DNA of 64,000 bases, taken from NCBI RefSeq assembly GCF_014230055.1, contig NZ_JACHVA010000127.1:62001-126000 (forward strand), in the 5' to 3' direction. The DNA comes from Puniceicoccus vermicola (lineage in GTDB: Bacteria; Verrucomicrobiota; Verrucomicrobiia; Opitutales; Puniceicoccaceae). Each line of letters begins with the position of its first letter. Positions within the stretch are counted from its first letter, which is position 1. The notes beneath the pieces were generated by a model. That model was not told where the DNA came from. It saw only the letters and a program-made list of their open reading frames with translations, and searched no databases. A program made the translations under genes and the position numbers. Positions 1 to 64,000 of the stretch are shown one piece after another.

Positions 1-416
1 GGAGTCGTCACGGTTGCACGCGGCATCAATCGTTCCCTCACCACTGCGACTCCTTCCTCCTCCAGTAGCCGGCTACCGCTGGTAGAAACGAGGACCGGGT
101 CCAGAACATAGGGGATCGAAGGAAAGTCCTCCAAGACTTCGGCTACCGCTCCCGCGATCGACCCAGTCGCCAACATCCCACTTTTGATCGTAGCAACCGG
201 AAAGGTCTCAAGGAGACGTCTCAGTTGCTTTGCGACAAATTCCGCAGAGGCGGGCTCGACGCGCTCCACCCCCGAAGGCGTTTGAAGGGTCACCGCAGTG
301 ACGACGTTCAGGGGAAAGCCCCCGCTCGCGAGAATCGCCCTGTTGTCAGCCTGCATGCCCGCGCAACCGGAACTGTCCGATCCGGAAATCGTGAGAATGT
401 AAGGTGGGTGGTTCAT
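1..416 (-). CDS. thiD: Hydroxymethylpyrimidine/phosphomethylpyrimidine kinase ThiD (partial, C-terminus off the left edge)
   Basis: Translating the complement from the ATG at 416 gives a protein beginning MNHPPYILTISGSDSSGCAG, the ribokinase-fold N-terminus of ThiD, which phosphorylates HMP and HMP-P for thiamin synthesis in the cytoplasm. The GSDSSG.AG.QAD pattern and a following GG.....V.TAVT.QTP segment are visible; a DPVL.STSG block comes at about residues 111-119. About 138 residues are present of a usual 260-270; the ATP-site half lies outside the window. It starts 18 nt after the stop of the ThiF-like gene, on the same strand, so it is most likely the next cistron of the thiamin operon. 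Confidence 0.9.
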   Translation of the reverse strand, partial: MNHPPYILTISGSDSSGCAGMQADNRAILASGGFPLNVVTAVTLQTPSGVERVEPASAEFVAKQLRRLLETFPVATIKSGMLATGSIAGAVAEVLEDFPSIPYVLDPVLVSTSGSRLLEEEGVAVVRERLMPRATVTT

Positions 417-434
417 GCAAACGGGTTACGCACC

Positions 435-1523
435 CTACTCATTCCACTCCAGCACTTTCACATCCCGAAATCCAAACTGATTGCGCAAGAGATTCGACCC
501 GCGAACGCTCCGCAATCCTCCGGAGCAGAATACACAGGTCGGGACGCTGGGATCCAACCCGATTTCCTTCCAGTTCAAGCCACCTTCTTCAATCTGGATC
601 AGCGGCAGCGAAACCGCTCCTTTGATTTCTCCGAGAACCCGTTCGCCCAAATCGCGAACATCGATGACCTGAAAAGCACCACTCCGGATCCCGGATTCAA
701 TCTCGGCCTGTCCCATCGCGATTCGTTCGATTTCTTCAGTCCGGGTTGTGCTGATCGCCTCTTCTTCCTGCATATGAACCCGATCGATCTGCTCGGGATC
801 GCGTTCGAAGCGGATCATTTGCTGGGTCATCTCCAGCGCATCGAAGATGAGCAGTTTCCCGATCAAAGGCGTTCCGATCCCCGTGAGGACCTTGATGGCT
901 TCAGTCGCCTGAAAGGCTCCGATGATCCCCGGCAAAACGCCTAACACCCCATTCTCCGCACAATTGAGAGCATCTCCGGCTTCCGGAGGTTCGGGGAATA
1001 GACATCGGTAGGTCGGTCCCCCTTCGCAGTTCAGAACGCTCACCTGCCCTTGAAATGAATGAAGCGCGCCGAAGATCCACGGTTTCCCCGTCAAGACACA
1101 GGCATCGTTGATCACATACCGGGTGGAAAAATTATCGGTCCCATCGACGACCAGGTCATACTCTTCGATAAAATCAATCGCGCTCTCCGCATCAAGGCGA
1201 ACGGGATATGCATGGCAGGTAATGTCCCCATTCATCGCCCGCAACCGATCGGCGGCCACCTCAGCCTTCAACCGGCCCAAGTCTTCATCCGTAAAGAGCA
1301 CTTGGCGCTGCAGATTGGAGCGCGTGACCTTGTCGTCGTCGACAATCCCGATGGTCCCCACTCCGGCAGCGACCAAATACTGAAGAGCTGGACAGCCCAA
1401 TCCCCCGGCCCCCACCATGAGGACTCGGGATTTCTTCAATCGAAGCTGAGCCTCCCGCCCAAATCCGGGCAGGCTTAAATGTCTTTGATAACGTAGGGTT
1501 TCTTTCGGAGATAATACGGTCAT
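435..1523 (-). CDS. thiF: ThiF/MoeB-type adenylyltransferase fused to a C-terminal rhodanese domain
   Basis: E1-like enzyme expected to adenylate the C-terminal Gly-Gly of ThiS and, with its rhodanese domain, pass sulfur to it for thiazole formation. The protein (362 aa) begins MTVLSPKETLRYQRHLSLPG, has the nucleotide loop VGAGGLGCPALQYL at about residues 35-48, the DDD..D-type acidic site, and ends in a rhodanese domain with the active loop CSGGLRS (Cys about 333). The frame is open 22 codons further upstream, but the ATG at 1523 overlaps the thiH stop as ATGA, which decides the start. Only one CxxC-like zinc pair is obvious by eye. MoeB (molybdopterin) function is an alternative; its place between thiH and thiD favours thiamin. 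Confidence 0.85.
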   Translation of the reverse strand: MTVLSPKETLRYQRHLSLPGFGREAQLRLKKSRVLMVGAGGLGCPALQYLVAAGVGTIGIVDDDKVTRSNLQRQVLFTDEDLGRLKAEVAADRLRAMNGDITCHAYPVRLDAESAIDFIEEYDLVVDGTDNFSTRYVINDACVLTGKPWIFGALHSFQGQVSVLNCEGGPTYRCLFPEPPEAGDALNCAENGVLGVLPGIIGAFQATEAIKVLTGIGTPLIGKLLIFDALEMTQQMIRFERDPEQIDRVHMQEEEAISTTRTEEIERIAMGQAEIESGIRSGAFQVIDVRDLGERVLGEIKGAVSLPLIQIEEGGLNWKEIGLDPSVPTCVFCSGGLRSVRGSNLLRNQFGFRDVKVLEWNE

Positions 1524-2674
1524 GCGTGCGCGAGATGACCAGAAGCCGTAGAGGAAAATCCGTCGTATGTCGAATCCCAGTCTTTCCAAACGACTTCATA
1601 CCCTCCACTGCGCAGCATCTCCGCCACCACCTCCGGACTCCGCTCGTCGGAAATCTCGAACTGCTCCAGAGTCTGCGGATCGACCGAGTATCCCCCCGGA
1701 TTCGTCTTCGATCCGGCGCTCATGGCCGTAATTCCGAGCCGATGCACATGATCCCGGAAGTGCTCAGACTCACGGGTTGAGAGAGAGAGCTCCACTTCGG
1801 GACTCAGGAGCCGACAGGCACAAATCAATTGCACCAAGTCACGATCCGTCATGACGGATTTCGGCGTCACCTCACCTTCGTGCGGACGGATCCGCGGGAA
1901 TGAGAGGCTGTAGCGGGACTTCCAGTAGGTCCTTTCCAGATACCGCAGGTGGGCGGCGACGAAAAAGGAATCGACCCTCCACTCATCAAGTCCGTAAAGC
2001 GCTCCCAGACCGATCTTCTTAATTCCAGCCCGACCCAGTCGATCCGGAGTCTCGAGACGGTATGCAAAATCCTTCTTTTTTCCCGACAGGTGATGCTCCG
2101 CGTAGGTCTCCCGGTTGTAGGTCTCCTGGTAGACCAAAACGGCGCTCAGCCCGGAAGGGATCAAGGCTTCGTACGCATCCTGGTCGAGGGGCTGAACTTC
2201 CATCGAGATACTGGCGAATTTTTTCCTCGCCAGTGCGAAGGCCCTTTGCAAATACGGCACCCCGACTTTCCGGTTCGCCTCTCCGGTAACGAAAAGCACA
2301 TGGTCCATTCCCATGCTTTTGATCGCGTCCAGCTCCACCTCAATCTCGGCGTCATTCAGGACTTTGCGGGGAATTCGGTTCGTTGCACTAAAACCACAGT
2401 AGGTGCAGACGTTGCTGCAGACGTTGGACAAATACAACGGCGCGTACATTTGCTGCGTGAATCCAAAACGCTCCACCGTTCGTTCATGACTGAGGGCCGC
2501 CATGCGTTCCAGAAACGGGGCCGCAGCCGGAGAGATCAGCGCCTCAAAATCGCCCAGGGTCAATCGCCCGGTTGGCCGGGACAGGGCCCGCTCGACGTCG
2601 TCCGAGGTCTTACTGTAAATGGAACCGGAGACCCGATCCCACGAAAATTGTTCCCAGTGTTGAAGAAAGCTCAT
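1520..2674 (-). CDS. thiH: 2-iminoacetate synthase ThiH (tyrosine lyase, radical SAM)
   Basis: Radical SAM enzyme that cleaves L-tyrosine to dehydroglycine (2-iminoacetate) and p-cresol; dehydroglycine is the glycine-derived substrate of ThiG in anaerobic-type thiazole synthesis. The 384-aa length fits ThiH. The CX3CX2C iron-sulfur motif is seen as CSNVCTYC at residues 86-93, within YLSNVCSNVCTYCGF. Later ThiH/BATS-type segments include SLSFPRIRPHEGE and MSAGSKTNPGGY near the C-terminus. It lies 24 nt after thiG and overlaps the next gene by 4 nt. Use of ThiH rather than ThiO suggests oxygen-independent glycine imine supply. Confidence 0.93.
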   Translation of the reverse strand: MSFLQHWEQFSWDRVSGSIYSKTSDDVERALSRPTGRLTLGDFEALISPAAAPFLERMAALSHERTVERFGFTQQMYAPLYLSNVCSNVCTYCGFSATNRIPRKVLNDAEIEVELDAIKSMGMDHVLFVTGEANRKVGVPYLQRAFALARKKFASISMEVQPLDQDAYEALIPSGLSAVLVYQETYNRETYAEHHLSGKKKDFAYRLETPDRLGRAGIKKIGLGALYGLDEWRVDSFFVAAHLRYLERTYWKSRYSLSFPRIRPHEGEVTPKSVMTDRDLVQLICACRLLSPEVELSLSTRESEHFRDHVHRLGITAMSAGSKTNPGGYSVDPQTLEQFEISDERSPEVVAEMLRSGGYEVVWKDWDSTYDGFSSTASGHLAHA

Positions 2675-2698
2675 GTCGTTCCCTTCTCGTAGATTTCC

Positions 2699-3478
2699 TC
2701 AGGAGTCTAAAAATGCCGTCAACGGCGACGAAGCTTCAGCCTCAATCTGCCGCGAAACCGCTTTCCCTGATTCGAACGCGATCCGTCCAGCCTCGACTGC
2801 CATTTTAAAGGCAAGTCCCATCTTCACCGGATCGGCCGCCGTGGCCAAGGCCGTGTTGACGAGGACGGCATCGGCACCCATCTCCATGGCTTCAGCCGCA
2901 TGCGAAGGAGCTCCCAACCCCGCATCGACCACCACCGGAACGTTGGCCTGATCGATAATAATTTCGAGAAAACGGCGAGTCTCCAGTCCTAGATTCGTTC
3001 CAATCGGAGCGCCCAGTGGCATCACCGCCGCCACACCGACTTCTTCCAGCCGTTTGCAGAGAACCGGATCGGCGTGAACGTAGGGCAGAACGATGAAACC
3101 GGCTTTCACCAGCTCTTCCGCGGCCGCCAGCGTCTCGACCGGATCGGGAAGAAGATACTTGGGGTCCGGGTGAATTTCGAGTTTCAGCCAATTCGTCTGA
3201 AGCGCCTCGCGGGCCAAATGCGCCGCAAAGACCGCCTCTTTCGCATCACGGACGCCAGAGGTGTTCGGAAGTAGCTGATAGCGATCACGGGGAAGGTAGT
3301 TGATAATGCCGTCGTCGGGCCCATTCAGCTGCACCCGCTTCATCGCCATCGTGACCATCTCACTGCCGCTGGCTTCGATACTCTCTCGCATCACTGTCCC
3401 AGAGGCATATTTCCCGGTTCCGACGAACAGACGGGAGTTGAAGATTTGATCCGCAATAATGAGCGATTTCGTATTCAT
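2699..3478 (-). CDS. thiG: Thiazole synthase ThiG
   Basis: Condenses DXP, dehydroglycine and ThiS-thiocarboxylate sulfur to thiazole phosphate. The 259-aa TIM-barrel protein carries the family blocks [13 protein letters not shown] near the N-terminus, [14 protein letters not shown] in the middle, [15 protein letters not shown] (with the Schiff-base lysine region) and the phosphate loops [19 protein letters not shown] and [12 protein letters not shown]. The frame is open 7 codons further upstream, but the ATG at 3478 leads into the conserved start and leaves a 4-nt gap to the upstream thiE. Same operon as thiC, thiS and thiH. Confidence 0.93.
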
Positions 3479-3482
3479 AAAT

Positions 3483-4124
3483 TCATTCCTTTTCGGCAAG
3501 CTGTTTCACATCCCATCCCTCACGAAGGCGGGGATAGTGAACGCCAGCCCCCGGTTCGACGAATAATCCCGAACTGATGGCAAAGCCCTGAAGTCCGAGT
3601 TCGCGGATTCGCCCGAGATCGGTGGCTTCGATTCCTCCAATGGCATAGGCGGGAAGTCCATCCAGCACGGCAACGATTTCCCGCCACTGCTCTTCCGTGA
3701 GGGTCGGTGCCAGATTCTTCTTGGTTCGAGTGAATCGGAAGGGTCCGACTCCCACGTAGTCCAACGCCCGGGACTCGACCGCCTGTTTTGCATCTGCCAC
3801 CGAGTTGACCGTACCGCCAATCAGAAAATCCGCACCGAGCAAAGCCCTTGCTTCGTTCCAGGGCATGTCCAGTTTTCCGAGATGAACCCCGTCTGCCCCG
3901 ACTCGCTGAGCCACCTCAGCCCGATCATTGAGGATCAACTTCACTCCCCTTTTCCGGCAGATTTCGAGACAACGTTTTGCCGTTTTCTCGACCTCATCAT
4001 CCGTGGCCGACTTCATCCGCAACTGGATCCAATGCGCCCCTGCTTCACAGAGAGCCGACACTTGCTCTTCATGCGAAAGCGAGATTCCGTCGAGGGTCAG
4101 GCACTGAATCGAGACCTCCTTCAT
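3483..4124 (-). CDS. thiE: Thiamin-phosphate synthase ThiE
   Basis: Joins HMP-PP and thiazole phosphate to thiamin phosphate. The 213-aa protein has the ThiE barrel signatures WIQLRMKS (residues about 32-39), [18 protein letters not shown], the [10 protein letters not shown] phosphate region, [14 protein letters not shown] and a [10 protein letters not shown] loop. The ATG at 4124 overlaps the upstream stop as ATGA, which fixes the start over the longer open frame to 4178. HLG rather than HLGQ after ADGV and the intact diphosphate-binding GPF..T.TK stretch make this the more canonical of the two ThiE-family genes in the operon. Confidence 0.9.
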
Positions 4125-4723
4125 GCGAACACCCTCCGGACAGATTCGAAGGCTTTCACCGGATCGTCCGCAGTCCAAAGACAGCCGTGCAAAACCACTC
4201 CGGAAAATCCCAATTCACAGGCTCGCACCGCGGATGCCGCATCAATACCGCCCAAGGCCATCAAAGAATCCGAGGAAAACTCGGCGGTAATCTCCGCCCA
4301 ACCGCTTTCCGAGATCTCCGATTGATATCCCACCTTCGAAATCGAGGGAAAGACCGGGCTCAAAAAGATATAGTCCCAATCGGTCGGTGAATTTTTGAGC
4401 CGATCACGCCCATGCGCGGATCGGCTCAAGGTCCTCCCCGAACCTCGCTGAACCTGCAATTCCTCCGAACGATGCGCCAAATCATCTCGATCCTTCCAAT
4501 GGTATCCCCCGAGGCCATACGAATCGACCAAACCATACTCCTGATGCAGAACTACGGACGACCGCACATCATCGGGCAACCGGTCGAGAAAATCCGAGGC
4601 CGTTTCCACCGAATCCTGCGGGCGGCGGAGATGATAGGCCACCAACCCCACATCGAGTAGAGACTGGATCGTCTCGATCTCTCCGGGGATTTCCGATTCG
4701 GGAGATATGGCGTAGATCTTCAT
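4121..4723 (-). CDS. Second ThiE/TenI-superfamily protein (thiamin-phosphate synthase-like)
   Basis: A 200-aa ThiE/TenI-fold protein directly upstream of thiE, overlapping it by 4 nt. Its start at MKIYAISPESE is followed by VAYHLRRPQ, VVLHQEYGLV, DYIFLSPVFPSISKVGY and the MALGGIDAASA phosphate loop. The SPVF.SISK.GY block is typical of a TMP-synthase branch common in Bacteroidetes-type thiamin operons. The HMP-PP metal-binding NDR motif of ThiE is not apparent (HQE replaces it). It could be a second TMP synthase, a thiazole tautomerase (TenI-like), or a partner subunit; the sequence alone does not decide. An ATG about 60 nt upstream is possible but lacks conserved sequence. Confidence 0.75.
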   Translation of the reverse strand: MKIYAISPESEIPGEIETIQSLLDVGLVAYHLRRPQDSVETASDFLDRLPDDVRSSVVLHQEYGLVDSYGLGGYHWKDRDDLAHRSEELQVQRGSGRTLSRSAHGRDRLKNSPTDWDYIFLSPVFPSISKVGYQSEISESGWAEITAEFSSDSLMALGGIDAASAVRACELGFSGVVLHGCLWTADDPVKAFESVRRVFA

Positions 4724-4847
4724 CGGGGCCCGAGACAGCGGAAAGATAACGGGATGCCCAATTGATGGGGAAGAATCCCACATTCACCAAACAAACCGTA
4801 CCGTGCAGCTTCAGCAAACGGCTGCGAAGGAGCAGATACTATCACAA

Positions 4848-6985
<2,138 letters not shown>

Positions 6986-7055
6986 TCAGTGGATTTCGAT
7001 GCGTCCCGACTCCGCCGGGTGAAAATCCTTGCCGAGAATATAACCGATTCTCGAC

Positions 7056-7158
<103 letters not shown>

Positions 7159-7398
7159 GGAAACGCAAGAAAACCAAGAGAACCGTTCCGACGCAACTCT
7201 CAAAATAAAATCCTCGGGATGACGGTCGAAAAAGCTCCGTCGCAAACCACCGCAATGGTCCAAGAGTTTCCCCGGATTCATTTTGCTAATCCAATCGATC
7301 AACCCCTGTGCCAACTGAGTTTTTCCGCGAAAAAAGGACAGCTTTTCCTGAGGAGCCTTGCTAACGTACCAAGCTTTTCATCCTTCAAAGTAAGAACC

Positions 7399-8361
7399 AT
7401 GCCAGCCCTCGATAAACCACTCGAAGACCTTTTACGCTACAACGGAACTAATCCCCGTCCCCAGAATTTCGACGATTTCTGGGATGAAGGCCTTCAGGAA
7501 ATGCGCGAGATCGACCCTGATATTGCCTACGAGGAGGTCGATTTTCCCGTGCCCTACGCTCAGTGCCGCTCGCTCTTTTTCACCGGAACCGGAGGCGCGC
7601 GCGTCCATGCGCGAATCGCCACCCCGCTTCAACCCGCCGAAAAGCCAGGGCCTGCTCTTCTCTTCTTCCACGGTTACTCGGGGTCTTCTCCCGATTGGGT
7701 CCAAATGCTACCCTACGTAGCCGCAGGTTTCACCGTCGCCGGCCTGGACTGCCGCGGCCAGGGAGGTCTTTCCGATGACACGATTTCCACCCGGGGAAAC
7801 ACCCTGCACGGGCATGTCATCAAGGGGCTCGATGATGAACCCAAGAAGATGTACTACCGCAACGTCTTCCTCGACACCGCCATGCTGGCGCGAATCGTAA
7901 TGGAATTGGAACAGGTCGACGAAGACCGGGTGGCCTCGGTCGGAGGGAGTCAGGGAGGAGCACTCGCTCTGGTGTGCGCTGCCCTCGAACCCCGCATCCG
8001 TCGCGTGGTGTCCCACTTCCCCTTTCTATCCGATTACAAACGTGTCTGGGAGATGGATCTCGATAAAGACGCCTACATCGGTTTGAAGGATTATTTCCGG
8101 CGCTTCGATCCGCTCCACAAACGCGAAAAGGAGATCTTTGAGAAACTCGGCTACATCGATATTAAGAACCTCACCCCGCGCATCCGCGCCGACGTTCTCA
8201 TGGCGATCACCCTCCGGGACAATATCTGTCCGCCCTCAACTCAGTTCGCCGCCTACAACGCCATCCGGTCCCCTAAATCTTACATGCTCTACCCGGACTT
8301 CGGACACGAGAACCTTCCGGGGGCGGGAGAAGCAATGTTCCAGTTTGTCCTGAAGGTTTGA
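7399..8361 (+). CDS. CE7-family acetyl (xylan) esterase / cephalosporin-C deacetylase-like
   Basis: A 320-aa alpha/beta hydrolase of carbohydrate esterase family 7, which removes acetyl groups from sugars and xylo-oligosaccharides. The frame opens upstream at 7219, but the conserved CE7 N-terminus begins at MPALDKPLEDLLRY (ATG 7399), followed by RPQNFDDFWDE. Diagnostic motifs are DCRGQGG (CE7 RGQ motif), the nucleophile elbow VGGSQGGALA, the acid region ITLRDNICPPST and the catalytic His in FGHENLPG. No signal peptide is evident, so a cytoplasmic role on imported oligosaccharides is likely. It stands alone, divergent from the thiamin operon. Confidence 0.9.
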   Translation: MPALDKPLEDLLRYNGTNPRPQNFDDFWDEGLQEMREIDPDIAYEEVDFPVPYAQCRSLFFTGTGGARVHARIATPLQPAEKPGPALLFFHGYSGSSPDWVQMLPYVAAGFTVAGLDCRGQGGLSDDTISTRGNTLHGHVIKGLDDEPKKMYYRNVFLDTAMLARIVMELEQVDEDRVASVGGSQGGALALVCAALEPRIRRVVSHFPFLSDYKRVWEMDLDKDAYIGLKDYFRRFDPLHKREKEIFEKLGYIDIKNLTPRIRADVLMAITLRDNICPPSTQFAAYNAIRSPKSYMLYPDFGHENLPGAGEAMFQFVLKV

Positions 8362-8436
8362 CCCTTCACGGGTAAGCTCGCCGACCGGAATCCCCCTACC
8401 CTGAGCTGTCCTGATTCATGGAAATCTTTTTCTGCC

Positions 8437-8469
8437 TTGACTATTATCGTATATCCACGATATACGATA
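8437..8469 (+). promoter_or_regulatory. Promoter with perfect 25-bp palindromic operator in front of arsR-like gene
   Basis: A TTGACT -35 hexamer (8437-8442) is followed by an inverted repeat with 11-bp perfect arms (TATCGTATATC / GATATACGATA) around the spacer CAC at 8445-8469. A -10-like TATACG lies at 8461-8466 inside the right arm, 18 bp from the -35. The palindrome thus fills the promoter core, 13 bp before the ATG of the ArsR gene; autorepression by that protein is the simplest reading. Confidence 0.75.
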
Positions 8470-8482
8470 TTAAATATTGATT

Positions 8483-8836
8483 ATGGTCGCCTCCAAAACA
8501 GATCTTTTCACGGAAGAACAATCTTCGCTTGCGGCTTTTGCTGGAGCTCTCGCTCATCCCGCTCGCATTGCCATCATTGGCTTCCTTCAGGAGAATGGAG
8601 AAGCTTCGAGTGGGATGATCGTCAATGCCATGCCTCTCGCGCAGGCAACCGTCTCCCAACACCTCACCGCCCTTCGCAAGGCAGGACTCCTGAATCAAAG
8701 GCCCTGCGGCAAGAAGATCTGCTACAGCATCAATTGCGAGGAGGTCCTCCGCTTCTGCCACAGTTTCCAATGCACTCTGGGCACCGCCGGGGAACCTCCA
8801 CCCCCGCGTGAATCCCATTGCTGCGAAGACGAGTAA
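8483..8836 (+). CDS. ArsR-family winged-helix repressor, Cys-rich C-terminus
   Basis: A 117-aa metalloregulator-type repressor. The helix-turn-helix is visible as FAGALAHPARIAIIGFL followed by ATVSQHLTALRKAGLL (residues about 55-70). Seven cysteines (about 75, 80, 85, 92, 97, 113, 114) cluster in the C-terminal half, including KKICYSINCEE and a terminal HCC. The next gene is a persulfide/CoA-disulfide-type fusion, so a sulfane-sulfur sensor of the SqrR/BigR kind is as likely as a metal sensor. The ATG at 8483 is preferred over the in-frame TTG at 8477. It ends 59 nt before the fusion gene, probably in one operon. Confidence 0.87.
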   Translation: MVASKTDLFTEEQSSLAAFAGALAHPARIAIIGFLQENGEASSGMIVNAMPLAQATVSQHLTALRKAGLLNQRPCGKKICYSINCEEVLRFCHSFQCTLGTAGEPPPPRESHCCEDE

Positions 8837-8895
8837 GTAGAACCAGTCCCTTCGTCCCGCCATTCATTGAAACCATCGAAACGATTCCAACCTTC

Positions 8896-11361
8896 ATGAA
8901 CTCTTCATCCACTCCCAATCGCATTCTTATCGTCGGAGGCGTCGCAGGCGGCGCCTCTGCAGCTGCACGGCTTCGTCGACTCGACGAAAAGGCCGAGATC
9001 ACCGTTTTGGAGAGAGGCCCCGATGTCTCCTTCGCCAATTGCGGACTCCCTTATCATATTGGAGGAGAAATCACTGACCGCCAGAAGCTGTCCGTCCAAA
9101 CACCGGATTCACTCCGCAATCAACTCGCAATTGACGTCAGAGCCAAAACCGAGGTTGTGTCCATTGATCGGGAAAAGAAAACGGTGGTAACCCGCAATGT
9201 GGACTCCGGGACAACCGAAGAACTGGCCTACGACAAGCTCATCCTTTCCCCCGGAGCCTCCCCGCTGCGCCCACCGCTACCGGGAATCGATCTCGGCGGG
9301 ATCTACACCCTCCGCAACCTCCAGGATATGGACCGCATCAAGGATGCCGCCAATTCTGCGAACCGGGTTCTGGTCATTGGGGCGGGCTTCATTGGACTCG
9401 AAATGGCCGAACAGCTGGTCCAACTCGGCAAAGAGGTCCAACTCGTCGAGCTCGTAGAACAGGTCCTCCCGCAAATGGACCCCGAAATGACCCGGGCCGT
9501 CGAACAAGAACTTCTCGACCATGGAGTCGACCTGATTCTCGGAGACGGAATCGACGGTTTTTCCTCCGCCGAGAACCAAGGGATTCGCGCCTCTCTCAAG
9601 TCCGGACGAAACCTGGAAGCGGACATGGTCATCCTTTCCATCGGGGTTCGCCCCGAGAACCGCCTCGCTCAAGAGGCTGGCCTCGAGCTCGGAGCCCGCG
9701 GACACATCAAGGCCAACGGCCACATGCAGACTTCAGACCCCGACATCTATGCAGTTGGGGACGCCAGCGAAACCATGGATCCCATTCTCGGCGGTCCGAC
9801 CGCCATCGCCCTCGGAGGACCGGCCAACCGACAAGGTCGTGTTGCCGCCGACCACATCGTGTACGGGGACGAAGCCCGACCCTATCCAGGTTCCATTGGG
9901 ACTTCGATCGTTCGCGTCTTCGATGTCGCTGCGGGGGTTACCGGACACACCGAAAAACGGCTGCAGCAGATGGGGATCGACTACGAGAAAACCATCGTCA
10001 CCGACTACAATCACGCCAGTTATTTCCCCGGCGCAACCCATCTCACTCTCAAGATTCTCTGGGACAAGTCGACAGGCCGTTTGCTCGGAGGACAGGCCAA
10101 TGGCATCGAAGGCGTGGACAAACGCCTCGATGTCCTCGCTACCGCCATCAAAGGCCAACTGACCATTGAGGACTTGGAGCATCTCGAGCTCGCCTACGCA
10201 CCACCGTTCGGAGCGGCCAAGGACCCTCTGAATACGGCGGGGTTTTCCGCCAACAACATTCGCAGCGGCAGAGTGAAGCCGGTCTACGAGTTACCCGATC
10301 CCAACAGCCAGCAGTTGATCGACGTGCGGCCAGCTGAAATGGCCCAGCTGAAACCGATTCCTGGAGCGATCAACATTCCCTTCCCCTCCCTGCGAAGCCA
10401 GTCGGACTCGCTGGACCGCTCAAAACCGGTGACGACAGTGTGCGCTCTCGGTAAGATGAGCTACTTCGCCGCTCGAATTCTCGCCCAAAATGGCTTCGAG
10501 GTGTCCGCCCATGTCGGTGGCTGGAAGGTAGCTGCCACGCCAAGTGCACCTGAAAAGACAACTCCCATGGAAAACTCCTCCAAAGCGACTCCCGAAACGG
10601 AATCTCCATCCCCCGAAGTGAAAACCGCCTCGCTCGATTGCACCGGCATGGCCTGCCCGGGTCCCATTCTCCGAGTCCGCGAAACCGCGGCCACCCTCGC
10701 ACCGGGCCAAGAACTCGAGATTTCAGCCTCCGACCCCGGCTTCATGAACGACCTCCCCGCCTTCTGCAAAGCCAACGGCTACGAATTTATCGGGGCCGAC
10801 AAATCCAAAGGAATTGTCACCGGACGCCTTCGCAAACCCATGGACGGGCCGGCAGACTCCCAACCGAATTCCGGGCAGACTCCCCCCGCAAAGGGATCCA
10901 CCATCGTCGTCTTCTCGGGAGAACTCGACCGCGCCATGGCATCTTTCATCATCGCCAATGGCGCCGTTGCCATGGGAGGCAAAGCGACTCTCTTTTTCAC
11001 CTTCTGGGGACTCAATATCCTCCGAAAGGACAAAGGAGCCCAAGTTCCCGACAAAACCCTCATGGACAAAGTCTTTGGCTGGATGCTCCCCCGGGGACCG
11101 AAAAAGCTCCCACTATCCAAAATGCACATGGCCGGTCTGGGAACCTGGATGATGAAAGATCGCATGGCCTCGAAAAAACTCCCCAACCTCCCCGGACTCA
11201 TGCAAGAGGCTCAACGCGCCGGCGTCCGCCTCGTCGCCTGCACCATGTCGATGGAGGCAATGGGAATTCGTGAAGAAGAGCTTATCGACGGAGTAGAGCT
11301 CGGCGGCGTCGCCGAATTCCTCGGAGCAGCCAGCGAAACGAACGCGAATTTGTTTATCTAA
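8896..11361 (+). CDS. Four-domain fusion: CoA-disulfide reductase-type flavoprotein, rhodanese, TusA-like, DsrE-like
   Basis: An 821-aa sulfur-relay protein. Residues about 9-440 form a pyridine nucleotide-disulfide oxidoreductase with FAD loop [16 protein letters not shown], the single redox Cys of the CoA-disulfide reductase/persulfide reductase branch (FANCGLPYH, Cys 49), the NAD loop VIGAGFIGLEMAE and TSDPDIYAVGDA. A rhodanese domain follows (LIDVRPAE ... VCALGKMSYFA), then a TusA/SirA domain with LDCTGMACPGPIL (CPxP), and a C-terminal DsrE2-like domain (FSGELDRAMASFIIANGAVA, later VACTMSMEAMG with a candidate acceptor Cys). Likely substrate: CoA-persulfide, polysulfide or related sulfane sulfur. 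ATG 8896 is chosen because the Rossmann loop follows directly. Confidence 0.9.
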   Translation: MNSSSTPNRILIVGGVAGGASAAARLRRLDEKAEITVLERGPDVSFANCGLPYHIGGEITDRQKLSVQTPDSLRNQLAIDVRAKTEVVSIDREKKTVVTRNVDSGTTEELAYDKLILSPGASPLRPPLPGIDLGGIYTLRNLQDMDRIKDAANSANRVLVIGAGFIGLEMAEQLVQLGKEVQLVELVEQVLPQMDPEMTRAVEQELLDHGVDLILGDGIDGFSSAENQGIRASLKSGRNLEADMVILSIGVRPENRLAQEAGLELGARGHIKANGHMQTSDPDIYAVGDASETMDPILGGPTAIALGGPANRQGRVAADHIVYGDEARPYPGSIGTSIVRVFDVAAGVTGHTEKRLQQMGIDYEKTIVTDYNHASYFPGATHLTLKILWDKSTGRLLGGQANGIEGVDKRLDVLATAIKGQLTIEDLEHLELAYAPPFGAAKDPLNTAGFSANNIRSGRVKPVYELPDPNSQQLIDVRPAEMAQLKPIPGAINIPFPSLRSQSDSLDRSKPVTTVCALGKMSYFAARILAQNGFEVSAHVGGWKVAATPSAPEKTTPMENSSKATPETESPSPEVKTASLDCTGMACPGPILRVRETAATLAPGQELEISASDPGFMNDLPAFCKANGYEFIGADKSKGIVTGRLRKPMDGPADSQPNSGQTPPAKGSTIVVFSGELDRAMASFIIANGAVAMGGKATLFFTFWGLNILRKDKGAQVPDKTLMDKVFGWMLPRGPKKLPLSKMHMAGLGTWMMKDRMASKKLPNLPGLMQEAQRAGVRLVACTMSMEAMGIREEELIDGVELGGVAEFLGAASETNANLFI

Positions 11362-11430
11362 ACACGCGGCACGGGCGGGCGAGTGCTCCCAGTCCCCCTG
11401 CGTCGAATAACGCAATTCTCCCGGCAGAAT

Positions 11431-12390
11431 TTAACCGAACAAATCCTTCCGAAGTCCCGTGCCCACCGAAAGGCCCTGCCAGTCCGCGCCAGACATCGGA
11501 TGCGAACGGCGCGGTCGAATCCCGCGGTCTTTCATCGTTTTCAGGTGCTCCTCGACAAATTTTTCCGAACCCAAAACCATCCCGTCGGTAAAATACCGCA
11601 CCCGACACCGCAAAATCACGGCCAAAGGCAATTTTCCTTTCTCCTCCTGAAGAACCCGCAGCGCCTCCTCACGGCTAATCGGCTCCTTCCCGTCCTTCTC
11701 TGCAGCCCCTGAGCGATACAAAGTCTGCCGATAGCCAGCCAGATCCTTGTCAACCACGCCCAAACCAGCCCGCGCGATCCGACTCCCCGCAAGCGCCTCT
11801 GCATATCCACAGAAGCGGTAATCTTTAGGATCAGACACCAACCCCGCCCGCACTGCATTCAAGTCAATATAAGCCGCCACAGTCCGCAGGGCCCAACGAT
11901 CCCCCTCGACCAGCACACTCTTAAAACGCTCCGACCAAACCGGCCCAAACCGCTCCCGAGACCGGTTGAACCAAAGCGAGAAACGTTGCTTCAGCGTCTT
12001 CATCAAGGTGGAAATATCATGCATCCGCCGCAGCAAATCTTTCCGCAACTCCCTACCCTCCAAAGAGTCCCGCTTCAACTCTCCAGCCAAAACCTCAGCC
12101 CGTAGAGGCTGCCAGGGAGTCGGCTTCGGATAAAGCCTGCGATACCGACGCACAATCTCCTCATCCGAGACAACAGTCCCTTCCGAGGGAACCTCCACCA
12201 AGATATGAAAGTGATTCTTCATCACCGCATAAGTCACCACCCGAACCCCGGAAAAGTCACATACCTGCCAAATCATCTTCCGCAAAACCTCTCTCTCCCG
12301 CGCTCCAAACAAAGCCTCCCCGTTCACAGTCCGGCTCATCAGATGGTAGTAAGCGGTTTGGCCCAAAACTTTTTTCCGTATTCTGCCCAT
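11431..12390 (-). CDS. REP-associated tyrosine transposase (RAYT, Y1/IS200-like domain)
   Basis: A 319-aa protein with an IS200/IS605 Y1-transposase fold: N-terminal GQTAYYHLMSRTVNG, the HUH metal site MKNHFHILVEVP (residues about 57-68), RFGPVWSERFKSV, and the catalytic-Tyr helix VAAYIDLNAVRAGLV. RAYTs are single-copy, domesticated-looking relatives of IS200 that act on REP hairpins. No IS ends or partner tnpB lie beside it, as expected for a RAYT. Several REP-like repeat families occur elsewhere in the window (24.7, 40.0-40.6 kb) with a GTAG tetranucleotide next to each hairpin. Start: ATG 12390, giving MGRIRKK; an ATG at 12396 is equally possible. Confidence 0.85.
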   Translation of the reverse strand: MGRIRKKVLGQTAYYHLMSRTVNGEALFGAREREVLRKMIWQVCDFSGVRVVTYAVMKNHFHILVEVPSEGTVVSDEEIVRRYRRLYPKPTPWQPLRAEVLAGELKRDSLEGRELRKDLLRRMHDISTLMKTLKQRFSLWFNRSRERFGPVWSERFKSVLVEGDRWALRTVAAYIDLNAVRAGLVSDPKDYRFCGYAEALAGSRIARAGLGVVDKDLAGYRQTLYRSGAAEKDGKEPISREEALRVLQEEKGKLPLAVILRCRVRYFTDGMVLGSEKFVEEHLKTMKDRGIRPRRSHPMSGADWQGLSVGTGLRKDLFG

Positions 12391-12419
12391 AGCCACAGAC
12401 CACCCAAAACCACCCGGCT

Positions 12420-12449
12420 TTGCAAGTCATTTTATCTCTGTTATATAAA
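12420..12449 (+). promoter_or_regulatory. Probable sigma70-type promoter of guaB-like gene
   Basis: TTGCAA at 12420-12425 and TATAAA at 12444-12449 (or TATATA at 12442-12447) are separated by 16-18 bp in an AT-rich patch between the divergent RAYT gene and the IMPDH-like gene. About 85 nt of leader would precede the ATG at 12537. Confidence 0.5.
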
Positions 12450-12536
12450 AACACACTTGGGATCGAGAAATGCGCTTTTTCTTGCTCCTCGGGTTTGAGA
12501 ATGGGAGGTTCACCGTTTGAATCGAAACGACAAGCA

Positions 12537-14093
12537 ATGAGTAGTTTTTCTCCCTATCTAAACGCAGACGATTTTTTCCCTTCGATGCTGCCAACTGGGC
12601 TCACCTTTGATGATGTGTCTCTGGCGACGCGCTATTCCGAAGTTCTTCCTCGCCAGGCGAGTCTGAACCTCACCCTTTCGAAGAGAATCTCTCTCCACCT
12701 CCCCATCGTCTCATCAGACATGGACACGGTTACTGAGAGCAATATGGCGATCGCCATGGCGCTTCAGGGCGGGCTGGGGATCGTTCATTACAATATGAGC
12801 GAGAAGCAGCAGGTTCGTGAGGTGGCGCGGGTGAAGAATTATGTGAATGGGTTAATTCAGGATCCATTTGTGGCCCATCCCGAGCAGACGATTGGGGATG
12901 TTTTGGAACTGGTTGAGAGGAAGAATGTGAAGTTTCGCACCTTTCCTGTGGTGGATCAGGATGAGAAGCTGGTTGGCCTGCTCCCGGGACGGGTTGTCAA
13001 GGAGCGGTATCGTTCTCACCGGGTTGAGGAAGCGATGCATGTCCGCAGCCAGGTTCACACGATTACCGAAAGCGAGATTGGAGAAAATCCAGTCGAGACC
13101 GCTGATCAATTCTTCAGCGACCATCTCGGCATTCACAAGCTCTTGGTCGTCGATCAAGAGGATCGGTTGAAGGGTCTCTTTACCCTGAGCGACATTGAGC
13201 GCATCAGCGAAGAGGCTCGTTCGAATCTCCGGCCGGCTCGGGATGATCGGTTCCGGTTGCTTTGTGGGGCAGCCATCAGTGCCGTTCGTAAGGCAGATGG
13301 TTCTCTCGATCGCGATCGAATTATCGGTCACGTAAGTAATCTGGTTGGAGAGGGTCTGGACGCTTTGGCCGTCTCTACCGCTCACGGCTTTAGTGCTGGG
13401 GTTGGCGAGTCGGTTCGGCTTCTCCGTTCCGAATTTCCCGATCTGACCATCATTGCCGGGAATGTCACCAGCGGAGATGGGGTTGAGTACCTCGCCGACG
13501 CGGGGGCCGATATCATCAAGGTTGGGCAAGGTCCGGGATCCATATGCACGACCCGCCAGATCGCGGGAGTGGGCATTCCCCAGTTGACCGCCCTTTACGC
13601 TTGCTCGAAGGCAGCCAAAGCCAAGGGAGTTCGTATTCTCGCCGATGGCGGGATCAGCAAGTCGGGCGATGTCGTCAAGGCTCTGACTCTCGCCGATGCC
13701 GTGATGTGTGGCGGACTCTTGGCCGGCTGCAAGGAAGCACCCGGAACCATTTTGGAGATCAAAGGAAAGCTCTATAAGCAATACCGAGGCATGGGCAGCG
13801 AAGCGGCGATGAAGGCCGGATCCGCGGCCCGCTACGGTCACGCAGTCAAGGATCTCAACCGCAAGGTAGCCTCCGAAGGGATCGAGGCTTTGAAAGAGAT
13901 CTCCGGTTCCGTCGAAGAGGTCATTTCCGGTCTGGCCGGTGGACTCCGCAGCGGAATGGGCTATCTCGGTGCGAAAGACTTGGATGCCTTAAAAGAGAAT
14001 GCGCTCTACGTTCGCGTCTCTCCTGCGGGACAGCGCGAGGCCTCCCCTCACGACGTCATTGTCGTTAAGGCTGAAACTTCTGAAGAAGGTTGA
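12537..14093 (+). CDS. guaB: IMP dehydrogenase-family protein (divergent)
   Basis: NAD-dependent oxidation of IMP to XMP in GMP synthesis is the expected reaction. 518 aa. The barrel starts [17 protein letters not shown]; a CBS pair sits at about residues 108-225 ([12 protein letters not shown] and [19 protein letters not shown]); the catalytic Cys is in GPGSICTTR (about Cys 337); flap and C-terminus are [26 protein letters not shown] and SPHDV. Departures from the family: the canonical VDTAHGHS is VSTAHGFS, losing the Asp that contacts NAD; KVGIGPGS is [15 protein letters not shown] is EGIEALK. IMPDH remains the best call, but GMP reductase or an altered specificity cannot be ruled out. ATG 12537 chosen; the open frame begins earlier. 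The purA-like gene follows after 3 nt. Confidence 0.82.
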
Positions 14094-14096
14094 ACG

Positions 14097-15650
14097 ATGG
14101 CTTTGCAACCTTTTCTCAGTCCTCTTATTGCGGATACCGGAATTAGCTTTGGAGATGAAGGCAAAGGCCGCCTCATCTCCGAGGTCGTTCGCGAATTGCA
14201 AGATTCGACCGGACGCCCCGATCCCGTCCGCATCGTGCTCAAGGTCAACGGTGGAGCCAACTCGGGTCACACCGCAGGAGGCCTCAAGCTCAATCTTCTC
14301 CCAGGCGGAGTCATTGAAGAGAGCGTGCCGATCCTTGGCTTGGGCAGCGGTGTCGTCGCCGACCCTCGTAAGCTCTGGTGGGAAACGAAAGCCACGGAAT
14401 CCCGGGGCTTCGAAGTTCTCTCCCGGCTTCGGATTGACGAGCGCACCATGGTCAGTGACCTCGGTCACCGCCTCCTCGATTTGGCTTGGGAATCATATCG
14501 TGAGAACCAGCTCAAGCTTCCGGCGCGGGGATCCACGGGTCGTGGCATCACCCCCTCCTACCTCGATGAGGTTGGTCAGTGGCAAATCTACTATGCCGAT
14601 TTCCTTGGCTGTCCAGATCGCTTCCGGAAGCGGTTCGACTCCCGCCTCGACCGGGCTTTGCTGACGATCAAAGAAGTCTGCCAAGTCACCGAAGACGAAT
14701 GGTTCAACTTTTTCGAGACCCTCAGCAATGCCGAGAGTCGGGCGAATGAACCCGCAGTCGCCGATGGCGCCTTTCCGCCCGAGGAGTTCGACTTCCGTCG
14801 CTTCCGTGGCGAACGCCCCTTCGAGCTCGATCGTGACGCGCTCTTCGAAACCTACTGGGAGACCGGAAACCTCTTCGCCGAGGCCATCGCCGATATTCGC
14901 GAGCTGGTCTTAACCACCATTGAGAATGGTCAATCGGTCATCGGGGAGTTTGGTCAAGCCTACTGGTTGGACAAACGCCACGGCTTCGCCCCCAACGTCA
15001 CCGCTTCGCACTCCTACACTCCGGAGTTTTTCCAATCGGCGGGCATCCCGGTTCAGCCGCTGCATACCTTTGGGGTCTGCAAGGCCTACGACACTAAGGT
15101 CGGCACCCATGACTTCCTCACGGAAATGCCTTTGGAAGACTCACTGGCGATCAAGCTGCGGAAGCTGGAGTTTGGCACCTCGACCGGACGCCAGCGGATG
15201 GTCGGCTGGTTTGACGCTGTTGAGAAGGGAACCGCCCTCCGCTATGGAGGATTCGACGACCTCGTCATCAACAAGCTCGACGCACTCACACGCGGCGATT
15301 CTTGGGAAGGAAAGTTGCGGATCTGCACTGGCTACCAAGCTCCCGACGGGACGGTCTACAACCGAGTCCCGCGCAACGAAGTCGTCCGCCGCGAATGCAA
15401 AGCGATCTACGAAGATTTCGATGGATGGGACGAGGACATCTGCGAAGCCCGCTCCTTCGACGCACTTCCGGCTGAAGCGCAACGCTACGTAGCCGCGATG
15501 ACCTACTACACCTTGGCAAGTGCTTACGGCACGGAGCAATGGCCGGAAAAACTCCCGAACCTGCGCTACATCGGCGTCGGTCCCGATCCCGATGAAATCA
15601 TCAAGGACATCCCGGAAACCGCCGCAATCATTGAGCTCTTCAAGAGCTGA
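14097..15650 (+). CDS. purA: Adenylosuccinate synthetase-family protein (divergent, long)
   Basis: GTP-dependent ligation of IMP and aspartate, the first step to AMP, is the family reaction. 517 aa against the usual about 430. The P-loop is FGDEGKGR (canonical WGDEGKGK, catalytic Asp kept), the catalytic-His region NGGANSGHT, then LNLLPGGVIEESVPILGLGS, STGRGITPSYLDEVGQ, FGTSTGRQRMVGWFDAVEKG, NKLDALTRG and C-terminal DGWDEDICEARSF. The usual [21 protein letters not shown] block is degenerate (IGEFGQAYWLDKRHGFAPNV). Translationally close to the IMPDH-like gene (3-nt gap). It is clearly a PurA homologue, but distant enough that nucleotide specificity should be tested. It is not PurZ-like at the catalytic Asp. 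Confidence 0.8.
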   Translation: MALQPFLSPLIADTGISFGDEGKGRLISEVVRELQDSTGRPDPVRIVLKVNGGANSGHTAGGLKLNLLPGGVIEESVPILGLGSGVVADPRKLWWETKATESRGFEVLSRLRIDERTMVSDLGHRLLDLAWESYRENQLKLPARGSTGRGITPSYLDEVGQWQIYYADFLGCPDRFRKRFDSRLDRALLTIKEVCQVTEDEWFNFFETLSNAESRANEPAVADGAFPPEEFDFRRFRGERPFELDRDALFETYWETGNLFAEAIADIRELVLTTIENGQSVIGEFGQAYWLDKRHGFAPNVTASHSYTPEFFQSAGIPVQPLHTFGVCKAYDTKVGTHDFLTEMPLEDSLAIKLRKLEFGTSTGRQRMVGWFDAVEKGTALRYGGFDDLVINKLDALTRGDSWEGKLRICTGYQAPDGTVYNRVPRNEVVRRECKAIYEDFDGWDEDICEARSFDALPAEAQRYVAAMTYYTLASAYGTEQWPEKLPNLRYIGVGPDPDEIIKDIPETAAIIELFKS

Positions 15651-15667
15651 CTTCATCCACCAGATCC

Positions 15668-16780
15668 ATGGGACCACTTCGACAGCCTCTCTTCCTCATA
15701 CTGTCGATCGTTTTTGGAATCCTCCCGCTCTCCGCGAAAACCGGAGAGTGGGAGATTCTAGAAGGGGCCCGTCTGGACAAGAGTGCGTATTACGACGGCG
15801 ACTCGTTCCACATCCGCCACAAGGGGAAGGATTATGTCTTCCGCCTTTTCTATGTAGATACCCCCGAAACCGATACCCGATACCCGGAACGGATTAAAGG
15901 ACAGGCCAAGTACTTTTCCATCTCCGCGGACCAGACAATCGAGCTCGGCAAAGAGGCCGCTGAGTTTGCCAAAGATTTTCTCCGCGGGAGTTTTACCGTC
16001 TACACTGACTGGAGTGACGGCTGGGGCTATGGCACCCGCTATCGGGCGATCATTATGAAAGACGGCGAAGACCTCGGGGCAGCCCTGGTGAGCAACGGCC
16101 TCGCCCGCGCCTCGGGTTTCGTCCCCGACACTCCTTGGCCCGGCTACAAGAAATCTGTCTGGGATTACCGGAATTATCTCAACCGCCTCAAAGACGAAGC
16201 CGAGCGAAACGAAGTCGGTGGCTGGGCAATGTCCGGTCGTTCCAAGAAGGCCGAGGAAGAAGTCGCCGAAGTCACACCTGAAGAATCGGATGCCGATGGA
16301 CTCATCGACTTGAATACCGCCACCCTCGAAGAACTCGACACCCTCCCCCGGATCGGCCCCGTCCTCGCCTCCCGCATTACGGAAGCCCGTCCCTTCTTCA
16401 CCCTCAATGAGCTCGATCAAGTCATCGGTATCTCGACTAAAACCATCGACGGAATGAGGGCCTTTGCCACAGTCGTTCCGCCGCCGATCCAGCCTCACAC
16501 AGCTCTCTATTTTCGGGAAAACGCCCGCTACCATGTCAATGCTCCTGTTCGCGTGAGCATCCTCTCCCTCACCCCCTTGGACGACTGGGCTCCCGAAGGC
16601 TTCTCCGTGGCCTCGGCCGATACCGCCTACGAAGGAATTCCAGGGGGAACAATGCGCCTCTTCGCCCCCTCCGAGAAAATGAAATTCGCTCTCGAGCGTT
16701 TTGCCTCCCTGAGCCAACCGCTCGAAGTCCGCGCCTGGCTCCGCGACTACGAAGGAGAAATCATCCTGGTGATCTACTGA
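15668..16780 (+). CDS. Secreted thermonuclease (SNase)-like protein with ComEA-type helix-hairpin-helix domain
   Basis: 370 aa with an N-terminal signal-like segment (LFLILSIVFGILPLSA, cleavage near residue 23). A staphylococcal-nuclease-like barrel spans about residues 35-195, with DGDSFHIRH and LFYVDTPETD matching the SNase DGDT and R.D.PE signatures and ASGFVPD-type loops. An acidic linker leads to a ComEA-like HhH at about 216-265 (DLNTATLEELDTLPRIGP). The C-terminal about 100 residues are unassigned. Likely an exported DNA/RNA-binding nuclease. Its TGA overlaps the rnhB ATG by one base, so the two are probably co-transcribed. Confidence 0.8.
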   Translation: MGPLRQPLFLILSIVFGILPLSAKTGEWEILEGARLDKSAYYDGDSFHIRHKGKDYVFRLFYVDTPETDTRYPERIKGQAKYFSISADQTIELGKEAAEFAKDFLRGSFTVYTDWSDGWGYGTRYRAIIMKDGEDLGAALVSNGLARASGFVPDTPWPGYKKSVWDYRNYLNRLKDEAERNEVGGWAMSGRSKKAEEEVAEVTPEESDADGLIDLNTATLEELDTLPRIGPVLASRITEARPFFTLNELDQVIGISTKTIDGMRAFATVVPPPIQPHTALYFRENARYHVNAPVRVSILSLTPLDDWAPEGFSVASADTAYEGIPGGTMRLFAPSEKMKFALERFASLSQPLEVRAWLRDYEGEIILVIY

Positions 16781-17490
16781 TGAGCGCGACTCTCTGGAAA
16801 CACGATCGCACCTACCCGCGGCAAGGCGCCGGATTAGTCGGTGTCGATGAAGCCGGACGCGGTTGTCTGGCGGGTCCCGTTTTTGCCGCGGCGGTCTATC
16901 TCCCCGAATCAATTTTTTCGCGGCGCTGGTCTTCCTTCAAAGCTCCACGGATTGACGATTCGAAAAAGCTCAGCGAAGCAGAACGTAACACCGCCCTCCG
17001 CTTCCTCCAAAACCTCCGCGACCAAGAGAATGTCCGCATGGCGGTGGGCACCGCAGATGTCGAAGAAATCGATACCCATAACATTCTCGGAGCAACCACT
17101 CTCGCGATGGGTCGGGCCCTGAAAGGCCTGGGTCTGAGTCTCGCATCGGCGGAACTACCCCTATGGTCCGCCTCAGCGGATGAACCACCTCCACCCGTGC
17201 TCATTGACGGGCGTCCGGTGAAGCGCCTCCCCTACACCCACGAAGGCCTTGTGCAAGGGGATGGCAAATCTCTGACCATCGCCCTCGCCTCCGTTCTGGC
17301 AAAGGTAGAGCGAGACCGCTGGATGGTCGAGGCGCACCAGCAGTTTCCCGCCTATGGTTGGAGCCGCAACCGCGGCTACGGCACCGCCGAACATCGACGG
17401 GGAATTCAGGAAACGGGCCCCTGCCGCCTCCATCGCAAACTTTTCCTACGAAAGATTCTCTCTCACCCACGAGATGGGGTCTCCAGTTGA
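16780..17490 (+). CDS. rnhB: Ribonuclease HII
   Basis: Cleaves RNA of RNA-DNA hybrids and single ribonucleotides in DNA. 236 aa with the RNase HII start GLVGVDEAGRGCLAGPVFAAAV (first catalytic Asp-Glu in DEAGRG), DDSKKLSEAER, the Asp in VLIDGRPVKRLP, and SVLAKVERDRWM carrying the fourth acid region, then GYGTAEHRRGI. About 30 residues are inserted between the second and third motifs compared with short RNases HII. It overlaps the upstream nuclease gene by one base. Confidence 0.93.
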   Translation: MSATLWKHDRTYPRQGAGLVGVDEAGRGCLAGPVFAAAVYLPESIFSRRWSSFKAPRIDDSKKLSEAERNTALRFLQNLRDQENVRMAVGTADVEEIDTHNILGATTLAMGRALKGLGLSLASAELPLWSASADEPPPPVLIDGRPVKRLPYTHEGLVQGDGKSLTIALASVLAKVERDRWMVEAHQQFPAYGWSRNRGYGTAEHRRGIQETGPCRLHRKLFLRKILSHPRDGVSS

Positions 17491-17522
17491 CGCAAAATGC
17501 ATTCTGCGTTTTTCTCCTTAAT

Positions 17523-18014
17523 ATGAGTGGACAACCCACGATCATCACCGTCGTCTGCACGGCGAATATTTGTCGAAGCCCGATGGCGGCAGGCCTCCTT
17601 CGGCATGCACTGGAGGGAGAGGTTAATCCGCCTCCTTTCTCGGTCGAATCGGCCGGAGTCGCGGCTCGTGACGGAGATGCCGCCTCGAAGAACTCTGTCC
17701 TTGCCATGAAAAAAGTCGGCATCGACCTCAAAAAACACCAGAGCCGAATGCTGACGCCCGAACGCATCGCCCGGTCGACCGCGATTTTCTGCATGACTTC
17801 CGATCACAAACGAATGATCGAGACCCTTTTCCCCCAGAAAGGTCCGTTCCTTCACCTTTTCCGCGAATTTGCGGATTCCGGCAGTCCGGAAGTTCCGGAC
17901 CCCTATGGTGGATCCATCGACGAGTATATCCACTGTCGCGATAGCCTCCTCGACGCCATCCCGGGCCTTCTCCGCTACCTCTATCAAGAAGTCTTTCCCT
18001 CTCAGAAATCGTAA
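17523..18014 (+). CDS. Low-molecular-weight protein tyrosine phosphatase family protein
   Basis: 163 aa starting MSGQPTIITVVCTANICRSP. The CX5R P-loop is CTANICRS (Cys about 12, Arg about 18), and the general-acid loop VPDPYGGS appears near residue 128. This family includes tyrosine phosphatases and arsenate reductases; the DPY motif favours a phosphatase. The frame is open upstream inside rnhB, but the ATG at 17523 matches the family start. It lies 32 nt after rnhB. Confidence 0.87.
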   Translation: MSGQPTIITVVCTANICRSPMAAGLLRHALEGEVNPPPFSVESAGVAARDGDAASKNSVLAMKKVGIDLKKHQSRMLTPERIARSTAIFCMTSDHKRMIETLFPQKGPFLHLFREFADSGSPEVPDPYGGSIDEYIHCRDSLLDAIPGLLRYLYQEVFPSQKS

Positions 18015-18063
18015 ACCGCGTTGACACACGGTAGAACCGTCCCTTTCCAATTTTACACTTCCA

Positions 18064-19344
18064 ATGAGCACCAGTCCTGAAACATCCGTAAAGCCAATCC
18101 AAGGCACCTCCCTCTCGAAACTGGATCCTGAGATCTTCCACATCCTCGTGGAGGAGAAAGATCGCCAACAGTGCCACATCGAGCTCATCGCCTCGGAGAA
18201 TTTCACCCTCCCCGCCGTCATGGAAGCTGCTGGCAGCGTCCTGACGAATAAGTACGCCGAGGGATACCCCGGAAAGCGCTACTACGGGGGTTGCGGCATC
18301 GTCGACCAAGCGGAGACCTTTGCTATTGAGCGCGCCAAACAGCTTTTCGGAGCTGACCACGCCAACGTGCAGCCGCACTCCGGCAGCCAGGCCAACGCGG
18401 CGGTCTACCTCTCCTCCCTGGACGCGGGTGACCGTATTTTGACCATGAACCTTTCCGACGGTGGCCACCTGACCCACGGTCACCCAATGAACTTCAGCGG
18501 CAAGCTCTACGAAGTGGAAAACTACGGAGTGGATCCGGAGACCGGCCGCATCGACTACGATAAAGTCGAAGCCCGGGCCAAGGAATTCAAGCCGAAGATG
18601 ATCACGGTCGGGGCCTCGGCCTACGCCCGCATCATTGACTTCGAGCGCATGGCCAAGATCGCCCACGACAACGGCGCTCTCCTCCTCGCGGACATTGCCC
18701 ACATCGCTGGTCTTGTCGCCACAGGTGAGCATCCCTCCCCTGTCCCCTTTGCCGACTTCGTCACCACGACGACCCACAAAACACTCCGCGGTCCCCGCGG
18801 TGGACTGATCCTCTGCAAAGAAGAGTTTGCCAAGAAGATCGATTCGGCCGTCTTCCCGGGCACCCAAGGCGGACCGCTTATGCACATCATCGCCGCGAAG
18901 GCCGTTTGCTTCGGCGAAGCCCTCAAGGATGATTTCAAGAGCTACCAAGCCCAAGTGCGTCGCAACGCCAAAGCCTTGGCTGACACTCTGACTGAGAAAG
19001 GACACAAGCTCGTGAGCGGTGGCACTGACAATCACCTCTGCCTCTTGGACCTCCGCGGCACCGATCCGGAATTGACCGGAAAGAAGGCGCAGATCCGTCT
19101 CGACGAAGCCAACATCACCACCAACCGAAACACGGTTCCCGGTGAGACCCGCAGCCCCTTCCAGACCAGTGGACTCCGTCTCGGCGCACCCGCCGTGACC
19201 AGCCGGGGAATGGGCGAAGCCGAAATGGTTCAAATCGGGATCGCAATCGACAAGATCCTCCGCGCACCGGAAAGCGACGACGCCGTCCGCGAGGCCAAGG
19301 AAATCGCACTCGATCTCTGCGCGAAGTTCCCACTGCCTTACTGA
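18064..19344 (+). CDS. glyA: Serine hydroxymethyltransferase
   Basis: PLP enzyme converting serine and THF to glycine and methylene-THF. 426 aa, standard length. Visible signatures: [63 protein letters not shown] and the PLP-lysine block [15 protein letters not shown]-terminal [18 protein letters not shown] and [12 protein letters not shown] also match. A TTGACA at 18021-18026 may be the -35, but no good -10 follows. The reading frame is complete. Confidence 0.96.
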
Positions 19345-19537
19345 AGCGCCTAGAGCGTTTCAGGGCTCGCGGTTGATAGAGTCATCGTAGTCGACCGATT
19401 TTACGAAGCGAGGGAGCATCACGCCGTCTAGGCGGATGACCTCCCGCCTTCGGGCATCCTTCGGCTTACACAGATCCTTCGCTCTTTGGCCACGCTTTAC
19501 GGCGACCTCCAACCTGCCAAGGACCTGCCAAGGTAGC

Positions 19538-20236
19538 TTATCCCTGCCCGTAGTAGGCAGATTTTCCGTGCTTGCGGAGGAAATGCTTATCGAGAAGCGT
19601 TTGATCAATTCCAGGGCTATCCGCGGCGATGGAAAAGGTCTTGAGGGCCATGTCGGCGACGATCTCCAATGCCAACGCGTACTCCACTGCCTTGGAGGCC
19701 GAAACATTCCAGGCGAAGGGACCGTGTCCCCGAACCAGGACTGCCGGGATCTCCATCGGATCCATCTGGCCAAAGGTCTCGACGATCACATTGCCCGTTT
19801 CCCACTCATACTCACCGTTGATTTCCTCAGCGGTCATGGCCCGGGTCACCGGAACTGATCCGTAGAAATGATCGGCGTGGGTGGTGCCGAGACACGGGAT
19901 GCTCCGCCCCGCTTGGGCAAAGGCAACGGCTGACCGGGAATGCGTATGCACGACCGATCGCATTCCCGACTCCGCAAACGCCAGAAAGAGTCGCCGATGG
20001 GTCGGGGTATCCGACGAAGGACGAAGCTCGCCCTCCACGATCTTTCCTTCGAGGTCCACGATGACCATTTGCTCAGGTCGCAACTCTCCGTAGTCGACGC
20101 CGCTCGGCTTAATGGCAAAAACGCTTTTGTCCGGGTCGAGAACACTGACATTCCCAAAGGTGAGGTCGACCAGGCCCGTCTTCGGTAAGGCCAAGTTGGC
20201 TTCGCAGCACTCTTCTCGTATCAATTGGTAGTTCAT
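19538..20236 (-). CDS. araD: L-ribulose-5-phosphate 4-epimerase
   Basis: Epimerises L-ribulose-5-P to D-xylulose-5-P, last step of L-arabinose entry. 232 aa, class II aldolase/AraD fold. Motifs: LTFGNVSVLDPDKSVFAIKPSGVDY, SDTPTHRRLFLAF, the zinc histidines in VVHTHSRSAVAFAQ and CLGTTHADHFYG, and VLVRGHGPFAWN. Zn-binding His pairs HTH and HGP are intact. The ATG at 20236 gives MNYQLIREECCEAN; it lies 11 nt after araA in the order araB-araA-araD. A GYEWETG-type C-terminus and YYGQG end fit AraD. Confidence 0.93.
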   Translation of the reverse strand: MNYQLIREECCEANLALPKTGLVDLTFGNVSVLDPDKSVFAIKPSGVDYGELRPEQMVIVDLEGKIVEGELRPSSDTPTHRRLFLAFAESGMRSVVHTHSRSAVAFAQAGRSIPCLGTTHADHFYGSVPVTRAMTAEEINGEYEWETGNVIVETFGQMDPMEIPAVLVRGHGPFAWNVSASKAVEYALALEIVADMALKTFSIAADSPGIDQTLLDKHFLRKHGKSAYYGQG

Positions 20237-20247
20237 GAGTCCGCTCC

Positions 20248-21750
20248 TCAAAGCCCCCGAATGCCGTGATACACCTCACCCATTCGCAAGTCCTGCTTGA
20301 GACGGCGAATGTTTGTTTCCTCATCAATGGTCACACATTCGACGCCTGCCATTTCGGCAAGCGTTTCGATCTGGGACGAGGTCACATCGTAACTGAATGC
20401 CGTATGGTGCGCGCCTCCGGCCAGGATCCAGGCTTCTGCCGCTATTTCCAGACTCGGCTTGGCATCCCAGAGAACGCGGGCGACCGGTAACTTGGGCATC
20501 GGCTCAGGGATCTCGACGCTTTCGACTTCGTTTACGAGAAAACGGAACCGTCCTCCGAGGTCGACAAGGGAAGCGTTTATGGCCGAACCGGTCTTTCCAT
20601 TGAAGACCAAGCGGACGGGATCCTCCTTGCCTCCGATCCCGAGAGGATGAACCTCACAACTGGGCTTCCCGTTGCTGATGCTTGGGCAAATCTCGAGCAT
20701 ATGAGAACCGAGGCAGCGCGAACCGGCAGGATCGAAGTGATAGGTGTAGTCTTCCATGAACGACGTACCCTTACCCTGATTTCCGGACATGGCTTTCAAG
20801 ACCCGTACGAGAACGGCGTGTTTCCAATCGCCTTCTCCTGCAAACCCATAACCATCGGCCATCAAACGCTGGACCGGAAGGCCCGGCAACTGCGCCATGC
20901 CATGGAGATCTTCAAAGGTATCAGAAAAAGCTCCATACCCGCCTTCGGTGAGAAATCGACGCATCCCGATTTCGATTCGTGCAGCCTCCCGAAGAGAACT
21001 GTGTCTCTCCCCTCCTTTTCGAAGACCTTCCGTCAACGAATAGGTATCGGCGTATTCCTGACAAAGAGAATCAATATCCGCATCGGAAGATTCAGAGATC
21101 ACGGCAACAAGGTCACCGATTCCATGGGTATTGACCTCAAACCCAAAGACCTGCTCAGCCTCGACCTTATCGCCATCGGTCACCGACACATAGCGCATAT
21201 TGTCCCCAAACCGGACGACCTTCAGGTTGTTCATTTCGTGCCAGCCAGCAGCCACCCCAGCCCAGTCCCGGAGTCGGGATTGCACCTTGGGATCCTGCCA
21301 ATGACCGACAATCACCTCCCGGGCAATGCGCATCCGCGTCATCATATGGCCGAACTCCCGACCGCCATGAGCGGACTGGTTCAGATTCATGAAATCCATA
21401 TCAATCTCCGCCCATGGGATGGACTGATTGTATTGGGTATGAAGATGACAGATCGGCTTGGTTAGGATGGAGAGACCGTTGATCCACATCTTCGCTGGGG
21501 AGAACGTATGCATCCAAGTAATGACCCCAATGCAATCGCGATCATTAGACGCTTCGCTGCAGAGATTGCGAATCTCCTCAGAGGTAGTGACGATGGGCTT
21601 GAAAACGATTTCGACCGGCATCGCATTGACCGCATTCAGGCCCTTGGCGATCTCTTCTGCATGGGAAGAAACCTGCTGCAAGGTTTCAGGCCCATAAAGG
21701 TGCTGGCTGCCGGTAACAAACCAGATTTGTTTGGATTGGAGATTTTTCAT
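20248..21750 (-). CDS. araA: L-arabinose isomerase
   Basis: Interconverts L-arabinose and L-ribulose. 500 aa, full length. Starts MKNLQSKQIWFVTGSQHLYG, the family N-terminus; other blocks include GVITWMHTFSPAKMWI, LHTQYNQSIPWAEIDMDFMN, LNQSAHGGREFGHM, GEGDWKHAVLVRVLK and the C-terminal GGAHHTAFSY carrying metal-site histidines. It is placed between araB (37 nt upstream) and araD (11 nt downstream) on the minus strand. Confidence 0.96.
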   Translation of the reverse strand: MKNLQSKQIWFVTGSQHLYGPETLQQVSSHAEEIAKGLNAVNAMPVEIVFKPIVTTSEEIRNLCSEASNDRDCIGVITWMHTFSPAKMWINGLSILTKPICHLHTQYNQSIPWAEIDMDFMNLNQSAHGGREFGHMMTRMRIAREVIVGHWQDPKVQSRLRDWAGVAAGWHEMNNLKVVRFGDNMRYVSVTDGDKVEAEQVFGFEVNTHGIGDLVAVISESSDADIDSLCQEYADTYSLTEGLRKGGERHSSLREAARIEIGMRRFLTEGGYGAFSDTFEDLHGMAQLPGLPVQRLMADGYGFAGEGDWKHAVLVRVLKAMSGNQGKGTSFMEDYTYHFDPAGSRCLGSHMLEICPSISNGKPSCEVHPLGIGGKEDPVRLVFNGKTGSAINASLVDLGGRFRFLVNEVESVEIPEPMPKLPVARVLWDAKPSLEIAAEAWILAGGAHHTAFSYDVTSSQIETLAEMAGVECVTIDEETNIRRLKQDLRMGEVYHGIRGL

Positions 21751-21787
21751 TGGTTTCAGGGGTTCTTAAAAATGGAGGAAAAGAGAA

Positions 21788-23455
21788 TCAGCTCCGGGCC
21801 GCTTCCTTGATCAGGAGTAACTGCTTCATCAACGAGCCGAGATCGACCTGATCTTTCACTCCGCCAAAAGCATCGTGAACCTCGCGGTAGAGCTCAAAAA
21901 TCTGGTTATAGACGGCGTGGGATTCCGGGTTCGGCGTATAGACAACGTCCTTCAGGAAAGTCATAGCCTTCTGGGCCGAGGCAAAATCCGAGTGAACGCC
22001 AGCATTGACCGAAGCTCCCACTGCCGCCCCGAGGGCGCAAGTCTGCGAAGAACCGGACACCCGCATTTCCCTTCCGGTAACATCGGCGTAGATCTGCATC
22101 AGCATTGCGTTCTTCTCGGCGATCCCACCGGCACAGACAATCCGATCAATCGGCACGCCGTAATCGACAATCCTCTCGATGATCATCCGGGCACCGAACG
22201 CGGTCGCCTCAATCAAGGCGCGATAAATTTCAGCCTGAGTCGTATGCAACGTCTGCCCAACCAGAAGTCCTGTGAGGCGCTGGTCGACGAGAATGGTCCG
22301 GTTGCCATTGTTCCAGTCCAGTGCGAGCAAACCACTCGCCCCGGGGGCTTGATTGGCGACCTCTTCGGTCAGTCTTCGATGATCTTCTTCATTCCCTTCG
22401 CAGGCTTTTTCGACCCACCACTTGAACAAATCACCGACTGCACTCTGACCCGCTTCGATGCCATAAAACCCAGGGAGGATGGCGCCTTTGACAATTCCAC
22501 AGATTCCGGGAATGTCCGGAACGTCCTTCTCCAGAGAGACGACCCCGCAGTCGCAGGTAGAAGTCCCGATGACCTTCACCAACGTACCTTCTTCGACGCC
22601 ACACCCGATCGCACCGTAGTGCACGTCAAACTCACCGACTGCGATCTCAATCCCCTCGGGGAGGCCAAGCTTCGCCGCCCACTCCGGGCAGAGCTGTCCA
22701 GCAGAGTGAGAGACGTCCACCGCTCTCTCGTAGAGACGGTCCCGCGGGTCAGCTAGCGCTGGATCCAGCATGGCCAGAAACTCTTTATCGGGAAGACCGT
22801 CCCAATCTTCGGAATACAAGGCTTTGTGACCCGCCGCACAGACCCCGCGAACGATCTTCGACGGATCCGTAATACCGGCAAGGACAGACGGGATGTAGTC
22901 ACAGAGTTCGACCCAGCTATGAGCAGCGTCTGACACTGCCGAATCAATGCGTCGGCAATGGAGGATCTTACTCCACCACCACTCCGAGGAATACGTGTTG
23001 CCGCACTTGGCGATGAACTCCGGACGATGCTCTGCCGCCAGCTCGGTAATCTCGGTCGCCTCGCGGTGGCTCGTGTGATCCTTCCAGAGCCAAGACTGCG
23101 CATTCAGGTTATCCTCCCACTGGTCAAGAGTCCCCAATGCTCGGTTTTTCGCATCCACCGGCAACGGGCTTGAGCCCGTGGTATCGACCCCAATCCCAGC
23201 CACTTGATCGGCCGAGAATCCATCGAACTTCTGCGCGTCTTCCAAGGCGTCACGAACCGACCTTTCCAAGCCATAAAGGTAATCCTTTGGGCTTTGGCGC
23301 GCGAGGTTTGGGTCCTGCTCATCGAGAAGGATGCCCTGATGGCCGCTCGGGTAATTGACAACCCCGGTTCCGATCTCTTCGCCGGTGAGGCAATTCACTA
23401 CTACTGCTCGCACCGAATTGGTGCCGTAATCGATTCCGAGGGTGAATGGGGTCAT
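21788..23455 (-). CDS. araB: Ribulokinase
   Basis: ATP-dependent phosphorylation of L-ribulose at C5. 555 aa FGGY kinase: N-terminal LGIDYGTNSVRAVVVN, GIGVDTTGSSPLPVD, SSEWWWSKILH, the ADP-site loop VKVIGTSTCDCGVV and the C-terminal ICAGG-type segment (IVCAGGIAEKNAMLMQ). Length and the TTGSSPLP block point to AraB over the shorter rhamnulokinase or xylulokinase. ATG 23455 is used; the 12 codons upstream in frame are not conserved. It is divergent from a LacI-type regulator, with 83 nt between the starts. Confidence 0.92.
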   Translation of the reverse strand: MTPFTLGIDYGTNSVRAVVVNCLTGEEIGTGVVNYPSGHQGILLDEQDPNLARQSPKDYLYGLERSVRDALEDAQKFDGFSADQVAGIGVDTTGSSPLPVDAKNRALGTLDQWEDNLNAQSWLWKDHTSHREATEITELAAEHRPEFIAKCGNTYSSEWWWSKILHCRRIDSAVSDAAHSWVELCDYIPSVLAGITDPSKIVRGVCAAGHKALYSEDWDGLPDKEFLAMLDPALADPRDRLYERAVDVSHSAGQLCPEWAAKLGLPEGIEIAVGEFDVHYGAIGCGVEEGTLVKVIGTSTCDCGVVSLEKDVPDIPGICGIVKGAILPGFYGIEAGQSAVGDLFKWWVEKACEGNEEDHRRLTEEVANQAPGASGLLALDWNNGNRTILVDQRLTGLLVGQTLHTTQAEIYRALIEATAFGARMIIERIVDYGVPIDRIVCAGGIAEKNAMLMQIYADVTGREMRVSGSSQTCALGAAVGASVNAGVHSDFASAQKAMTFLKDVVYTPNPESHAVYNQIFELYREVHDAFGGVKDQVDLGSLMKQLLLIKEAARS

Positions 23456-23538
23456 GGTCAATATGCTCCACCTTTGCCCACTTCGGGTCAAAATTCTCTT
23501 CGCTTGACAGTAAAGCCAGTCTTGGAGAAAGTTTTCTC

Positions 23539-24609
23539 ATGAAGCGGGTGACCATGATGGACATCGCACGAGAAGCGGGCGTTTCCAAGAACGCCGTTTC
23601 ACTCGCCCTACGCAACGATCCCCAGATCCCCGAAAAGACGCGTCAGCGGATCCAGGCGATCGCTGATCGCCTCGACTATCGCAAAGACCCCGTTGTAGCG
23701 CAGCTCATGGCCCGTCTGCGAACGACCAGCGAGCCCGAGGGCAATAAAGCGACACTGGGATTGATCAATGCTAACGAGAAGGGTGATGCCTTTACGAATC
23801 ACCCCACCATCCCCCGTTATGTCGAAGGCTGCCGTCGACGTGCCAGTCAGCTCGGTTACTCCCTCGACACCTTCTGGCTCTATGATCCCGAGATTAACGC
23901 GACCCGTCTTCAACGCATCCTTCGCGCGCGGGGCATTCGCGGCCTTCTCATCGTCGGGCTGATGAACCGCAATCGCCTCCCGGAAGAGTTCTCCGAAATC
24001 TGGGAGAGCTTCCCCTGCATTGTCACTGGCGTGCGCACCCGTAAACCCGCAATTTCCTTCGCATCAACCGACCATCACATCATCACCCTCCGGGCCTTTG
24101 AACACGCTTTGGAGCTCGGCTACCGTCGACCCGGGCTGGTTCTGGACCGAACCATTGACCTTCTCGTCGAAGGTCGATTCTCCGCAGGATATCGCACGGC
24201 CCAGGAACCCCTCCCGCGGAAAGAGCGACTCAACCCTCTGATCGAAGACCGCAAGGGTTCAGGAACGCTGAAAACTTTTGAAAAATGGCTGAAGAAGGAG
24301 CGACCCGACGTCATCTTCACTCTCTATAACGACGTCCGCGACCAACTCGAATCCCTCGGCTATAAGACTCCCGACGACATCGGTCTCATTCAGCTGGAAT
24401 GGCGTCCTGACCGCCCCAACTGGGCCGGGATGAACCAGCACAATGACCTCGTTGGGGAAGCCGCCGTGGACATGATCATCAGCCTTCTGCACAGCGGGGA
24501 AAGCGGTCCACCGCCGTTTCCCCGAGCCACTCTGATTGGAGGATCTTGGGTCGATGGAATTACGGTCCGCCGTCAGGTCTCTGAAAGCGAATTGGGAACT
24601 GCCTCTTGA
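23539..24609 (+). CDS. LacI/PurR-family transcriptional regulator (probable arabinose regulator)
   Basis: 356 aa. The N-terminal LacI helix-turn-helix is clear: MKRVTMMDIAREAGVSKNAV followed by SLALRNDPQIPEKTRQRI and the hinge. The sugar-binding core has ATLGLINANEKGD, a RGIRGLLIVG block and DDIGLIQLEW near the C-terminus. It is divergent from araB; the 83-nt gap includes TTGACA at 23504-23509 in the direction of this gene and probably the shared operator, though no convincing palindrome was found. Effector unknown; location points to L-arabinose or L-ribulose. The ATG at 23539 directly precedes the HTH, so the longer open frame is not used. Confidence 0.85.
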   Translation: MKRVTMMDIAREAGVSKNAVSLALRNDPQIPEKTRQRIQAIADRLDYRKDPVVAQLMARLRTTSEPEGNKATLGLINANEKGDAFTNHPTIPRYVEGCRRRASQLGYSLDTFWLYDPEINATRLQRILRARGIRGLLIVGLMNRNRLPEEFSEIWESFPCIVTGVRTRKPAISFASTDHHIITLRAFEHALELGYRRPGLVLDRTIDLLVEGRFSAGYRTAQEPLPRKERLNPLIEDRKGSGTLKTFEKWLKKERPDVIFTLYNDVRDQLESLGYKTPDDIGLIQLEWRPDRPNWAGMNQHNDLVGEAAVDMIISLLHSGESGPPPFPRATLIGGSWVDGITVRRQVSESELGTAS

Positions 24610-24663
24610 GAACTTCAGAATGACCTTTCGGGATCCGTGCTCTGCTCTCCTTTTGCGATGGGA

Positions 24664-24802
24664 GAGAGCTGGAAGCTCTCACTACTTTGCTTTTGGGGTT
24701 CTGGGTGGTTGATCTGCTCGGGTGGAGTACAGGCTGGCAGCCTGTGCTACTTTTTGGGGACCTTGACAAAGGTCGCATACACAGGCTGGCAGCCTGTGGT
24801 AC
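24664..24802. repeat. Three REP-like hairpins with adjacent GTAG/GTAC
   Basis: Three short perfect hairpins sit in the gap between the LacI-type gene and the dehydrogenase: GAGAGCT-GGA-AGCTCTC (24664-24680), ACAGGCT-GGC-AGCCTGT (24729-24745) and the same again at 24781-24797. Each is followed on the plus strand by CTAC or GTAC, so on the minus strand each hairpin is preceded by GTAG (twice) or GTAC (once), the tetranucleotide layout of REP elements acted on by RAYT transposases. The last copy touches the stop codon of the dehydrogenase gene. Confidence 0.75.
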
Positions 24803-25728
24803 TATTGAGAGACTTTCGCGAAGGTTTCGCGGAGGGACTGAGCGGAATTTCGCAAGCCCTGCATTTCTTTCGGCCAGAGGTCGAATTCCACGTGCGAGAG
24901 CACGCCTTCGCGTCCGAGCACGGTCGGAACACTGATTGAGACGTTTTTGAGGCCGTAAGCACCCTTCTGAACGCTCGAAACGGGGAGGATCTGTTGCTTG
25001 TCGAGAACGACCGAGTGGACGGTCTCGGCGATGGTGGCCCCGACGGCCCAGCCCGCTCCGCCTTTGCGGCGAATTACTTCGGCACCGCTACCTTTGGTGC
25101 GCTCAAAAATGGTTTTCTGAAAGTTCGGGTTGCACGCCTTCATCGAGGAGAGCAAATGACCAGCGACCGTGGCTGAGGACCAGATAGGCACCATCGAATC
25201 CCCGTGTTCGCCGAGAATCAGGGCTTTCACTTGCGTCGCTGGCAGTCCGAGGTCGGCAGACAAAAGAGAACGGAATCGGGCCGTGTCGAGCATGGTTCCG
25301 AGCCCGTACACTTGCTTCTCGGGAACATTCAACGCCTGCGCGGCCAACTGGGTCAGGATGTCGACCGGATTGGAAACAATGAAGAACTGTGCCGAATCCG
25401 AGTATCCAGCGGACTGGATGCTGGCAAGAATCTGCTGAAAGAGAGAAACGTTCCGGTTGATCAGATCGAGCCGGGACTCATCCGGCTTCCGGCGTAGGCC
25501 AGCAGTGATGACAAAGATGTCAGAATCTTTGGCCCGGTCGTAGTCGCCCGCGTAGATCCGTTGGTCGCCCAAGGTCGACGCACCGTGAAGAAGATCCAGT
25601 GCTTCCCCTTCGGCAAGATCAGTGTTCGCGTCCAGGATCTGAATCTCAGACACCAGCCCGGCGCACTGCAGCGCGAATGCTGCATTCGACCCGACTCGTC
25701 CGCCTCCTCCAATGATGGTAACCTTCAT
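24802..25728 (-). CDS. Lactate/malate dehydrogenase-family oxidoreductase of the microcompartment operon
   Basis: 308 aa with the NAD Rossmann loop VTIIGGGGRVGSNAAFAL at the N-terminus, GLRRKPDESRLDLINRN (substrate loop with Arg), SNPVDILTQLA and the catalytic-His block ILGEHGDSMVPIWSS. It is the last gene of the microcompartment operon, 18 nt after the aldolase. PVM-type loci carry such a dehydrogenase; its proposed role is to reoxidise NADH made by the aldehyde dehydrogenase, for example by reducing lactaldehyde to 1,2-propanediol. No encapsulation helix is obvious at either end. Substrate (lactate, malate or aldehyde) cannot be told from sequence. Confidence 0.85.
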   Translation of the reverse strand: MKVTIIGGGGRVGSNAAFALQCAGLVSEIQILDANTDLAEGEALDLLHGASTLGDQRIYAGDYDRAKDSDIFVITAGLRRKPDESRLDLINRNVSLFQQILASIQSAGYSDSAQFFIVSNPVDILTQLAAQALNVPEKQVYGLGTMLDTARFRSLLSADLGLPATQVKALILGEHGDSMVPIWSSATVAGHLLSSMKACNPNFQKTIFERTKGSGAEVIRRKGGAGWAVGATIAETVHSVVLDKQQILPVSSVQKGAYGLKNVSISVPTVLGREGVLSHVEFDLWPKEMQGLRNSAQSLRETFAKVSQ

Positions 25729-25746
25729 GATCTCTCCCTTATCGTT

Positions 25747-26868
25747 CTACTTTTTTTCGAGCGTCTGGAGAATTCTCTCCGAAATGACTTTAACGACCTG
25801 CTCGGCATCTTCATTGAGAACCGGGCCGCCGTCCGCTGAACCGGCACCGAGTTGGCAGGAGCAGGATTCCTTCTCAGGAGCTGCGTGAAAACCGGGGCGA
25901 AACTCGGTGTTATCGCAGAGTTCACACTCTTCCCAGTTTTCCCGGAAATCGCTCATCCCGAGCTGCTTGCGGATACCGATCAAATCCTTGGCCTGCTTAC
26001 CGCTGATGGGCTTGAGCTCCTTACCGAGCATTGAGGCGAGGAGAATCGTCTGACAGTATGCATCAGTGTTCTCCATCTTCCAGTAGGCATCCTCGATGTC
26101 CTTGCCCCAAGTAATGACCCCATGGTTTTCCATGAGAACCGCTTGGTGGTCGACGGCAACTTCCCCAACGACCTTGGCATTCTCCGGTGAACCGGGGGTC
26201 TGGTAGGAAGCGGTTCCGATCGCACCGAGAAAAACTTCGGCTTCAGGAATCAAACAAGTGGGAGGAACGACCTTGGCCACGGCGTAAGCCGTTGCGTGCG
26301 GCGGGTGAGCGTGGCAGCAAGCCTTTGCCTGCGGCTGACGCTTCATAATCCCGATGTGCGTATTGACCTCACTGGTGCGCTTGTATTTCCCGGCGAGCTG
26401 GTCACCGTTCATATCGACGAGACAAATCTGTTCGGGGGTGAGGAAGCCCTTGCTGACCAGAGTCGGTGTGCAGAGGACCATATTGTCGCCAACACGGATG
26501 GTCAGGTTTCCGCCGTTTCCGTCGGTATAACCCTTTTCCCACATCCGGCGACCCATGTCGCAAATCTGCTTCTTTAGCTTTTCGACGGGAGCCGAGGTGA
26601 AGAAGGCCTGAATCTCTTGAGGAGTCTTCGGATCCTTTCCGGCGGTCCAATGATATTCGTAGTCAGGCACGATCGGCTCAGCAGGAACCGATGCGGCGGA
26701 GGCCGATGGCGTTGAGGCGGCCTTGCGCACTCCGCCCCCACGGGAAGCGGTGCGGAGGAAGTCACGGGCTCCCGGGGTCAAAATCTCTCCGGAGGATGCG
26801 ATTTGGTCCGGGCAAGCGCCACTGGCAACCATCTCTTCTACGTCTTTTTGTGTAAGCAACTTTTTCAT
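25747..26868 (-). CDS. Microcompartment class II aldolase (fuculose-/rhamnulose-1-phosphate type) with N- and C-terminal extensions
   Basis: 373 aa. The core (residues about 90-300) is class II aldolase: YTDGNGGNLTIRVGDN, TPTLVSKGFLTPEQI, the zinc ligands in CCHAHPPHATAYAV and AVLMENHGVITWGKD. Such enzymes split L-fuculose-1-P or L-rhamnulose-1-P to DHAP and L-lactaldehyde, the first encapsulated step of PVM compartments. A separate N-terminal domain (1-42, LTQKDVEEMVASGACPDQIA) is joined by an Ala/Ser/Pro linker, and the C-terminus ends in an amphipathic helix (EDAEQVVKVISERILQTLEK) after a Cys-rich CECEL-like stretch (WEECELCDNTEF). Both ends resemble encapsulation peptides. 18 nt separate it from the dehydrogenase gene. 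Confidence 0.9.
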   Translation of the reverse strand: MKKLLTQKDVEEMVASGACPDQIASSGEILTPGARDFLRTASRGGGVRKAASTPSASAASVPAEPIVPDYEYHWTAGKDPKTPQEIQAFFTSAPVEKLKKQICDMGRRMWEKGYTDGNGGNLTIRVGDNMVLCTPTLVSKGFLTPEQICLVDMNGDQLAGKYKRTSEVNTHIGIMKRQPQAKACCHAHPPHATAYAVAKVVPPTCLIPEAEVFLGAIGTASYQTPGSPENAKVVGEVAVDHQAVLMENHGVITWGKDIEDAYWKMENTDAYCQTILLASMLGKELKPISGKQAKDLIGIRKQLGMSDFRENWEECELCDNTEFRPGFHAAPEKESCSCQLGAGSADGGPVLNEDAEQVVKVISERILQTLEKK

Positions 26869-26879
26869 GCGTCCAATTA

Positions 26880-27170
26880 CTAGTCTAAAATTTCTACTGA
26901 ATCTAAAATACAGGCGTTGTAAGCATCGATTGGCACAGGACCATCGAACGGCTTAGTGGCTTCTCCCCCTTCGGTATATCCGATTAGATCGCCCTGGGTG
27001 GCCCCAAGATTATCGAAAACAACCGGGCTTGGCTGGCTCGAGATCATTTCCTTATCGCTCTCCAGAACCTCTTTGCGTCCCAGCGGTGAAACCAGAAGCC
27101 ATCGCCCTACCGGCAGCTCGGGAATCCGGTCCGAGAGAACCACGCGTCCAATCACCCGGCCGACTTTCAT
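26880..27170 (-). CDS. BMC-P pentameric shell vertex protein (EutN/CcmL family)
   Basis: 96 aa, the single Pfam EutN_CcmL domain. It starts MKVGRVIGRVVLSDRIPELP and continues LLVSPLG and NLGATQGDLIGYTEGGEA, the family VDxVGAGxGDxVLV-type loop in diverged form. Pentamers cap the vertices of the icosahedral shell. A much longer frame is open upstream, but the ATG at 27170 overlaps the preceding BMC-P stop as ATGA and begins the domain. Of the three BMC-P genes this is one of an overlapping pair. Confidence 0.9.
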   Translation of the reverse strand: MKVGRVIGRVVLSDRIPELPVGRWLLVSPLGRKEVLESDKEMISSQPSPVVFDNLGATQGDLIGYTEGGEATKPFDGPVPIDAYNACILDSVEILD

Positions 27171-27445
27171 CGAGCCTCCTCCTCTTCGGTCTCGTCGCAA
27201 ATCCCCAGAATGGTATTCCGCAACGGAGTATTCGCCGACCCGGTTTTTACCGAGGCGGCTTCGCCGTCGGTGGTGACAAAGACACGCTGCCCGACTCCGG
27301 CCCCTTGCCAATCGGCAGCGAGAAAGACCTTCCCGTCTCCTTGCCCCGTATCGGTCAGCCCCTCGCACAGCGCCAAGCGCACGCCTTTCATCGAAGGATG
27401 CTTCACGGTGCTGTGGCCGAAGCCGATGACGCGGGCGTCGAGCAT
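27167..27445 (-). CDS. BMC-P pentameric shell vertex protein
   Basis: 92 aa EutN/CcmL-like protein starting MLDARVIGFGHSTVKHPSMK, then LFLAADWQGAGVGQRVFVTT-type sequence (FLAADWQGAGVGQRVFVTTD), i.e. the D..GAG.G..V strand-loop-strand of vertex proteins, and LRNTILGICDE. An acidic tail (ETEEEEAR) follows. It starts 3 nt after the aldehyde dehydrogenase gene and its stop overlaps the next BMC-P start. Having several different BMC-P genes in one locus is typical of PVM compartments. Confidence 0.9.
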   Translation of the reverse strand: MLDARVIGFGHSTVKHPSMKGVRLALCEGLTDTGQGDGKVFLAADWQGAGVGQRVFVTTDGEAASVKTGSANTPLRNTILGICDETEEEEAR

Positions 27446-27448
27446 AGG

Positions 27449-28912
27449 TTAACCAACAACGTTCAGGGCGTCCACGAGGACGCAACGTCGGCGACGGGTA
27501 AAGGTTTGCGGGGTGGTGATGCCTTCGCCTGTGGTCGTGGCGATGGAGTAGCTCAGATATCCTTCTCCACCCAGCCCCAGGCCGGCGGTGCAAGGACCGT
27601 TCTTGACAAAAATCGAGCTATTCATGGCCTGCCCCATGCGTGTCATATGACCGACATGGCTGGTGTGAATCATGGCCGAGTGGTGATAACCGTGCTCGGA
27701 TTGCACCGACAACTTAATCGCCTGGTCCATGTCCCGCACTCGCACGAGAGGAATCATCGGCATCATCTGTTCTTTCTGAACGAAGAGATGAGCCGCATCC
27801 GTTTCGGCAAAGAGCATGGGCGTTCCAGCTGCAACTCGGGCTCCACAATGCGAAGCAAGCATCTCGGGACTGGCTCCAACCAGTTTACGATTCAGGACTG
27901 GATGCGAGCATCCGCCGGCATCCTTGGAATTTGTGAAGGCTTCGTTTGTGAGCGTTTCGAGCTGTTTCGCATTCAATTGATGCCCGCCAGCCCGTTTGAA
28001 GGCGGCCACGAAATCGTCAAAAACCGGCTCAAGGATGAAGACCTGCTTCTCCCCGATGCAGAGAAGGTTGTTATCATAGGCACCCCCGGTAATGATGTCG
28101 GTGGCGGCCTTGTCGAGATCGGCGGAGACGTCGACGACGACGGGAGGATTTCCGGGGCCCGCACAGATGGCGCGTTTCCCGCTCTTCATGGCCGCAGCCA
28201 CAACCCCCGGACCACCGGTCACGCAGATCAAGTCAATCCCGGAGGAAGCACAGAGCGCGTTAAAGGATTCCAGAGAAGGCTCCTCAATGATCGTCACCAA
28301 ATTCTCGATACCCACTTCGCGCTCAATCTCGCGATTAAAAGCATCAACCGCCATAGCAGCACACTTGGCACCACCTGGATGGGCGTTGATCACCATCGCA
28401 TTTCCAGCGGCGACCATATTGACGATATTGCCGGAAAGCGTCGGAATCGAGTGAGTGACCGGAGTGATGGTAGCGATGACCCCGAAAGGAGCATTCTCCT
28501 CCATCGAGATCCCCATATCGCCGCTCATGCCATACGGCTTCAACCATTCCACTCCAGGAACTTTGCTGAGGATCTGCAGCTTTTCGATCTTGTGATCCAG
28601 TCGACCGATTCCAGTCTCCTCGAGTTCGATCTTCCCCCACTCCTCAGCTTTGGCCGAGCACATGGCCTTAACGATCTCAATGACCTTGGCCCGGGCCGCA
28701 AAGCCCTTTTTGCGCAGGGACTCATACCCGCCTCGTGCTGCTTCCACCGCCGAATCGGCGTCGGGAAAAACTCCTTTACGATTGCCCGCCGTGGCTTTTT
28801 TGATCGCCGGCGTCGGCGTCGCTGGTTTGGAGGAGCCCGCAAGAGAGCGGCTGTTTCCGCCCATCTTGTTCAGCACCTCTGCGACGATTTCCTCAATTGC
28901 CCTCGAATCCAT
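27449..28912 (-). CDS. CoA-acylating aldehyde dehydrogenase of the microcompartment (PduP/EutE-like)
   Basis: 487 aa. Converts lactaldehyde-derived or other short aldehydes to acyl-CoA with NAD. An N-terminal encapsulation peptide is plain: residues 1-18 (MDSRAIEEIVAEVLNKMG) form an amphipathic helix followed by a Ser/Pro/Ala linker to about residue 45. The catalytic core has APFGVIATITPVTHSIPT, GNAMVINAHPG, VTGGPGVV and the nucleophile in DNNLLCIGEKQ (Cys 285). C-terminal ARVAAGTPMLFAETD and GGEGYLSYSIATTTGEG match the PduP/EutE group. Located between BMC-P genes in the operon core. Confidence 0.94.
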   Translation of the reverse strand: MDSRAIEEIVAEVLNKMGGNSRSLAGSSKPATPTPAIKKATAGNRKGVFPDADSAVEAARGGYESLRKKGFAARAKVIEIVKAMCSAKAEEWGKIELEETGIGRLDHKIEKLQILSKVPGVEWLKPYGMSGDMGISMEENAPFGVIATITPVTHSIPTLSGNIVNMVAAGNAMVINAHPGGAKCAAMAVDAFNREIEREVGIENLVTIIEEPSLESFNALCASSGIDLICVTGGPGVVAAAMKSGKRAICAGPGNPPVVVDVSADLDKAATDIITGGAYDNNLLCIGEKQVFILEPVFDDFVAAFKRAGGHQLNAKQLETLTNEAFTNSKDAGGCSHPVLNRKLVGASPEMLASHCGARVAAGTPMLFAETDAAHLFVQKEQMMPMIPLVRVRDMDQAIKLSVQSEHGYHHSAMIHTSHVGHMTRMGQAMNSSIFVKNGPCTAGLGLGGEGYLSYSIATTTGEGITTPQTFTRRRRCVLVDALNVVG

Positions 28913-28925
28913 AATCTACTTCCGT

Positions 28926-29255
28926 TTACTTCTTTCCGCTGTCGTCCTCACTGCTGAGGAATACGTTTTCGCCCTCAATCTGAACCGAATCGACGATCCC
29001 AATGATCGAAGCGTCGATGGGGAGCGACTTGAGTCCCGCCCCTTGGCGAGCGGAACTTCCCTGGACAAACATGACCATCTCACCGGTGCCGGCGCCAATC
29101 GGATCCACTGCCACGAGGGTGTTGGATCCAGGCTTCAGCCGCGAGGGAGTCTCCGCATCAGCCAGCATAGGCCTCAGCAGCAACAACCGTCGGCCGCGCA
29201 GGTCTTCCTCTTTCTTCGAGGCGACAACCTGCCCGATTACCCGTGCAAGATACAT
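28926..29255 (-). CDS. BMC-P pentameric shell vertex protein
   Basis: 109 aa, starting MYLARVIGQVVASKKEEDLR and containing VAVDPIGAGTGEMVMFVQGS, the canonical VDxxGAGxGExVLxxxGSSAR signature of EutN/CcmL pentamers (the SSARQ follows). The C-terminal 20 residues (NVFLSSEDDSGKK) are an extra polar tail. Located 13 nt upstream of the aldehyde dehydrogenase gene and 9 nt after a BMC-H gene. It is the most canonical of the three BMC-P proteins here. Confidence 0.94.
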   Translation of the reverse strand: MYLARVIGQVVASKKEEDLRGRRLLLLRPMLADAETPSRLKPGSNTLVAVDPIGAGTGEMVMFVQGSSARQGAGLKSLPIDASIIGIVDSVQIEGENVFLSSEDDSGKK

Positions 29256-29264
29256 GTGGGTGCC

Positions 29265-29573
29265 TTAGCTGGATTTGCGAGCGCCGCCAGTCTTCGCCGC
29301 TGAAGGAATGATCTTCACGGTTTCAGCTTGGGGACGGGCAATCACGTGGGCACTGACGACTTCGCCGATTTGGTTAGCGGCTTCGGCACCAGCGTCGAGA
29401 GCAGCCTTCACAGCTGCGACATCGCCGACCACAGTGGTGGAAACGAGTCCGCTGCCAACGCCCTTCATGGGGCCGGCGAGCTCAACGTCCGCAGCTTTCA
29501 GCATTGCGTCCGTGCCGTAGATCAAGGGAACAAGGCCCTTGGTTTCGAGGAGTCCGATAGATGGTTGTGACAT
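29265..29573 (-). CDS. BMC-H hexameric shell protein
   Basis: 102 aa single Pfam00936 domain: SIGLLETKGLVPLIYGTDAM at the N-terminus, VGSGLVSTTVVGDVAAVKAA and SAHVIARPQ, with a basic C-terminal tail (KTGGARKSS). Hexamers tile the shell facets; the KGVGSGL stretch corresponds to the pore loop. ATG 29573 starts the domain; the frame is open 50 codons upstream, but that leader is low-complexity and repeat-bearing. It stands apart from the other two BMC-H genes, separated by ackA and an unusual leader. Confidence 0.95.
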   Translation of the reverse strand: MSQPSIGLLETKGLVPLIYGTDAMLKAADVELAGPMKGVGSGLVSTTVVGDVAAVKAALDAGAEAANQIGEVVSAHVIARPQAETVKIIPSAAKTGGARKSS

Positions 29574-29622
29574 GATATTTTCTTTGTTTGGAAGTTTTGA
29601 AGATTTGAAGTTTAGGCGTTTA

Positions 29623-29670
29623 GACGTTGGGAGGTTGGGACGTTGGGAGGTTGGGACGTTGGGAGGTTTT
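29623..29670 (-). repeat. Three tandem 16-bp repeats in a nearly G-free leader before a BMC-H gene
   Basis: Three consecutive copies of a 16-bp unit (plus strand gacgttgggaggttgg; third copy ends tttt) at 29623-29638, 29639-29654 and 29655-29670, between the ackA stop and the BMC-H start. On the coding (minus) strand the unit reads ccaacctcccaacgtc, and the rest of the leader down to the ATG is A/C/T-rich with almost no G, so the mRNA here should be unstructured. Confidence 0.85.
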
Positions 29671-29674
29671 TGGG

Positions 29675-30859
29675 TTACTGGTTGTTTTCGATAAAGCGGC
29701 GGGTTTCGCGGGCCACAACCCACTCTTCGTTCGCTGGGATGACCCAGACCTCCGTCTTGGAGTTGTCGGCAGAGATCTTTCGTTCACCTCGTTCGCCGGA
29801 TTCATTTTTGATCGGGTCGAGAACGATGCCGAGATCTTCGAGCCCAGTGAGAACCTCAGCGCGCAGGGCAGCGTCATTCTCACCAATACCCGCCGTAAAG
29901 ACGATGCGTTCGGCACCGCCGAGGGTGAAGAAGTAGGTCCCGACCCAGTCCCGGACCGAGCCGGCAAGAAACTCACGAGCCAGTTGCGCTCGGTCATTCC
30001 CCTGCTCTGCCGCTTCCCGAATGTCGCGGATGTCATTGCTGACGCCGCTGAGTCCGAGAAGTCCGGATTCTTTCGTGAGGACGCGCTCGATCTCTTCCAT
30101 CGAGAGCCCCAGTCGCTTGGTCGCGAGAGGGATGGCCATCGAATCCAGATCGCCCACCCGGTTATTCTGAGGCAGCCCACTCTGTGGACTCATCCCCATG
30201 CTACTGCCTTGAGCGATCCCATCGCGCATGGCCGTCACGGAACTGCTGCCACCAAGGTGACAGGAGATGACCCGAAAGTTTCGGGCTCCTTTTTCCGAAG
30301 GCCCGTTCACGTAGAGCGAACGAATGGAATCGGCCAGATCATCATAACCTGCCAACTCCGCCGAGCGCTCCGCGATGAACTTGTGGCTCGCACCGTGAAA
30401 ACCGTATCGCTTCACGCCCGCTTCCGCCCATTCCTCAGGAACAGCATATCGGCGGCGCCGGGCGGGCATCCACTGATAAAAAGCCGTTTCGAAGAGAGCC
30501 ACGAGAGTCGCGTTCGGCAGCTTCTGCTGAAATCCGCGGATTCCCGCAGCATACGGAGGGTTATGAGCCGGTGCCAGATCGCTGTTGTCCTCAAGCGCCT
30601 TGAGGCAGACGTCGTCAGCCGCAATGCAGCCAGTGACCTCTCCCCCGAGAACGGTTTTGAACCCGACCCCCTGAATATCGTCGGCGGATTGGATCACTCC
30701 ATCCGCTTTCAATTTTTCGAGAGAATCAGCGATCACTTCAGCGTGATCGGTAACCCGTTCGTAGCCGTCCCGAGCCAGAAGCTCGGGAGCCTCCCCCTTC
30801 ATTGAGAAGAGAGAATACTTGAACGACGTCGAGCCGAGGTTGGCGACGAATACCAGCAT
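29675..30859 (-). CDS. ackA: Acetate (propionate) kinase of the microcompartment operon
   Basis: Makes ATP from the acyl-phosphate released by PduL. 394 aa, standard acetate kinase length: VFVANLGSTSFKYSLF (adenosine/phosphate loop; an A for the usual N in VLNxGSSS), APAHNPPYAAGI, FETAFYQWMP, YGFHGASHKF, VISCHLGGSSSVTAMRDG and TAGIGEND. Phosphate-binding and catalytic Arg/Asp surroundings look intact. It sits inside the shell operon, between BMC-H genes. Whether acetyl-P or propionyl/lactyl-P is the true substrate depends on the compartment pathway. Confidence 0.94.
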   Translation of the reverse strand: MLVFVANLGSTSFKYSLFSMKGEAPELLARDGYERVTDHAEVIADSLEKLKADGVIQSADDIQGVGFKTVLGGEVTGCIAADDVCLKALEDNSDLAPAHNPPYAAGIRGFQQKLPNATLVALFETAFYQWMPARRRRYAVPEEWAEAGVKRYGFHGASHKFIAERSAELAGYDDLADSIRSLYVNGPSEKGARNFRVISCHLGGSSSVTAMRDGIAQGSSMGMSPQSGLPQNNRVGDLDSMAIPLATKRLGLSMEEIERVLTKESGLLGLSGVSNDIRDIREAAEQGNDRAQLAREFLAGSVRDWVGTYFFTLGGAERIVFTAGIGENDAALRAEVLTGLEDLGIVLDPIKNESGERGERKISADNSKTEVWVIPANEEWVVARETRRFIENNQ

Positions 30860-30898
30860 GGGGGCAGAACCGTTAAGAGACGAAAATCGACGTCCCGA

Positions 30899-31180
30899 TC
30901 AGGAAGGCAGGAAGCTGCCCATCTTGCCAAGATCTTCGTGCGGACGCGCGATGACTTCGACGGAGACGACTTCTCCAATGGTTTTGGCTGCTTCCGCAGC
31001 GGCTTCGATACCGGCTTTCACCGAGGCGACATCGCCTTCGAAGATAGCTGTGACCATTCCACTCCCGACGGATTCCCATCCAGTCATGGATACGTCCGCT
31101 GCCTTGAGGGCGGCGTCGCATCCGGAGAAGAGCGCCACGAAGCCCTTCGTTTCGATCATTCCAATTGCTTTGTTTGCCAT
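30899..31180 (-). CDS. BMC-H hexameric shell protein
   Basis: 93 aa, single BMC domain: AIGMIETKGFVALFSGCDAA, VGSGMVTAIFEGDVASVKAG, EVIARPHEDLGKM. It is 17 nt after the preceding BMC-H gene, so the two are translated together. It carries a Cys at residue 21 (SGCDA), which the other two lack. With no BMC-T (trimer) gene in the locus, hexamers and pentamers must build the whole shell. Confidence 0.95.
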   Translation of the reverse strand: MANKAIGMIETKGFVALFSGCDAALKAADVSMTGWESVGSGMVTAIFEGDVASVKAGIEAAAEAAKTIGEVVSVEVIARPHEDLGKMGSFLPS

Positions 31181-31197
31181 TATATTATCTCCAGGGA

Positions 31198-31467
31198 TTA
31201 GATTCCGTAGGACTTCAAAAGTTCCGGATGTGGACGTGCGATGATGTTGGCGCCCACGAGTTCACCGGCTTTGGCCGCAGCTTCCGCTCCGACGTCTACC
31301 GCTGCTTTTACGCTGCCGACATCACCCTTTACGATGATGGTGAGAAAGCCGCCCCCGGTCGGGACTTGCTTGACCAGTTGGATACCCGCAGCCTTCGCCA
31401 TGGCGTCGATTGATTCGACGCTTCCGACGAAACCCTTGGTTTCGATCATTCCGAGTGCTTCATTCAT
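31198..31467 (-). CDS. BMC-H hexameric shell protein
   Basis: 89 aa, single BMC domain starting ALGMIETKGFVGSVESIDAM; the pore region is PTGGGFLTIIVKGDVGSVKA, more glycine-rich than its two paralogues, and the C-terminus is ANIIARPHPELLKSYGI. It follows pduL by 16 nt. Three BMC-H paralogues in one operon suggests different pores for substrate and product. Confidence 0.95.
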   Translation of the reverse strand: MNEALGMIETKGFVGSVESIDAMAKAAGIQLVKQVPTGGGFLTIIVKGDVGSVKAAVDVGAEAAAKAGELVGANIIARPHPELLKSYGI

Positions 31468-31483
31468 GATATTTCGTTAACGA

Positions 31484-32167
31484 TTATTGAAAGAGTTCAC
31501 AGTAGGTGGAGGGATTGAGCCCACACCCGTTCGATTCATCTGTGTCCATGTGGACTTCCAGTTTGAAGGAGGGGTCGATTCGGACCAACACCTTCTCAAA
31601 AACGGTCTGACAAGGACCGTGCACACGCAGCTTCATCATCTCCTCATGCTTCACTCCGTAGAATTTCGCATCGGTGGGCGACATGTGTACGTGAATACCG
31701 GCGCGAATGACTCCCTGAGGCATTTCGAAGAAGCCTTTGGGCCCCATCAGCATGCAACCGGGAGTGCCTTCGATTTTTCCGGATAGGCGAACGGGGATAT
31801 CAAATCCCAAGGCCCGCGCGTCCGTGAAAGCCAACTCAACTTGATTGAGCGTCCGGCAAGGACCGAGAATCCGAAGGTTGGAGATCACTTTGCTGCGGGG
31901 ACCGATCAGAGTGACCGTTTCCTTCGCCGCATACTGACCTTCTTGGTAGAGCCATTTCATCGGCGTCAACTGATGCCCCGGTCCAAAGAGAGCCTCGACG
32001 GCCTCTTGGGTCAGGTGGCAATGACGTGCACTCGAATTGACCACGAGGGGATTCGGTGCCTCTACGCTCTTCGGAAGCGGGAGTCCCATACGCTCATACA
32101 CCGCACGCCGAACAATGTGCTCGATTTGGTGTCGATTCGGGGCTTCAGGGGAATTCAATGTTGCCAT
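31484..32167 (-). CDS. pduL: PduL-type phosphotransacylase with N-terminal encapsulation helix
   Basis: 227 aa. Converts acyl-CoA to acyl-phosphate and recycles CoA inside the compartment. Two PTAC half-domains are present: first VNSSARHCHLTQEAVEALFG (zinc His-x-His), then VIRAGIHVHMSPTDAKFYG with a second HVH and a C-terminal EVHMDTDESNGCG. An amphipathic N-terminal helix, NRHQIEHIVRRAVYERMG at residues 11-28, fits an encapsulation peptide. ATG 32167 was chosen; 20 codons upstream are open but unlike the family. First structural gene of the operon, downstream of the DeoR gene and a repeat block. Confidence 0.94.
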   Translation of the reverse strand: MATLNSPEAPNRHQIEHIVRRAVYERMGLPLPKSVEAPNPLVVNSSARHCHLTQEAVEALFGPGHQLTPMKWLYQEGQYAAKETVTLIGPRSKVISNLRILGPCRTLNQVELAFTDARALGFDIPVRLSGKIEGTPGCMLMGPKGFFEMPQGVIRAGIHVHMSPTDAKFYGVKHEEMMKLRVHGPCQTVFEKVLVRIDPSFKLEVHMDTDESNGCGLNPSTYCELFQ

Positions 32168-32222
32168 CTGAAACGAGATTTCTGTTTTTCCGTGGGATTT
32201 TGCAAGGTTATTCGAAGAATTT

Positions 32223-32282
32223 CCCAAATATTTATTTCAAAACCCAAATTTTCCCACATTCAGTCAAACTAAATCCCCAAAT
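32223..32282 (-). promoter_or_regulatory. Candidate operator: three direct repeats of ATTTGGG upstream of pduL
   Basis: On the minus strand the heptamer ATTTGGG occurs three times (plus-strand CCCAAAT at 32223-32229, 32243-32249 and 32276-32282), spaced 20 and 33 bp apart, in an AT-rich patch 56-115 nt before the pduL ATG. A TTGACT lies between copies two and three on the coding strand. Direct heptamer repeats at about two helical turns are a plausible binding pattern for the DeoR protein encoded just upstream; this is inference from position. Confidence 0.4.
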
Positions 32283-32302
32283 CCACGAAATGGATGCCTG
32301 CC

Positions 32303-32650
32303 TCCGTTCTCGCATGCCTTTCCAGGCATGAGCTTGTCGAATGCAGTCGTGCGATTCCCACATCACTCCAATCTCCACATCTCGGCGACGCCATTCCCTC
32401 CTCGAAATGCGGAAACCAGAAACCCGCCACCACCGAATGACTAAAGTCAATCGGCAACTTTTCGTTCTCGCATGACTTTCCAAGCATGGCTTGTCGAATG
32501 CAGTCGTGCGATTCCCGTATCACCGCAATCTCCACATCTCGGCGACGCCATTCCCTCCTCGAAATGCGGAAACCAGAAACCCGCCTCCACCGAATGACTA
32601 AAGTCAATCGGCAACTTTTCGTTCTCGCATGACTTTAGTCGTGCGATTCC
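32303..32650. repeat. Dispersed intergenic repeat, family A, three units
   Basis: Three related units (about 150 bp, the third shorter) follow one another. Shared pieces are cgttctcgcatgac, cagtcgtgcgattcc, ccctcctcgaaatgcgg and cgaatgactaaagtcaatcg. Each unit boundary makes a hairpin from GACTAAAGTC and the next unit's GACTTTAGTC. The same family recurs at 37.33-37.63 kb. Apparent ORFs here are translations of the repeat. Confidence 0.85.
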
Positions 32651-32737
32651 CGCACCGCTCCAAACTCAAGCTCTCCGCGGCGCCTCTGCCGTCCCGAAAG
32701 GCGGAAACTAGAAACCGCCCCGCCGAAAGGGTCAGAG

Positions 32738-33517
32738 TCAATCGGAGACTTTTGTATCCGAAGCCACCACGACCGAACGCACCCATTGGCGAAACGGCTT
32801 CAGTTGGGTTTCGGTCGCCTCAGAATCGGTGATCCAAGTATCAATCCGATCCAAGTCGGCGAAGAAGTATGTCGATTTGAGACCGATTTTGGTCGAATCG
32901 GCCAGAAACACCGCCCTCTCAACAAAACGGAGGGCAAACGCCTTGAGATCCGCTTGGTCCTCATCGCTCTCACTGATCCCGCGCTTCAGATCGATGCCGT
33001 TGCCCGAGAAAAAGGCCGTCTTGATGCGATATCGGGTCAGAGACTGGCTGGCCATGGCTCCACCGTAGCAATCGTTCAATGAATCGAACTTCCCTCCCGT
33101 ACCAATGACTTCGACCCCTTCTCTCCCTTTGAGCGCGTCAATCACACCGTGGGAGTTCGTCAACACGGTTAGATCCAGCGAGGGGATGATTTTCGCAAAC
33201 TCCAGTGCAGTGGAGCTCCCGTCCAGATAGATCACGTCACGTGGCTGCAAAAACTGTTCTGCCGCTCGGGCGATCTGTTGTTTGAGAGGCAGATTCCTGA
33301 CCTCCCGCTCGCGGATACCGACACTCCTCCCCGGATGGGATGTCGAAATCGCCCCTCCATGCGTACGAACGACACGTCCCTCCCCATGTAAATACTCCAA
33401 ATCGCGGCGGATGGTCTCATCCGTCACCGAAAATCGAGTAGCCAGATCAACGGTACGCACCGCTCCACTTTGATCTAACAATTCGAGGATCTGTTCGTGG
33501 CGTTGACGCGGAAGCAT
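32738..33517 (-). CDS. DeoR-family transcriptional regulator of the microcompartment locus
   Basis: 259 aa. The N-terminal DeoR helix-turn-helix covers residues about 6-58 (RHEQILELLDQSGAVRTVDL, then VTDETIRRDLEYLHGEGRVV and RTHGGA). The C-terminal sensor domain has DVIYLDGSSTALEFAK, LTVLTNSHGVIDAL and VFLADSTKIG, the sugar-phosphate (RpiA-like) fold. PVM microcompartment loci commonly begin with a DeoR regulator; a phosphorylated intermediate of fucose or rhamnose breakdown is the likely effector. About 570 nt, mostly repeats, separate it from pduL, so pduL probably has its own promoter. Confidence 0.9.
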   Translation of the reverse strand: MLPRQRHEQILELLDQSGAVRTVDLATRFSVTDETIRRDLEYLHGEGRVVRTHGGAISTSHPGRSVGIREREVRNLPLKQQIARAAEQFLQPRDVIYLDGSSTALEFAKIIPSLDLTVLTNSHGVIDALKGREGVEVIGTGGKFDSLNDCYGGAMASQSLTRYRIKTAFFSGNGIDLKRGISESDEDQADLKAFALRFVERAVFLADSTKIGLKSTYFFADLDRIDTWITDSEATETQLKPFRQWVRSVVVASDTKVSD

Positions 33518-33592
33518 GGCCTAAAAAAGACCGACCAAAGCAAAGGCGGGCAATCGTAAAAGGAGCTTGGGCGGGGATTTATCAGGGATCCG

Positions 33593-34057
33593 CTAATCCA
33601 ACTCGAATGTATAACGGGTGGGACCGTGATAGAATTTTCCGGTTGAAAGATCACCGTCATCGAGAATCTCATCCACGCGGACCATTACCGCTTCATCCGT
33701 TTTCTCACCGTAGAGGCTCACTCCGGCCACTGCCCCGGCAGCATTTCGGTCCCAATCCCAAAAATCACCTGAGGGAGACTCTTGGTCAAAGCCTGGCAAC
33801 CTCCCCTCCATCTCGGGAGGAATATGGCCGTGATTGTTGTCCGCTGGCCAGACGCCATTTTCTACATAATAAATCTCAAACGCATCCCGGTAGAGCCGAT
33901 AGTCATTGGCAATCCGAGACGCATAGGAACTCGCCCGAACTCTCAAGAACGCAGGGATCGCTAGAGAGGCCAGCAGTCCGATAATGATCACTACAATCAT
34001 TATCTCTACTAGAGTAAATCCGCCTCTTCGCGGCTTTTGAAATCGGGCACCTTCCAT
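33593..34057 (-). CDS. Type II secretion/type IV pseudopilin-like protein
   Basis: About 154 aa. A prepilin peptidase site is evident, PRRGGFTLVEIMIVVIIIGL, with cleavage expected between Gly and Phe and Glu at mature position 5. The 20-residue hydrophobic helix leads to ASLAIPAFLRVRASSYASR and a small globular domain typical of minor pseudopilins (GspG/H-like; WPADNNHG, YHGPTRYTFELD end). No secretion genes are adjacent, so it is an orphan, as is common in Planctomycetes and Verrucomicrobia. Start either ATG 34057 or 34075. Confidence 0.85.
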   Translation of the reverse strand: MEGARFQKPRRGGFTLVEIMIVVIIIGLLASLAIPAFLRVRASSYASRIANDYRLYRDAFEIYYVENGVWPADNNHGHIPPEMEGRLPGFDQESPSGDFWDWDRNAAGAVAGVSLYGEKTDEAVMVRVDEILDDGDLSTGKFYHGPTRYTFELD

Positions 34058-34166
34058 AGCCACCCGCCGATGCAAAACAAATTTTTAACATTTGTCCAAC
34101 ATCAAGTTATATCATGGAACGCTGCGAAAAGAAACCCTAATTCAGAGCAGTCGTTCTGCGAACTTT

Positions 34167-35720
34167 CTAAGACTCCAGTCCAAACCGAGAGCGGAACTCG
34201 AAAAGATCCAGACGACGATCCAACCGCGGGGTGACACTACCGGCCGCCCTCGAGCGGTAGAGATCTCCGATATCAAGATCGGTAACCAGTAGCATTTCCA
34301 CATTACTATCCGCTTGGGCCTGAATGCCATCTCGTGCGAACTCGAAATCAGACGGAGAAAATACCGCCGCTTGTCCGTAGTGAATATCCATGGCCGGAAC
34401 GGAGGGAAGATTTCCGATAATACCACTCGTCACCACGTAGACCTGATTCTCGATGGCGCGGGCCTGACTACAATACCGGACCCGCAGATACGCTTGGCGA
34501 TCGTCCGTGCAATAAGGCACTATCAGCACTTCCGCACCCTGGTCTGCGAGATAGCGAGCCGCTTCGGGGAACTCTGAATCGTAGCAAATGAGAATCCCGA
34601 CCTTGGCCTTGTTCGTCTGAAACACTTGAAGGGTCGATCCCCCACTGATTCCCCAATACCGCTTTTCAGCCGGAGTAATGTGAATCTTGGGCTGCAAATC
34701 GTACGTGCCATCCGGGTAGATGATCGGACTCATGTTGTAGAGCACCCCGTCCCTCTCCATCGGATGACTTCCGGCGACAATGTGGAGACCGTAGTCTTTC
34801 GCCAGAGACACCATCAGATCCATGAAAGGCTTCTCCATCTCGGCCAACTTTCGGATCCCCTCCAAAGAAGGCAGACGTCGCATGCCTTTCTGAGAGAGAA
34901 GCTGGACAGAGAAAAATTCGGGAAAGACAACCATGTCCGACCGATAGTCCGCGGCCGTCTCGACAAAATACTCCACCTGGGCGGCAAAATCCTCAAAGGT
35001 CTCGACCGATCGCACCTGATACTGAACGCAAGACACACGCATCTTGGTTCCCTCTCCATCGACTGGCTTAAAATCGGGGTTCAGCCACTCGATCAGTGTC
35101 GCCGCATTGCACGAACCGGGATCGTCCATGTAGTTCCGCAAAATTCCGCGAACCACAAAACCCTCCCGCATCTGAAACGAGAGAACGGGATCCTTGCGAT
35201 CTCCCTCCTCGACCTCGCGAACGTATTCTTCCGGCGTCAACTTGTCCGAGAATTTCGAATAGCCCGACAAACGCCCGCCCCCGAGAATCCGACGGAGGTT
35301 TAGCTTTTGGCAAAGATCGCGCCGGGACTGATACAGAAATCCTCCAATTCCCTTTCCCTGATGGTCGGGATGAACAAAAACCTCGGCACCGTAGAGAGTG
35401 TCTCCTTGTGGGTTATGGTTATGGAAATAACCGGCATCGGTGATCCCCGCATAGGTATGCTGCCGATAGGGATTCGACCCCATCTCGACGATCAACGATG
35501 CGACCGCACCGACGATCTTACCGTTAATCTCCGCGAGAATCTGCCCATCCGGAAATACCGTTTGGTGCACCTTCAATTGCTCCTCGGACCACATAAATCC
35601 GGCGGCGGCAAACCCAGGATAGACCTGGCAGCAAACCTTGATCAGTTCGCTAATGTCGCGCAGCTCGGCATTGCGCACGACCAAAAGACCGTCGGGAGTT
35701 TCATGGCGTTGGAGAATCAT
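34167..35720 (-). CDS. GNAT acetyltransferase fused to a nitrilase-superfamily amidohydrolase
   Basis: 517 aa bifunctional protein. Residues about 1-200 are a GNAT domain (VRNAELRDISELIKVC, AEVFVHPDHQGKGIGGFLY with the acetyl-CoA loop). Residues about 225-510 are a carbon-nitrogen hydrolase with the Glu-Lys-Cys triad visible as VVFPEFFSVQ, LQPKIHITPAEK and ILICYDSEFPEAAR. This fused branch of the nitrilase superfamily has no settled substrate. The ATG at 35720 (MILQRHETPDG) is preferred to a TTG 12 nt upstream. Monocistronic, as far as can be seen. Confidence 0.88.
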   Translation of the reverse strand: MILQRHETPDGLLVVRNAELRDISELIKVCCQVYPGFAAAGFMWSEEQLKVHQTVFPDGQILAEINGKIVGAVASLIVEMGSNPYRQHTYAGITDAGYFHNHNPQGDTLYGAEVFVHPDHQGKGIGGFLYQSRRDLCQKLNLRRILGGGRLSGYSKFSDKLTPEEYVREVEEGDRKDPVLSFQMREGFVVRGILRNYMDDPGSCNAATLIEWLNPDFKPVDGEGTKMRVSCVQYQVRSVETFEDFAAQVEYFVETAADYRSDMVVFPEFFSVQLLSQKGMRRLPSLEGIRKLAEMEKPFMDLMVSLAKDYGLHIVAGSHPMERDGVLYNMSPIIYPDGTYDLQPKIHITPAEKRYWGISGGSTLQVFQTNKAKVGILICYDSEFPEAARYLADQGAEVLIVPYCTDDRQAYLRVRYCSQARAIENQVYVVTSGIIGNLPSVPAMDIHYGQAAVFSPSDFEFARDGIQAQADSNVEMLLVTDLDIGDLYRSRAAGSVTPRLDRRLDLFEFRSRFGLES

Positions 35721-35818
35721 GCCGTCAAGCAATCACGAGTGCACACTTTTGTCCACTACTGCAGAAGGCTAATTCGATAAATTTTTTCGCTTAACGCGCC
35801 CACACCCTAAGGTCCTTC

Positions 35819-37264
35819 TCACTGAGAATCCGAGTCCCCGATCTTTCCCAAATGCTTCGCGAATCTCCGCATGACCCAGAGATGGATCTTGGCCTGCGTA
35901 AGCGAGTAGATCCGCCATGGCAGACTCGGCTCAAATCCGTGAATCGCAGCCACCAGAAATCCTTCCTCGGGAAAAATGCGAAATTCGAGGCGTCCGGGAG
36001 GATCGGGCGAGCGAGAAAGGACGCCCCCGGTAATGTAGAAGGCCCGGCGCCGAGTCCCGTTGTTCGAGTATGGAGTCAGCTCCAACCGCAAAAGGCGCAT
36101 CTTAGGCCATCGCCAATCAAAGTAGATCTGGCCCTCATTCCCTTGAGAAACGGTCAACATCCCCCAAAAGCGTTTTGTCAGCCACTCTCCATACTCCTTG
36201 GCGACCTGCTCCGCCGACCAACCCTCGGGAAGCGGCATTCTCTGGACCGAGCGCACCTGCTTGGCTTTTTTGATCTTCGGCCGATCGGAACGCTGCACGT
36301 CCTTCCGCGGATTCGGTCGCGGCCGCCCCTCCTCATCGACCGAACGCCGCAAAGATTCCTCAAACGGAACGGCCCCATCCTTGATCTGATCGAGCAGTGG
36401 ATTCGGCTTTGCCTGCAAATCATGCGCCAGACTCTCGAGAAGCGGGCCGACCAAAGCCGTCGGCACCCCTCCGAACAAAGCCACCCAATGGCGCGAGAGC
36501 CCGAAAGCATTTAAGGGAAAGTCGAGGAAACGCACCTTCTTACCCAGAAGCCGACCCGTTTCCAAAATCAATTGTCGATAAGTCATTGGCTCATGACCTC
36601 CGAGATCGTAAGTCCCCTCGCCAAACTGCTCCTCCGACAAGCCAAGATCGACAGCCCGAACCACGTCGAGAATGTCAATCGAATGGGTCTTCGAGCGAAC
36701 CCATTGCGGGAGGATCATCATTGGCAGACGTTGAACCAATCGAATTAACATCGTAAATGAAGAACCTCCCGGGCCAAAAACCAGTCCGGCGCGGAGAGCC
36801 ACCACCGGCACCGTTCGACTCCGCAACGCTTTCTCCACCTCGAGCCGACTCTTCAAATGTGGGGAAATCGACTCTTTCCCCTCCGGCAAAAGCCCACCGA
36901 GATAGACCACCCGCTTCACGCCCGCCGCTTCCGCCGCCCGGATAAAATTATCCGCCAGCAACAAATCAAGATCGGCGAAATTCGCCTGCACCAACCGCGA
37001 GGAAGGGCTCATCGAGTGGACCAAATAGACCGCGTAGTCACAGCCTTCCAAGGCCTCAGTCACCTTGGGCAAGCTGTAGAGGTCACAATGCTTCCACTCC
37101 GTCCCGGACTCATCGGTTTCCCGTCCAGCCACCGTAGGGCTCCGCGTCAGACCTCTAAAGCGGAAATGATCCTGCAATTCCGAACGAACAAACGTTCCGA
37201 CAAACCCACTGGCACCGGCAATGGCGACTAAGGGGCGTGAAGCATTTTGATTTTCATCGGCCAC
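35819..37264 (-). CDS. Atypical SDR (NAD(P)-binding) protein with C-terminal DUF2867
   Basis: 481 aa. N-terminal Rossmann domain with the glycine motif VAIAGASGFVGTFVRSEL, CDYAVYLVHSM and VKRVVYLGGLLPEG, typical of NmrA/atypical short-chain dehydrogenases. After about residue 300 and a basic linker (PNPRKDVQRSDRPKIKKAKQ) comes DUF2867: FWGMLTVSQGNEGQIYFDWR, RLELTPYSNNGTRRRAFYIT and EFRIFPEEGFLVAAIHGFEP. Proteins of this make-up are annotated as epimerases or complex I assembly-like, without known substrate. Confidence 0.83.
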   Translation of the reverse strand: MADENQNASRPLVAIAGASGFVGTFVRSELQDHFRFRGLTRSPTVAGRETDESGTEWKHCDLYSLPKVTEALEGCDYAVYLVHSMSPSSRLVQANFADLDLLLADNFIRAAEAAGVKRVVYLGGLLPEGKESISPHLKSRLEVEKALRSRTVPVVALRAGLVFGPGGSSFTMLIRLVQRLPMMILPQWVRSKTHSIDILDVVRAVDLGLSEEQFGEGTYDLGGHEPMTYRQLILETGRLLGKKVRFLDFPLNAFGLSRHWVALFGGVPTALVGPLLESLAHDLQAKPNPLLDQIKDGAVPFEESLRRSVDEEGRPRPNPRKDVQRSDRPKIKKAKQVRSVQRMPLPEGWSAEQVAKEYGEWLTKRFWGMLTVSQGNEGQIYFDWRWPKMRLLRLELTPYSNNGTRRRAFYITGGVLSRSPDPPGRLEFRIFPEEGFLVAAIHGFEPSLPWRIYSLTQAKIHLWVMRRFAKHLGKIGDSDSQ

Positions 37265-37329
37265 AAGTCACTATTCCGCGAAACAAGAAAACAATCAACC
37301 GAGCGACCACATTCCTCCTACGGGAAAAG

Positions 37330-37630
37330 AAAACCTCCGTTCTCGTATGACTTTCTCGGCATGAGCTTGTCGCATGCAGCCGTGCGATTCCTGCACCGCT
37401 CCAAACTCCACATCTCCGCTACGCTGTTCCCTCCTCGAAGTGCGGAAACCAAAAAACCGCGTCCACCGAATGACTAAAGTCAGTCGGCAACCTCCCCGTT
37501 CTCGCATGACTTTAGTCGTGCGATTCCTGCACAATCCCAAAACCGAACAGCTCCGCGACGCCGCAACCTCCTCCCACCACGAACGCCGAAGACCGCTTCT
37601 CCCGAATGACTAAAGTCAATCGGCAACAAA
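37330..37630. repeat. Dispersed intergenic repeat, family A, two units
   Basis: Two further copies of the family seen at 32.3-32.65 kb, in the gap between the SDR gene and dtd: ccgttctcgtatgac, cagccgtgcgattcctgcac, ccctcctcgaagtgcgg, cgaatgactaaagtcagtcg, then a second diverged unit. The GACTAAAGTC/GACTTTAGTC hairpin lies between the units. Short minus-strand ORFs here are repeat translations, not genes. Confidence 0.85.
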
Positions 37631-37644
37631 GTTCTCGTATCTTC

Positions 37645-38100
37645 CTAAAAATCCCGCTCGCGACTATCGATGATGATCGTCACCGGACCGTCATTCACCA
37701 GGTCCACCTTCATCTCAGCCCCAAAGACGCCGGTGGGCACCTTTAAACCAGTCAATCTTTCCATCTCCCGGGCAAAACCCTCGTAAAGAGGAATCGCCAA
37801 ATCTGGACCTGCTGCCCGATTGTACGAAGGGCGTGATCCTTTTTTCATCGTCCCGAAAAGAGTAAACTGGCTGACCACCAGCACCTCGCCCTCTACGTCG
37901 ACCAAGCTCCGATTCATTCGCCCCTGCTCATCGTCAAAGATTCTCAGCTTGGCCAGCCGTCCCGCGAGCCAATCCCGATCCTCTTCCGTATCCTCCCGGA
38001 ATACTCCAAGAAGAACGAGGAGCCCCTCCCCGATCGAACCGACGATTTCCTTCTCTACCTCCACCGACGCCCGGGAGACTCGCTGCACCACTGCTCTCAT
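37645..38100 (-). CDS. dtd: D-aminoacyl-tRNA deacylase
   Basis: Hydrolyses D-amino acids (and glycine from tRNA-Ala) off tRNA. 151 aa. Starts [16 protein letters not shown], then [16 protein letters not shown], the DTD signature [19 protein letters not shown] and the cross-subunit [11 protein letters not shown] motif (canonical N.GPVT). Ser/Thr in SQFTL and the Gly-Pro pair are intact. ATG 38100 preferred over an ATG three codons upstream. Divergent from the S4-domain gene. Confidence 0.95.
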
Positions 38101-38203
38101 AGAACCCATCGAAACAGCATCCCTTGCCCTGTCGAGAACCGTTCGCCTTAAATCTCAAATTCGGGATGACAACGTCCTCGTTTCGCACTAGGTTTCTTCT
38201 CCA

Positions 38204-38587
38204 GTGGAAACCGTCCGACTCGACAAATGGCTCTGGGCCGTTCGATTGTTCAAGACTCGCTCACAGGCGACCGAGGCTTGCCGCAAGTCCAAGGTCCGAA
38301 TCAATGGGGCCCCGACGAAACCGTCATCCCAGGTCCGCGTGGGTGACCGGGTCGAGACCTCGCTGCGCGACATCACTCGCACCTACCTCGTTCAAAAGCT
38401 CACCGACAAGCGAGTCGGGGCCAGCGTCCTTCCCGAACTGATCGTCGACGAAACTCCCGAAGAGGAACATGCCCGCGCCAAAGAACGTCGGGAGAACGCC
38501 CGTTTGCAGATTCCCCGCGGCTTGGGACGTCCGACCAAGAAGAACCGCCGGGATCTGGAGAAGTTTTTCGGCCGTCCGCAAATTTAG
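38204..38587 (+). CDS. hslR: S4-domain RNA-binding protein, Hsp15/HslR-like
   Basis: 127 aa with a single N-terminal S4 domain: [47 protein letters not shown]; a basic C-terminal tail ([17 protein letters not shown]) follows. Hsp15 binds stalled 50S subunits carrying nascent chains. The frame starts with GTG at 38204 (METVRLDKW); no ATG precedes the S4 domain, so GTG is the likely start. Unlinked genes on either side. Confidence 0.9.
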
Positions 38588-38790
38588 GAACCCACCCACC
38601 GTCATCCGCCTCACGGCGGAATGCTACGAATATTTTCGGGTAACGGGATACGAGCAGTCCGTCTCCTATGGTTTGCCGGAACGCGGAGTGCATTCCTCAA
38701 CAAAGGAGCGGTCTCAAAGGAACGAGGTCTCCGGACCGTTCAGCTCGGGAACTCTCCGGAAATTGTCACAAACTTGCCACGTAAATTCTA

Positions 38791-38819
38791 TTGACGGAAT
38801 ATTCCACAAAGTGAATATA
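38791..38819 (+). promoter_or_regulatory. Promoter and inverted-repeat operator of the acr3 gene
   Basis: TTGACG (38791-38796) and AATATA (38814-38819) are spaced by 17 bp. Between and over the -10 lies a near-perfect inverted repeat, ATATTCCAC-AAA-GTGAATAT (38799-38818), suited to an ArsR-type repressor. No arsR gene is adjacent; the nearest ArsR-type gene in the window is at 8.5 kb with a different palindrome. Confidence 0.6.
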
Positions 38820-38864
38820 AAGGACCAATCTGAAACCAACCATTATTCAACCACAACGATTTCC

Positions 38865-39950
38865 GTGAGCACTATCTCAGCACCTGATTGCCCTCCCTGC
38901 CGTAAAAAGCTCGGATTCCTCGACCGCTTTCTCACCCTTTGGATTTTTCTGGCCATGGCGGCCGGAGTGGCGATTGGCTCTCTCTGGGGAGGTGCCGATG
39001 AGTTCCTCAATCGATTCCAAGTTGGCACGACCAATGTCCCGATCGCCCTCGGACTCATCCTCATGATGTATCCTCCCCTGGCCAAGGTCCGCTATGAGGA
39101 AATGCCCCGAGTCTTCCGGAACGTAAAGGTGCTGCTTCTCTCGCTCATTCAGAACTGGGTCATTGGGCCGGTCCTGATGTTCGCCCTCGCGATTCTCTTC
39201 CTGCACGGCCATCCGGAATACATGACCGGAGTCATTCTCATCGGTCTAGCGCGCTGCATCGCCATGGTCATCGTCTGGAACGAACTCGCTGAAGGAGACT
39301 CCGAATACGCCGCCGGTCTGGTCGCTTTCAACAGCGTATTTCAGATCCTTTTCTTCAGCGTCTACGCCTGGATCTTCATGACCTGGCTCCCCGAAGTCTT
39401 CGGTCTCGAAGGCAGTGTCGTCGCCATCACCATGGGCGAGGTCGCCAAAAGCGTCCTCGTCTACCTCGGCATTCCTTTCTTCGGAGGCATGCTCACCCGC
39501 TTTATCGGGGTGAAACTCAAAGGCCGTGACTGGTATGAGCAAACGTTCATCCCCAAGATTAGCCCCCTCACTCTCATCGCCCTGCTCTTCACCATCGTCC
39601 TGATGTTTAGCTTCCAGGGTAGCGAGATCCTGAAGCTTCCCTTCGATGTCCTTCTGATCGCCATCCCACTGACGATCTACTTTGCCATCATGTTTGTCGT
39701 CAGTTTCCTTATGGGCAAATGGGTCGGTGCCGACTACCGCCAGAGTGTGACCCTGAGTTTCACGGCCGCCAGCAATAATTTCGAGTTAGCCATCGCAGTC
39801 GCCGTCGCCGTCTTCGGCATCGGTTCCGGCGCCGCCTTCGCCGCCGTCATTGGACCCCTAGTTGAGGTCCCGGTCATGATCGCCCTCGTCTCCGTGGCCT
39901 TCTGGTTCCGCCGGAAGCTCTTTCAAAGGCAAGAAGTCGCGGGGGAATAG
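38865..39950 (+). CDS. acr3: Arsenite efflux transporter Acr3
   Basis: 361 aa with about ten membrane segments. N-terminal [20 protein letters not shown], then [40 protein letters not shown] (the Acr3 arsenite Cys) and [20 protein letters not shown], ending [13 protein letters not shown]. These are characteristic Acr3 blocks. No ATG precedes the first helix in frame; the GTG at 38865 gives MSTISAPD and sits 45 nt after a good promoter with a repressor-like palindrome. A CxxC (CPPC) precedes helix one. arsC is not adjacent. Confidence 0.92.
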
Positions 39951-40614
39951 TGGAGCGGAATGGCGATAGCCATTTCGAAGAATTTCCGACGCCCTAAAAA
40001 CCCACCGTAGAAACGGCTCTCGCCGTTCCTCTCCACGAGGAGAGATTGCATTTCCGACATTCCGGAGCAGAAGCGCGAGAGCGATTTCGAGTAGATGCCC
40101 GAGAAGATTGGATTCATCGGAGGGGCCCGTAGAAACGGCTCTCGCCGTTCCTCTCCATGAGGAGAGATCGCATTTCCGGAATTCCGGAGCGGAAGCGCGA
40201 GAGCGATTTCGAGTAGATGCCCGAGAAGATTGGATTCATCGGAGGGGCCCGTAGAAATGGCTCTCGCCGTTCCTCTCCTTGGGGAGAGATCGCATTTCCG
40301 ACATTCCGGAGCGGAAGCGCGAGAGCGATTTCGAATAGGTGTCCGAGAAGATTGGATTTAGCGGAGGGTCCGTAGAAACGGCTCTCGCCGTTTCTCTCCA
40401 CGGGGAGAGATCGTCTTTCCGACATTCCGGAGCGGAAGCGCGAAAGCGATTTCGAGTAGATGTCCGAGAATATCGGATTTAGCGGAGGTTCCGTAGAAAC
40501 GGCTCTCGCCGTTCCTCTCCATGGGGAGAGACCGTCTTACCGACATTCCGGAGCGGAATGACGATAGCCATTTCGAAAAGCAACGGCATCGCAATCCCGT
40601 TCGCCCGAGATCGA
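39951..40614. repeat. Five-copy 121/122-bp tandem repeat with REP-like hairpins
   Basis: The block ccgtagaaacggctctcg starts at 40005, 40127, 40249, 40370 and 40491, a period of 121-122 bp. Each unit holds GTAG followed by the hairpin AAACGGC-TCTC-GCCGTT, a CTCTCC/GGAGAG hairpin, and GGAG followed by CGGAAGCGCGAGAGCG. The edges (39953 and about 40550) carry GGAG plus AATGGC-GATA-GCCATT hairpins. The minus-strand ORFs across it repeat ERNGESRFYG and are artefacts of the repeat. Confidence 0.9.
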
Positions 40615-41046
40615 CTAACCACCGCTCGGCAAACTCACCTCGCCACGGGCAAAAACGTCCAAGGTCGTCTCCGAGAGAAAGCGATTCATCTGCTCATTTA
40701 GCTGGACGAGTTGATCGTGGAGAGGACAAGGGTCGCCGTTTCCACACCAATCGGGACCAAAAGGGCACATCAACATATCACCGCCCTTTTCAAAGAGGGA
40801 AACAATCGCCAAAAGCGAAATCTCCGATGGTGGCTTCCGCAACCAATAGCCTCCTCCGGGCCCCGGCACACTGGAGACCAAATTCGCTTGCGAAAGAACC
40901 ACCAGAATCTTCGCAACCAGCTGCTTCGGCAAATTGCGCTTCAAGGCAATGTCCTGCGAACTCAATCGCCCCTCGACCGGATAGACCTCCGCGAGATGAC
41001 TCATCGCCGAAATGGCGTTCTGGGATGTTTTTCCGTATTTGAACAT
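40615..41046 (-). CDS. Rrf2-family regulator with three conserved cysteines (NsrR/IscR-like)
   Basis: 143 aa. Winged-helix N-terminus (YGKTSQNAISAMSHLAEVY, LPKQLVAKILVVLSQANLV, GPGGGYWLRKPPSEISL) and Cys at 94, 101 and 107 (MCPFGPDWCGNGDPC), the Fe-S ligand layout of Rrf2 regulators such as NsrR and IscR. Divergent from the YecH/NnrS genes, which suggests nitric-oxide sensing. No isc genes are near. The gap at 41117-41138 holds an imperfect AT-rich palindrome that could be its box. Confidence 0.9.
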   Translation of the reverse strand: MFKYGKTSQNAISAMSHLAEVYPVEGRLSSQDIALKRNLPKQLVAKILVVLSQANLVSSVPGPGGGYWLRKPPSEISLLAIVSLFEKGGDMLMCPFGPDWCGNGDPCPLHDQLVQLNEQMNRFLSETTLDVFARGEVSLPSGG

Positions 41047-41116
41047 GATCGGGTCCCTTCGGACTCCACCTCCTACCTAGTGCGAGAAAGCTTCCCCCGT
41101 CAATTAAAGAATAAAA

Positions 41117-41138
41117 GGTATTTAATTATTGAATTTCC
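41117..41138 (+). promoter_or_regulatory. Candidate Rrf2/NsrR box between the divergent rrf2 and yecH-like genes
   Basis: An imperfect inverted repeat, GGTATTTAATTATTGAATTTCC, with 8 of 12 half-site positions matching, in the AT-rich gap 70 nt before the Rrf2 ATG and 71 nt before the yecH-like ATG. Placement and base composition suit an Rrf2-type operator; the match is modest. Confidence 0.3.
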
Positions 41139-41208
41139 ATCCTCGGGAGAATACATCGGTATTTTCATCATTCACACGCACCGAAACCTGAGAGCACTCA
41201 ACCGAGAT

Positions 41209-41463
41209 ATGATTTCCCAAGCACCCGACCAAATTCACGGCCATGCCGTCCTTGAGATGATGGCCCAGTCCGATCACACCTACACCCGCACGAGCCTGAT
41301 CGCAGAGATCAAGGAGAACTTCGGCGACGATGCCCGCTTCGTTATTTGCTCTGGCGGAAACATGACCGCCGAGGTTTTAGTCGATACCCTGGCCGCCAAA
41401 GGCAAATTTGTTGGCACGGAGGAAGCCTTCCAGTTCGATACGGGGACAATGTGCAACCATTGA
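41209..41463 (+). CDS. yecH: YecH-family (DUF2492) small metal-binding protein
   Basis: 84 aa. HGHAVLEMMAQSDHTYTRTS at residues 10-29, then LIAEIKENFGDDARFVICSG and the end DTGTMCNH match the DUF2492/YecH pattern HGH.VL.MM ... FGEDARFHTCSA ... CxH, with His and Cys residues able to bind a metal. The frame is open far upstream, but only the part from ATG 41209 is conserved. It is followed after 49 nt by an NnrS-like gene and is divergent from an Rrf2 regulator; YecH-type genes are often found beside NO-response or hemerythrin genes. Confidence 0.85.
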   Translation: MISQAPDQIHGHAVLEMMAQSDHTYTRTSLIAEIKENFGDDARFVICSGGNMTAEVLVDTLAAKGKFVGTEEAFQFDTGTMCNH

Positions 41464-41512
41464 TGCCCCAGCGGAGGGAGTAAAGGTCTCCTCTTTTCAA
41501 CCTCTCCCCCGG

Positions 41513-42748
41513 ATGTTGTCTTCATTTCCATCCCGCAACCGTCAACCGGTGGAAGAAACGGCTTCCCCGAAACGCTACTGGAAACTCGTGGCCGCTGGGG
41601 AACCTTACCGGCTGCTCTTTCCCGTAGGAACCCTCGTTGGCATACTCGGAGTCTCTCTCTGGCCCGCCTATGTCTGGGGCCAGATAGACTTTTACCCGGG
41701 GACGATTCATTCCCGGATCATGATCCAGGGATTCCTCACATGCTTTATCATCGGCTTCCTCGGCACGGCCTTTCCCCGTCTTCTCGGCGTCCGACGGTTT
41801 CAGTTGGAGGAAACCCTGAGTTGGACCACCGCTCTCGTTGCCGGAAGTCTATGCCATATTTTCGGGAGCTTAACCTGGGGAGATTTCCTTTTCACCCTAT
41901 CCCTTCTTCTGTTGCTGGGAAGTCTCTTCGTTCGTTTTCGGAAGCGCCAGGACACACCTCCACCCGGATTCATCCTCGTCCTCCTTGGCCTGAGCTGCGC
42001 CTGGGTTGGCGGCATTCTCCTCCTCTTCGAACCCATTACCCCGGAAACCATTTCTCAGTCTTGGTTCGTATTCGCAAAACTCGCACTCAACCAAGGCTAT
42101 CTCCTCCTCCCGGTTATGGGCATCGGCGCTTTCCTGATCCCCCGTTTTTTCGGGCTCCCCAATCGTCAGAATTTCCCCGAATCCCTCGCGCTTCCGAAGG
42201 GATGGATTCCCCGAGCCGCGTTTGCCCTCTTTTGCGGGATCCTGGTCATCGCCAGTTTTCTCCTCGAGACCCTTCACTACGACCGCAGCGGGTTCGGCCT
42301 TAGAGCCTTTGCCGTATTCCTCTATTTCGCTCGCGAACTTCCCCTGCATCGCGCTCAACTGAGACAAGGGGCTCTCGCGCTGGCGATGCGCCTTTCCCTT
42401 CTTTCCATCCCTCTCGGCTATCTCCTCATGGCGATCTGGCCTCAATGGCAAGGAGCACTCATCCATGTGGTCTTCATCTCCGGCTTCAGCCTCCTCACCT
42501 TTACGGTCGCCAGCCGGGTGGTCCTCGGGCATGGCGGAAGCTCCCATCTCTTCAAAGCCAAACTCGTTTCCATTTATGGGGTCACGGGACTTCTTGTCCT
42601 CGCCATGCTCACCCGGGTCAGCGCCGATTGGATGCCACACATCCGCAACTCGCACCTAGGCTACGCCGCTCTGGCATGGATCGTCGGCACCGTAATCTGG
42701 CTCATGCGGTTCTCCCCTCTCCTTCGTCGCGAAGACAAAGAGGAATAA
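41513..42748 (+). CDS. nnrS: NnrS-family heme/copper membrane protein
   Basis: 411 aa with about twelve hydrophobic segments. Opening block GEPYRLLFPVGTLVGILGVS and IHSRIMIQGFLTCFIIGFLG match NnrS (canonical EPFRLFFP...H..LM..GF). Later SLLTFTVASRVVLGHGG carries the second conserved His region. NnrS protects against nitrosative stress by preventing dinitrosyl-iron complex formation in known cases. Start ATG 41513 follows a purine-rich stretch. Cotranscribed with the yecH-like gene and probably regulated by the Rrf2 protein. Confidence 0.88.
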   Translation: MLSSFPSRNRQPVEETASPKRYWKLVAAGEPYRLLFPVGTLVGILGVSLWPAYVWGQIDFYPGTIHSRIMIQGFLTCFIIGFLGTAFPRLLGVRRFQLEETLSWTTALVAGSLCHIFGSLTWGDFLFTLSLLLLLGSLFVRFRKRQDTPPPGFILVLLGLSCAWVGGILLLFEPITPETISQSWFVFAKLALNQGYLLLPVMGIGAFLIPRFFGLPNRQNFPESLALPKGWIPRAAFALFCGILVIASFLLETLHYDRSGFGLRAFAVFLYFARELPLHRAQLRQGALALAMRLSLLSIPLGYLLMAIWPQWQGALIHVVFISGFSLLTFTVASRVVLGHGGSSHLFKAKLVSIYGVTGLLVLAMLTRVSADWMPHIRNSHLGYAALAWIVGTVIWLMRFSPLLRREDKEE

Positions 42749-42856
42749 AAGAAACTGGACTCTTCAGACCCTTCCTAGCACCGAAGTTTCAAATTTTCTT
42801 CATCGACTCCCTCTAAAGATCCTCCCAACCTACGTTTTTCCCATCGAACGACCATC

Positions 42857-42943
42857 GCCCGGATGGCGGAATCGGTAGACGCTGCGGACTTAAAATCCGT
42901 TTCCCGTAAGGGAGTGAGGGTTCAAGCCCCTCTCCGGGCACCA
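42857..42943 (+). tRNA. tRNA-Leu (anticodon UAA)
   Basis: Acceptor stem GCCCGGA (42857-42863) pairs with TCCGGGC (42933-42939), discriminator A at 42940 and encoded CCA at 42941-42943. The anticodon loop CTTAAAA gives UAA, the long variable arm (TTTCCCGTAAGGGAG) marks a class II tRNA, and GGTTCAAGCCC is the T arm. It marks the left edge of an accessory region. Confidence 0.97.
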
Positions 42944-43074
42944 CCACCACCCTTCGGCTGGCTTCGCCCTCTGACGTAGTGGGATTGCTTCAGCGCCCCA
43001 CCCCTGCCTCTCCGATGTTGCTGTTTGCCGGAGGCGGAATGACATTGTGACTATCGTCTGGTTCTCACTATTCT

Positions 43075-43320
43075 TCAGACTTTAGAAAACTGCCCAAAGT
43101 CGCCCCGAGAGAGCCCTTCAAAAGACAAGTCTTCGTCCAGGTCCGGCCAGTGTAGCCCAAAGGGTGAAATCTCAATATGATTCAGTTGCTCAGGAGTTCC
43201 CTGCTTCAGGCGGGGGTTCTTTTCTACCGGGAACTTAATTTCGACACCAGATTCCATGTAGACGAAGATGTATCCGTCCGAATAAGAGGCCTGTATTTGA
43301 CTGTTAGCTAAGGTGTTCAT
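43075..43320 (-). CDS. DUF2442 protein
   Basis: 81 aa. NTLANSQIQASYSDGYIFVY and the ending ISPFGLHWPDLDEDLSFEG match DUF2442, a small domain almost always found immediately after DUF4160. It overlaps the upstream DUF4160 gene by 17 nt. Pairs of this type look like a toxin-antitoxin or regulator module, but no biochemical function is established. Confidence 0.88.
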   Translation of the reverse strand: MNTLANSQIQASYSDGYIFVYMESGVEIKFPVEKNPRLKQGTPEQLNHIEISPFGLHWPDLDEDLSFEGLSRGDFGQFSKV

Positions 43321-43537
43321 TCCACTTTTCTATTATGAGGGTCTTATTCGCTTCCGCAAGTTCTTGTGCCTTGGAAAGTTCCTTCACCTTCAGCCCATGC
43401 GATTCTCTCAATTCTATCTGATCGTTGACGTTGAAAACAGCTTCTCCTCCAGAATACCGGACATGAACGTGGATCGGCTCGTGGTCATTGCTGTAAAAGA
43501 AGAATTTGAAGCCATCCTGTTCGAAAATTAAAGGCAT
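43304..43537 (-). CDS. DUF4160 protein
   Basis: 77 aa. DGFKFFFYSNDHEPIHVHVR at residues 8-27 is the DUF4160 signature (the EP.HVHV.G.G motif with two His), and LKVKELSKAQELAEANKTLI follows. Upstream partner of DUF2442 with a 17-nt overlap. Isolated pair next to the tRNA-Leu; likely mobile accessory DNA. Confidence 0.9.
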   Translation of the reverse strand: MPLIFEQDGFKFFFYSNDHEPIHVHVRYSGGEAVFNVNDQIELRESHGLKVKELSKAQELAEANKTLIIEKWNEHLS

Positions 43538-44014
43538 ATTTTCAGCGTGGCCAGTCGACCAAATTCTTCAATTTCATTTTTTACTGTTGAGAACGTGGAG
43601 AGCACGCACCCGAGCCAAGGAAATCAATCACAAGGCGGGCGGTTAATCTCGGATTGTATACCCGTCTGGTTCGAACCGGTGTGGGAAACGATCTCACGCG
43701 AAGCCGCTGAGCTGCGAGGCAGACGGAAAAGGCATTCTCTCACAGGGCCCACTGAGCTCACAAAGATTTGCCTTCTCTCTGTGCCGCTGGCCTGCCCGCC
43801 GTAGCCTTGCGCGAAGGCTGGGTGCCTCTGTGAGATTCAATTCTCTTCGTCCTTCTTTCGCTTTCCATTCAATCTTTTCTCGAACGTCGAAGTCCTCTCA
43901 CACCTGCCGGGGGCGAGGCTCCGACTGCGGATTAAAGGATGAATGATCATGGCGGATTGAACTCGCGGCGGGACACGTGTTGAGAACGACGCCTTGCTCG
44001 GCGTTGATATTGGT
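43538..44014. other. 477-nt stretch without a supported gene
   Basis: No frame here has a convincing start or recognisable protein. It contains common dispersed intergenic words (for example ctctgtgccgctggcctg and gggacacgtgttgagaacg) that look like degenerate repeats. It separates the DUF4160/DUF2442 pair from the split HEPN-motif gene. Confidence 0.6.
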
Positions 44015-44664
44015 CTAGCTGTATGCGCGCGAAAAGGTCGGAAGTGGAGATCGATCAGTAGGTAGGTGAAGCACATTTGCTAAGGCCTGATCCATGATCG
44101 AAATGTCTGAGATGAAACGCCCGGAGATCTCATAGGCTTCCTGAATTGGAAGGGGCACAATGTTGTTATGGATGGACACCCCGAGGTCATTCTCTACGGA
44201 AATAGCTGCGGCAACCTTACCAGACCGATCCTCGCCCAACTCATGGACGAGACAGTTCCGGACAACGACGGCCTTAGGAATGATCGCTAGATCGGGAACA
44301 TTGAGGAACTCGTGTGCTAGAACGCGGAAGGGTTCTTCACTACCCCGGAAGATCGCCGAAATAGCTGGCCCTAAATCGGTTGCATCTTTGACCGCGTGAA
44401 TGCGCTTCTTTGACAATTTTAGGGTTCCCTTCCAGGTGTCAATGCGTGACATATCCGCCGTCAGGGCTGTCTGGAACACTCTCCGCAAATACCAGTGGTA
44501 GGTATCAACGCATGAACACAATACGGACTCGGCAACAAACTTCTCAAGAGCCGAAGTATACGGCGCGTTCTGATCAGATCCATCCTCTCCCGTGTAGGAT
44601 ATCCGATCATCCACATTCTCGCCCGGCGCCAAGTTGGGCTCTATAAGCGCTCGCAATCTAGATA

Positions 44665-46138
44665 GTCGGCCCTTAAAAAGCAGGCAACAGGTAGGATGAT
44701 AGGACTCTGAGTCGATTTCTTGGAATCAAAGGTCTGGCCATCGGTATCTGTAGACTTTGCACAAGCCTCCAAATGAGGACAAAAAGAACCCACTTGCGTA
44801 AGTTCCATGCCGCCGCCGCGAGCATTACGTTCTGGCTGGCTCCGAGGGCACCTTTGAGGAAGCATCGAGCCATGCGGAAGTCACTTTTAAGATGCCCGAT
44901 AACCGGCTCAATCGCCGATCTTCTCCCTCTTCGTTTTCTTTCTTTGGCTTTTTCGTAAGAAGTAAGACTTTTGGGTATTGGCTTAGGAAGCTCAATCTTC
45001 GTATCGACGACTTGCGCTCGTCCACGGTATCCCTTGTCGACCAGGCAGTTTTCCGGCCATTTTCCGGTAATCCCTCTCACCTGAAGCAACGCAGGTTCGA
45101 GCGTGTCCCCGTCGTAAAGATTCTCTTCAAAACTTTTGGCTCCCACGATCACTCCGCTCTTGGCTGTTATCACCACCGAGGCCTTCTTTCCAAACTCATA
45201 TTTCTTGTGCGCTTTGCCTTTGGCTATGCACAAAACCTCGGGATCGTGGAGGCTGTAAATCTTGCCCTTATCCGTGCGGCCCTGCTTGAGAACCTTTTCA
45301 AAAAGCTCCAGATCCTCCCGGTAGATGGTCAAATAACCCGAAGATGCTTTCCTTCTAAACTCCCGAATCAAGCTCCCTCCCACCGTCTTGAGCCGTTTTT
45401 CAGCCTTACGCCGGTTCTTCTTCGTGCGATTCGAACGGGTCCGCAATGTGGCCAGAAGCTTCGGCACCGTGCGCACATAGGAACGCTTCCATTTTACCCC
45501 GGCTTCTTCGCCCATCGACCACATCTTTTCGATGATCTTGCGACGCATTTTTGTATCCGTTGGATAAGTCACGTTCGCTTCCTGGACCGTCGTGTCTGCC
45601 ACCACTTCCTCTTCTTTCTCAATGGCATCACGGTGCAAGTTCACGCTCGCCTCGAAGATCTTTTCCACTCCTTTCTCCCCTATGCGGTGACGAAAGTGAA
45701 CCAGCTCGCTCGGCGTGCACGGTTGCTCCCAGCGAAAGAACTCTTCTCCGCAAAAATACTGCATGTAGCACTCACGCCTCCATGCCTCGCAGACTCGCTC
45801 ATCCGATAGGTTCTCCAACTGCTTAAGCAAGAGTAGACCCACCATTAATCGAATCGGTTTCGAGGGCCGACCCTCAGTCGAATAAAAAACCTCAAATTCA
45901 GCATCGAAAAAATCCCAGGGGATCACATGCGAAAGCTTGAAAAGATCTTGCCGCGGATCACACATCAGATCCAGACGCTGCAGAAATAAATCATTCGATG
46001 GCTCTTTTATCTTTTTCGACTTCATTTGAGTTTTGCCCAGTTTTTTGCGCTTTTCAGCAGTATTCTGGGCAAAATCCAGCACCAAAACAATCATAAAGCG
46101 CTAATAATTCGAATACTTATGAGTTTTTAAGGGGCGAC
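44665..46138 (-). mobile_element. Insertion sequence, 1474 bp (IS5/IS1182-like), with 6-bp target duplication
   Basis: Terminal inverted repeats match at 14 of 15 bases: GTCGGCCCTTAAAAA at 44665 and, on the other strand, GTCGCCCCTTAAAAA ending at 46138. TAGATA flanks both sides (44659-44664 and 46139-46144). If the ends are read one base further out, the duplication shrinks to AGAT (4 bp). One transposase ORF fills the element; its stop codon lies in the left inverted repeat. It interrupts the HEPN-motif gene. Confidence 0.92.
44673..46094 (-). CDS. DDE transposase (IS5/IS1182-type)
   Basis: 473 aa, intact. N-terminal DUF772-like region (PIRLMVGLLLLKQLENLSDE, RWEQPCTPSELVHFRHRIGE), then DDE residues: VVADTTVQEANVTYPTD (first Asp), NCLVDKGYRGRAQVVDTKIE (second Asp) and RRSAIEPVIGHLKSDFRM (Glu, with the YREK-like basic spacing). 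The frame is undamaged, so the element may still move. An ATG at 46025 (MKSKKIKEPSND) is an alternative start. Confidence 0.93.
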   Translation of the reverse strand: MIVLVLDFAQNTAEKRKKLGKTQMKSKKIKEPSNDLFLQRLDLMCDPRQDLFKLSHVIPWDFFDAEFEVFYSTEGRPSKPIRLMVGLLLLKQLENLSDERVCEAWRRECYMQYFCGEEFFRWEQPCTPSELVHFRHRIGEKGVEKIFEASVNLHRDAIEKEEEVVADTTVQEANVTYPTDTKMRRKIIEKMWSMGEEAGVKWKRSYVRTVPKLLATLRTRSNRTKKNRRKAEKRLKTVGGSLIREFRRKASSGYLTIYREDLELFEKVLKQGRTDKGKIYSLHDPEVLCIAKGKAHKKYEFGKKASVVITAKSGVIVGAKSFEENLYDGDTLEPALLQVRGITGKWPENCLVDKGYRGRAQVVDTKIELPKPIPKSLTSYEKAKERKRRGRRSAIEPVIGHLKSDFRMARCFLKGALGASQNVMLAAAAWNLRKWVLFVLIWRLVQSLQIPMARPLIPRNRLRVLSSYLLPAF

Positions 46139-46325
46139 TAGATAACGCCTCTTCCTTCCTCTTGAGGTGAGCCTCATGTAGCCGACTATTGAATGCGCGA
46201 TTGTCGGAAGGAATGAAAAACGACAAGGTATTGACGCTCGATAGGCGACTAAGCGCTGCACGTCCGAACTCTGTCAATGGAACTGGCACCTTGTGGTAGT
46301 GGGCTTCTTTTCTTGGCGAAAGTGG

Positions 46326-46411
46326 AGACCAGACAACCAGCCCGGAAGGCTCAGTCGTCAGGTTGATCTTTAGGATTTTCGGGCAAGTTTACTGGGTTGT
46401 CTGTGTCGTTT
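46326..46411. repeat. Shared 3'-tail repeat, copy 1
   Basis: About 86 bp at the 3' end of the 101-aa gene. On the minus strand it reads AACGACACAGACAACCCAGT, then a variable middle, GACTGAGCC...GGCTGGTTGTCTGG. Outer arms AGACAACC and GGTTGTCT are complementary, with a second GAGCC/GGCT stem inside. Copies lie at 46694-46780 and, diverged, at 48587-48659 (plus strand). Confidence 0.8.
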
Positions 46412-46675
46412 GGTTTTGGATTCTTTTTTGGGGGTCCCGTTCAGTATTCCGCCAATCAGGATGAGCGAGGCTGGTAGGATGGCGATCCTATAACGTTCAT
46501 TCAGATCTAGAGACAATGCTCTCATTTCTGATTCAACCGCTTCCCTTTCAATATTTTCTCCTTCCTTTAGTTGTTGGGTGTGCCAAATCCATGCGGTGTG
46601 GTGGTAAGAGGACAATCCAACCGCAAGACAGCCAGCAAAGCCGATGAACATTAAGCTGTAGGCGAGGATTCTCAT
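46370..46675 (-). CDS. Small two-helix membrane protein, probably frameshifted near its C-terminus
   Basis: 101 aa with two hydrophobic segments (AYSLMFIGFAGCLAVGLSS and IAILPASLILIGGIL). The function is unknown. The encoded end (TKRHRQPSKLARKS) does not match its neighbours, but the other frame of the same DNA gives NDTDNPVNLPENPKDQPDD, nearly identical to the tail of the next gene. A one-base loss in the six-T run at 46424-46429 (A-run on the coding strand) would switch to that frame. So either a real frameshift mutation or a homopolymer sequencing error is likely. IS-free, AT-rich surroundings. Confidence 0.6.
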   Translation of the reverse strand: MRILAYSLMFIGFAGCLAVGLSSYHHTAWIWHTQQLKEGENIEREAVESEMRALSLDLNERYRIAILPASLILIGGILNGTPKKESKTKRHRQPSKLARKS

Positions 46676-46693
46676 TTTATCTTCAGAACGTAT

Positions 46694-46780
46694 AGACCAG
46701 ACAACCAGCCTGCGAGGCTCAGTCCTCCTTGTGATTTTTAGGATTTCCGGGCGAGTTCACTGGGTTGTCTGTGTCGTTTT
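46694..46780. repeat. Shared 3'-tail repeat, copy 2
   Basis: Second copy of the tail repeat, covering the last about 20 codons of the 220-aa gene and 25 nt beyond its stop. It has the same AGACAACC/GGTTGTCT outer arms and AGCC-TCGCA-GGCT inner hairpin. It encodes NDTDNPVNSPGNPKNHKED. Confidence 0.8.
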
Positions 46781-47381
46781 GTTCGACCCAACGAGGATCT
46801 TTTCCCCGGAAAAAGAAAAAGAGAAAAACGGCTAACCCTGTGAATATCGCAATACAGATTTTCGAGTTGGGCGAGAGTGAACCTACCGAATCCTCGAGCA
46901 GATCGGCTCCCCAAAAGGCTTCCGAGAAAAATATTACAGCCCAAAGAATAGTAGAAAAGATTGCTACAAGAACTGCCGGTCGCGAGGGCGAGTATCGAGT
47001 AATCGGAACCAGACAATCTATAAATCCACTACGCTCGCCGATAGACTGCTCAGGGATGAATAGATCTTGAATATCAAGACCTTCTGCTTCTTTTCTCAAC
47101 TTCTTTTCCCAGTTCTCAATCCACCATTTTGAACCCACGGTGCTAACCATCCAAGCTGCCGATGACACGAGACCAAAAGATGCCACCACGAAAGCATACC
47201 CAGCTCCTTGAGATTTAAGTGCACCGTAGGCAACTAATGATGCACCTACAAAAAGCCAATAGTGGGACGATCTTCTCCAAAACAGGTCGATTTCGCTATT
47301 TCGACAATCCAGGGCGATCCTAAATCTCCTCTCAGTATTTTCGTTCTGTTTCATTTTTTGTCGAACGTAAAGCGTGATCAC
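46719..47381 (-). CDS. Membrane protein with four hydrophobic segments, accessory region
   Basis: Up to 220 aa. Hydrophobic stretches are HYWLFVGASLVAYGAL, YAFVVASFGLVSSAAWMVS, PAVLVAIFSTILWAVIFF and ICIAIFTGLAVFLFFFF. The end NDTDNPVNSPGNPKNHKED is the shared tail. The GTG at 47381 overlaps the CdiI-like stop as GTGA, favouring coupled translation; ATG 47354 is an alternative. It is linked to an immunity-like gene, so it may belong to a polymorphic-toxin or immunity remnant. No family recognised. Confidence 0.65.
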   Translation of the reverse strand: MITLYVRQKMKQNENTERRFRIALDCRNSEIDLFWRRSSHYWLFVGASLVAYGALKSQGAGYAFVVASFGLVSSAAWMVSTVGSKWWIENWEKKLRKEAEGLDIQDLFIPEQSIGERSGFIDCLVPITRYSPSRPAVLVAIFSTILWAVIFFSEAFWGADLLEDSVGSLSPNSKICIAIFTGLAVFLFFFFRGKDPRWVEQNDTDNPVNSPGNPKNHKED

Positions 47382-47695
47382 GTAGTGGAGGCGGAGCCGT
47401 AACGGAGTTGATCACCGCGACTGGATAGATCTTTTGTCGCGTAGGCCAAAGCCTCTTGGAGTTCGTCGTCCCATGCCTCAGTTCCGTCCTCGACTCCAGA
47501 TTCTATTCTTTCTTTTGCAATCGGCATAAGTGCTTCAACTGCAATCTTCTGCCTTAGAAACGTAGAAATCTCCTCATTTGTTAATTCTTTCAGTTCTTTT
47601 TTCCAAGCATTTCGGCAACGCTTGATCAGGCTGCTTTCAAAATCTGGATCTACCCAAGCCCCTTCGATTGATTCAACTGTAATTCCATTTTTCAT
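47378..47695 (-). CDS. CdiI_2-like contact-dependent inhibition immunity protein
   Basis: 105 aa. SLIKRCRNAWKKELKELTNE, EISTFLRQKIAVEALMPIAK and DDELQEALAYATKD follow the CdiI_2 pattern (SLVRRCH.L..KPL.ELT.EDLR.LI.Q.I....LVPLALE.L). Such proteins neutralise CdiA or other polymorphic toxins. No toxin, CdiB or Rhs gene is next to it, so it is an orphan immunity gene. A perfect 25-bp palindrome lies 16 nt upstream, and the membrane-protein gene follows with a 4-nt overlap. Confidence 0.6.
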   Translation of the reverse strand: MKNGITVESIEGAWVDPDFESSLIKRCRNAWKKELKELTNEEISTFLRQKIAVEALMPIAKERIESGVEDGTEAWDDELQEALAYATKDLSSRGDQLRYGSASTT

Positions 47696-47710
47696 TTATC
47701 TATCAGTGCT

Positions 47711-47735
47711 ATATCTCAAACTCAGTTTGAGATAT
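47711..47735. promoter_or_regulatory. Perfect 25-bp palindrome upstream of the CdiI-like gene
   Basis: Arms ATATCTCAAACT and AGTTTGAGATAT are exact reverse complements around a single C. It sits 16 nt before the ATG at 47695 on the minus strand. It could be an operator or a REP-type element; no regulator is adjacent. Confidence 0.5.
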
Positions 47736-48228
47736 CCCGGGATGGGTGGTGATTCGGGTCGGGATGATTCTCACGGGTTTCGAAAGAGGTTGGATCCTTG
47801 TAATCATCTGATTTCAAGGTAGATATAAGATTCCGTCTTTAGCGGAGCAAAGCGAGAGTCTGCCCCGAAAGCAATAATGATTTCTCGGAAAATGCACAAC
47901 CCGATGAGGAATCTTCTGAACGAGTTTGGGATATGCCGGAAAATTCAAACGGCTCAATGCGGTGGTAGCGTTCGGTAAATAAACGATATTCAGAAACATG
48001 AAGGTCTTTGCTTAAAAAAAGGGGAATAAAGAAAAGGCCGCTGTGTGTGTGATTTTAAACGCGACTTTACTCATCTGGTGGACTCCTCTCACAATGCAGA
48101 TATGGAAAGCAGCACAGTAAAATCTAGACTGATTGACGGAATGAAGCATAGATCCAGCCGCAGCTATCTACTTCTTTCGCGCTCCCCGCTTCAGTCGCGA
48201 TAGTGCTTATTGTTCGTAAAACCGGAGA
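47736..48228. other. 493-nt stretch without a supported gene
   Basis: AT-rich, with stop codons in all frames and no coding frame over about 60 codons that looks real. It separates the minus-strand CdiI-like group from the plus-strand small membrane protein, so it should hold two divergent promoters, but none could be assigned. Confidence 0.55.
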
Positions 48229-48648
48229 ATGATCACATTTCTAACAGTTTTATACCTAGCGCTAGGCATTACTGTTTTGTTCGTGCTTGCACCCAGATAC
48301 TTTCGCATTCGGAACATCGATACTTTCGGCAGTGAAGACTCCCGCTGGCTGCTTTTCACTTCACTGGAAGGTATCGTCCTTGCGCTCCTTACTGCGAGCT
48401 TCTGGCCGATACTGGCACCGCTTTGGCTGTGGACTGAAACAAAAGCGAAAAATGAAAAATTAAAGTTTGCCCAACTGGAATCAGATAGGATTCCAGACGA
48501 AAGTGAATTCGCGAAGATGACTTTTGACGAAAAACTCGAAGCCTTAAAAAAGGAAGCGAGGTCTGCAAATTCGAACAAGACGGCAAAAGACAGCCGAGTG
48601 AACTCGCCCGAAAATTCTAAAAATAAATCGGACGATCGAGCCACATAG
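48229..48648 (+). CDS. Small membrane protein with shared C-terminal tail
   Basis: 139 aa with two hydrophobic segments (FLTVLYLALGITVLFVLA, SLEGIVLALLTASFWPILAP), then a charged, coiled-coil-like stretch (TETKAKNEKLKFAQLESDR, EKLEALKKEARSA). The ending DSRVNSPENSKNKSDDRAT resembles the tails of the minus-strand genes at 46.4 and 46.7 kb. Upstream GGAG at 48224-48227 is close to the ATG. Function unknown. Confidence 0.6.
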   Translation: MITFLTVLYLALGITVLFVLAPRYFRIRNIDTFGSEDSRWLLFTSLEGIVLALLTASFWPILAPLWLWTETKAKNEKLKFAQLESDRIPDESEFAKMTFDEKLEALKKEARSANSNKTAKDSRVNSPENSKNKSDDRAT

Positions 48649-48659
48649 ACTGGTTGCCG
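48587..48659. repeat. Shared 3'-tail repeat, copy 3 (diverged, opposite orientation)
   Basis: Plus-strand copy of the tail repeat with the match gagtgaactcgcccgaaaat, GGACGATCGAGCC and GACTGGTTG. The outer stem is degraded. It covers the C-terminal codons and stop of the 139-aa gene. Confidence 0.65.
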
Positions 48660-48942
48660 AATCTCTACTTTAGGCTCATCAAATCGCCAAGCCATGTTCC
48701 CCCCGGCCACATAGATCTTCGAGTTCGCAACATTAAAGACGTTCACCCGTTTTATTCCGAAGGACCAATTGGGAGCCTGCTCGAAGTCTATTACTTGTCA
48801 GAAATAAAAAGAGAAAGCATCCACCTGCGATATGAGAGCTTCGCGTTCTCTGTGCTCTTCGTGGTGATAAAAGAACTTTGGAGTCTGCCTCTCAAATCGC
48901 AGCCGCCTAAAAATGCGGCGAATCGTCTGAGAGGCATCTGGG

Positions 48943-48958
48943 GCGGAATGAATTCCGC
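48943..48958. terminator. Hairpin between convergent genes (possible terminator)
   Basis: GCGGAAT-GA-ATTCCGC, 7-bp perfect arms, in the gap between the plus-strand small membrane gene and the minus-strand tolC-like gene. No clear T-tract follows on either strand, so it may instead be a repeat element. Confidence 0.3.
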
Positions 48959-48991
48959 GCTCCTATAATCAACCGTTTCTAGCGCGCTACC

Positions 48992-50623
48992 CTATCGACC
49001 CGCCCCAAACCTCGGCGAGAGAACGATACCGCGTCGTTCGAGCAACGAGCCCTCGGCCAGATACAGTTCCACTTGAGCAATGCGGTATTGGACGATTGCA
49101 CGGACTCGCTCGATCTCGGCTTCCAGCAGATCACGCTGCACTTGGGAGAGCTGCAAGGAGGTTCCAATCCCCACCTCGAGGCGCTCTTTCTCCGCTTCGA
49201 CCGATTGCCGCTGCAACTCCACGGTCGCGGCCGTGGCCCCGATTTGACGGCGGGTGCGCTCCAGTTCATTCGCGGCGAGGAGAACATCGGTGCGAATCAC
49301 TCGTCTTAGGTTCCGGATGGACTGCAACGCTTGATCGCGGGTGGCCCGTGCTGCCAGTTGCTCTCCCCTACCGGCTCGGTTCCCGAGGGGATAGCTGAAC
49401 TCGCCACCGATGGACCAATCGTAAGTATCGCCATCCAAGTTCCGGAAGGAATCGCTGAAACTGGAGGCGTATCCGGTTTTGCCGAGCGAGAGAAAGAAAT
49501 CCAATCGGGGAAGAAGACCGTTTCGAGAAACGATGGTTTCCAATCGAGCTTGGTCCAATCTCAATTCGGCTTCCCGCAAATCCGGACGGCTCTCCAGCGC
49601 GAGTTGAATGCGCTCATCAATGTTCTCAAGCGGAGGGGGTTCCTCCAACTGCGGTTCCGAGGTGGGAAGGACGTCTCCCCCCTGAAGAACAAATCCATCG
49701 GGTAGGATCATGCGGGCAAGTCGAAGGCGACTCTCTTCCAACGCGCTTTGCGCATCAATCAAATCCCGTCGGCGCAGGGCCACCTCCGCCCTCACGGCAG
49801 CGGCATCGTTCTCCGGAAGAGCTCCAAGCTCAATCCGCTGCTCGATTTCATCCCGTTGCAGCTCGGCCACGGCAAAGGATTGTTCGAAAATCGCAATCTC
49901 CCGCCGAGCAAGAACCCATCGCCAGTAGGCAATCTCGACATCGGCAATCAATGCTTCTCCGTATCCCCAAAGTTCATACTGGCTGATCAGAGAATCCCAC
50001 TCGGCCAGCTGAATCGAGGCCAGGTTCACCACCGGACCGAAACCTTTCAACAGGGACTGAGTTACCGTCAGCCCGAGCCGTGCTTCGTTCTGTTCCGGGG
50101 TGCGATTGGAGACCGACTGCTCCTGCACGGCGGCAAGCTCAAGATCCGTTCCCGTCGGAAGACGTTGCCGGATACCGACTTCGGCGGCACGTGAACTGCC
50201 ATCCACGGAAAATTCTTCCTCCGTCGAGCGCGAGGCTTCAATGAGGTTCTCTTCCTGATATTCGAAGAGCGCATACAACTCCGGATCAAAGACTCCGCGC
50301 TCGATCTGGACAAAGGCCCCGGCAATGACGGGATTGAGAGTCTGCACCCGCAGCTCCGGATTGTTCTGGAGGGCAAGAAAAACCGCTTCCTCCACTGATA
50401 CCTCGTAAACCTCTTCTCCGTCCCGAACGACCTTCGTCGGCAGGTTCTCCGGCGCGATCCACTCCTCGGTCTCGACCGGTTTCTCCCGATCGGTCTCTTT
50501 GGCCAATTTCTCGGAGTAATCCGGCTCAAAGACCGACCACTCGTCGACCGAAGCACACCCACTCAAAAAGAAGATTCCCGCAAAAACCAGCGCGGCGTTT
50601 CCCATAAACTTGCGCGAACTCAT
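48992..50623 (-). CDS. TolC-family outer membrane efflux lipoprotein
   Basis: 543 aa. The ATG at 50623 (overlapping the RND stop as ATGA) leads to a lipoprotein signal, [11 protein letters not shown], with the lipobox LSGC (Cys about 22). Two OEP repeats follow ([20 protein letters not shown], and [20 protein letters not shown]), with long coiled helices ([40 protein letters not shown]). It would form the outer-membrane channel for the RND pump encoded upstream. Confidence 0.92.
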
Positions 50624-53600
50624 GCAGACTTTCCTCCCCGGTGAAAAAGCGAATAGACAGCGGGAACGAGGAAAAGGGTGATGACCGTCGAGCCGACGAG
50701 TCCGCCTACGACGGCCCGAGCTAGCGGCGCTTGAGCATCGGCCCCCTCCCCGATTCCCAAAGCCAACGGAAAAAGTCCGAGGACCGTTGTGCAAGTGGTC
50801 ATCAAGATCGGTCGAAGCCGTCGTCGTCCGGCTTCGAGGACCGCCGCATTGATCGGCATGCCCTCGTTTTGCAATTGCCCGGCTTGGTCGACCAGAAGGA
50901 TGGCATTATTGACAACGATCCCACCCAGCATGATGCAGCCGATTCCGGATTGAAGGTTGAGGGTGGTCCCAGTCAAAAAGAGAGTCAGAAGGACGCCGAT
51001 CGCGGCCATCGGCACCGAGAACATAACCACCAGGGGATTGATGAAGGATTCATACTGACAGGCCAAAACCATGTAAACGAGCAAGACGGCCAACATCAGG
51101 GCGATCACCAACTCGCGAAACGATTCTTGCTGCTCTTCGAAACTACCCGCGACATTCAGATCGAACCCATTGGGCAAGGGAATCGTAGCGAGACGCTCTT
51201 CGACCTCAGCCGCGACCGACCCTAGATCCTTGCCCGCAACGTTCAAGCTGACCCGGGCGATGCGTTGTTGATCTTTCCGAGTGATTTCCTGTGGACCGCG
51301 GTTCGAGGTCGTGTCCACCACACTGCGAAGGGCCACTTCGTCACCATCCGGCGTGGCAAGGGTAAGGTCCAAAACTTCCTCGATGCTGCGATGCTCAGCG
51401 TCCTCGAGTTGAACAAAAATCCGAAAGGAGTTGCCCTCCCTACGGAACTCACCGGCATCCGACCCGGCAATGGCGGTACGAATCAGGCTGGTCACATCTT
51501 CGATGCTCAGACCGAGGTCCGCGACCCTCTCCCGGTCGATGTAGATTTCCTGTTGAGGAATCCCCTCGGTGATGCTTCGGGTGACGTCGGTGATTCCCTC
51601 AACTCCCTCTACCGCGTCTTCGACAGCTCTCCCCAAGGCCGCTAAAACTTGAAAGTCGAAACCGCGAATCTCCACGGTCAGTCCTTCATCGCCACCGAGC
51701 AGGCGGTCGAGCAGGAACTGTCCCTGCGGAGCCCGGGTACGGATTTCCATACCGGGGATCTGCCCCTCCAACCGCTGTCGCAAATCTTCCGCGATCTCGA
51801 CATTCGACCGATCCCTTTCGCTCGCGGGAGTCAGCGAAATTCGGATACTCCCTTCGCCTTCACTGACGCTGACCACCGAGGAAACCTTCTCCGGAACCGC
51901 CCCGAAAACGATCTCCTCCATCTTCCGAGTCTGTTGATCGACCAGCTCCAGCCGAGTGCCCACCTCCATCTCACCCGTTACTCGCACCTCCCCCTCATCG
52001 CTTGAGGGGAGAAACTCCGTGCCGAGAAAAGGTGCCAGAAATAGCGAGGCGCCGAGGAGGAGCAGTGATACCACCAGCACCCCCCAGCGATGACGCAAGA
52101 CACCGCCAAGGCAACCTTTGTAGTGACTCTCCAGCCACCCCAATCCTTTTTCCGAAGCCGAGACCATCCGCGCGACCCATCCCTTCCGCCGCTCGGCTTC
52201 TTCCACGCGACTGCGGAGGAACCGGGAGGAAAGCATCGGCACCAGACTCAGGGAAACGAGCAAAGAACAGACGAGAGCAAAGACGATGACCGAAGCAAGG
52301 TCCCGAAAAAGAACCCCTGAAACTCCTTGGACAAAAACGACCGGGAGAAAGATGACCAGAGTCGTGATCGTGCTCGCGACGATCGCCGTGGCCACTTCCA
52401 TCGTCCCCTCTGCCGCCGCCACATGCCGGGTCTCCCCCTCCTCCTCGCGTCGGCGGAAGATGTTCTCCAGGACCACGATCGAACTATCGACCATCATCCC
52501 CACCCCGAGGGCCAGCCCTCCTAGAGTCATCAAGTTGATCGTAAACCCGAGAAAATAGATCAGGGTAAAGGTCGCGAGAATGGAGATGGGGATCGCGAGC
52601 GAAATGATGATCGTACTCCGGAAGTTTCGAAGGAAAAAGAGAAGAACGAGGATCGCCAATCCTCCCCCGTAGAGAACGGATCGCCCCACATTCTCGATCG
52701 AACGCTGAATGAAGTTCCCCTGATTGATGACCGGGATGATTTTGATCTGCGGGAAGGATTCGTTGAGTTCGTCAATCTCATCAAGGATTTGGCGGGCGAC
52801 TTCCACCGTGTTTGCCCCGGCCTTTTTCCGGATGGCAATCCGGATACCCCGCTCCCCGTTAATCCGAATGTTTCGCGTGAGTTTGCTGAAGGTGTCGCTC
52901 ACTTCCGCGATCTGCCCGATCCGGACGAAACTCCCGTCGGGCGTGCCGATCACGGTTTGCCGGATTTCTTCCAAATCCTTAAACTCGGCCGGAGCCCTCA
53001 AGGTCACTTCATAGCGCCCTTCCTCGATCTTTCCGGCCGGGAGATCGAGGTTTGCCCGCTCAATGGCATCGAGAACCGCGTTTAGAGAAATCCCCTGGGC
53101 CCGGAGTCTGTCCGGATCGACTTCGACTCGGATCTCGCGATCAAACCCTCCCCAGAGGTCGGCCTGAGCGACGCCGGGAATTCGGGTAAATCGATACCGC
53201 AGCTGGTCCTCCACCAGTTGCGTCAATTCCACCGGATCGAGACGACTGGAGATCCCGATCAAGACAACCGGAAAGGAGTCGATATCGAATTTGTTCACCC
53301 GGGGTCGGACGATGTCGTCCGGCAACTCGCTGACCTCATCCTCCAAGGTCGCCTGCAAATCGAGGGCCGCCTGATCGACGTCGGTCCCCCACTCGAAGGT
53401 CACCGTCACCCGACTCTGCCCTTCGCTGGAAGTCGAAGTGATTTCTTCAACCCCTGGCGTCGTCGCCACGATTTCCTCCACGATCTGAGTCACCGTTCGC
53501 TCCATCACCTCCGGGCTCGCGCCTTCGAAACTGGTTCTGACACTGACCGTCGGCAACTCGATGCTCGGCAGGAGATCGATCTTCAGCTGCCGGAAGGAAA

Positions 53601-53679
53601 CCAGCCCCAACACCACCACGATGAGGCAAGCCATCGTGGTAAAGACCGGACGATTGACGCTAAAGCGGGGAAGACTCAT
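50620..53679 (-). CDS. RND-family efflux transporter (AcrB/MexB-like)
   Basis: 1019 aa inner-membrane proton-driven pump. N-terminal helix [20 protein letters not shown], porter motif [20 protein letters not shown], the transmembrane block [20 protein letters not shown] with the proton-relay Asp region, and C-terminal [28 protein letters not shown]-type motif reads [11 protein letters not shown]. Twelve helices expected. Ends in the ATGA overlap with tolC and begins in an overlap with the adaptor gene, so the three are one operon. Substrate unknown. Confidence 0.95.
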
Positions 53680-54854
53680 CGGGAAACGCCAACCGCCTCC
53701 AGGTCCGTAACCCGCACCCGCGAGCCGTCATTCACCAGTTGTTGTCCCAGGGTCACCACCTCACCCGAGATGTCATCGGCAATGATCTCGACACGATCTC
53801 CCTCGCGGATGCCGATCTCCACTGGCTGCCAATAAACCGTTTCGCGGTCGTTCCCGAGCCGGAACACGCCATTCTCATCGTTGCGCCGGACAATCGCCAG
53901 GTCTGGGACGATTGTCGCATCCTCCCGCACGCCGAGAACGAGTGATGCCCGGACAAACATCCCAGGCTTCAGGCGTCCATCCGGATTCGCGACTTCGAAC
54001 TCCACTCGAGCCTGACGCGACTCTTCGGAAAAAACCGGAGCGATCCGAGAGACCTTCCCCATAAACGACTCACCGGTGAAGGCATCTGTGCGAAGGGTCA
54101 CTGAGTCTCCACGTTTGATGCTTGGATAGTCGCGCTCGGTCACTCGAACGACGCCCAGCAACGGATCCAGATCGACTACCCGAAACATCGATTCACCCGA
54201 GGACACGGCATCCCCCTCGTCGACCATGCGCTCGGCCACGACCCGATCTCCCTCGCCACCGGTCCACTCCGCCCGAACGCGGGTTTCCCCCAGATCGATC
54301 TGCGCGGCCTCCAGCTGCGCTTCCGCTCGAGCGATCTGCGCCTCGGCCACGGCAAGCCCAGCCTCTGCCGAAAGGCGCTCGGCCCGCGTCGTGTCGACCT
54401 GCGCATCCGAAGAAATCCCTCGATCCCGCAACTGACTCGCGCGCTCGCTTTCCTTCCCAGCAATCTCCATCCGCGCTTCGGCTTCCCGAAGATTCGCTTT
54501 CGCCACCATCAAATCGGCCTCCGCCTGACGAACGGATTGCACCAGATCCCCATCGTCGAGAAGAGCGACCACATCACCCTTCTTCACCGTATCGGAGACC
54601 CGCACCTTCAATTCCTTCACTTGGCCGGCAATTCGAGGGGCCGCATAAAAATCTGCTGAAGGCCAGAGACTTCCACTCAACTCGCGCCTCAGCTCGATCC
54701 GGCCGATTTCGATCTCGGCCACTTCAACCGGTGCCGGAGGTCGCTCCTTGCCCGTCGAGTCCGCATCCGCCCCACACCCAAGTGCTAGCAAGAGGAAAGA
54801 AAGAGACCCTAGGAATGTTCCGGAGAGAAAGGATAGCTGACGGGCAAAGCTCAT
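53676..54854 (-). CDS. RND efflux periplasmic adaptor lipoprotein
   Basis: 392 aa membrane fusion protein. Lipoprotein signal with LLLALGC (Cys about 27). Then the HlyD/AcrA lipoyl half-motif [20 protein letters not shown], a long coiled-coil hairpin ([20 protein letters not shown] and so on), [20 protein letters not shown] and a C-terminal barrel-sandwich/beta region. First gene of the operon adaptor-RND-TolC, overlapping the RND gene by 4 nt. Confidence 0.93.
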
Positions 54855-55231
54855 GAGATTGTTTGATGCAAACCGAACCGCTCTCGAAAATCAACCATCA
54901 CCACTCGATATCGTGAAAAGGGGGGCAACGAAAGACACGGAGCACAGAGCAACTGAAGTCATTTTACGAGATCATCACAAAGAGATTCAGCGGACCGCAC
55001 GCTTTCATGTCCACAGAAACTTGGACGCCCGGAAGGTCGCGTTCTCGGTATATTCCAGGGCCTAGGCTCGTGGGCAAAAGCGCTACGCTCCCCGAGACCG
55101 GAGGAAATGGGATCATCAACTCCCGAAATTCCCTTTGCTTGTCGCTACATCCGGCGTAAGCAGAAGAGATCAGTGGCTTTCAAATACCCGACCGAATTAT
55201 CGAGCAAGGCACGATCCTACTCTTCTTCCCT
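54855..55231. other. 377-nt gap before the efflux operon, no gene found
   Basis: Lies between the adaptor start and the uvrA stop (both minus strand). It must contain the efflux promoter, but no clear -35/-10 was found. Words such as aaagacacggagcacagag resemble other dispersed intergenic repeats in the window. Confidence 0.55.
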
Positions 55232-58072
55232 TCACCCTTGCGCCCGCAAGGCCTCGAGGGTCGGTGTCTTTCCAGCCGACTTCCATTTCTCCGGCGTGCC
55301 GGAGAAGAGGAGATGCCCTCCCGCCTCGCCACCTTCTGGACCGAGTTCGACCACCCAATCGGCCATCCGGATGAGATCGAGGTCGTGCTCGATGATGAGA
55401 ATGGTATTCCCGGCATCCCGCAAACGGTAGAGCACATCGATCAAGCGGCCGATGTCGTCCCAATGAAGTCCCGTCGTCGGCTCGTCCAACAGATAGAGCG
55501 TGCGCCCCTGCTCACGCCGACTGAGCTCGGTGGCGAGCTTGAGCCGCTGCGCCTCCCCACCGGAAAGGGTTGTCGCGGATTGACCGAGACGCAGATATCC
55601 AAGACCCACTTCACGGAGCAGGTCTAGCTTTGCCAGGACCGCGGGATTCTTGCTCAAGGCATCCCTCGCTTCTTCGATGGTCAGGTCGAGAACCTCGGCA
55701 ATGTTGAGCCCGCGGTAGCGGACTTCGAGAGTTTCCCGGTTGTAACGCCTTCCCTGACAGCTGGGACACTCGACGTAGACATCGCTCATGAACTGCATGT
55801 CGAGCCGGATCACTCCGTCGCCCTTGCAGCGTTCGCAGCGACCACCCGAAACGTTGAAGCTAAAACGTCCCGGAGCGTATCCCCGCACCTTGGCGAGCGG
55901 CGTCTTGGCGAACATCGAACGAAGGATGGAAAAGACCCCGGCGAAGGTGGCCGGATTGGAACGTGGGCTCCGACCGATGGCGGATTGGTCAACTTCGACC
56001 ACGGTATCAAAATGTTCGAGACCGCGGATCCCTCCGTGAGCGCCGGGGACGGATTTCGCGCGGTTTAGTTTTCGAGCGGCCGCCGCCGCTAGGATGTCGT
56101 GCACCAAGGAGCTTTTTCCCGAACCCGAAACTCCGCAGACCACACTGAGACAGCCCACGGGAAAACTGACGTCGAACCCATCAAGATTGTGCTCCACCGC
56201 TTTCAACACTTCCAGTGCATCTTTTCCGGGACTGCGCACCTTGCGGCGATCGAGCAGACTCTCTTTCCCCGAAAGGTAGGCCCCGGTGCGACTTGCGGGG
56301 GATCCGGCGATATCCCCAGGCTGACCGGCGTAGACTAAGTTGCCCCCCAATGAACCGGCTCCCGGCCCCATCTCGACGAGGTGATCGGCAGCGCGGATCA
56401 TGGCTTCCTCATGCTCGACGACGACCACGGTGTTCCCCCGATCCCGCAGGCGGTGCAGGTTCTGGATGAGGCGGCGGATGTCGATCGGGTGCAGGCCGAT
56501 GCTTGGCTCATCGAGAACGTAGATCACGCCGACGAGTCCCATGCCGAGCTGAGTGGCCAACCGAGCCCGCTGTGCCTCCCCACCGCTGAGCGATTGAAAG
56601 GAGCGGTCCAGCGTCAGGTATCCGAGCCCCACTTCCTCCAGGAAACGAAGTCGGTGAGCCAACCCTTCCACGGCTTCATCAACCAATTTCCCCGCGGAAG
56701 CACGAAACGGCCCCTCCGCCTGTTTCAACGCGGTATCTACCGGCATCGCCAGGAACTCCGGATAGGAAACGCCTTCCACCCGAATGCTGCGTGGGTAGGC
56801 ACCGAGCCGCGCGCCCTCACAAGCGGGACAAGGCAAGCGGCGCTGGTAGGCGATCAAACGGGCCCGTAGACCATCGCTGGTCGAGGTCGTAAAGGAATCT
56901 TCCAGATCCGGAATCACTCCGGGGAATGGCATCGACTTCGGCTTGCGGTTGCCGGGGCCGAGCTTGAAGAGAAACTCTTGATCCCCTGAACCGTGGATAA
57001 TCAATTGCTGCACCGATTCATCCAAGTCCTGCCAAGGCACGGTCGGGTCAAAGGGGAGCTGTTCCGCGAGTTGCCGCAAGAGCGCGTTGCGGCGGATGAT
57101 CATTCGCTTCGACCCGATCCGCCAAGGCTTCAACGCCCCCTTTTTCACGGAGACGGAGGGATCGGGAACCAATAGATTTTCATCGAACCGAAGGATCTCA
57201 CCGATTCCACCGCACTCCGGACAGGCGCCGTCAGGATTATTCCAGGAAAACAGCCGTGAGGAGGGTGCGGGATAGACCTCTCCACAGATCTCACAGGAAT
57301 GGGCCTGGCTGAGGAGAACCTCGCGCATCGGAGCCTCCTTCGATTCCTGCACGAGGATGATGGCCCGATCCCCTCCTTCGCCGAAAGCCAGTTCCAGGGA
57401 ATCGGCGATCCGCCCCCGCTGGTCCGGGCGCAGCACCACTCGGTCGATGAGAAGGTCGAGCTGCTGCAGCTTACGGCCCCGGTCGACAATATCTGCATCA
57501 TCGAGGCTGGCGATGCGTCCATCGATGCGGACGCGTGTGTAGCCTTTATGCCGGAGGCTTTCCAGCTCCTCGCGAATGGCCGACGGTTTCGCCTCCATGC
57601 GGGGAGCAAGGATCTGGATCCGGCTTCCCTCCGGCTCCTCGAAAATCCGGGCGAGACAGTCGTCAATCGAGCGGCGGCTGACGCGCCCCCCATCCTTCGG
57701 GCAAAAGGGCTGACCAGCCACCGACCAGAGAACCCGGGCGAAATCGGCAACTTCGGAGATCGAGGCGACGGTACTCCGGGGATTCGTCCCCTGCCCCGTC
57801 AGTTGCTCAATGGCGATGACCGGCGAAAGGCCTTCGATGAAATCTACCTCAGGGCGATCCACCTGGTCGAGGAGCTGACGCGCTTTGGGCGAAAGACTCT
57901 CCATGTACTTCCGGTAGCCCTCGGCATAAAGAGTGTCGAAAGCCAGGGAAGATTTGCCCGATCCACTGACTCCTGTGACCACCGTCATCCGGTTGCGAGG
58001 AATCTCAACATCGAGATTCCGTAGATTGTGCTGGCGTGCACCCCGGATGCGAATGGACTCGTTGGCAGACAT
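55232..58072 (-). CDS. uvrA: Excinuclease ABC subunit A (UvrA)
   Basis: 946 aa damage-recognition ATPase of nucleotide excision repair. Two Walker A loops, [19 protein letters not shown] and [16 protein letters not shown]; two ABC signatures, [17 protein letters not shown] and [17 protein letters not shown]; zinc fingers CEICGEVYP...CPECGG and [10 protein letters not shown]...CPSCQGRR. N-terminus [20 protein letters not shown] is canonical. No truncation seen. Confidence 0.97.
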
Positions 58073-58262
58073 AGATTAGCAACGAACTAACGCCAGGAGA
58101 CGGAAGACGGCAACCCTTCTGGTCATTGAGAAAGGGGAATTCGAGCTAGAGCCGTGAAGAAAAATGTAGATCCACCCCAAACTTTACCGTGGAGCTTCAG
58201 CAATTACCCGTCGGCAAAAATCATTCTCGTAAAACGCAACGTTCCACCCTTAGATCAGCAAA

Positions 58263-58544
58263 ATGAAAGAACGGCCCATTCTCTACATCAAAGCTGGTTG
58301 CCCTTGGTGCCAGGAAGCCCAAACGTTTTTCAATCAGCATGGCGTCGATGTCGACATCCTGGATGTCAATCGGGATAAGTCCGCAATGAACCGCATGGTC
58401 GAGATCAGCGGGCAGACCAAGACCCCCACCTTTGAATTCCGCGACTTCATCGTTGCCGATTTCGACACCGACGAGTTTATGGCCGAGCTGGACGAATTCC
58501 CGGAAATCCGGATTCAACTCGGCATCGGAGACGACGAAGACTGA
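58263..58544 (+). CDS. Glutaredoxin-like protein
   Basis: 93 aa thioredoxin fold. Active site YIKAGCPWCQEAQTFF (CPWC at residues 13-16) and the cis-Pro loop GQTKTPTFEFRD. The acidic tail GIGDDED is unusual. Ends 8 nt before the outer-membrane-like gene, so the two may be cotranscribed. Uses an ATG with no strong Shine-Dalgarno. Confidence 0.9.
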   Translation: MKERPILYIKAGCPWCQEAQTFFNQHGVDVDILDVNRDKSAMNRMVEISGQTKTPTFEFRDFIVADFDTDEFMAELDEFPEIRIQLGIGDDED

Positions 58545-58552
58545 TTCGAACC

Positions 58553-59317
58553 ATGATTTCAACCAAGCTCCGACTCTTCTCGGTTCTCGCGATTCTCAGC
58601 GCCCCATTCGCTCACGCCAATGGGCCCGACATTTCCTCGTGGTCGATCACCGTCAAAGGCGGCCCCGCCTTTCCTGTGTTTGGCGAGTTCACCGGAAGCG
58701 CTGGCGAAGCCAGCACCACTACCACCGATGAGGACGGGAACGTGACCTCGACGGGGAACGATGCGAGCATCAACTCCCTGGATTGGGACCAAGCCTTCGA
58801 CAGCTTTGTCAACTACGCCATCGAGCTGGACTTCTGGGAAGATGGCACCCGAAGCCTCTACCTCGGAGTCTCCCGCACCGAGGGCAGCGGCAAAAACGCT
58901 AACATCGGAACCTTTAACGGCAATCCGGTCATTGCCTCGTTTGACGACTACACGGATACCGGACTCTACGCGGGTTTCCGCTGGGGGCTCGGCGAGGCCG
59001 GTTGGGTCAAATCCCTCATCTCACTTCAGGCTGGTGCGACCTTCACGGAAAGCGTCAGCGCCCAGACCACAAACTTACCCGGGGCCACCAAGATTGGGAT
59101 CTACAAGTCCTCGACCGTTTTCAACGTCGGCGCCTTCGTCTCGGTCATTTTCACCCCCTTCGATTTCCTCGAGGTGGGTATCGATAGCGGCTTCCAATAT
59201 CAAACCGCTCCCGATGGCGATAACTCCCAGCTCGGACTCCTCGGGCTGGAAGGCATCAACTCCGAAGGAAATCTAGGTCTGGTCCCCGTCCGCATCCTAG
59301 CAACCATCAAATTCTAA
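58553..59317 (+). CDS. Secreted protein, probable outer-membrane beta-barrel
   Basis: 254 aa. Signal peptide LRLFSVLAILSAPFAHANG with cleavage near residue 23. Alternating-polarity strands such as SWSITVKGGPAFPVFGEF, DTGLYAGFRWGL and FLEVGIDSGFQYQT, and a terminal VRILATIKF (aromatic end) fit a small outer-membrane barrel. A Ser/Thr-Glu/Asp-rich loop (AGEASTTTTDEDGNVTSTGN) is exposed-type sequence. No specific family recognised. Confidence 0.65.
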   Translation: MISTKLRLFSVLAILSAPFAHANGPDISSWSITVKGGPAFPVFGEFTGSAGEASTTTTDEDGNVTSTGNDASINSLDWDQAFDSFVNYAIELDFWEDGTRSLYLGVSRTEGSGKNANIGTFNGNPVIASFDDYTDTGLYAGFRWGLGEAGWVKSLISLQAGATFTESVSAQTTNLPGATKIGIYKSSTVFNVGAFVSVIFTPFDFLEVGIDSGFQYQTAPDGDNSQLGLLGLEGINSEGNLGLVPVRILATIKF

Positions 59318-59394
59318 AAGCCCGGAAGGCGAAGGGCAGATGGCGTAACTGTCCAACCATCGAAGGGTCCAGCCATCCACCGCTCACGGTCTCA

Positions 59395-59492
59395 CTGTCT
59401 CACCGATCACTGTCTCACCGACAAACCGTCCACCGACAAACCGTCAACCGACAACCGTCCACCGACAACCGTCCACCGCCAACCGACTACCG
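59395..59492. repeat. Low-complexity tandem repeat (ccgtccaccgacaa-like)
   Basis: Degenerate tandem units accgtccaccgac / aaccgtcaaccgac repeat about eight times between the barrel gene and the metallophosphoesterase, touching the stop of the latter. Purely C/A/G-rich on the plus strand. Confidence 0.75.
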
Positions 59493-60476
59493 TCCACACC
59501 GCAAAGTGTGAACCGTGATCTCGGCCGGCGCGTTCAGCCGATAGGGTAATTTACATCCGCCGCACCCATTGGCGGTGTAGCCCTGCACTCCTCGATGCTC
59601 CCAAGCTCCGGAAATCATCGCTCGGGGGCATTTGAAATGATTGGAGATCGGCAATCCCCACGGCAGGCAAATTTGCCCCCCATGCGTGTGCCCGCTCATC
59701 ATCAAGCTCACGTCCCAATCTGCCGCGTCCTCGTAGACCTCGGGAGAATGGGCCAACATGACCACCGGTCCAGGCTCCTCACGGCCCATCAGAGCCCGCT
59801 CAAAGGAATGCGCACGGAATTGGCGAGGATCATCCACCCCTGCGAGCCAAAAGCCGCTCTCCGGCGTCCCAATGAGCTCAGATTCATTCATCAGCACCCG
59901 CACGCCGCACTTTTCCAGCTCTCGTGCCACTGTAACGATGTCGTGATTCCCCAGAACGGCGAATTTCGGCTTCGGGAAGAGAGCGATGAGCTCTTCCAGC
60001 AACGGAACGTCCATAGATTCCTCCTCAAACACCAAATCGAAGAAATCTCCGGTCAGGCAGGCCACATCGTATTCCAGGCCGCGAAGCACTTTTTCCAACC
60101 GGGAGACCAGGCCGGGATCAAAATCGAGGTGAAAATCCGACGCCTGGAGCAGGCGGTAACCGTCCATCTCCGGGGAGAGTCCCGGAATGCTCCATTTCCG
60201 CTCCAAAATCCGAATATCTTCAAAATTGCGCCGCGCCCGGTTCGCAAGGAGCGAGCTCTTGATAATCAGGTCCAACCCCCGCACCGGCAATCGGCGATCT
60301 GCCATCCCATCGGGGTGCAGAAAATCGGGAGCCATGCGAACTCGCAAAATTTCCTCCCTCGACAGACGCTCACGCACGGCCTCAAAGCCCATGCGCTCTA
60401 CCAATTGGTCAAACCACGGGCTCTTCGGAACCACCGTCGATTCCAGTTCCTCAGGGGTGGGATTTAACTGAATCAC
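59487..60476 (-). CDS. Calcineurin-like metallophosphoesterase
   Basis: 329 aa. Metal-site motifs: LLQASDFHLDF (D-x-H), DVACLTGDFFDLV (GD), FAVLGNHDIVTVARE (GNHD), VVMLAHSPEVYE and LMMSGHTHGGQICLP (GHTHGG). This order is that of YkuE/YaeI-type phosphodiesterases. No signal peptide or N-terminal helix is seen. Substrate unknown. Confidence 0.92.
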   Translation of the reverse strand: MIQLNPTPEELESTVVPKSPWFDQLVERMGFEAVRERLSREEILRVRMAPDFLHPDGMADRRLPVRGLDLIIKSSLLANRARRNFEDIRILERKWSIPGLSPEMDGYRLLQASDFHLDFDPGLVSRLEKVLRGLEYDVACLTGDFFDLVFEEESMDVPLLEELIALFPKPKFAVLGNHDIVTVARELEKCGVRVLMNESELIGTPESGFWLAGVDDPRQFRAHSFERALMGREEPGPVVMLAHSPEVYEDAADWDVSLMMSGHTHGGQICLPWGLPISNHFKCPRAMISGAWEHRGVQGYTANGCGGCKLPYRLNAPAEITVHTLRCGR

Positions 60477-60556
60477 ACGGAATTTTCGGTTTTATGATGG
60501 ACAATGGCAAGTGTTTGGACAACTGGATTTAGATTTGTCAGATGCGAATTCACTTA

Positions 60557-60907
60557 ATGAAATCGAAAATTCTTCGGTGCAAGGTCACCGACTCGGCTCT
60601 TCACTACGAAGGCAGCCTAGAGATCGATGCAGCTCTCATGGAGCGCGTGGGACTCCTGCGCTATGAGAAGATTCTAGTGGGGAACATTGACAACGGAGAG
60701 CGATTCGAAACCTATGCCATTCCCGCCGAGAGCGGATCCGGGCGCATCTCCCTGAACGGGGCCGCCGCCCACAAAGGCAAGCTGGGTGATCGACTCGTCA
60801 TCATTTCTTTTGCGGAAGTGGAGGCCGATGAGGCCGCCTCATTCAAGCCCAAGACGATCACCATGGGCGAAGACAACTTCACCGTGATCAAATCTACGAA
60901 CACATGA
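60557..60907 (+). CDS. panD: Aspartate 1-decarboxylase PanD
   Basis: Makes beta-alanine for pantothenate. 116 aa from ATG 60557 ([20 protein letters not shown]); an ATG at 60542 would add five residues. The self-cleavage Gly-Ser (YEGS, Ser about 21) that generates the pyruvoyl group is present, with [29 protein letters not shown] and IISFAEVE. The stop overlaps the start of the aminotransferase gene by 4 nt. Confidence 0.94.
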
Positions 60908-61980
60908 GCTATAAACTTTTCATCCCTGGCCCGATTCAGGTCTCCGACAAGACCTATCAGGCAATGACAACTCCGGTCGTCGGCCACCGTAGCCCCGACT
61001 TCGTCGCCCTGTACGAATCCGTTCAGCCGGGCCTGCGAAAGCTGGTCGGCACCAAGGATCCCGTGTTTTTGAGCACCAGCAGCGCCTGGGGAGTCATGGA
61101 AGGCTCGATTCGCAATTTGACCAAGAAAAAGGTCCTCAACTGCATGTGCGGGGCCTTCTCGGACAAGTGGAACAACGTTTCCAAGCGCTGCGGCCTCGAA
61201 GCTGGCGCCCTCTCCGTCGAATGGGGCACGCATATCGATCCGGAAGCTCTCCGCAAGGAGCTCTCCACCGGCGAATATGATGTCGTCACCCTCGTCCACA
61301 ATGAGACTTCGACCGGCGTCATGAACCCTCTCCCCGAGATCATGGCGGTCCTTCGCGATTTTCCGGAGGTCTTCTCGATCGTCGACACCGTTTCCTCCTT
61401 TACGGCCGTCCCGATGCACAAAGATGAGCTCGGCATCGACGTTCTCCTCACGGGCTCCCAGAAAGCGCTGGCAATGCCCCCCGGCCTCGCCCTTCTCTCC
61501 GTTTCTGAACGCGCCATCGAGCGGTCCAAGACAGTGGACACCCGCGGCTACTACTTTGACTTCGAGGAATTCCTGAAGAACCACGAAAAAGGAATGACTC
61601 CGAGCACTCCAGTGATTCCGCTGATCTACGCTCTTCGTTCGAAGATCGAAGACATCGAGAATGAAGGACTGGAAAACCGCTACCAGCGTCATGCCGATCT
61701 CAACGCCATGGTTCACCAATGGGTTGAGAAAAACGGCTTCGAGCTCCTGCCGAAGCCCGAATACGCTTCCAAATCTCTCAGCTGCGTTCGCAACACCCGC
61801 GACCTTGATCTCGCCGCCATCAACAAGCGACTCAAGGAGGAGTTCAAGATGGTGATCGACATCGGTTACGGAAAGCTCAAGGGCAAGACCTTCCGCATCT
61901 CCAACATGGGGGATGAAACGGAAGAAACCATGCGCGAGCTCCTCGACAACCTCGACACCATTCTTTCCAGCCTTTCCTAA
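60904..61980 (+). CDS. Class V aminotransferase (serine/alanine-glyoxylate type)
   Basis: 358 aa PLP enzyme. [82 protein letters not shown] and the lysine loop [15 protein letters not shown] are the alanine-glyoxylate/serine-pyruvate aminotransferase layout. The 4-nt overlap with panD suggests a joint role, perhaps glycine/serine or beta-alanine metabolism; the exact substrate is uncertain. Confidence 0.88.
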
Positions 61981-62001
61981 GGGATAGGCCCCTCCTCCGG
62001 C

Positions 62002-64000
62002 ATGAAGAAACTTGTAATTGCAGAGAAACCTTCCGTAGCCGGAGACCTGGCCAAGGTCCTCGGACGCGTCCCAAAGACTGGGGACTTTTACGAAAACGAC
62101 GAATGGGTCATCAGTTCGGCGCTCGGCCACTTGGTCGAGCTGAAGATGCCGCAGGAAATCGACAAGGCCTACAGTAAGTGGACCTTGGACAACCTGCCCA
62201 TCATTCCGAAGACCTTCGGCACCAAACCCGTTGAGAAGACCAAAAAAAAGCTTCAGGAGCTGAAAAAGCTCATGAAGCGGCCGGACGTCGGCACCATCAT
62301 CAACGCTTGTGATGCCGGTCGCGAGGGGGAGTTGATCTTTACGCTGATCCTGGATCAGGCGAAGGTCAAAAAAGACATCAAGCGCCTCTGGATGATGTCC
62401 ATGACTCCCGATGCGATCCGCAGAGCCTTCGAGCAATTGCGAGAGGGTGACAGCATGCAGAACCTGCAGGACGCGGCGCGAAGCCGACAGGAAGCCGATT
62501 GGCTCGTCGGCCTCAATGCGACCCGGGGAGCTACCGTCACCTTCGGCCGTCGCGGGGGCACCGCCGCCAACGTCGGGCGAGTCCAGACTCCCACCCTCGC
62601 CATGGTCTGCGACCGCGAGAAGGAGATTCGGAACTTTGTTCCCCGATCCTACTGGGAAATCATCGCCGACTTCTCTCTCGAAACCGGCACCTACAAAGGA
62701 ACTTACCAGCGGCCCGGTTTCAAAAAGGACGAGACCAATCCGCACGACCGGGTATCCCGCATCTGGGAAAAACCCGACGCCGAGCGCATCGCAGAAGAAG
62801 TCCGCAACGGCGGCGAAGCATCGGTCACCGAGAAAAAGAAGCGTTCGAAACAGGCCGCTCCTCGCCTCTACGACCTGACGACCCTTCAGCGGGAAGCGAA
62901 CAATCGCTACGGATTCTCCGCAGCCAACACTCTTTCCATCGCCCAGGCACTCTACGAGCGCCACAAGATGTTGACCTATCCGCGAACGGACTCCCGTGCC
63001 CTCCCCGAGGACTATGGAAGTTCTTGCCGCGATGCGATGGCCCAACTGCCGGACACCTACAAACCGCACGTTGACTATATTCTCTCTGAGAACCGGATCG
63101 ATCCGAAGGACAAACGCGTCTTCAACAACAAGAAGATCAGCGATCACTTTGCGATCATTCCCACCGACCAGAAGCCCCGTTCACTCAACGACGCCGAGCA
63201 GAAAATTTACGACATGGTCGTCCGCCGGTTTTTAGCCGTCTTCCACCCTCCCGCCGAGTACGACGTTACCACTCGGGAATCCGTGGTCGCTGGACATACC
63301 TTCCGCACCGACGGAAAGGTCCTCGCAGAACCAGGCTGGCTCGCCGTTTACGGAAAGAGCACCGGAGCTGCAGACACCATTCCAGCCTTGCCGAAGGATC
63401 AGGAGCAACCCGTTCCTGCCGGAGTCGATTCAGTGGAGGTCAAAGAAGATCAAACCCGTCCGCCGCCCCGCTATTCGGAAGCGACCCTTCTTTCGGCCAT
63501 GGAAAACGCCGGAAAACAGGTCGAAGACGACGATCTCGCCGAAGCGATGCGTGAACGCGGTTTGGGAACGCCGGCCACGCGTGCTGGAATCCTCGACAAC
63601 CTAGTCCACCAAAAATACTTGGAGAAGGACGGCAAGGAGCTCCTCCCGTCTCCCAAGGGCGAAGCACTCATCGATTTTCTCCGAACTTTCGACATCGAGC
63701 ACCTGACCAGCCCCGCCCTCACCGGCGAATGGGAATACCGCCTGAAGCAGGTCGAAGAAGGTCATCTCGATCGCAAGGAGTTCATGAAAGGGATCGAGGA
63801 TATCACCCGTCAGATCACGGATGCCCTCAAGAACCCTCCGCCTCCGATCGAATCGTCGCTCAAGTCGATCACCAACGACGAAAATCTTCAAGAGACCTTC
63901 AAAGCCTACGTTTCCACCGACACCGTCTCGGTCAACAACCGGAAGATTCCGGCCCTACAGGTCAACAAGGTCATCGGAAACCGGGCGATCACTGAGGAGG
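62002..64000 (+). CDS. topB: DNA topoisomerase III (type IA), 3' end beyond the window
   Basis: At least 666 aa seen. Starts MKKLVIAEKPSVAGDLAKVL with the TOPRIM domain (IAEKPS, then NACDAGREGELIF with DxD-type acids). Active-site Tyr in MLTYPRTDSRALPEDY, preceded by SIAQALYERHK. ARSRQEADWLVGLNATRG and GRVQTPTLAMVCDREKEI are also type IA blocks. AEKPS start and short TOPRIM favour TopB over TopA. 21 nt after the aminotransferase stop. A long open frame antisense to it is a shadow. Confidence 0.93.
   Translation, partial: MKKLVIAEKPSVAGDLAKVLGRVPKTGDFYENDEWVISSALGHLVELKMPQEIDKAYSKWTLDNLPIIPKTFGTKPVEKTKKKLQELKKLMKRPDVGTIINACDAGREGELIFTLILDQAKVKKDIKRLWMMSMTPDAIRRAFEQLREGDSMQNLQDAARSRQEADWLVGLNATRGATVTFGRRGGTAANVGRVQTPTLAMVCDREKEIRNFVPRSYWEIIADFSLETGTYKGTYQRPGFKKDETNPHDRVSRIWEKPDAERIAEEVRNGGEASVTEKKKRSKQAAPRLYDLTTLQREANNRYGFSAANTLSIAQALYERHKMLTYPRTDSRALPEDYGSSCRDAMAQLPDTYKPHVDYILSENRIDPKDKRVFNNKKISDHFAIIPTDQKPRSLNDAEQKIYDMVVRRFLAVFHPPAEYDVTTRESVVAGHTFRTDGKVLAEPGWLAVYGKSTGAADTIPALPKDQEQPVPAGVDSVEVKEDQTRPPPRYSEATLLSAMENAGKQVEDDDLAEAMRERGLGTPATRAGILDNLVHQKYLEKDGKELLPSPKGEALIDFLRTFDIEHLTSPALTGEWEYRLKQVEEGHLDRKEFMKGIEDITRQITDALKNPPPPIESSLKSITNDENLQETFKAYVSTDTVSVNNRKIPALQVNKVIGNRAITEE

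Follow-up and report, generated by a model that had tools for sequence, protein, structure and literature searches.

Proteins that join a CoA-disulfide/persulfide reductase to rhodanese, TusA and DsrE2 domains have been described before, and a literature search found no accounts of this four-domain fusion beyond two (PMC3543383, PMC6158253). For Pcar_0429 of Pelobacter carbinolicus, the available text of the 2012 study proposes a persulfide relay leading to NADH-driven sulfide release (PMC3543383). In Bacteroides fragilis the four domains of BF638R_0572 lie at residues 14-440, 462-540, 589-657 and 671-825; BmoR, a MarR protein, represses the gene about 50-fold, and losing the gene on top of bmoR (double mutant) raises the sensitivity to diamide (PMC6158253). 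In CoAPR of E. faecalis both equivalent cysteines are required, and a swinging CoA arm moves the persulfide from the rhodanese to the flavin site (PMC9405070).

The window analysed here comprises 64,000 nt of Puniceicoccus vermicola contig NZ_JACHVA010000127.1 (GCF_014230055.1; positions 62,001-126,000). It holds a fusion in the order FAD/NAD(P)H CoA-disulfide/persulfide reductase, rhodanese, TusA, DsrE2, downstream of a gene for a Cys-rich ArsR protein (Table 1). Both features had been pointed out in an earlier note on this DNA and both were borne out: all five Pfam domains of the fusion score above their gathering scores, with Pyr_redox_2 (9-292) and Pyr_redox_dim (339-439) making up the reductase part (PF07992, PF02852), and the ArsR protein has seven cysteines (75, 80, 85, 92, 97, 113 and 114). 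The genes are separated by 59 nt, a gap that is short in relatives as well, and a scan of this gap found no terminator-like site. An alternative TTG start at 8477 would extend ArsR to 119 aa. Gene order, domain content, conserved catalytic cysteines and the conserved operator are direct observations on the sequence, and the view of arsR and the fusion as a local, self-contained unit with a conserved putative operator is supported. Elsewhere in the window, tandem repeats are present at 40005-40576 (122-bp unit, 4.7 copies, 91% matches) and at 32305-32636 (157-bp unit, 2.1 copies).

Table 1. Features of the arsR-fusion locus (window coordinates)
Feature	Position	Strand	Basis or remark
Promoter-like pair TTGACT (8437-8442), 17 nt, ATATAC (8460-8465)	8437..8465	+	inferred, read by eye
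Putative ArsR operator, inverted repeat	8445..8469	.	11-bp perfect arms, 3-nt spacer
ArsR-family putative repressor, 117 aa	8483..8836 (stop 8834-8836)	+	Pfam, NCBIfam, AlphaFold2
Four-domain fusion, 821 aa, one frame from ATG 8896	8896..11361	+	
CoADR domain, aa 1-452, redox Cys49 in SFANCGLPY	8896..10251	+	TIGR03385, PDB 3icr
Rhodanese domain, aa 466-545, Cys516 in CALGKMSY	10291..10530	+	PF00581
TusA domain, aa 580-647, Cys587 in CPGP	10633..10836	+	PF01206
DsrE2 domain, aa 667-820, Cys782 in VACTMSMEAMG	10894..11355	+	PF13686 (DrsE_2), PDB 3pnx

On sequence grounds, the single most likely explanation, with about an even chance of being right, is that the unit is a self-regulated operon for clearing sulfane sulfur and persulfides, the enzyme of which probably disposes of reactive sulfur. 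The closest solved structures to residues 8-549 are those of B. anthracis CoADR-RHD (3icr), the 3nta family and E. faecalis CoAPR (8a56). As in CoADR-RHD, a flavin reductase core and a dimerisation domain are fused to a rhodanese, the alignment with 3icr, 3nta and 8a56 runs end to end, and there are two catalytic cysteines, Cys49 near the FAD and Cys516 in the rhodanese. The CoADR part matches 3icr with E 1e-150 and the DsrE2 part matches 3pnx with E 2e-31. That the nearest structures are of the CoADR-RHD, Npsr and CoA-persulfide reductase types supports the clearing function, as do the CoAPR mechanism (PMC9405070), the repression by BmoR in B. fragilis (PMC6158253) and the invariance of Cys49, Cys516, Cys587 and Cys782 in all 23 homologues. 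So do the linkers: in the fusion as modelled by AlphaFold2 (mean pLDDT 79), residues 553-574 and 651-664 fall below 50, and this predicted disorder is consistent with tethered carrier domains.

The main rival, in our view a rather unlikely one, is a general thiol/disulfide-stress operon, in which ArsR would sense disulfides or peroxide by a Cys pair and the enzyme would mainly reduce CoA disulfide and so maintain a reduced CoA pool, the sulfur-carrier domains being of secondary importance. It draws on B. fragilis, in which the double mutant without the homologue is sensitive to diamide (PMC6158253); that this sole genetic study measured diamide and not persulfide sensitivity also weighs against persulfide clearance. 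However, every homologue examined retains the rhodanese, the TusA and DsrE2 cysteines are invariant wherever these domains are present, and TIGR03385 scores 455.8 bits, below the equivalog cut-off of 578.8, which leaves the fusion outside the strict definition of a CoA-disulfide reductase. The residue at C+5 after Cys516 is Met in the P. vermicola fusion, Met or Thr in its clade and mostly Arg in more distant homologues. In the available text on yeast rhodanese a loop Arg is tied to thiosulfate use (PMC8533005), and a poor thiosulfate activity is therefore predicted for the fusion.

A search of relatives for the domain order and the palindrome, as suggested in the earlier note, yielded about 98 matches that cover the four domains among 383 Verrucomicrobiota genomes (hand count of the matches listed), or roughly a quarter of the genomes sampled, and the operator over 16 loci. 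The note had named a widespread fusion with an assigned function as an argument against its own reading; the fusion is indeed widespread and had already been described, but the available text of the two accounts (PMC3543383, PMC6158253) reports no measured enzyme activity. The ArsR subtype was detected by profile search in 16 of the 383 genomes; in 14 of these, comparison of coordinates showed a CoADR-rhodanese gene immediately downstream of it, in support of the persulfide-clearing reading. Eleven of the 14 partner genes are of the four-domain type; the other three encode proteins of 543-545 residues that end after the rhodanese and have no TusA-DsrE part. The regulator thus tracks the reductase-rhodanese core, which weakens TusA-DsrE2 as the definer of the regulated unit. 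The relay tail is accordingly not essential to that unit, which counts against clearance, and the retention of the CoADR-rhodanese part alone under the same ArsR subtype agrees with general thiol stress. Over the 16 loci the distances among the ArsR proteins correlate with those among the fusions (r 0.85, reached in none of 5000 permutations); this fits co-inheritance and again supports the clearance of persulfides.

The genes flanking the unit vary among genomes. In the window an IS200-like (Y1_Tnp) transposase-related gene of 321 aa lies directly downstream of the fusion in convergent orientation (11431-12396), and a gene resembling it adjoins the unit in locus L008 (1061-2059), about 0.5 kb upstream of arsR. 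No conserved neighbouring sulfide-oxidation or other sulfur genes were seen in the neighbourhoods of the relatives examined, and the P. vermicola genome has no match to a YeeE/YedE transporter; both points weigh against the clearing of persulfides. In locus L009 alone an upstream protein resembles a YeeE/YedE-type sulfur transporter (judged from its translation only). In more distant Verrucomicrobiota a different ArsR type often lies directly upstream of the homologous fusion: 15 of 24 loci (L043-L066) have a same-strand ArsR gene in this position, five of them of the window type, and one locus has a divergent ArsR gene. In one relative (L039/L077) the protein encoded one gene away from the fusion has its best score with the BigR model, though short of the cut-off, and carries a Cys in alpha2 as well as in alpha5. 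These other ArsR types and the BigR-like protein are in line with persulfide clearance. In Aeromonadales and Succinivibrio (L011 427-777, L033, L023) the CoADR-rhodanese gene and an ArsR-like gene are divergently oriented; in L011 the former is of the four-domain type and the ArsR-like protein has a Cys-rich tail (CQCNDC...CKDNC).

The fusion is patchily distributed: another genome in the genus lacks it, as do most genomes in the order. Comparison of window 8896-11361 with loci L034, L035 and L043-L047 gave 76% identity to a same-genus genome, 76% to another family of the order and about 70% to genomes known only as 'same phylum' (family f48), values that do not track kinship. Horizontal transfer of the two-gene unit is likely, as far as such comparisons can indicate.

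The TusA domain of the fusion is the only TusA-family match in the genome, and thiG, two ThiE-like genes and thiC are located 2-6 kb upstream. Both observations would suit a relay that supplies sulfur for biosynthesis, for instance for the thiolation of tRNA or for the thiamine genes nearby, the fusion containing the only TusA of the cell. We consider this quite improbable, given the patchy occurrence of the gene, the location of the thi genes on the opposite strand, their not being recognised beside the fusion in relatives (neighbours judged by translations only), and a repressor control that is ill-suited to a constant need. The two ThiE-like (TMP-TENI) genes are adjacent (3483-4783, minus strand), with thiG and thiC next to them; of the two, the upstream gene (4121-4783) has a weak score (34 bits, cut-off 27) and may be a diverged TenI-like paralogue.

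The putative operator reads TATCGTATATC-CAC-GATATACGATA. It had been called an exact 25-bp palindrome, which is slightly overstated: the arms, 11 bp each, are perfect, whereas the CAC between them is not its own complement, which makes the site an interrupted inverted repeat. Both the spacer and the -10 region of the promoter-like pair are overlapped by this site. This pair is absent from the list produced by an automatic consensus promoter scan, and its weak -10 element weighs against the proposed clearing operon; TTGAC or TTGA precedes the putative operator in most relatives. Allowing up to three mismatches, the inverted repeat is found once in the window, never in 100 shuffles, and at this single site in the 5.2-Mb genome; a wider regulon in this genome was rejected, as no second operator was found in the 5.2 Mb at that threshold. 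In 52 related genomes the operator sites adjoin the same arsR gene, with just two weak single-orientation matches elsewhere. Over the 16 loci of the ArsR subtype the 23-bp site has a mean of 1.52 bits per position, compared with 0.32 and 0.45 for the sequence on either side; in one of these loci, L040, the match is degenerate. The conservation of the operator over 16 loci and its single occurrence in the genome support the clearing operon. A different inverted repeat, for example TTTAATATTCGACATATTAAA, is present just before the start codon of ArsR relatives upstream of two-domain CoADR-rhodanese genes (L100-L102), and likewise of one that is not beside such a gene (L103); the operator of the ArsR subfamily has therefore diverged.

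The ArsR protein scores above the cut-offs of Pfam HTH_20/HTH_5 and, with 69.8 bits, above the cut-off of 55 of NCBIfam NF033788 (metalloregulator ArsR/SmtB), which places it in the superfamily; its AlphaFold2 model has a winged-helix fold (mean pLDDT 85), and Foldseek matches include CzrA and As(III) repressors. These matches, together with the seven cysteines including a C-terminal CC, could be taken to suggest a metal- or arsenite-responsive regulator, with the thiol reductase in the operon by happenstance. This is very unlikely: the NCBIfam match is generic and covers non-metal sensors too, no metal or arsenic genes adjoin arsR, the C-terminal CC is present in just 2 of 16 homologues, and the subtype stands beside a CoADR-rhodanese gene in 14 of 16 genomes. 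Moreover, the alpha3 CXC of metal and arsenic sensors is missing, EASSGMIV being found at that place, and a metal trigger is therefore not indicated. Of the alternative regions in which such sensors may carry their Cys sites, alpha5 holds Cys92 and Cys97, and the C-terminal tail holds a pair that is not conserved.

Conservation of the cysteines was assessed in 21 aligned homologues, 16 close and five more distant. Cys92 in alpha5 is present in all 16 close and four of the five distant homologues. Cys97, also in alpha5, and Cys85 occur in 13 and 12 of the close homologues, respectively, and in none of the distant ones; the wing pair Cys75/Cys80 is present in 8/16. A Cys at position 43, near the alpha3 start, is found in 11/16 close and 5/5 distant homologues and is Ser in P. 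vermicola. Besides Cys92 and Cys97 the protein has the tail pair Cys113-114, which is shared by two of the 16 close homologues (the second being L034), and this pair was rejected as the sensor for lack of conservation. The alpha2 Cys (position 33), the sensing residue in HlyU, YgaV and BigR, is present in 0/21 homologues, so the protein is no canonical persulfide sensor of the SqrR/BigR kind. It lacks the alpha2 + alpha5 Cys pair of the SqrR/BigR/HlyU group (SSN cluster 4, PMC10509353), which weighs against clearance, and reaches 39.9 bits with the BigR model (cut-off 155). The earlier argument from a Cys cluster in the tail to a sulfur trigger thus fails. Of the proposed self-contained persulfide sensing and relay system, the local unit, the operator and the catalytic cysteines in four domains stand, and the canonical sensor pair is incomplete. 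In RexT, the H2O2-sensing ArsR protein of Nostoc, the sensor is a vicinal Cys pair (PMC8960804). Vicinal CysCys near the alpha3 start in six of the 16 homologues resembles this pair and agrees with general thiol stress, but P. vermicola has Ser42-Ser43 instead. As a tentative and unlikely proposal, ArsR may represent an uncharacterised class of thiol sensor without an alpha2 Cys, the specific signal of which would be CoA-persulfide or the enzyme's own carrier domains in persulfidated form. Cys92 would act together with a cysteine that differs between lineages, namely Cys43 in the majority of homologues and a wing or other alpha5 Cys in P. vermicola.

If the unit clears persulfides, an ArsR dimer would at rest bind the operator across the promoter and repress both genes. 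Rising levels of persulfide or polysulfide, or a thiol-oxidising stress linked to them, would modify cysteines around Cys92 (candidate partners being Cys85, Cys97 and Cys75/80), the repressor would leave the DNA and the fusion would be made. Sulfane sulfur may then enter via Cys782 of DsrE2 and Cys587 of TusA, on their flexible linkers, and pass to Cys516, from there to bound CoA as CoA-persulfide, which Cys49/FAD would reduce with NAD(P)H, yielding CoA and H2S in the manner of E. faecalis CoAPR; clearance of the persulfide would restore repression. As to the direction of transfer, the sequence is compatible both with carriers that feed the reductase and with a rhodanese that feeds the carriers.

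The fusion type, already described and common, is not new. The ArsR subtype with its putative operator is a variant of the theme of a repressor beside a persulfide reductase, and would be a new way of controlling the fusion. If sulfane sulfur is what ArsR responds to, the protein would sense persulfides with a Cys arrangement unlike that of SqrR/BigR; one known site per genome and an immediate enzyme partner would offer a clean two-component test of whether a repressor reads CoA-persulfide, and a function would be given to a multidomain enzyme of about a quarter of the sampled Verrucomicrobiota genomes. Otherwise the unit would be an ordinary self-regulated thiol-stress operon.

Compared with the persulfide-responsive proteins SqrR, BigR, HlyU and YgaV, the P. 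vermicola ArsR shares the ArsR fold, and its Cys97 aligns with the alpha5 Cys of HlyU, whereas the alpha2 Cys is missing and the invariant Cys is a different one (92). RexT controls thioredoxin, whereas the P. vermicola ArsR adjoins a reductase fusion, and the RexT-like vicinal Cys near the alpha3 start is shared by some of its homologues but not by the protein itself. Staphylococcus aureus CstA, in the available text (PMC9918477), is a single protein with DsrE, TusA and rhodanese functions and is controlled by a repressor that responds to persulfides; unlike the fusion it has no flavin reductase, and its repressor CstR is of the CsoR type. E. faecalis CoAPR, B. anthracis CoADR-RHD and the Npsr-type enzyme of Shewanella loihica have a similar core without the TusA-DsrE2 tail. 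Within the reductase-rhodanese core common to CoAPR and the fusion, C42 and C508 of CoAPR correspond to C49 and C516, whereas R513 of CoAPR, at C+5 of its catalytic Cys, is replaced by Met/Thr in the clade of the fusion; CoAPR is regulated by CstR (CsoR family) and not by an ArsR protein. With Pcar_0429 and BF638R_0572, as far as their published descriptions are available, the fusion shares the order of the four Pfam domains, homology being indicated by these shared domains only. The available account of Pcar_0429 is without an ArsR protein or operator, both of which the P. vermicola unit has, and proposes a terminal elemental-sulfur reductase, unlike our reading (PMC3543383). The B. fragilis phenotype concerns thiol/disulfide balance, the inverted repeats at that locus contain TTTCC, and BmoR is of the MarR type and encoded downstream of the oxidoreductase, whereas the P. 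vermicola regulator is of the ArsR type and encoded upstream (PMC6158253). The domains of BF638R_0572 nevertheless lie at nearly the same positions as those of the P. vermicola fusion, and in both cases the regulator is encoded beside the enzyme, BmoR binding the shared promoter region (PMC6158253).
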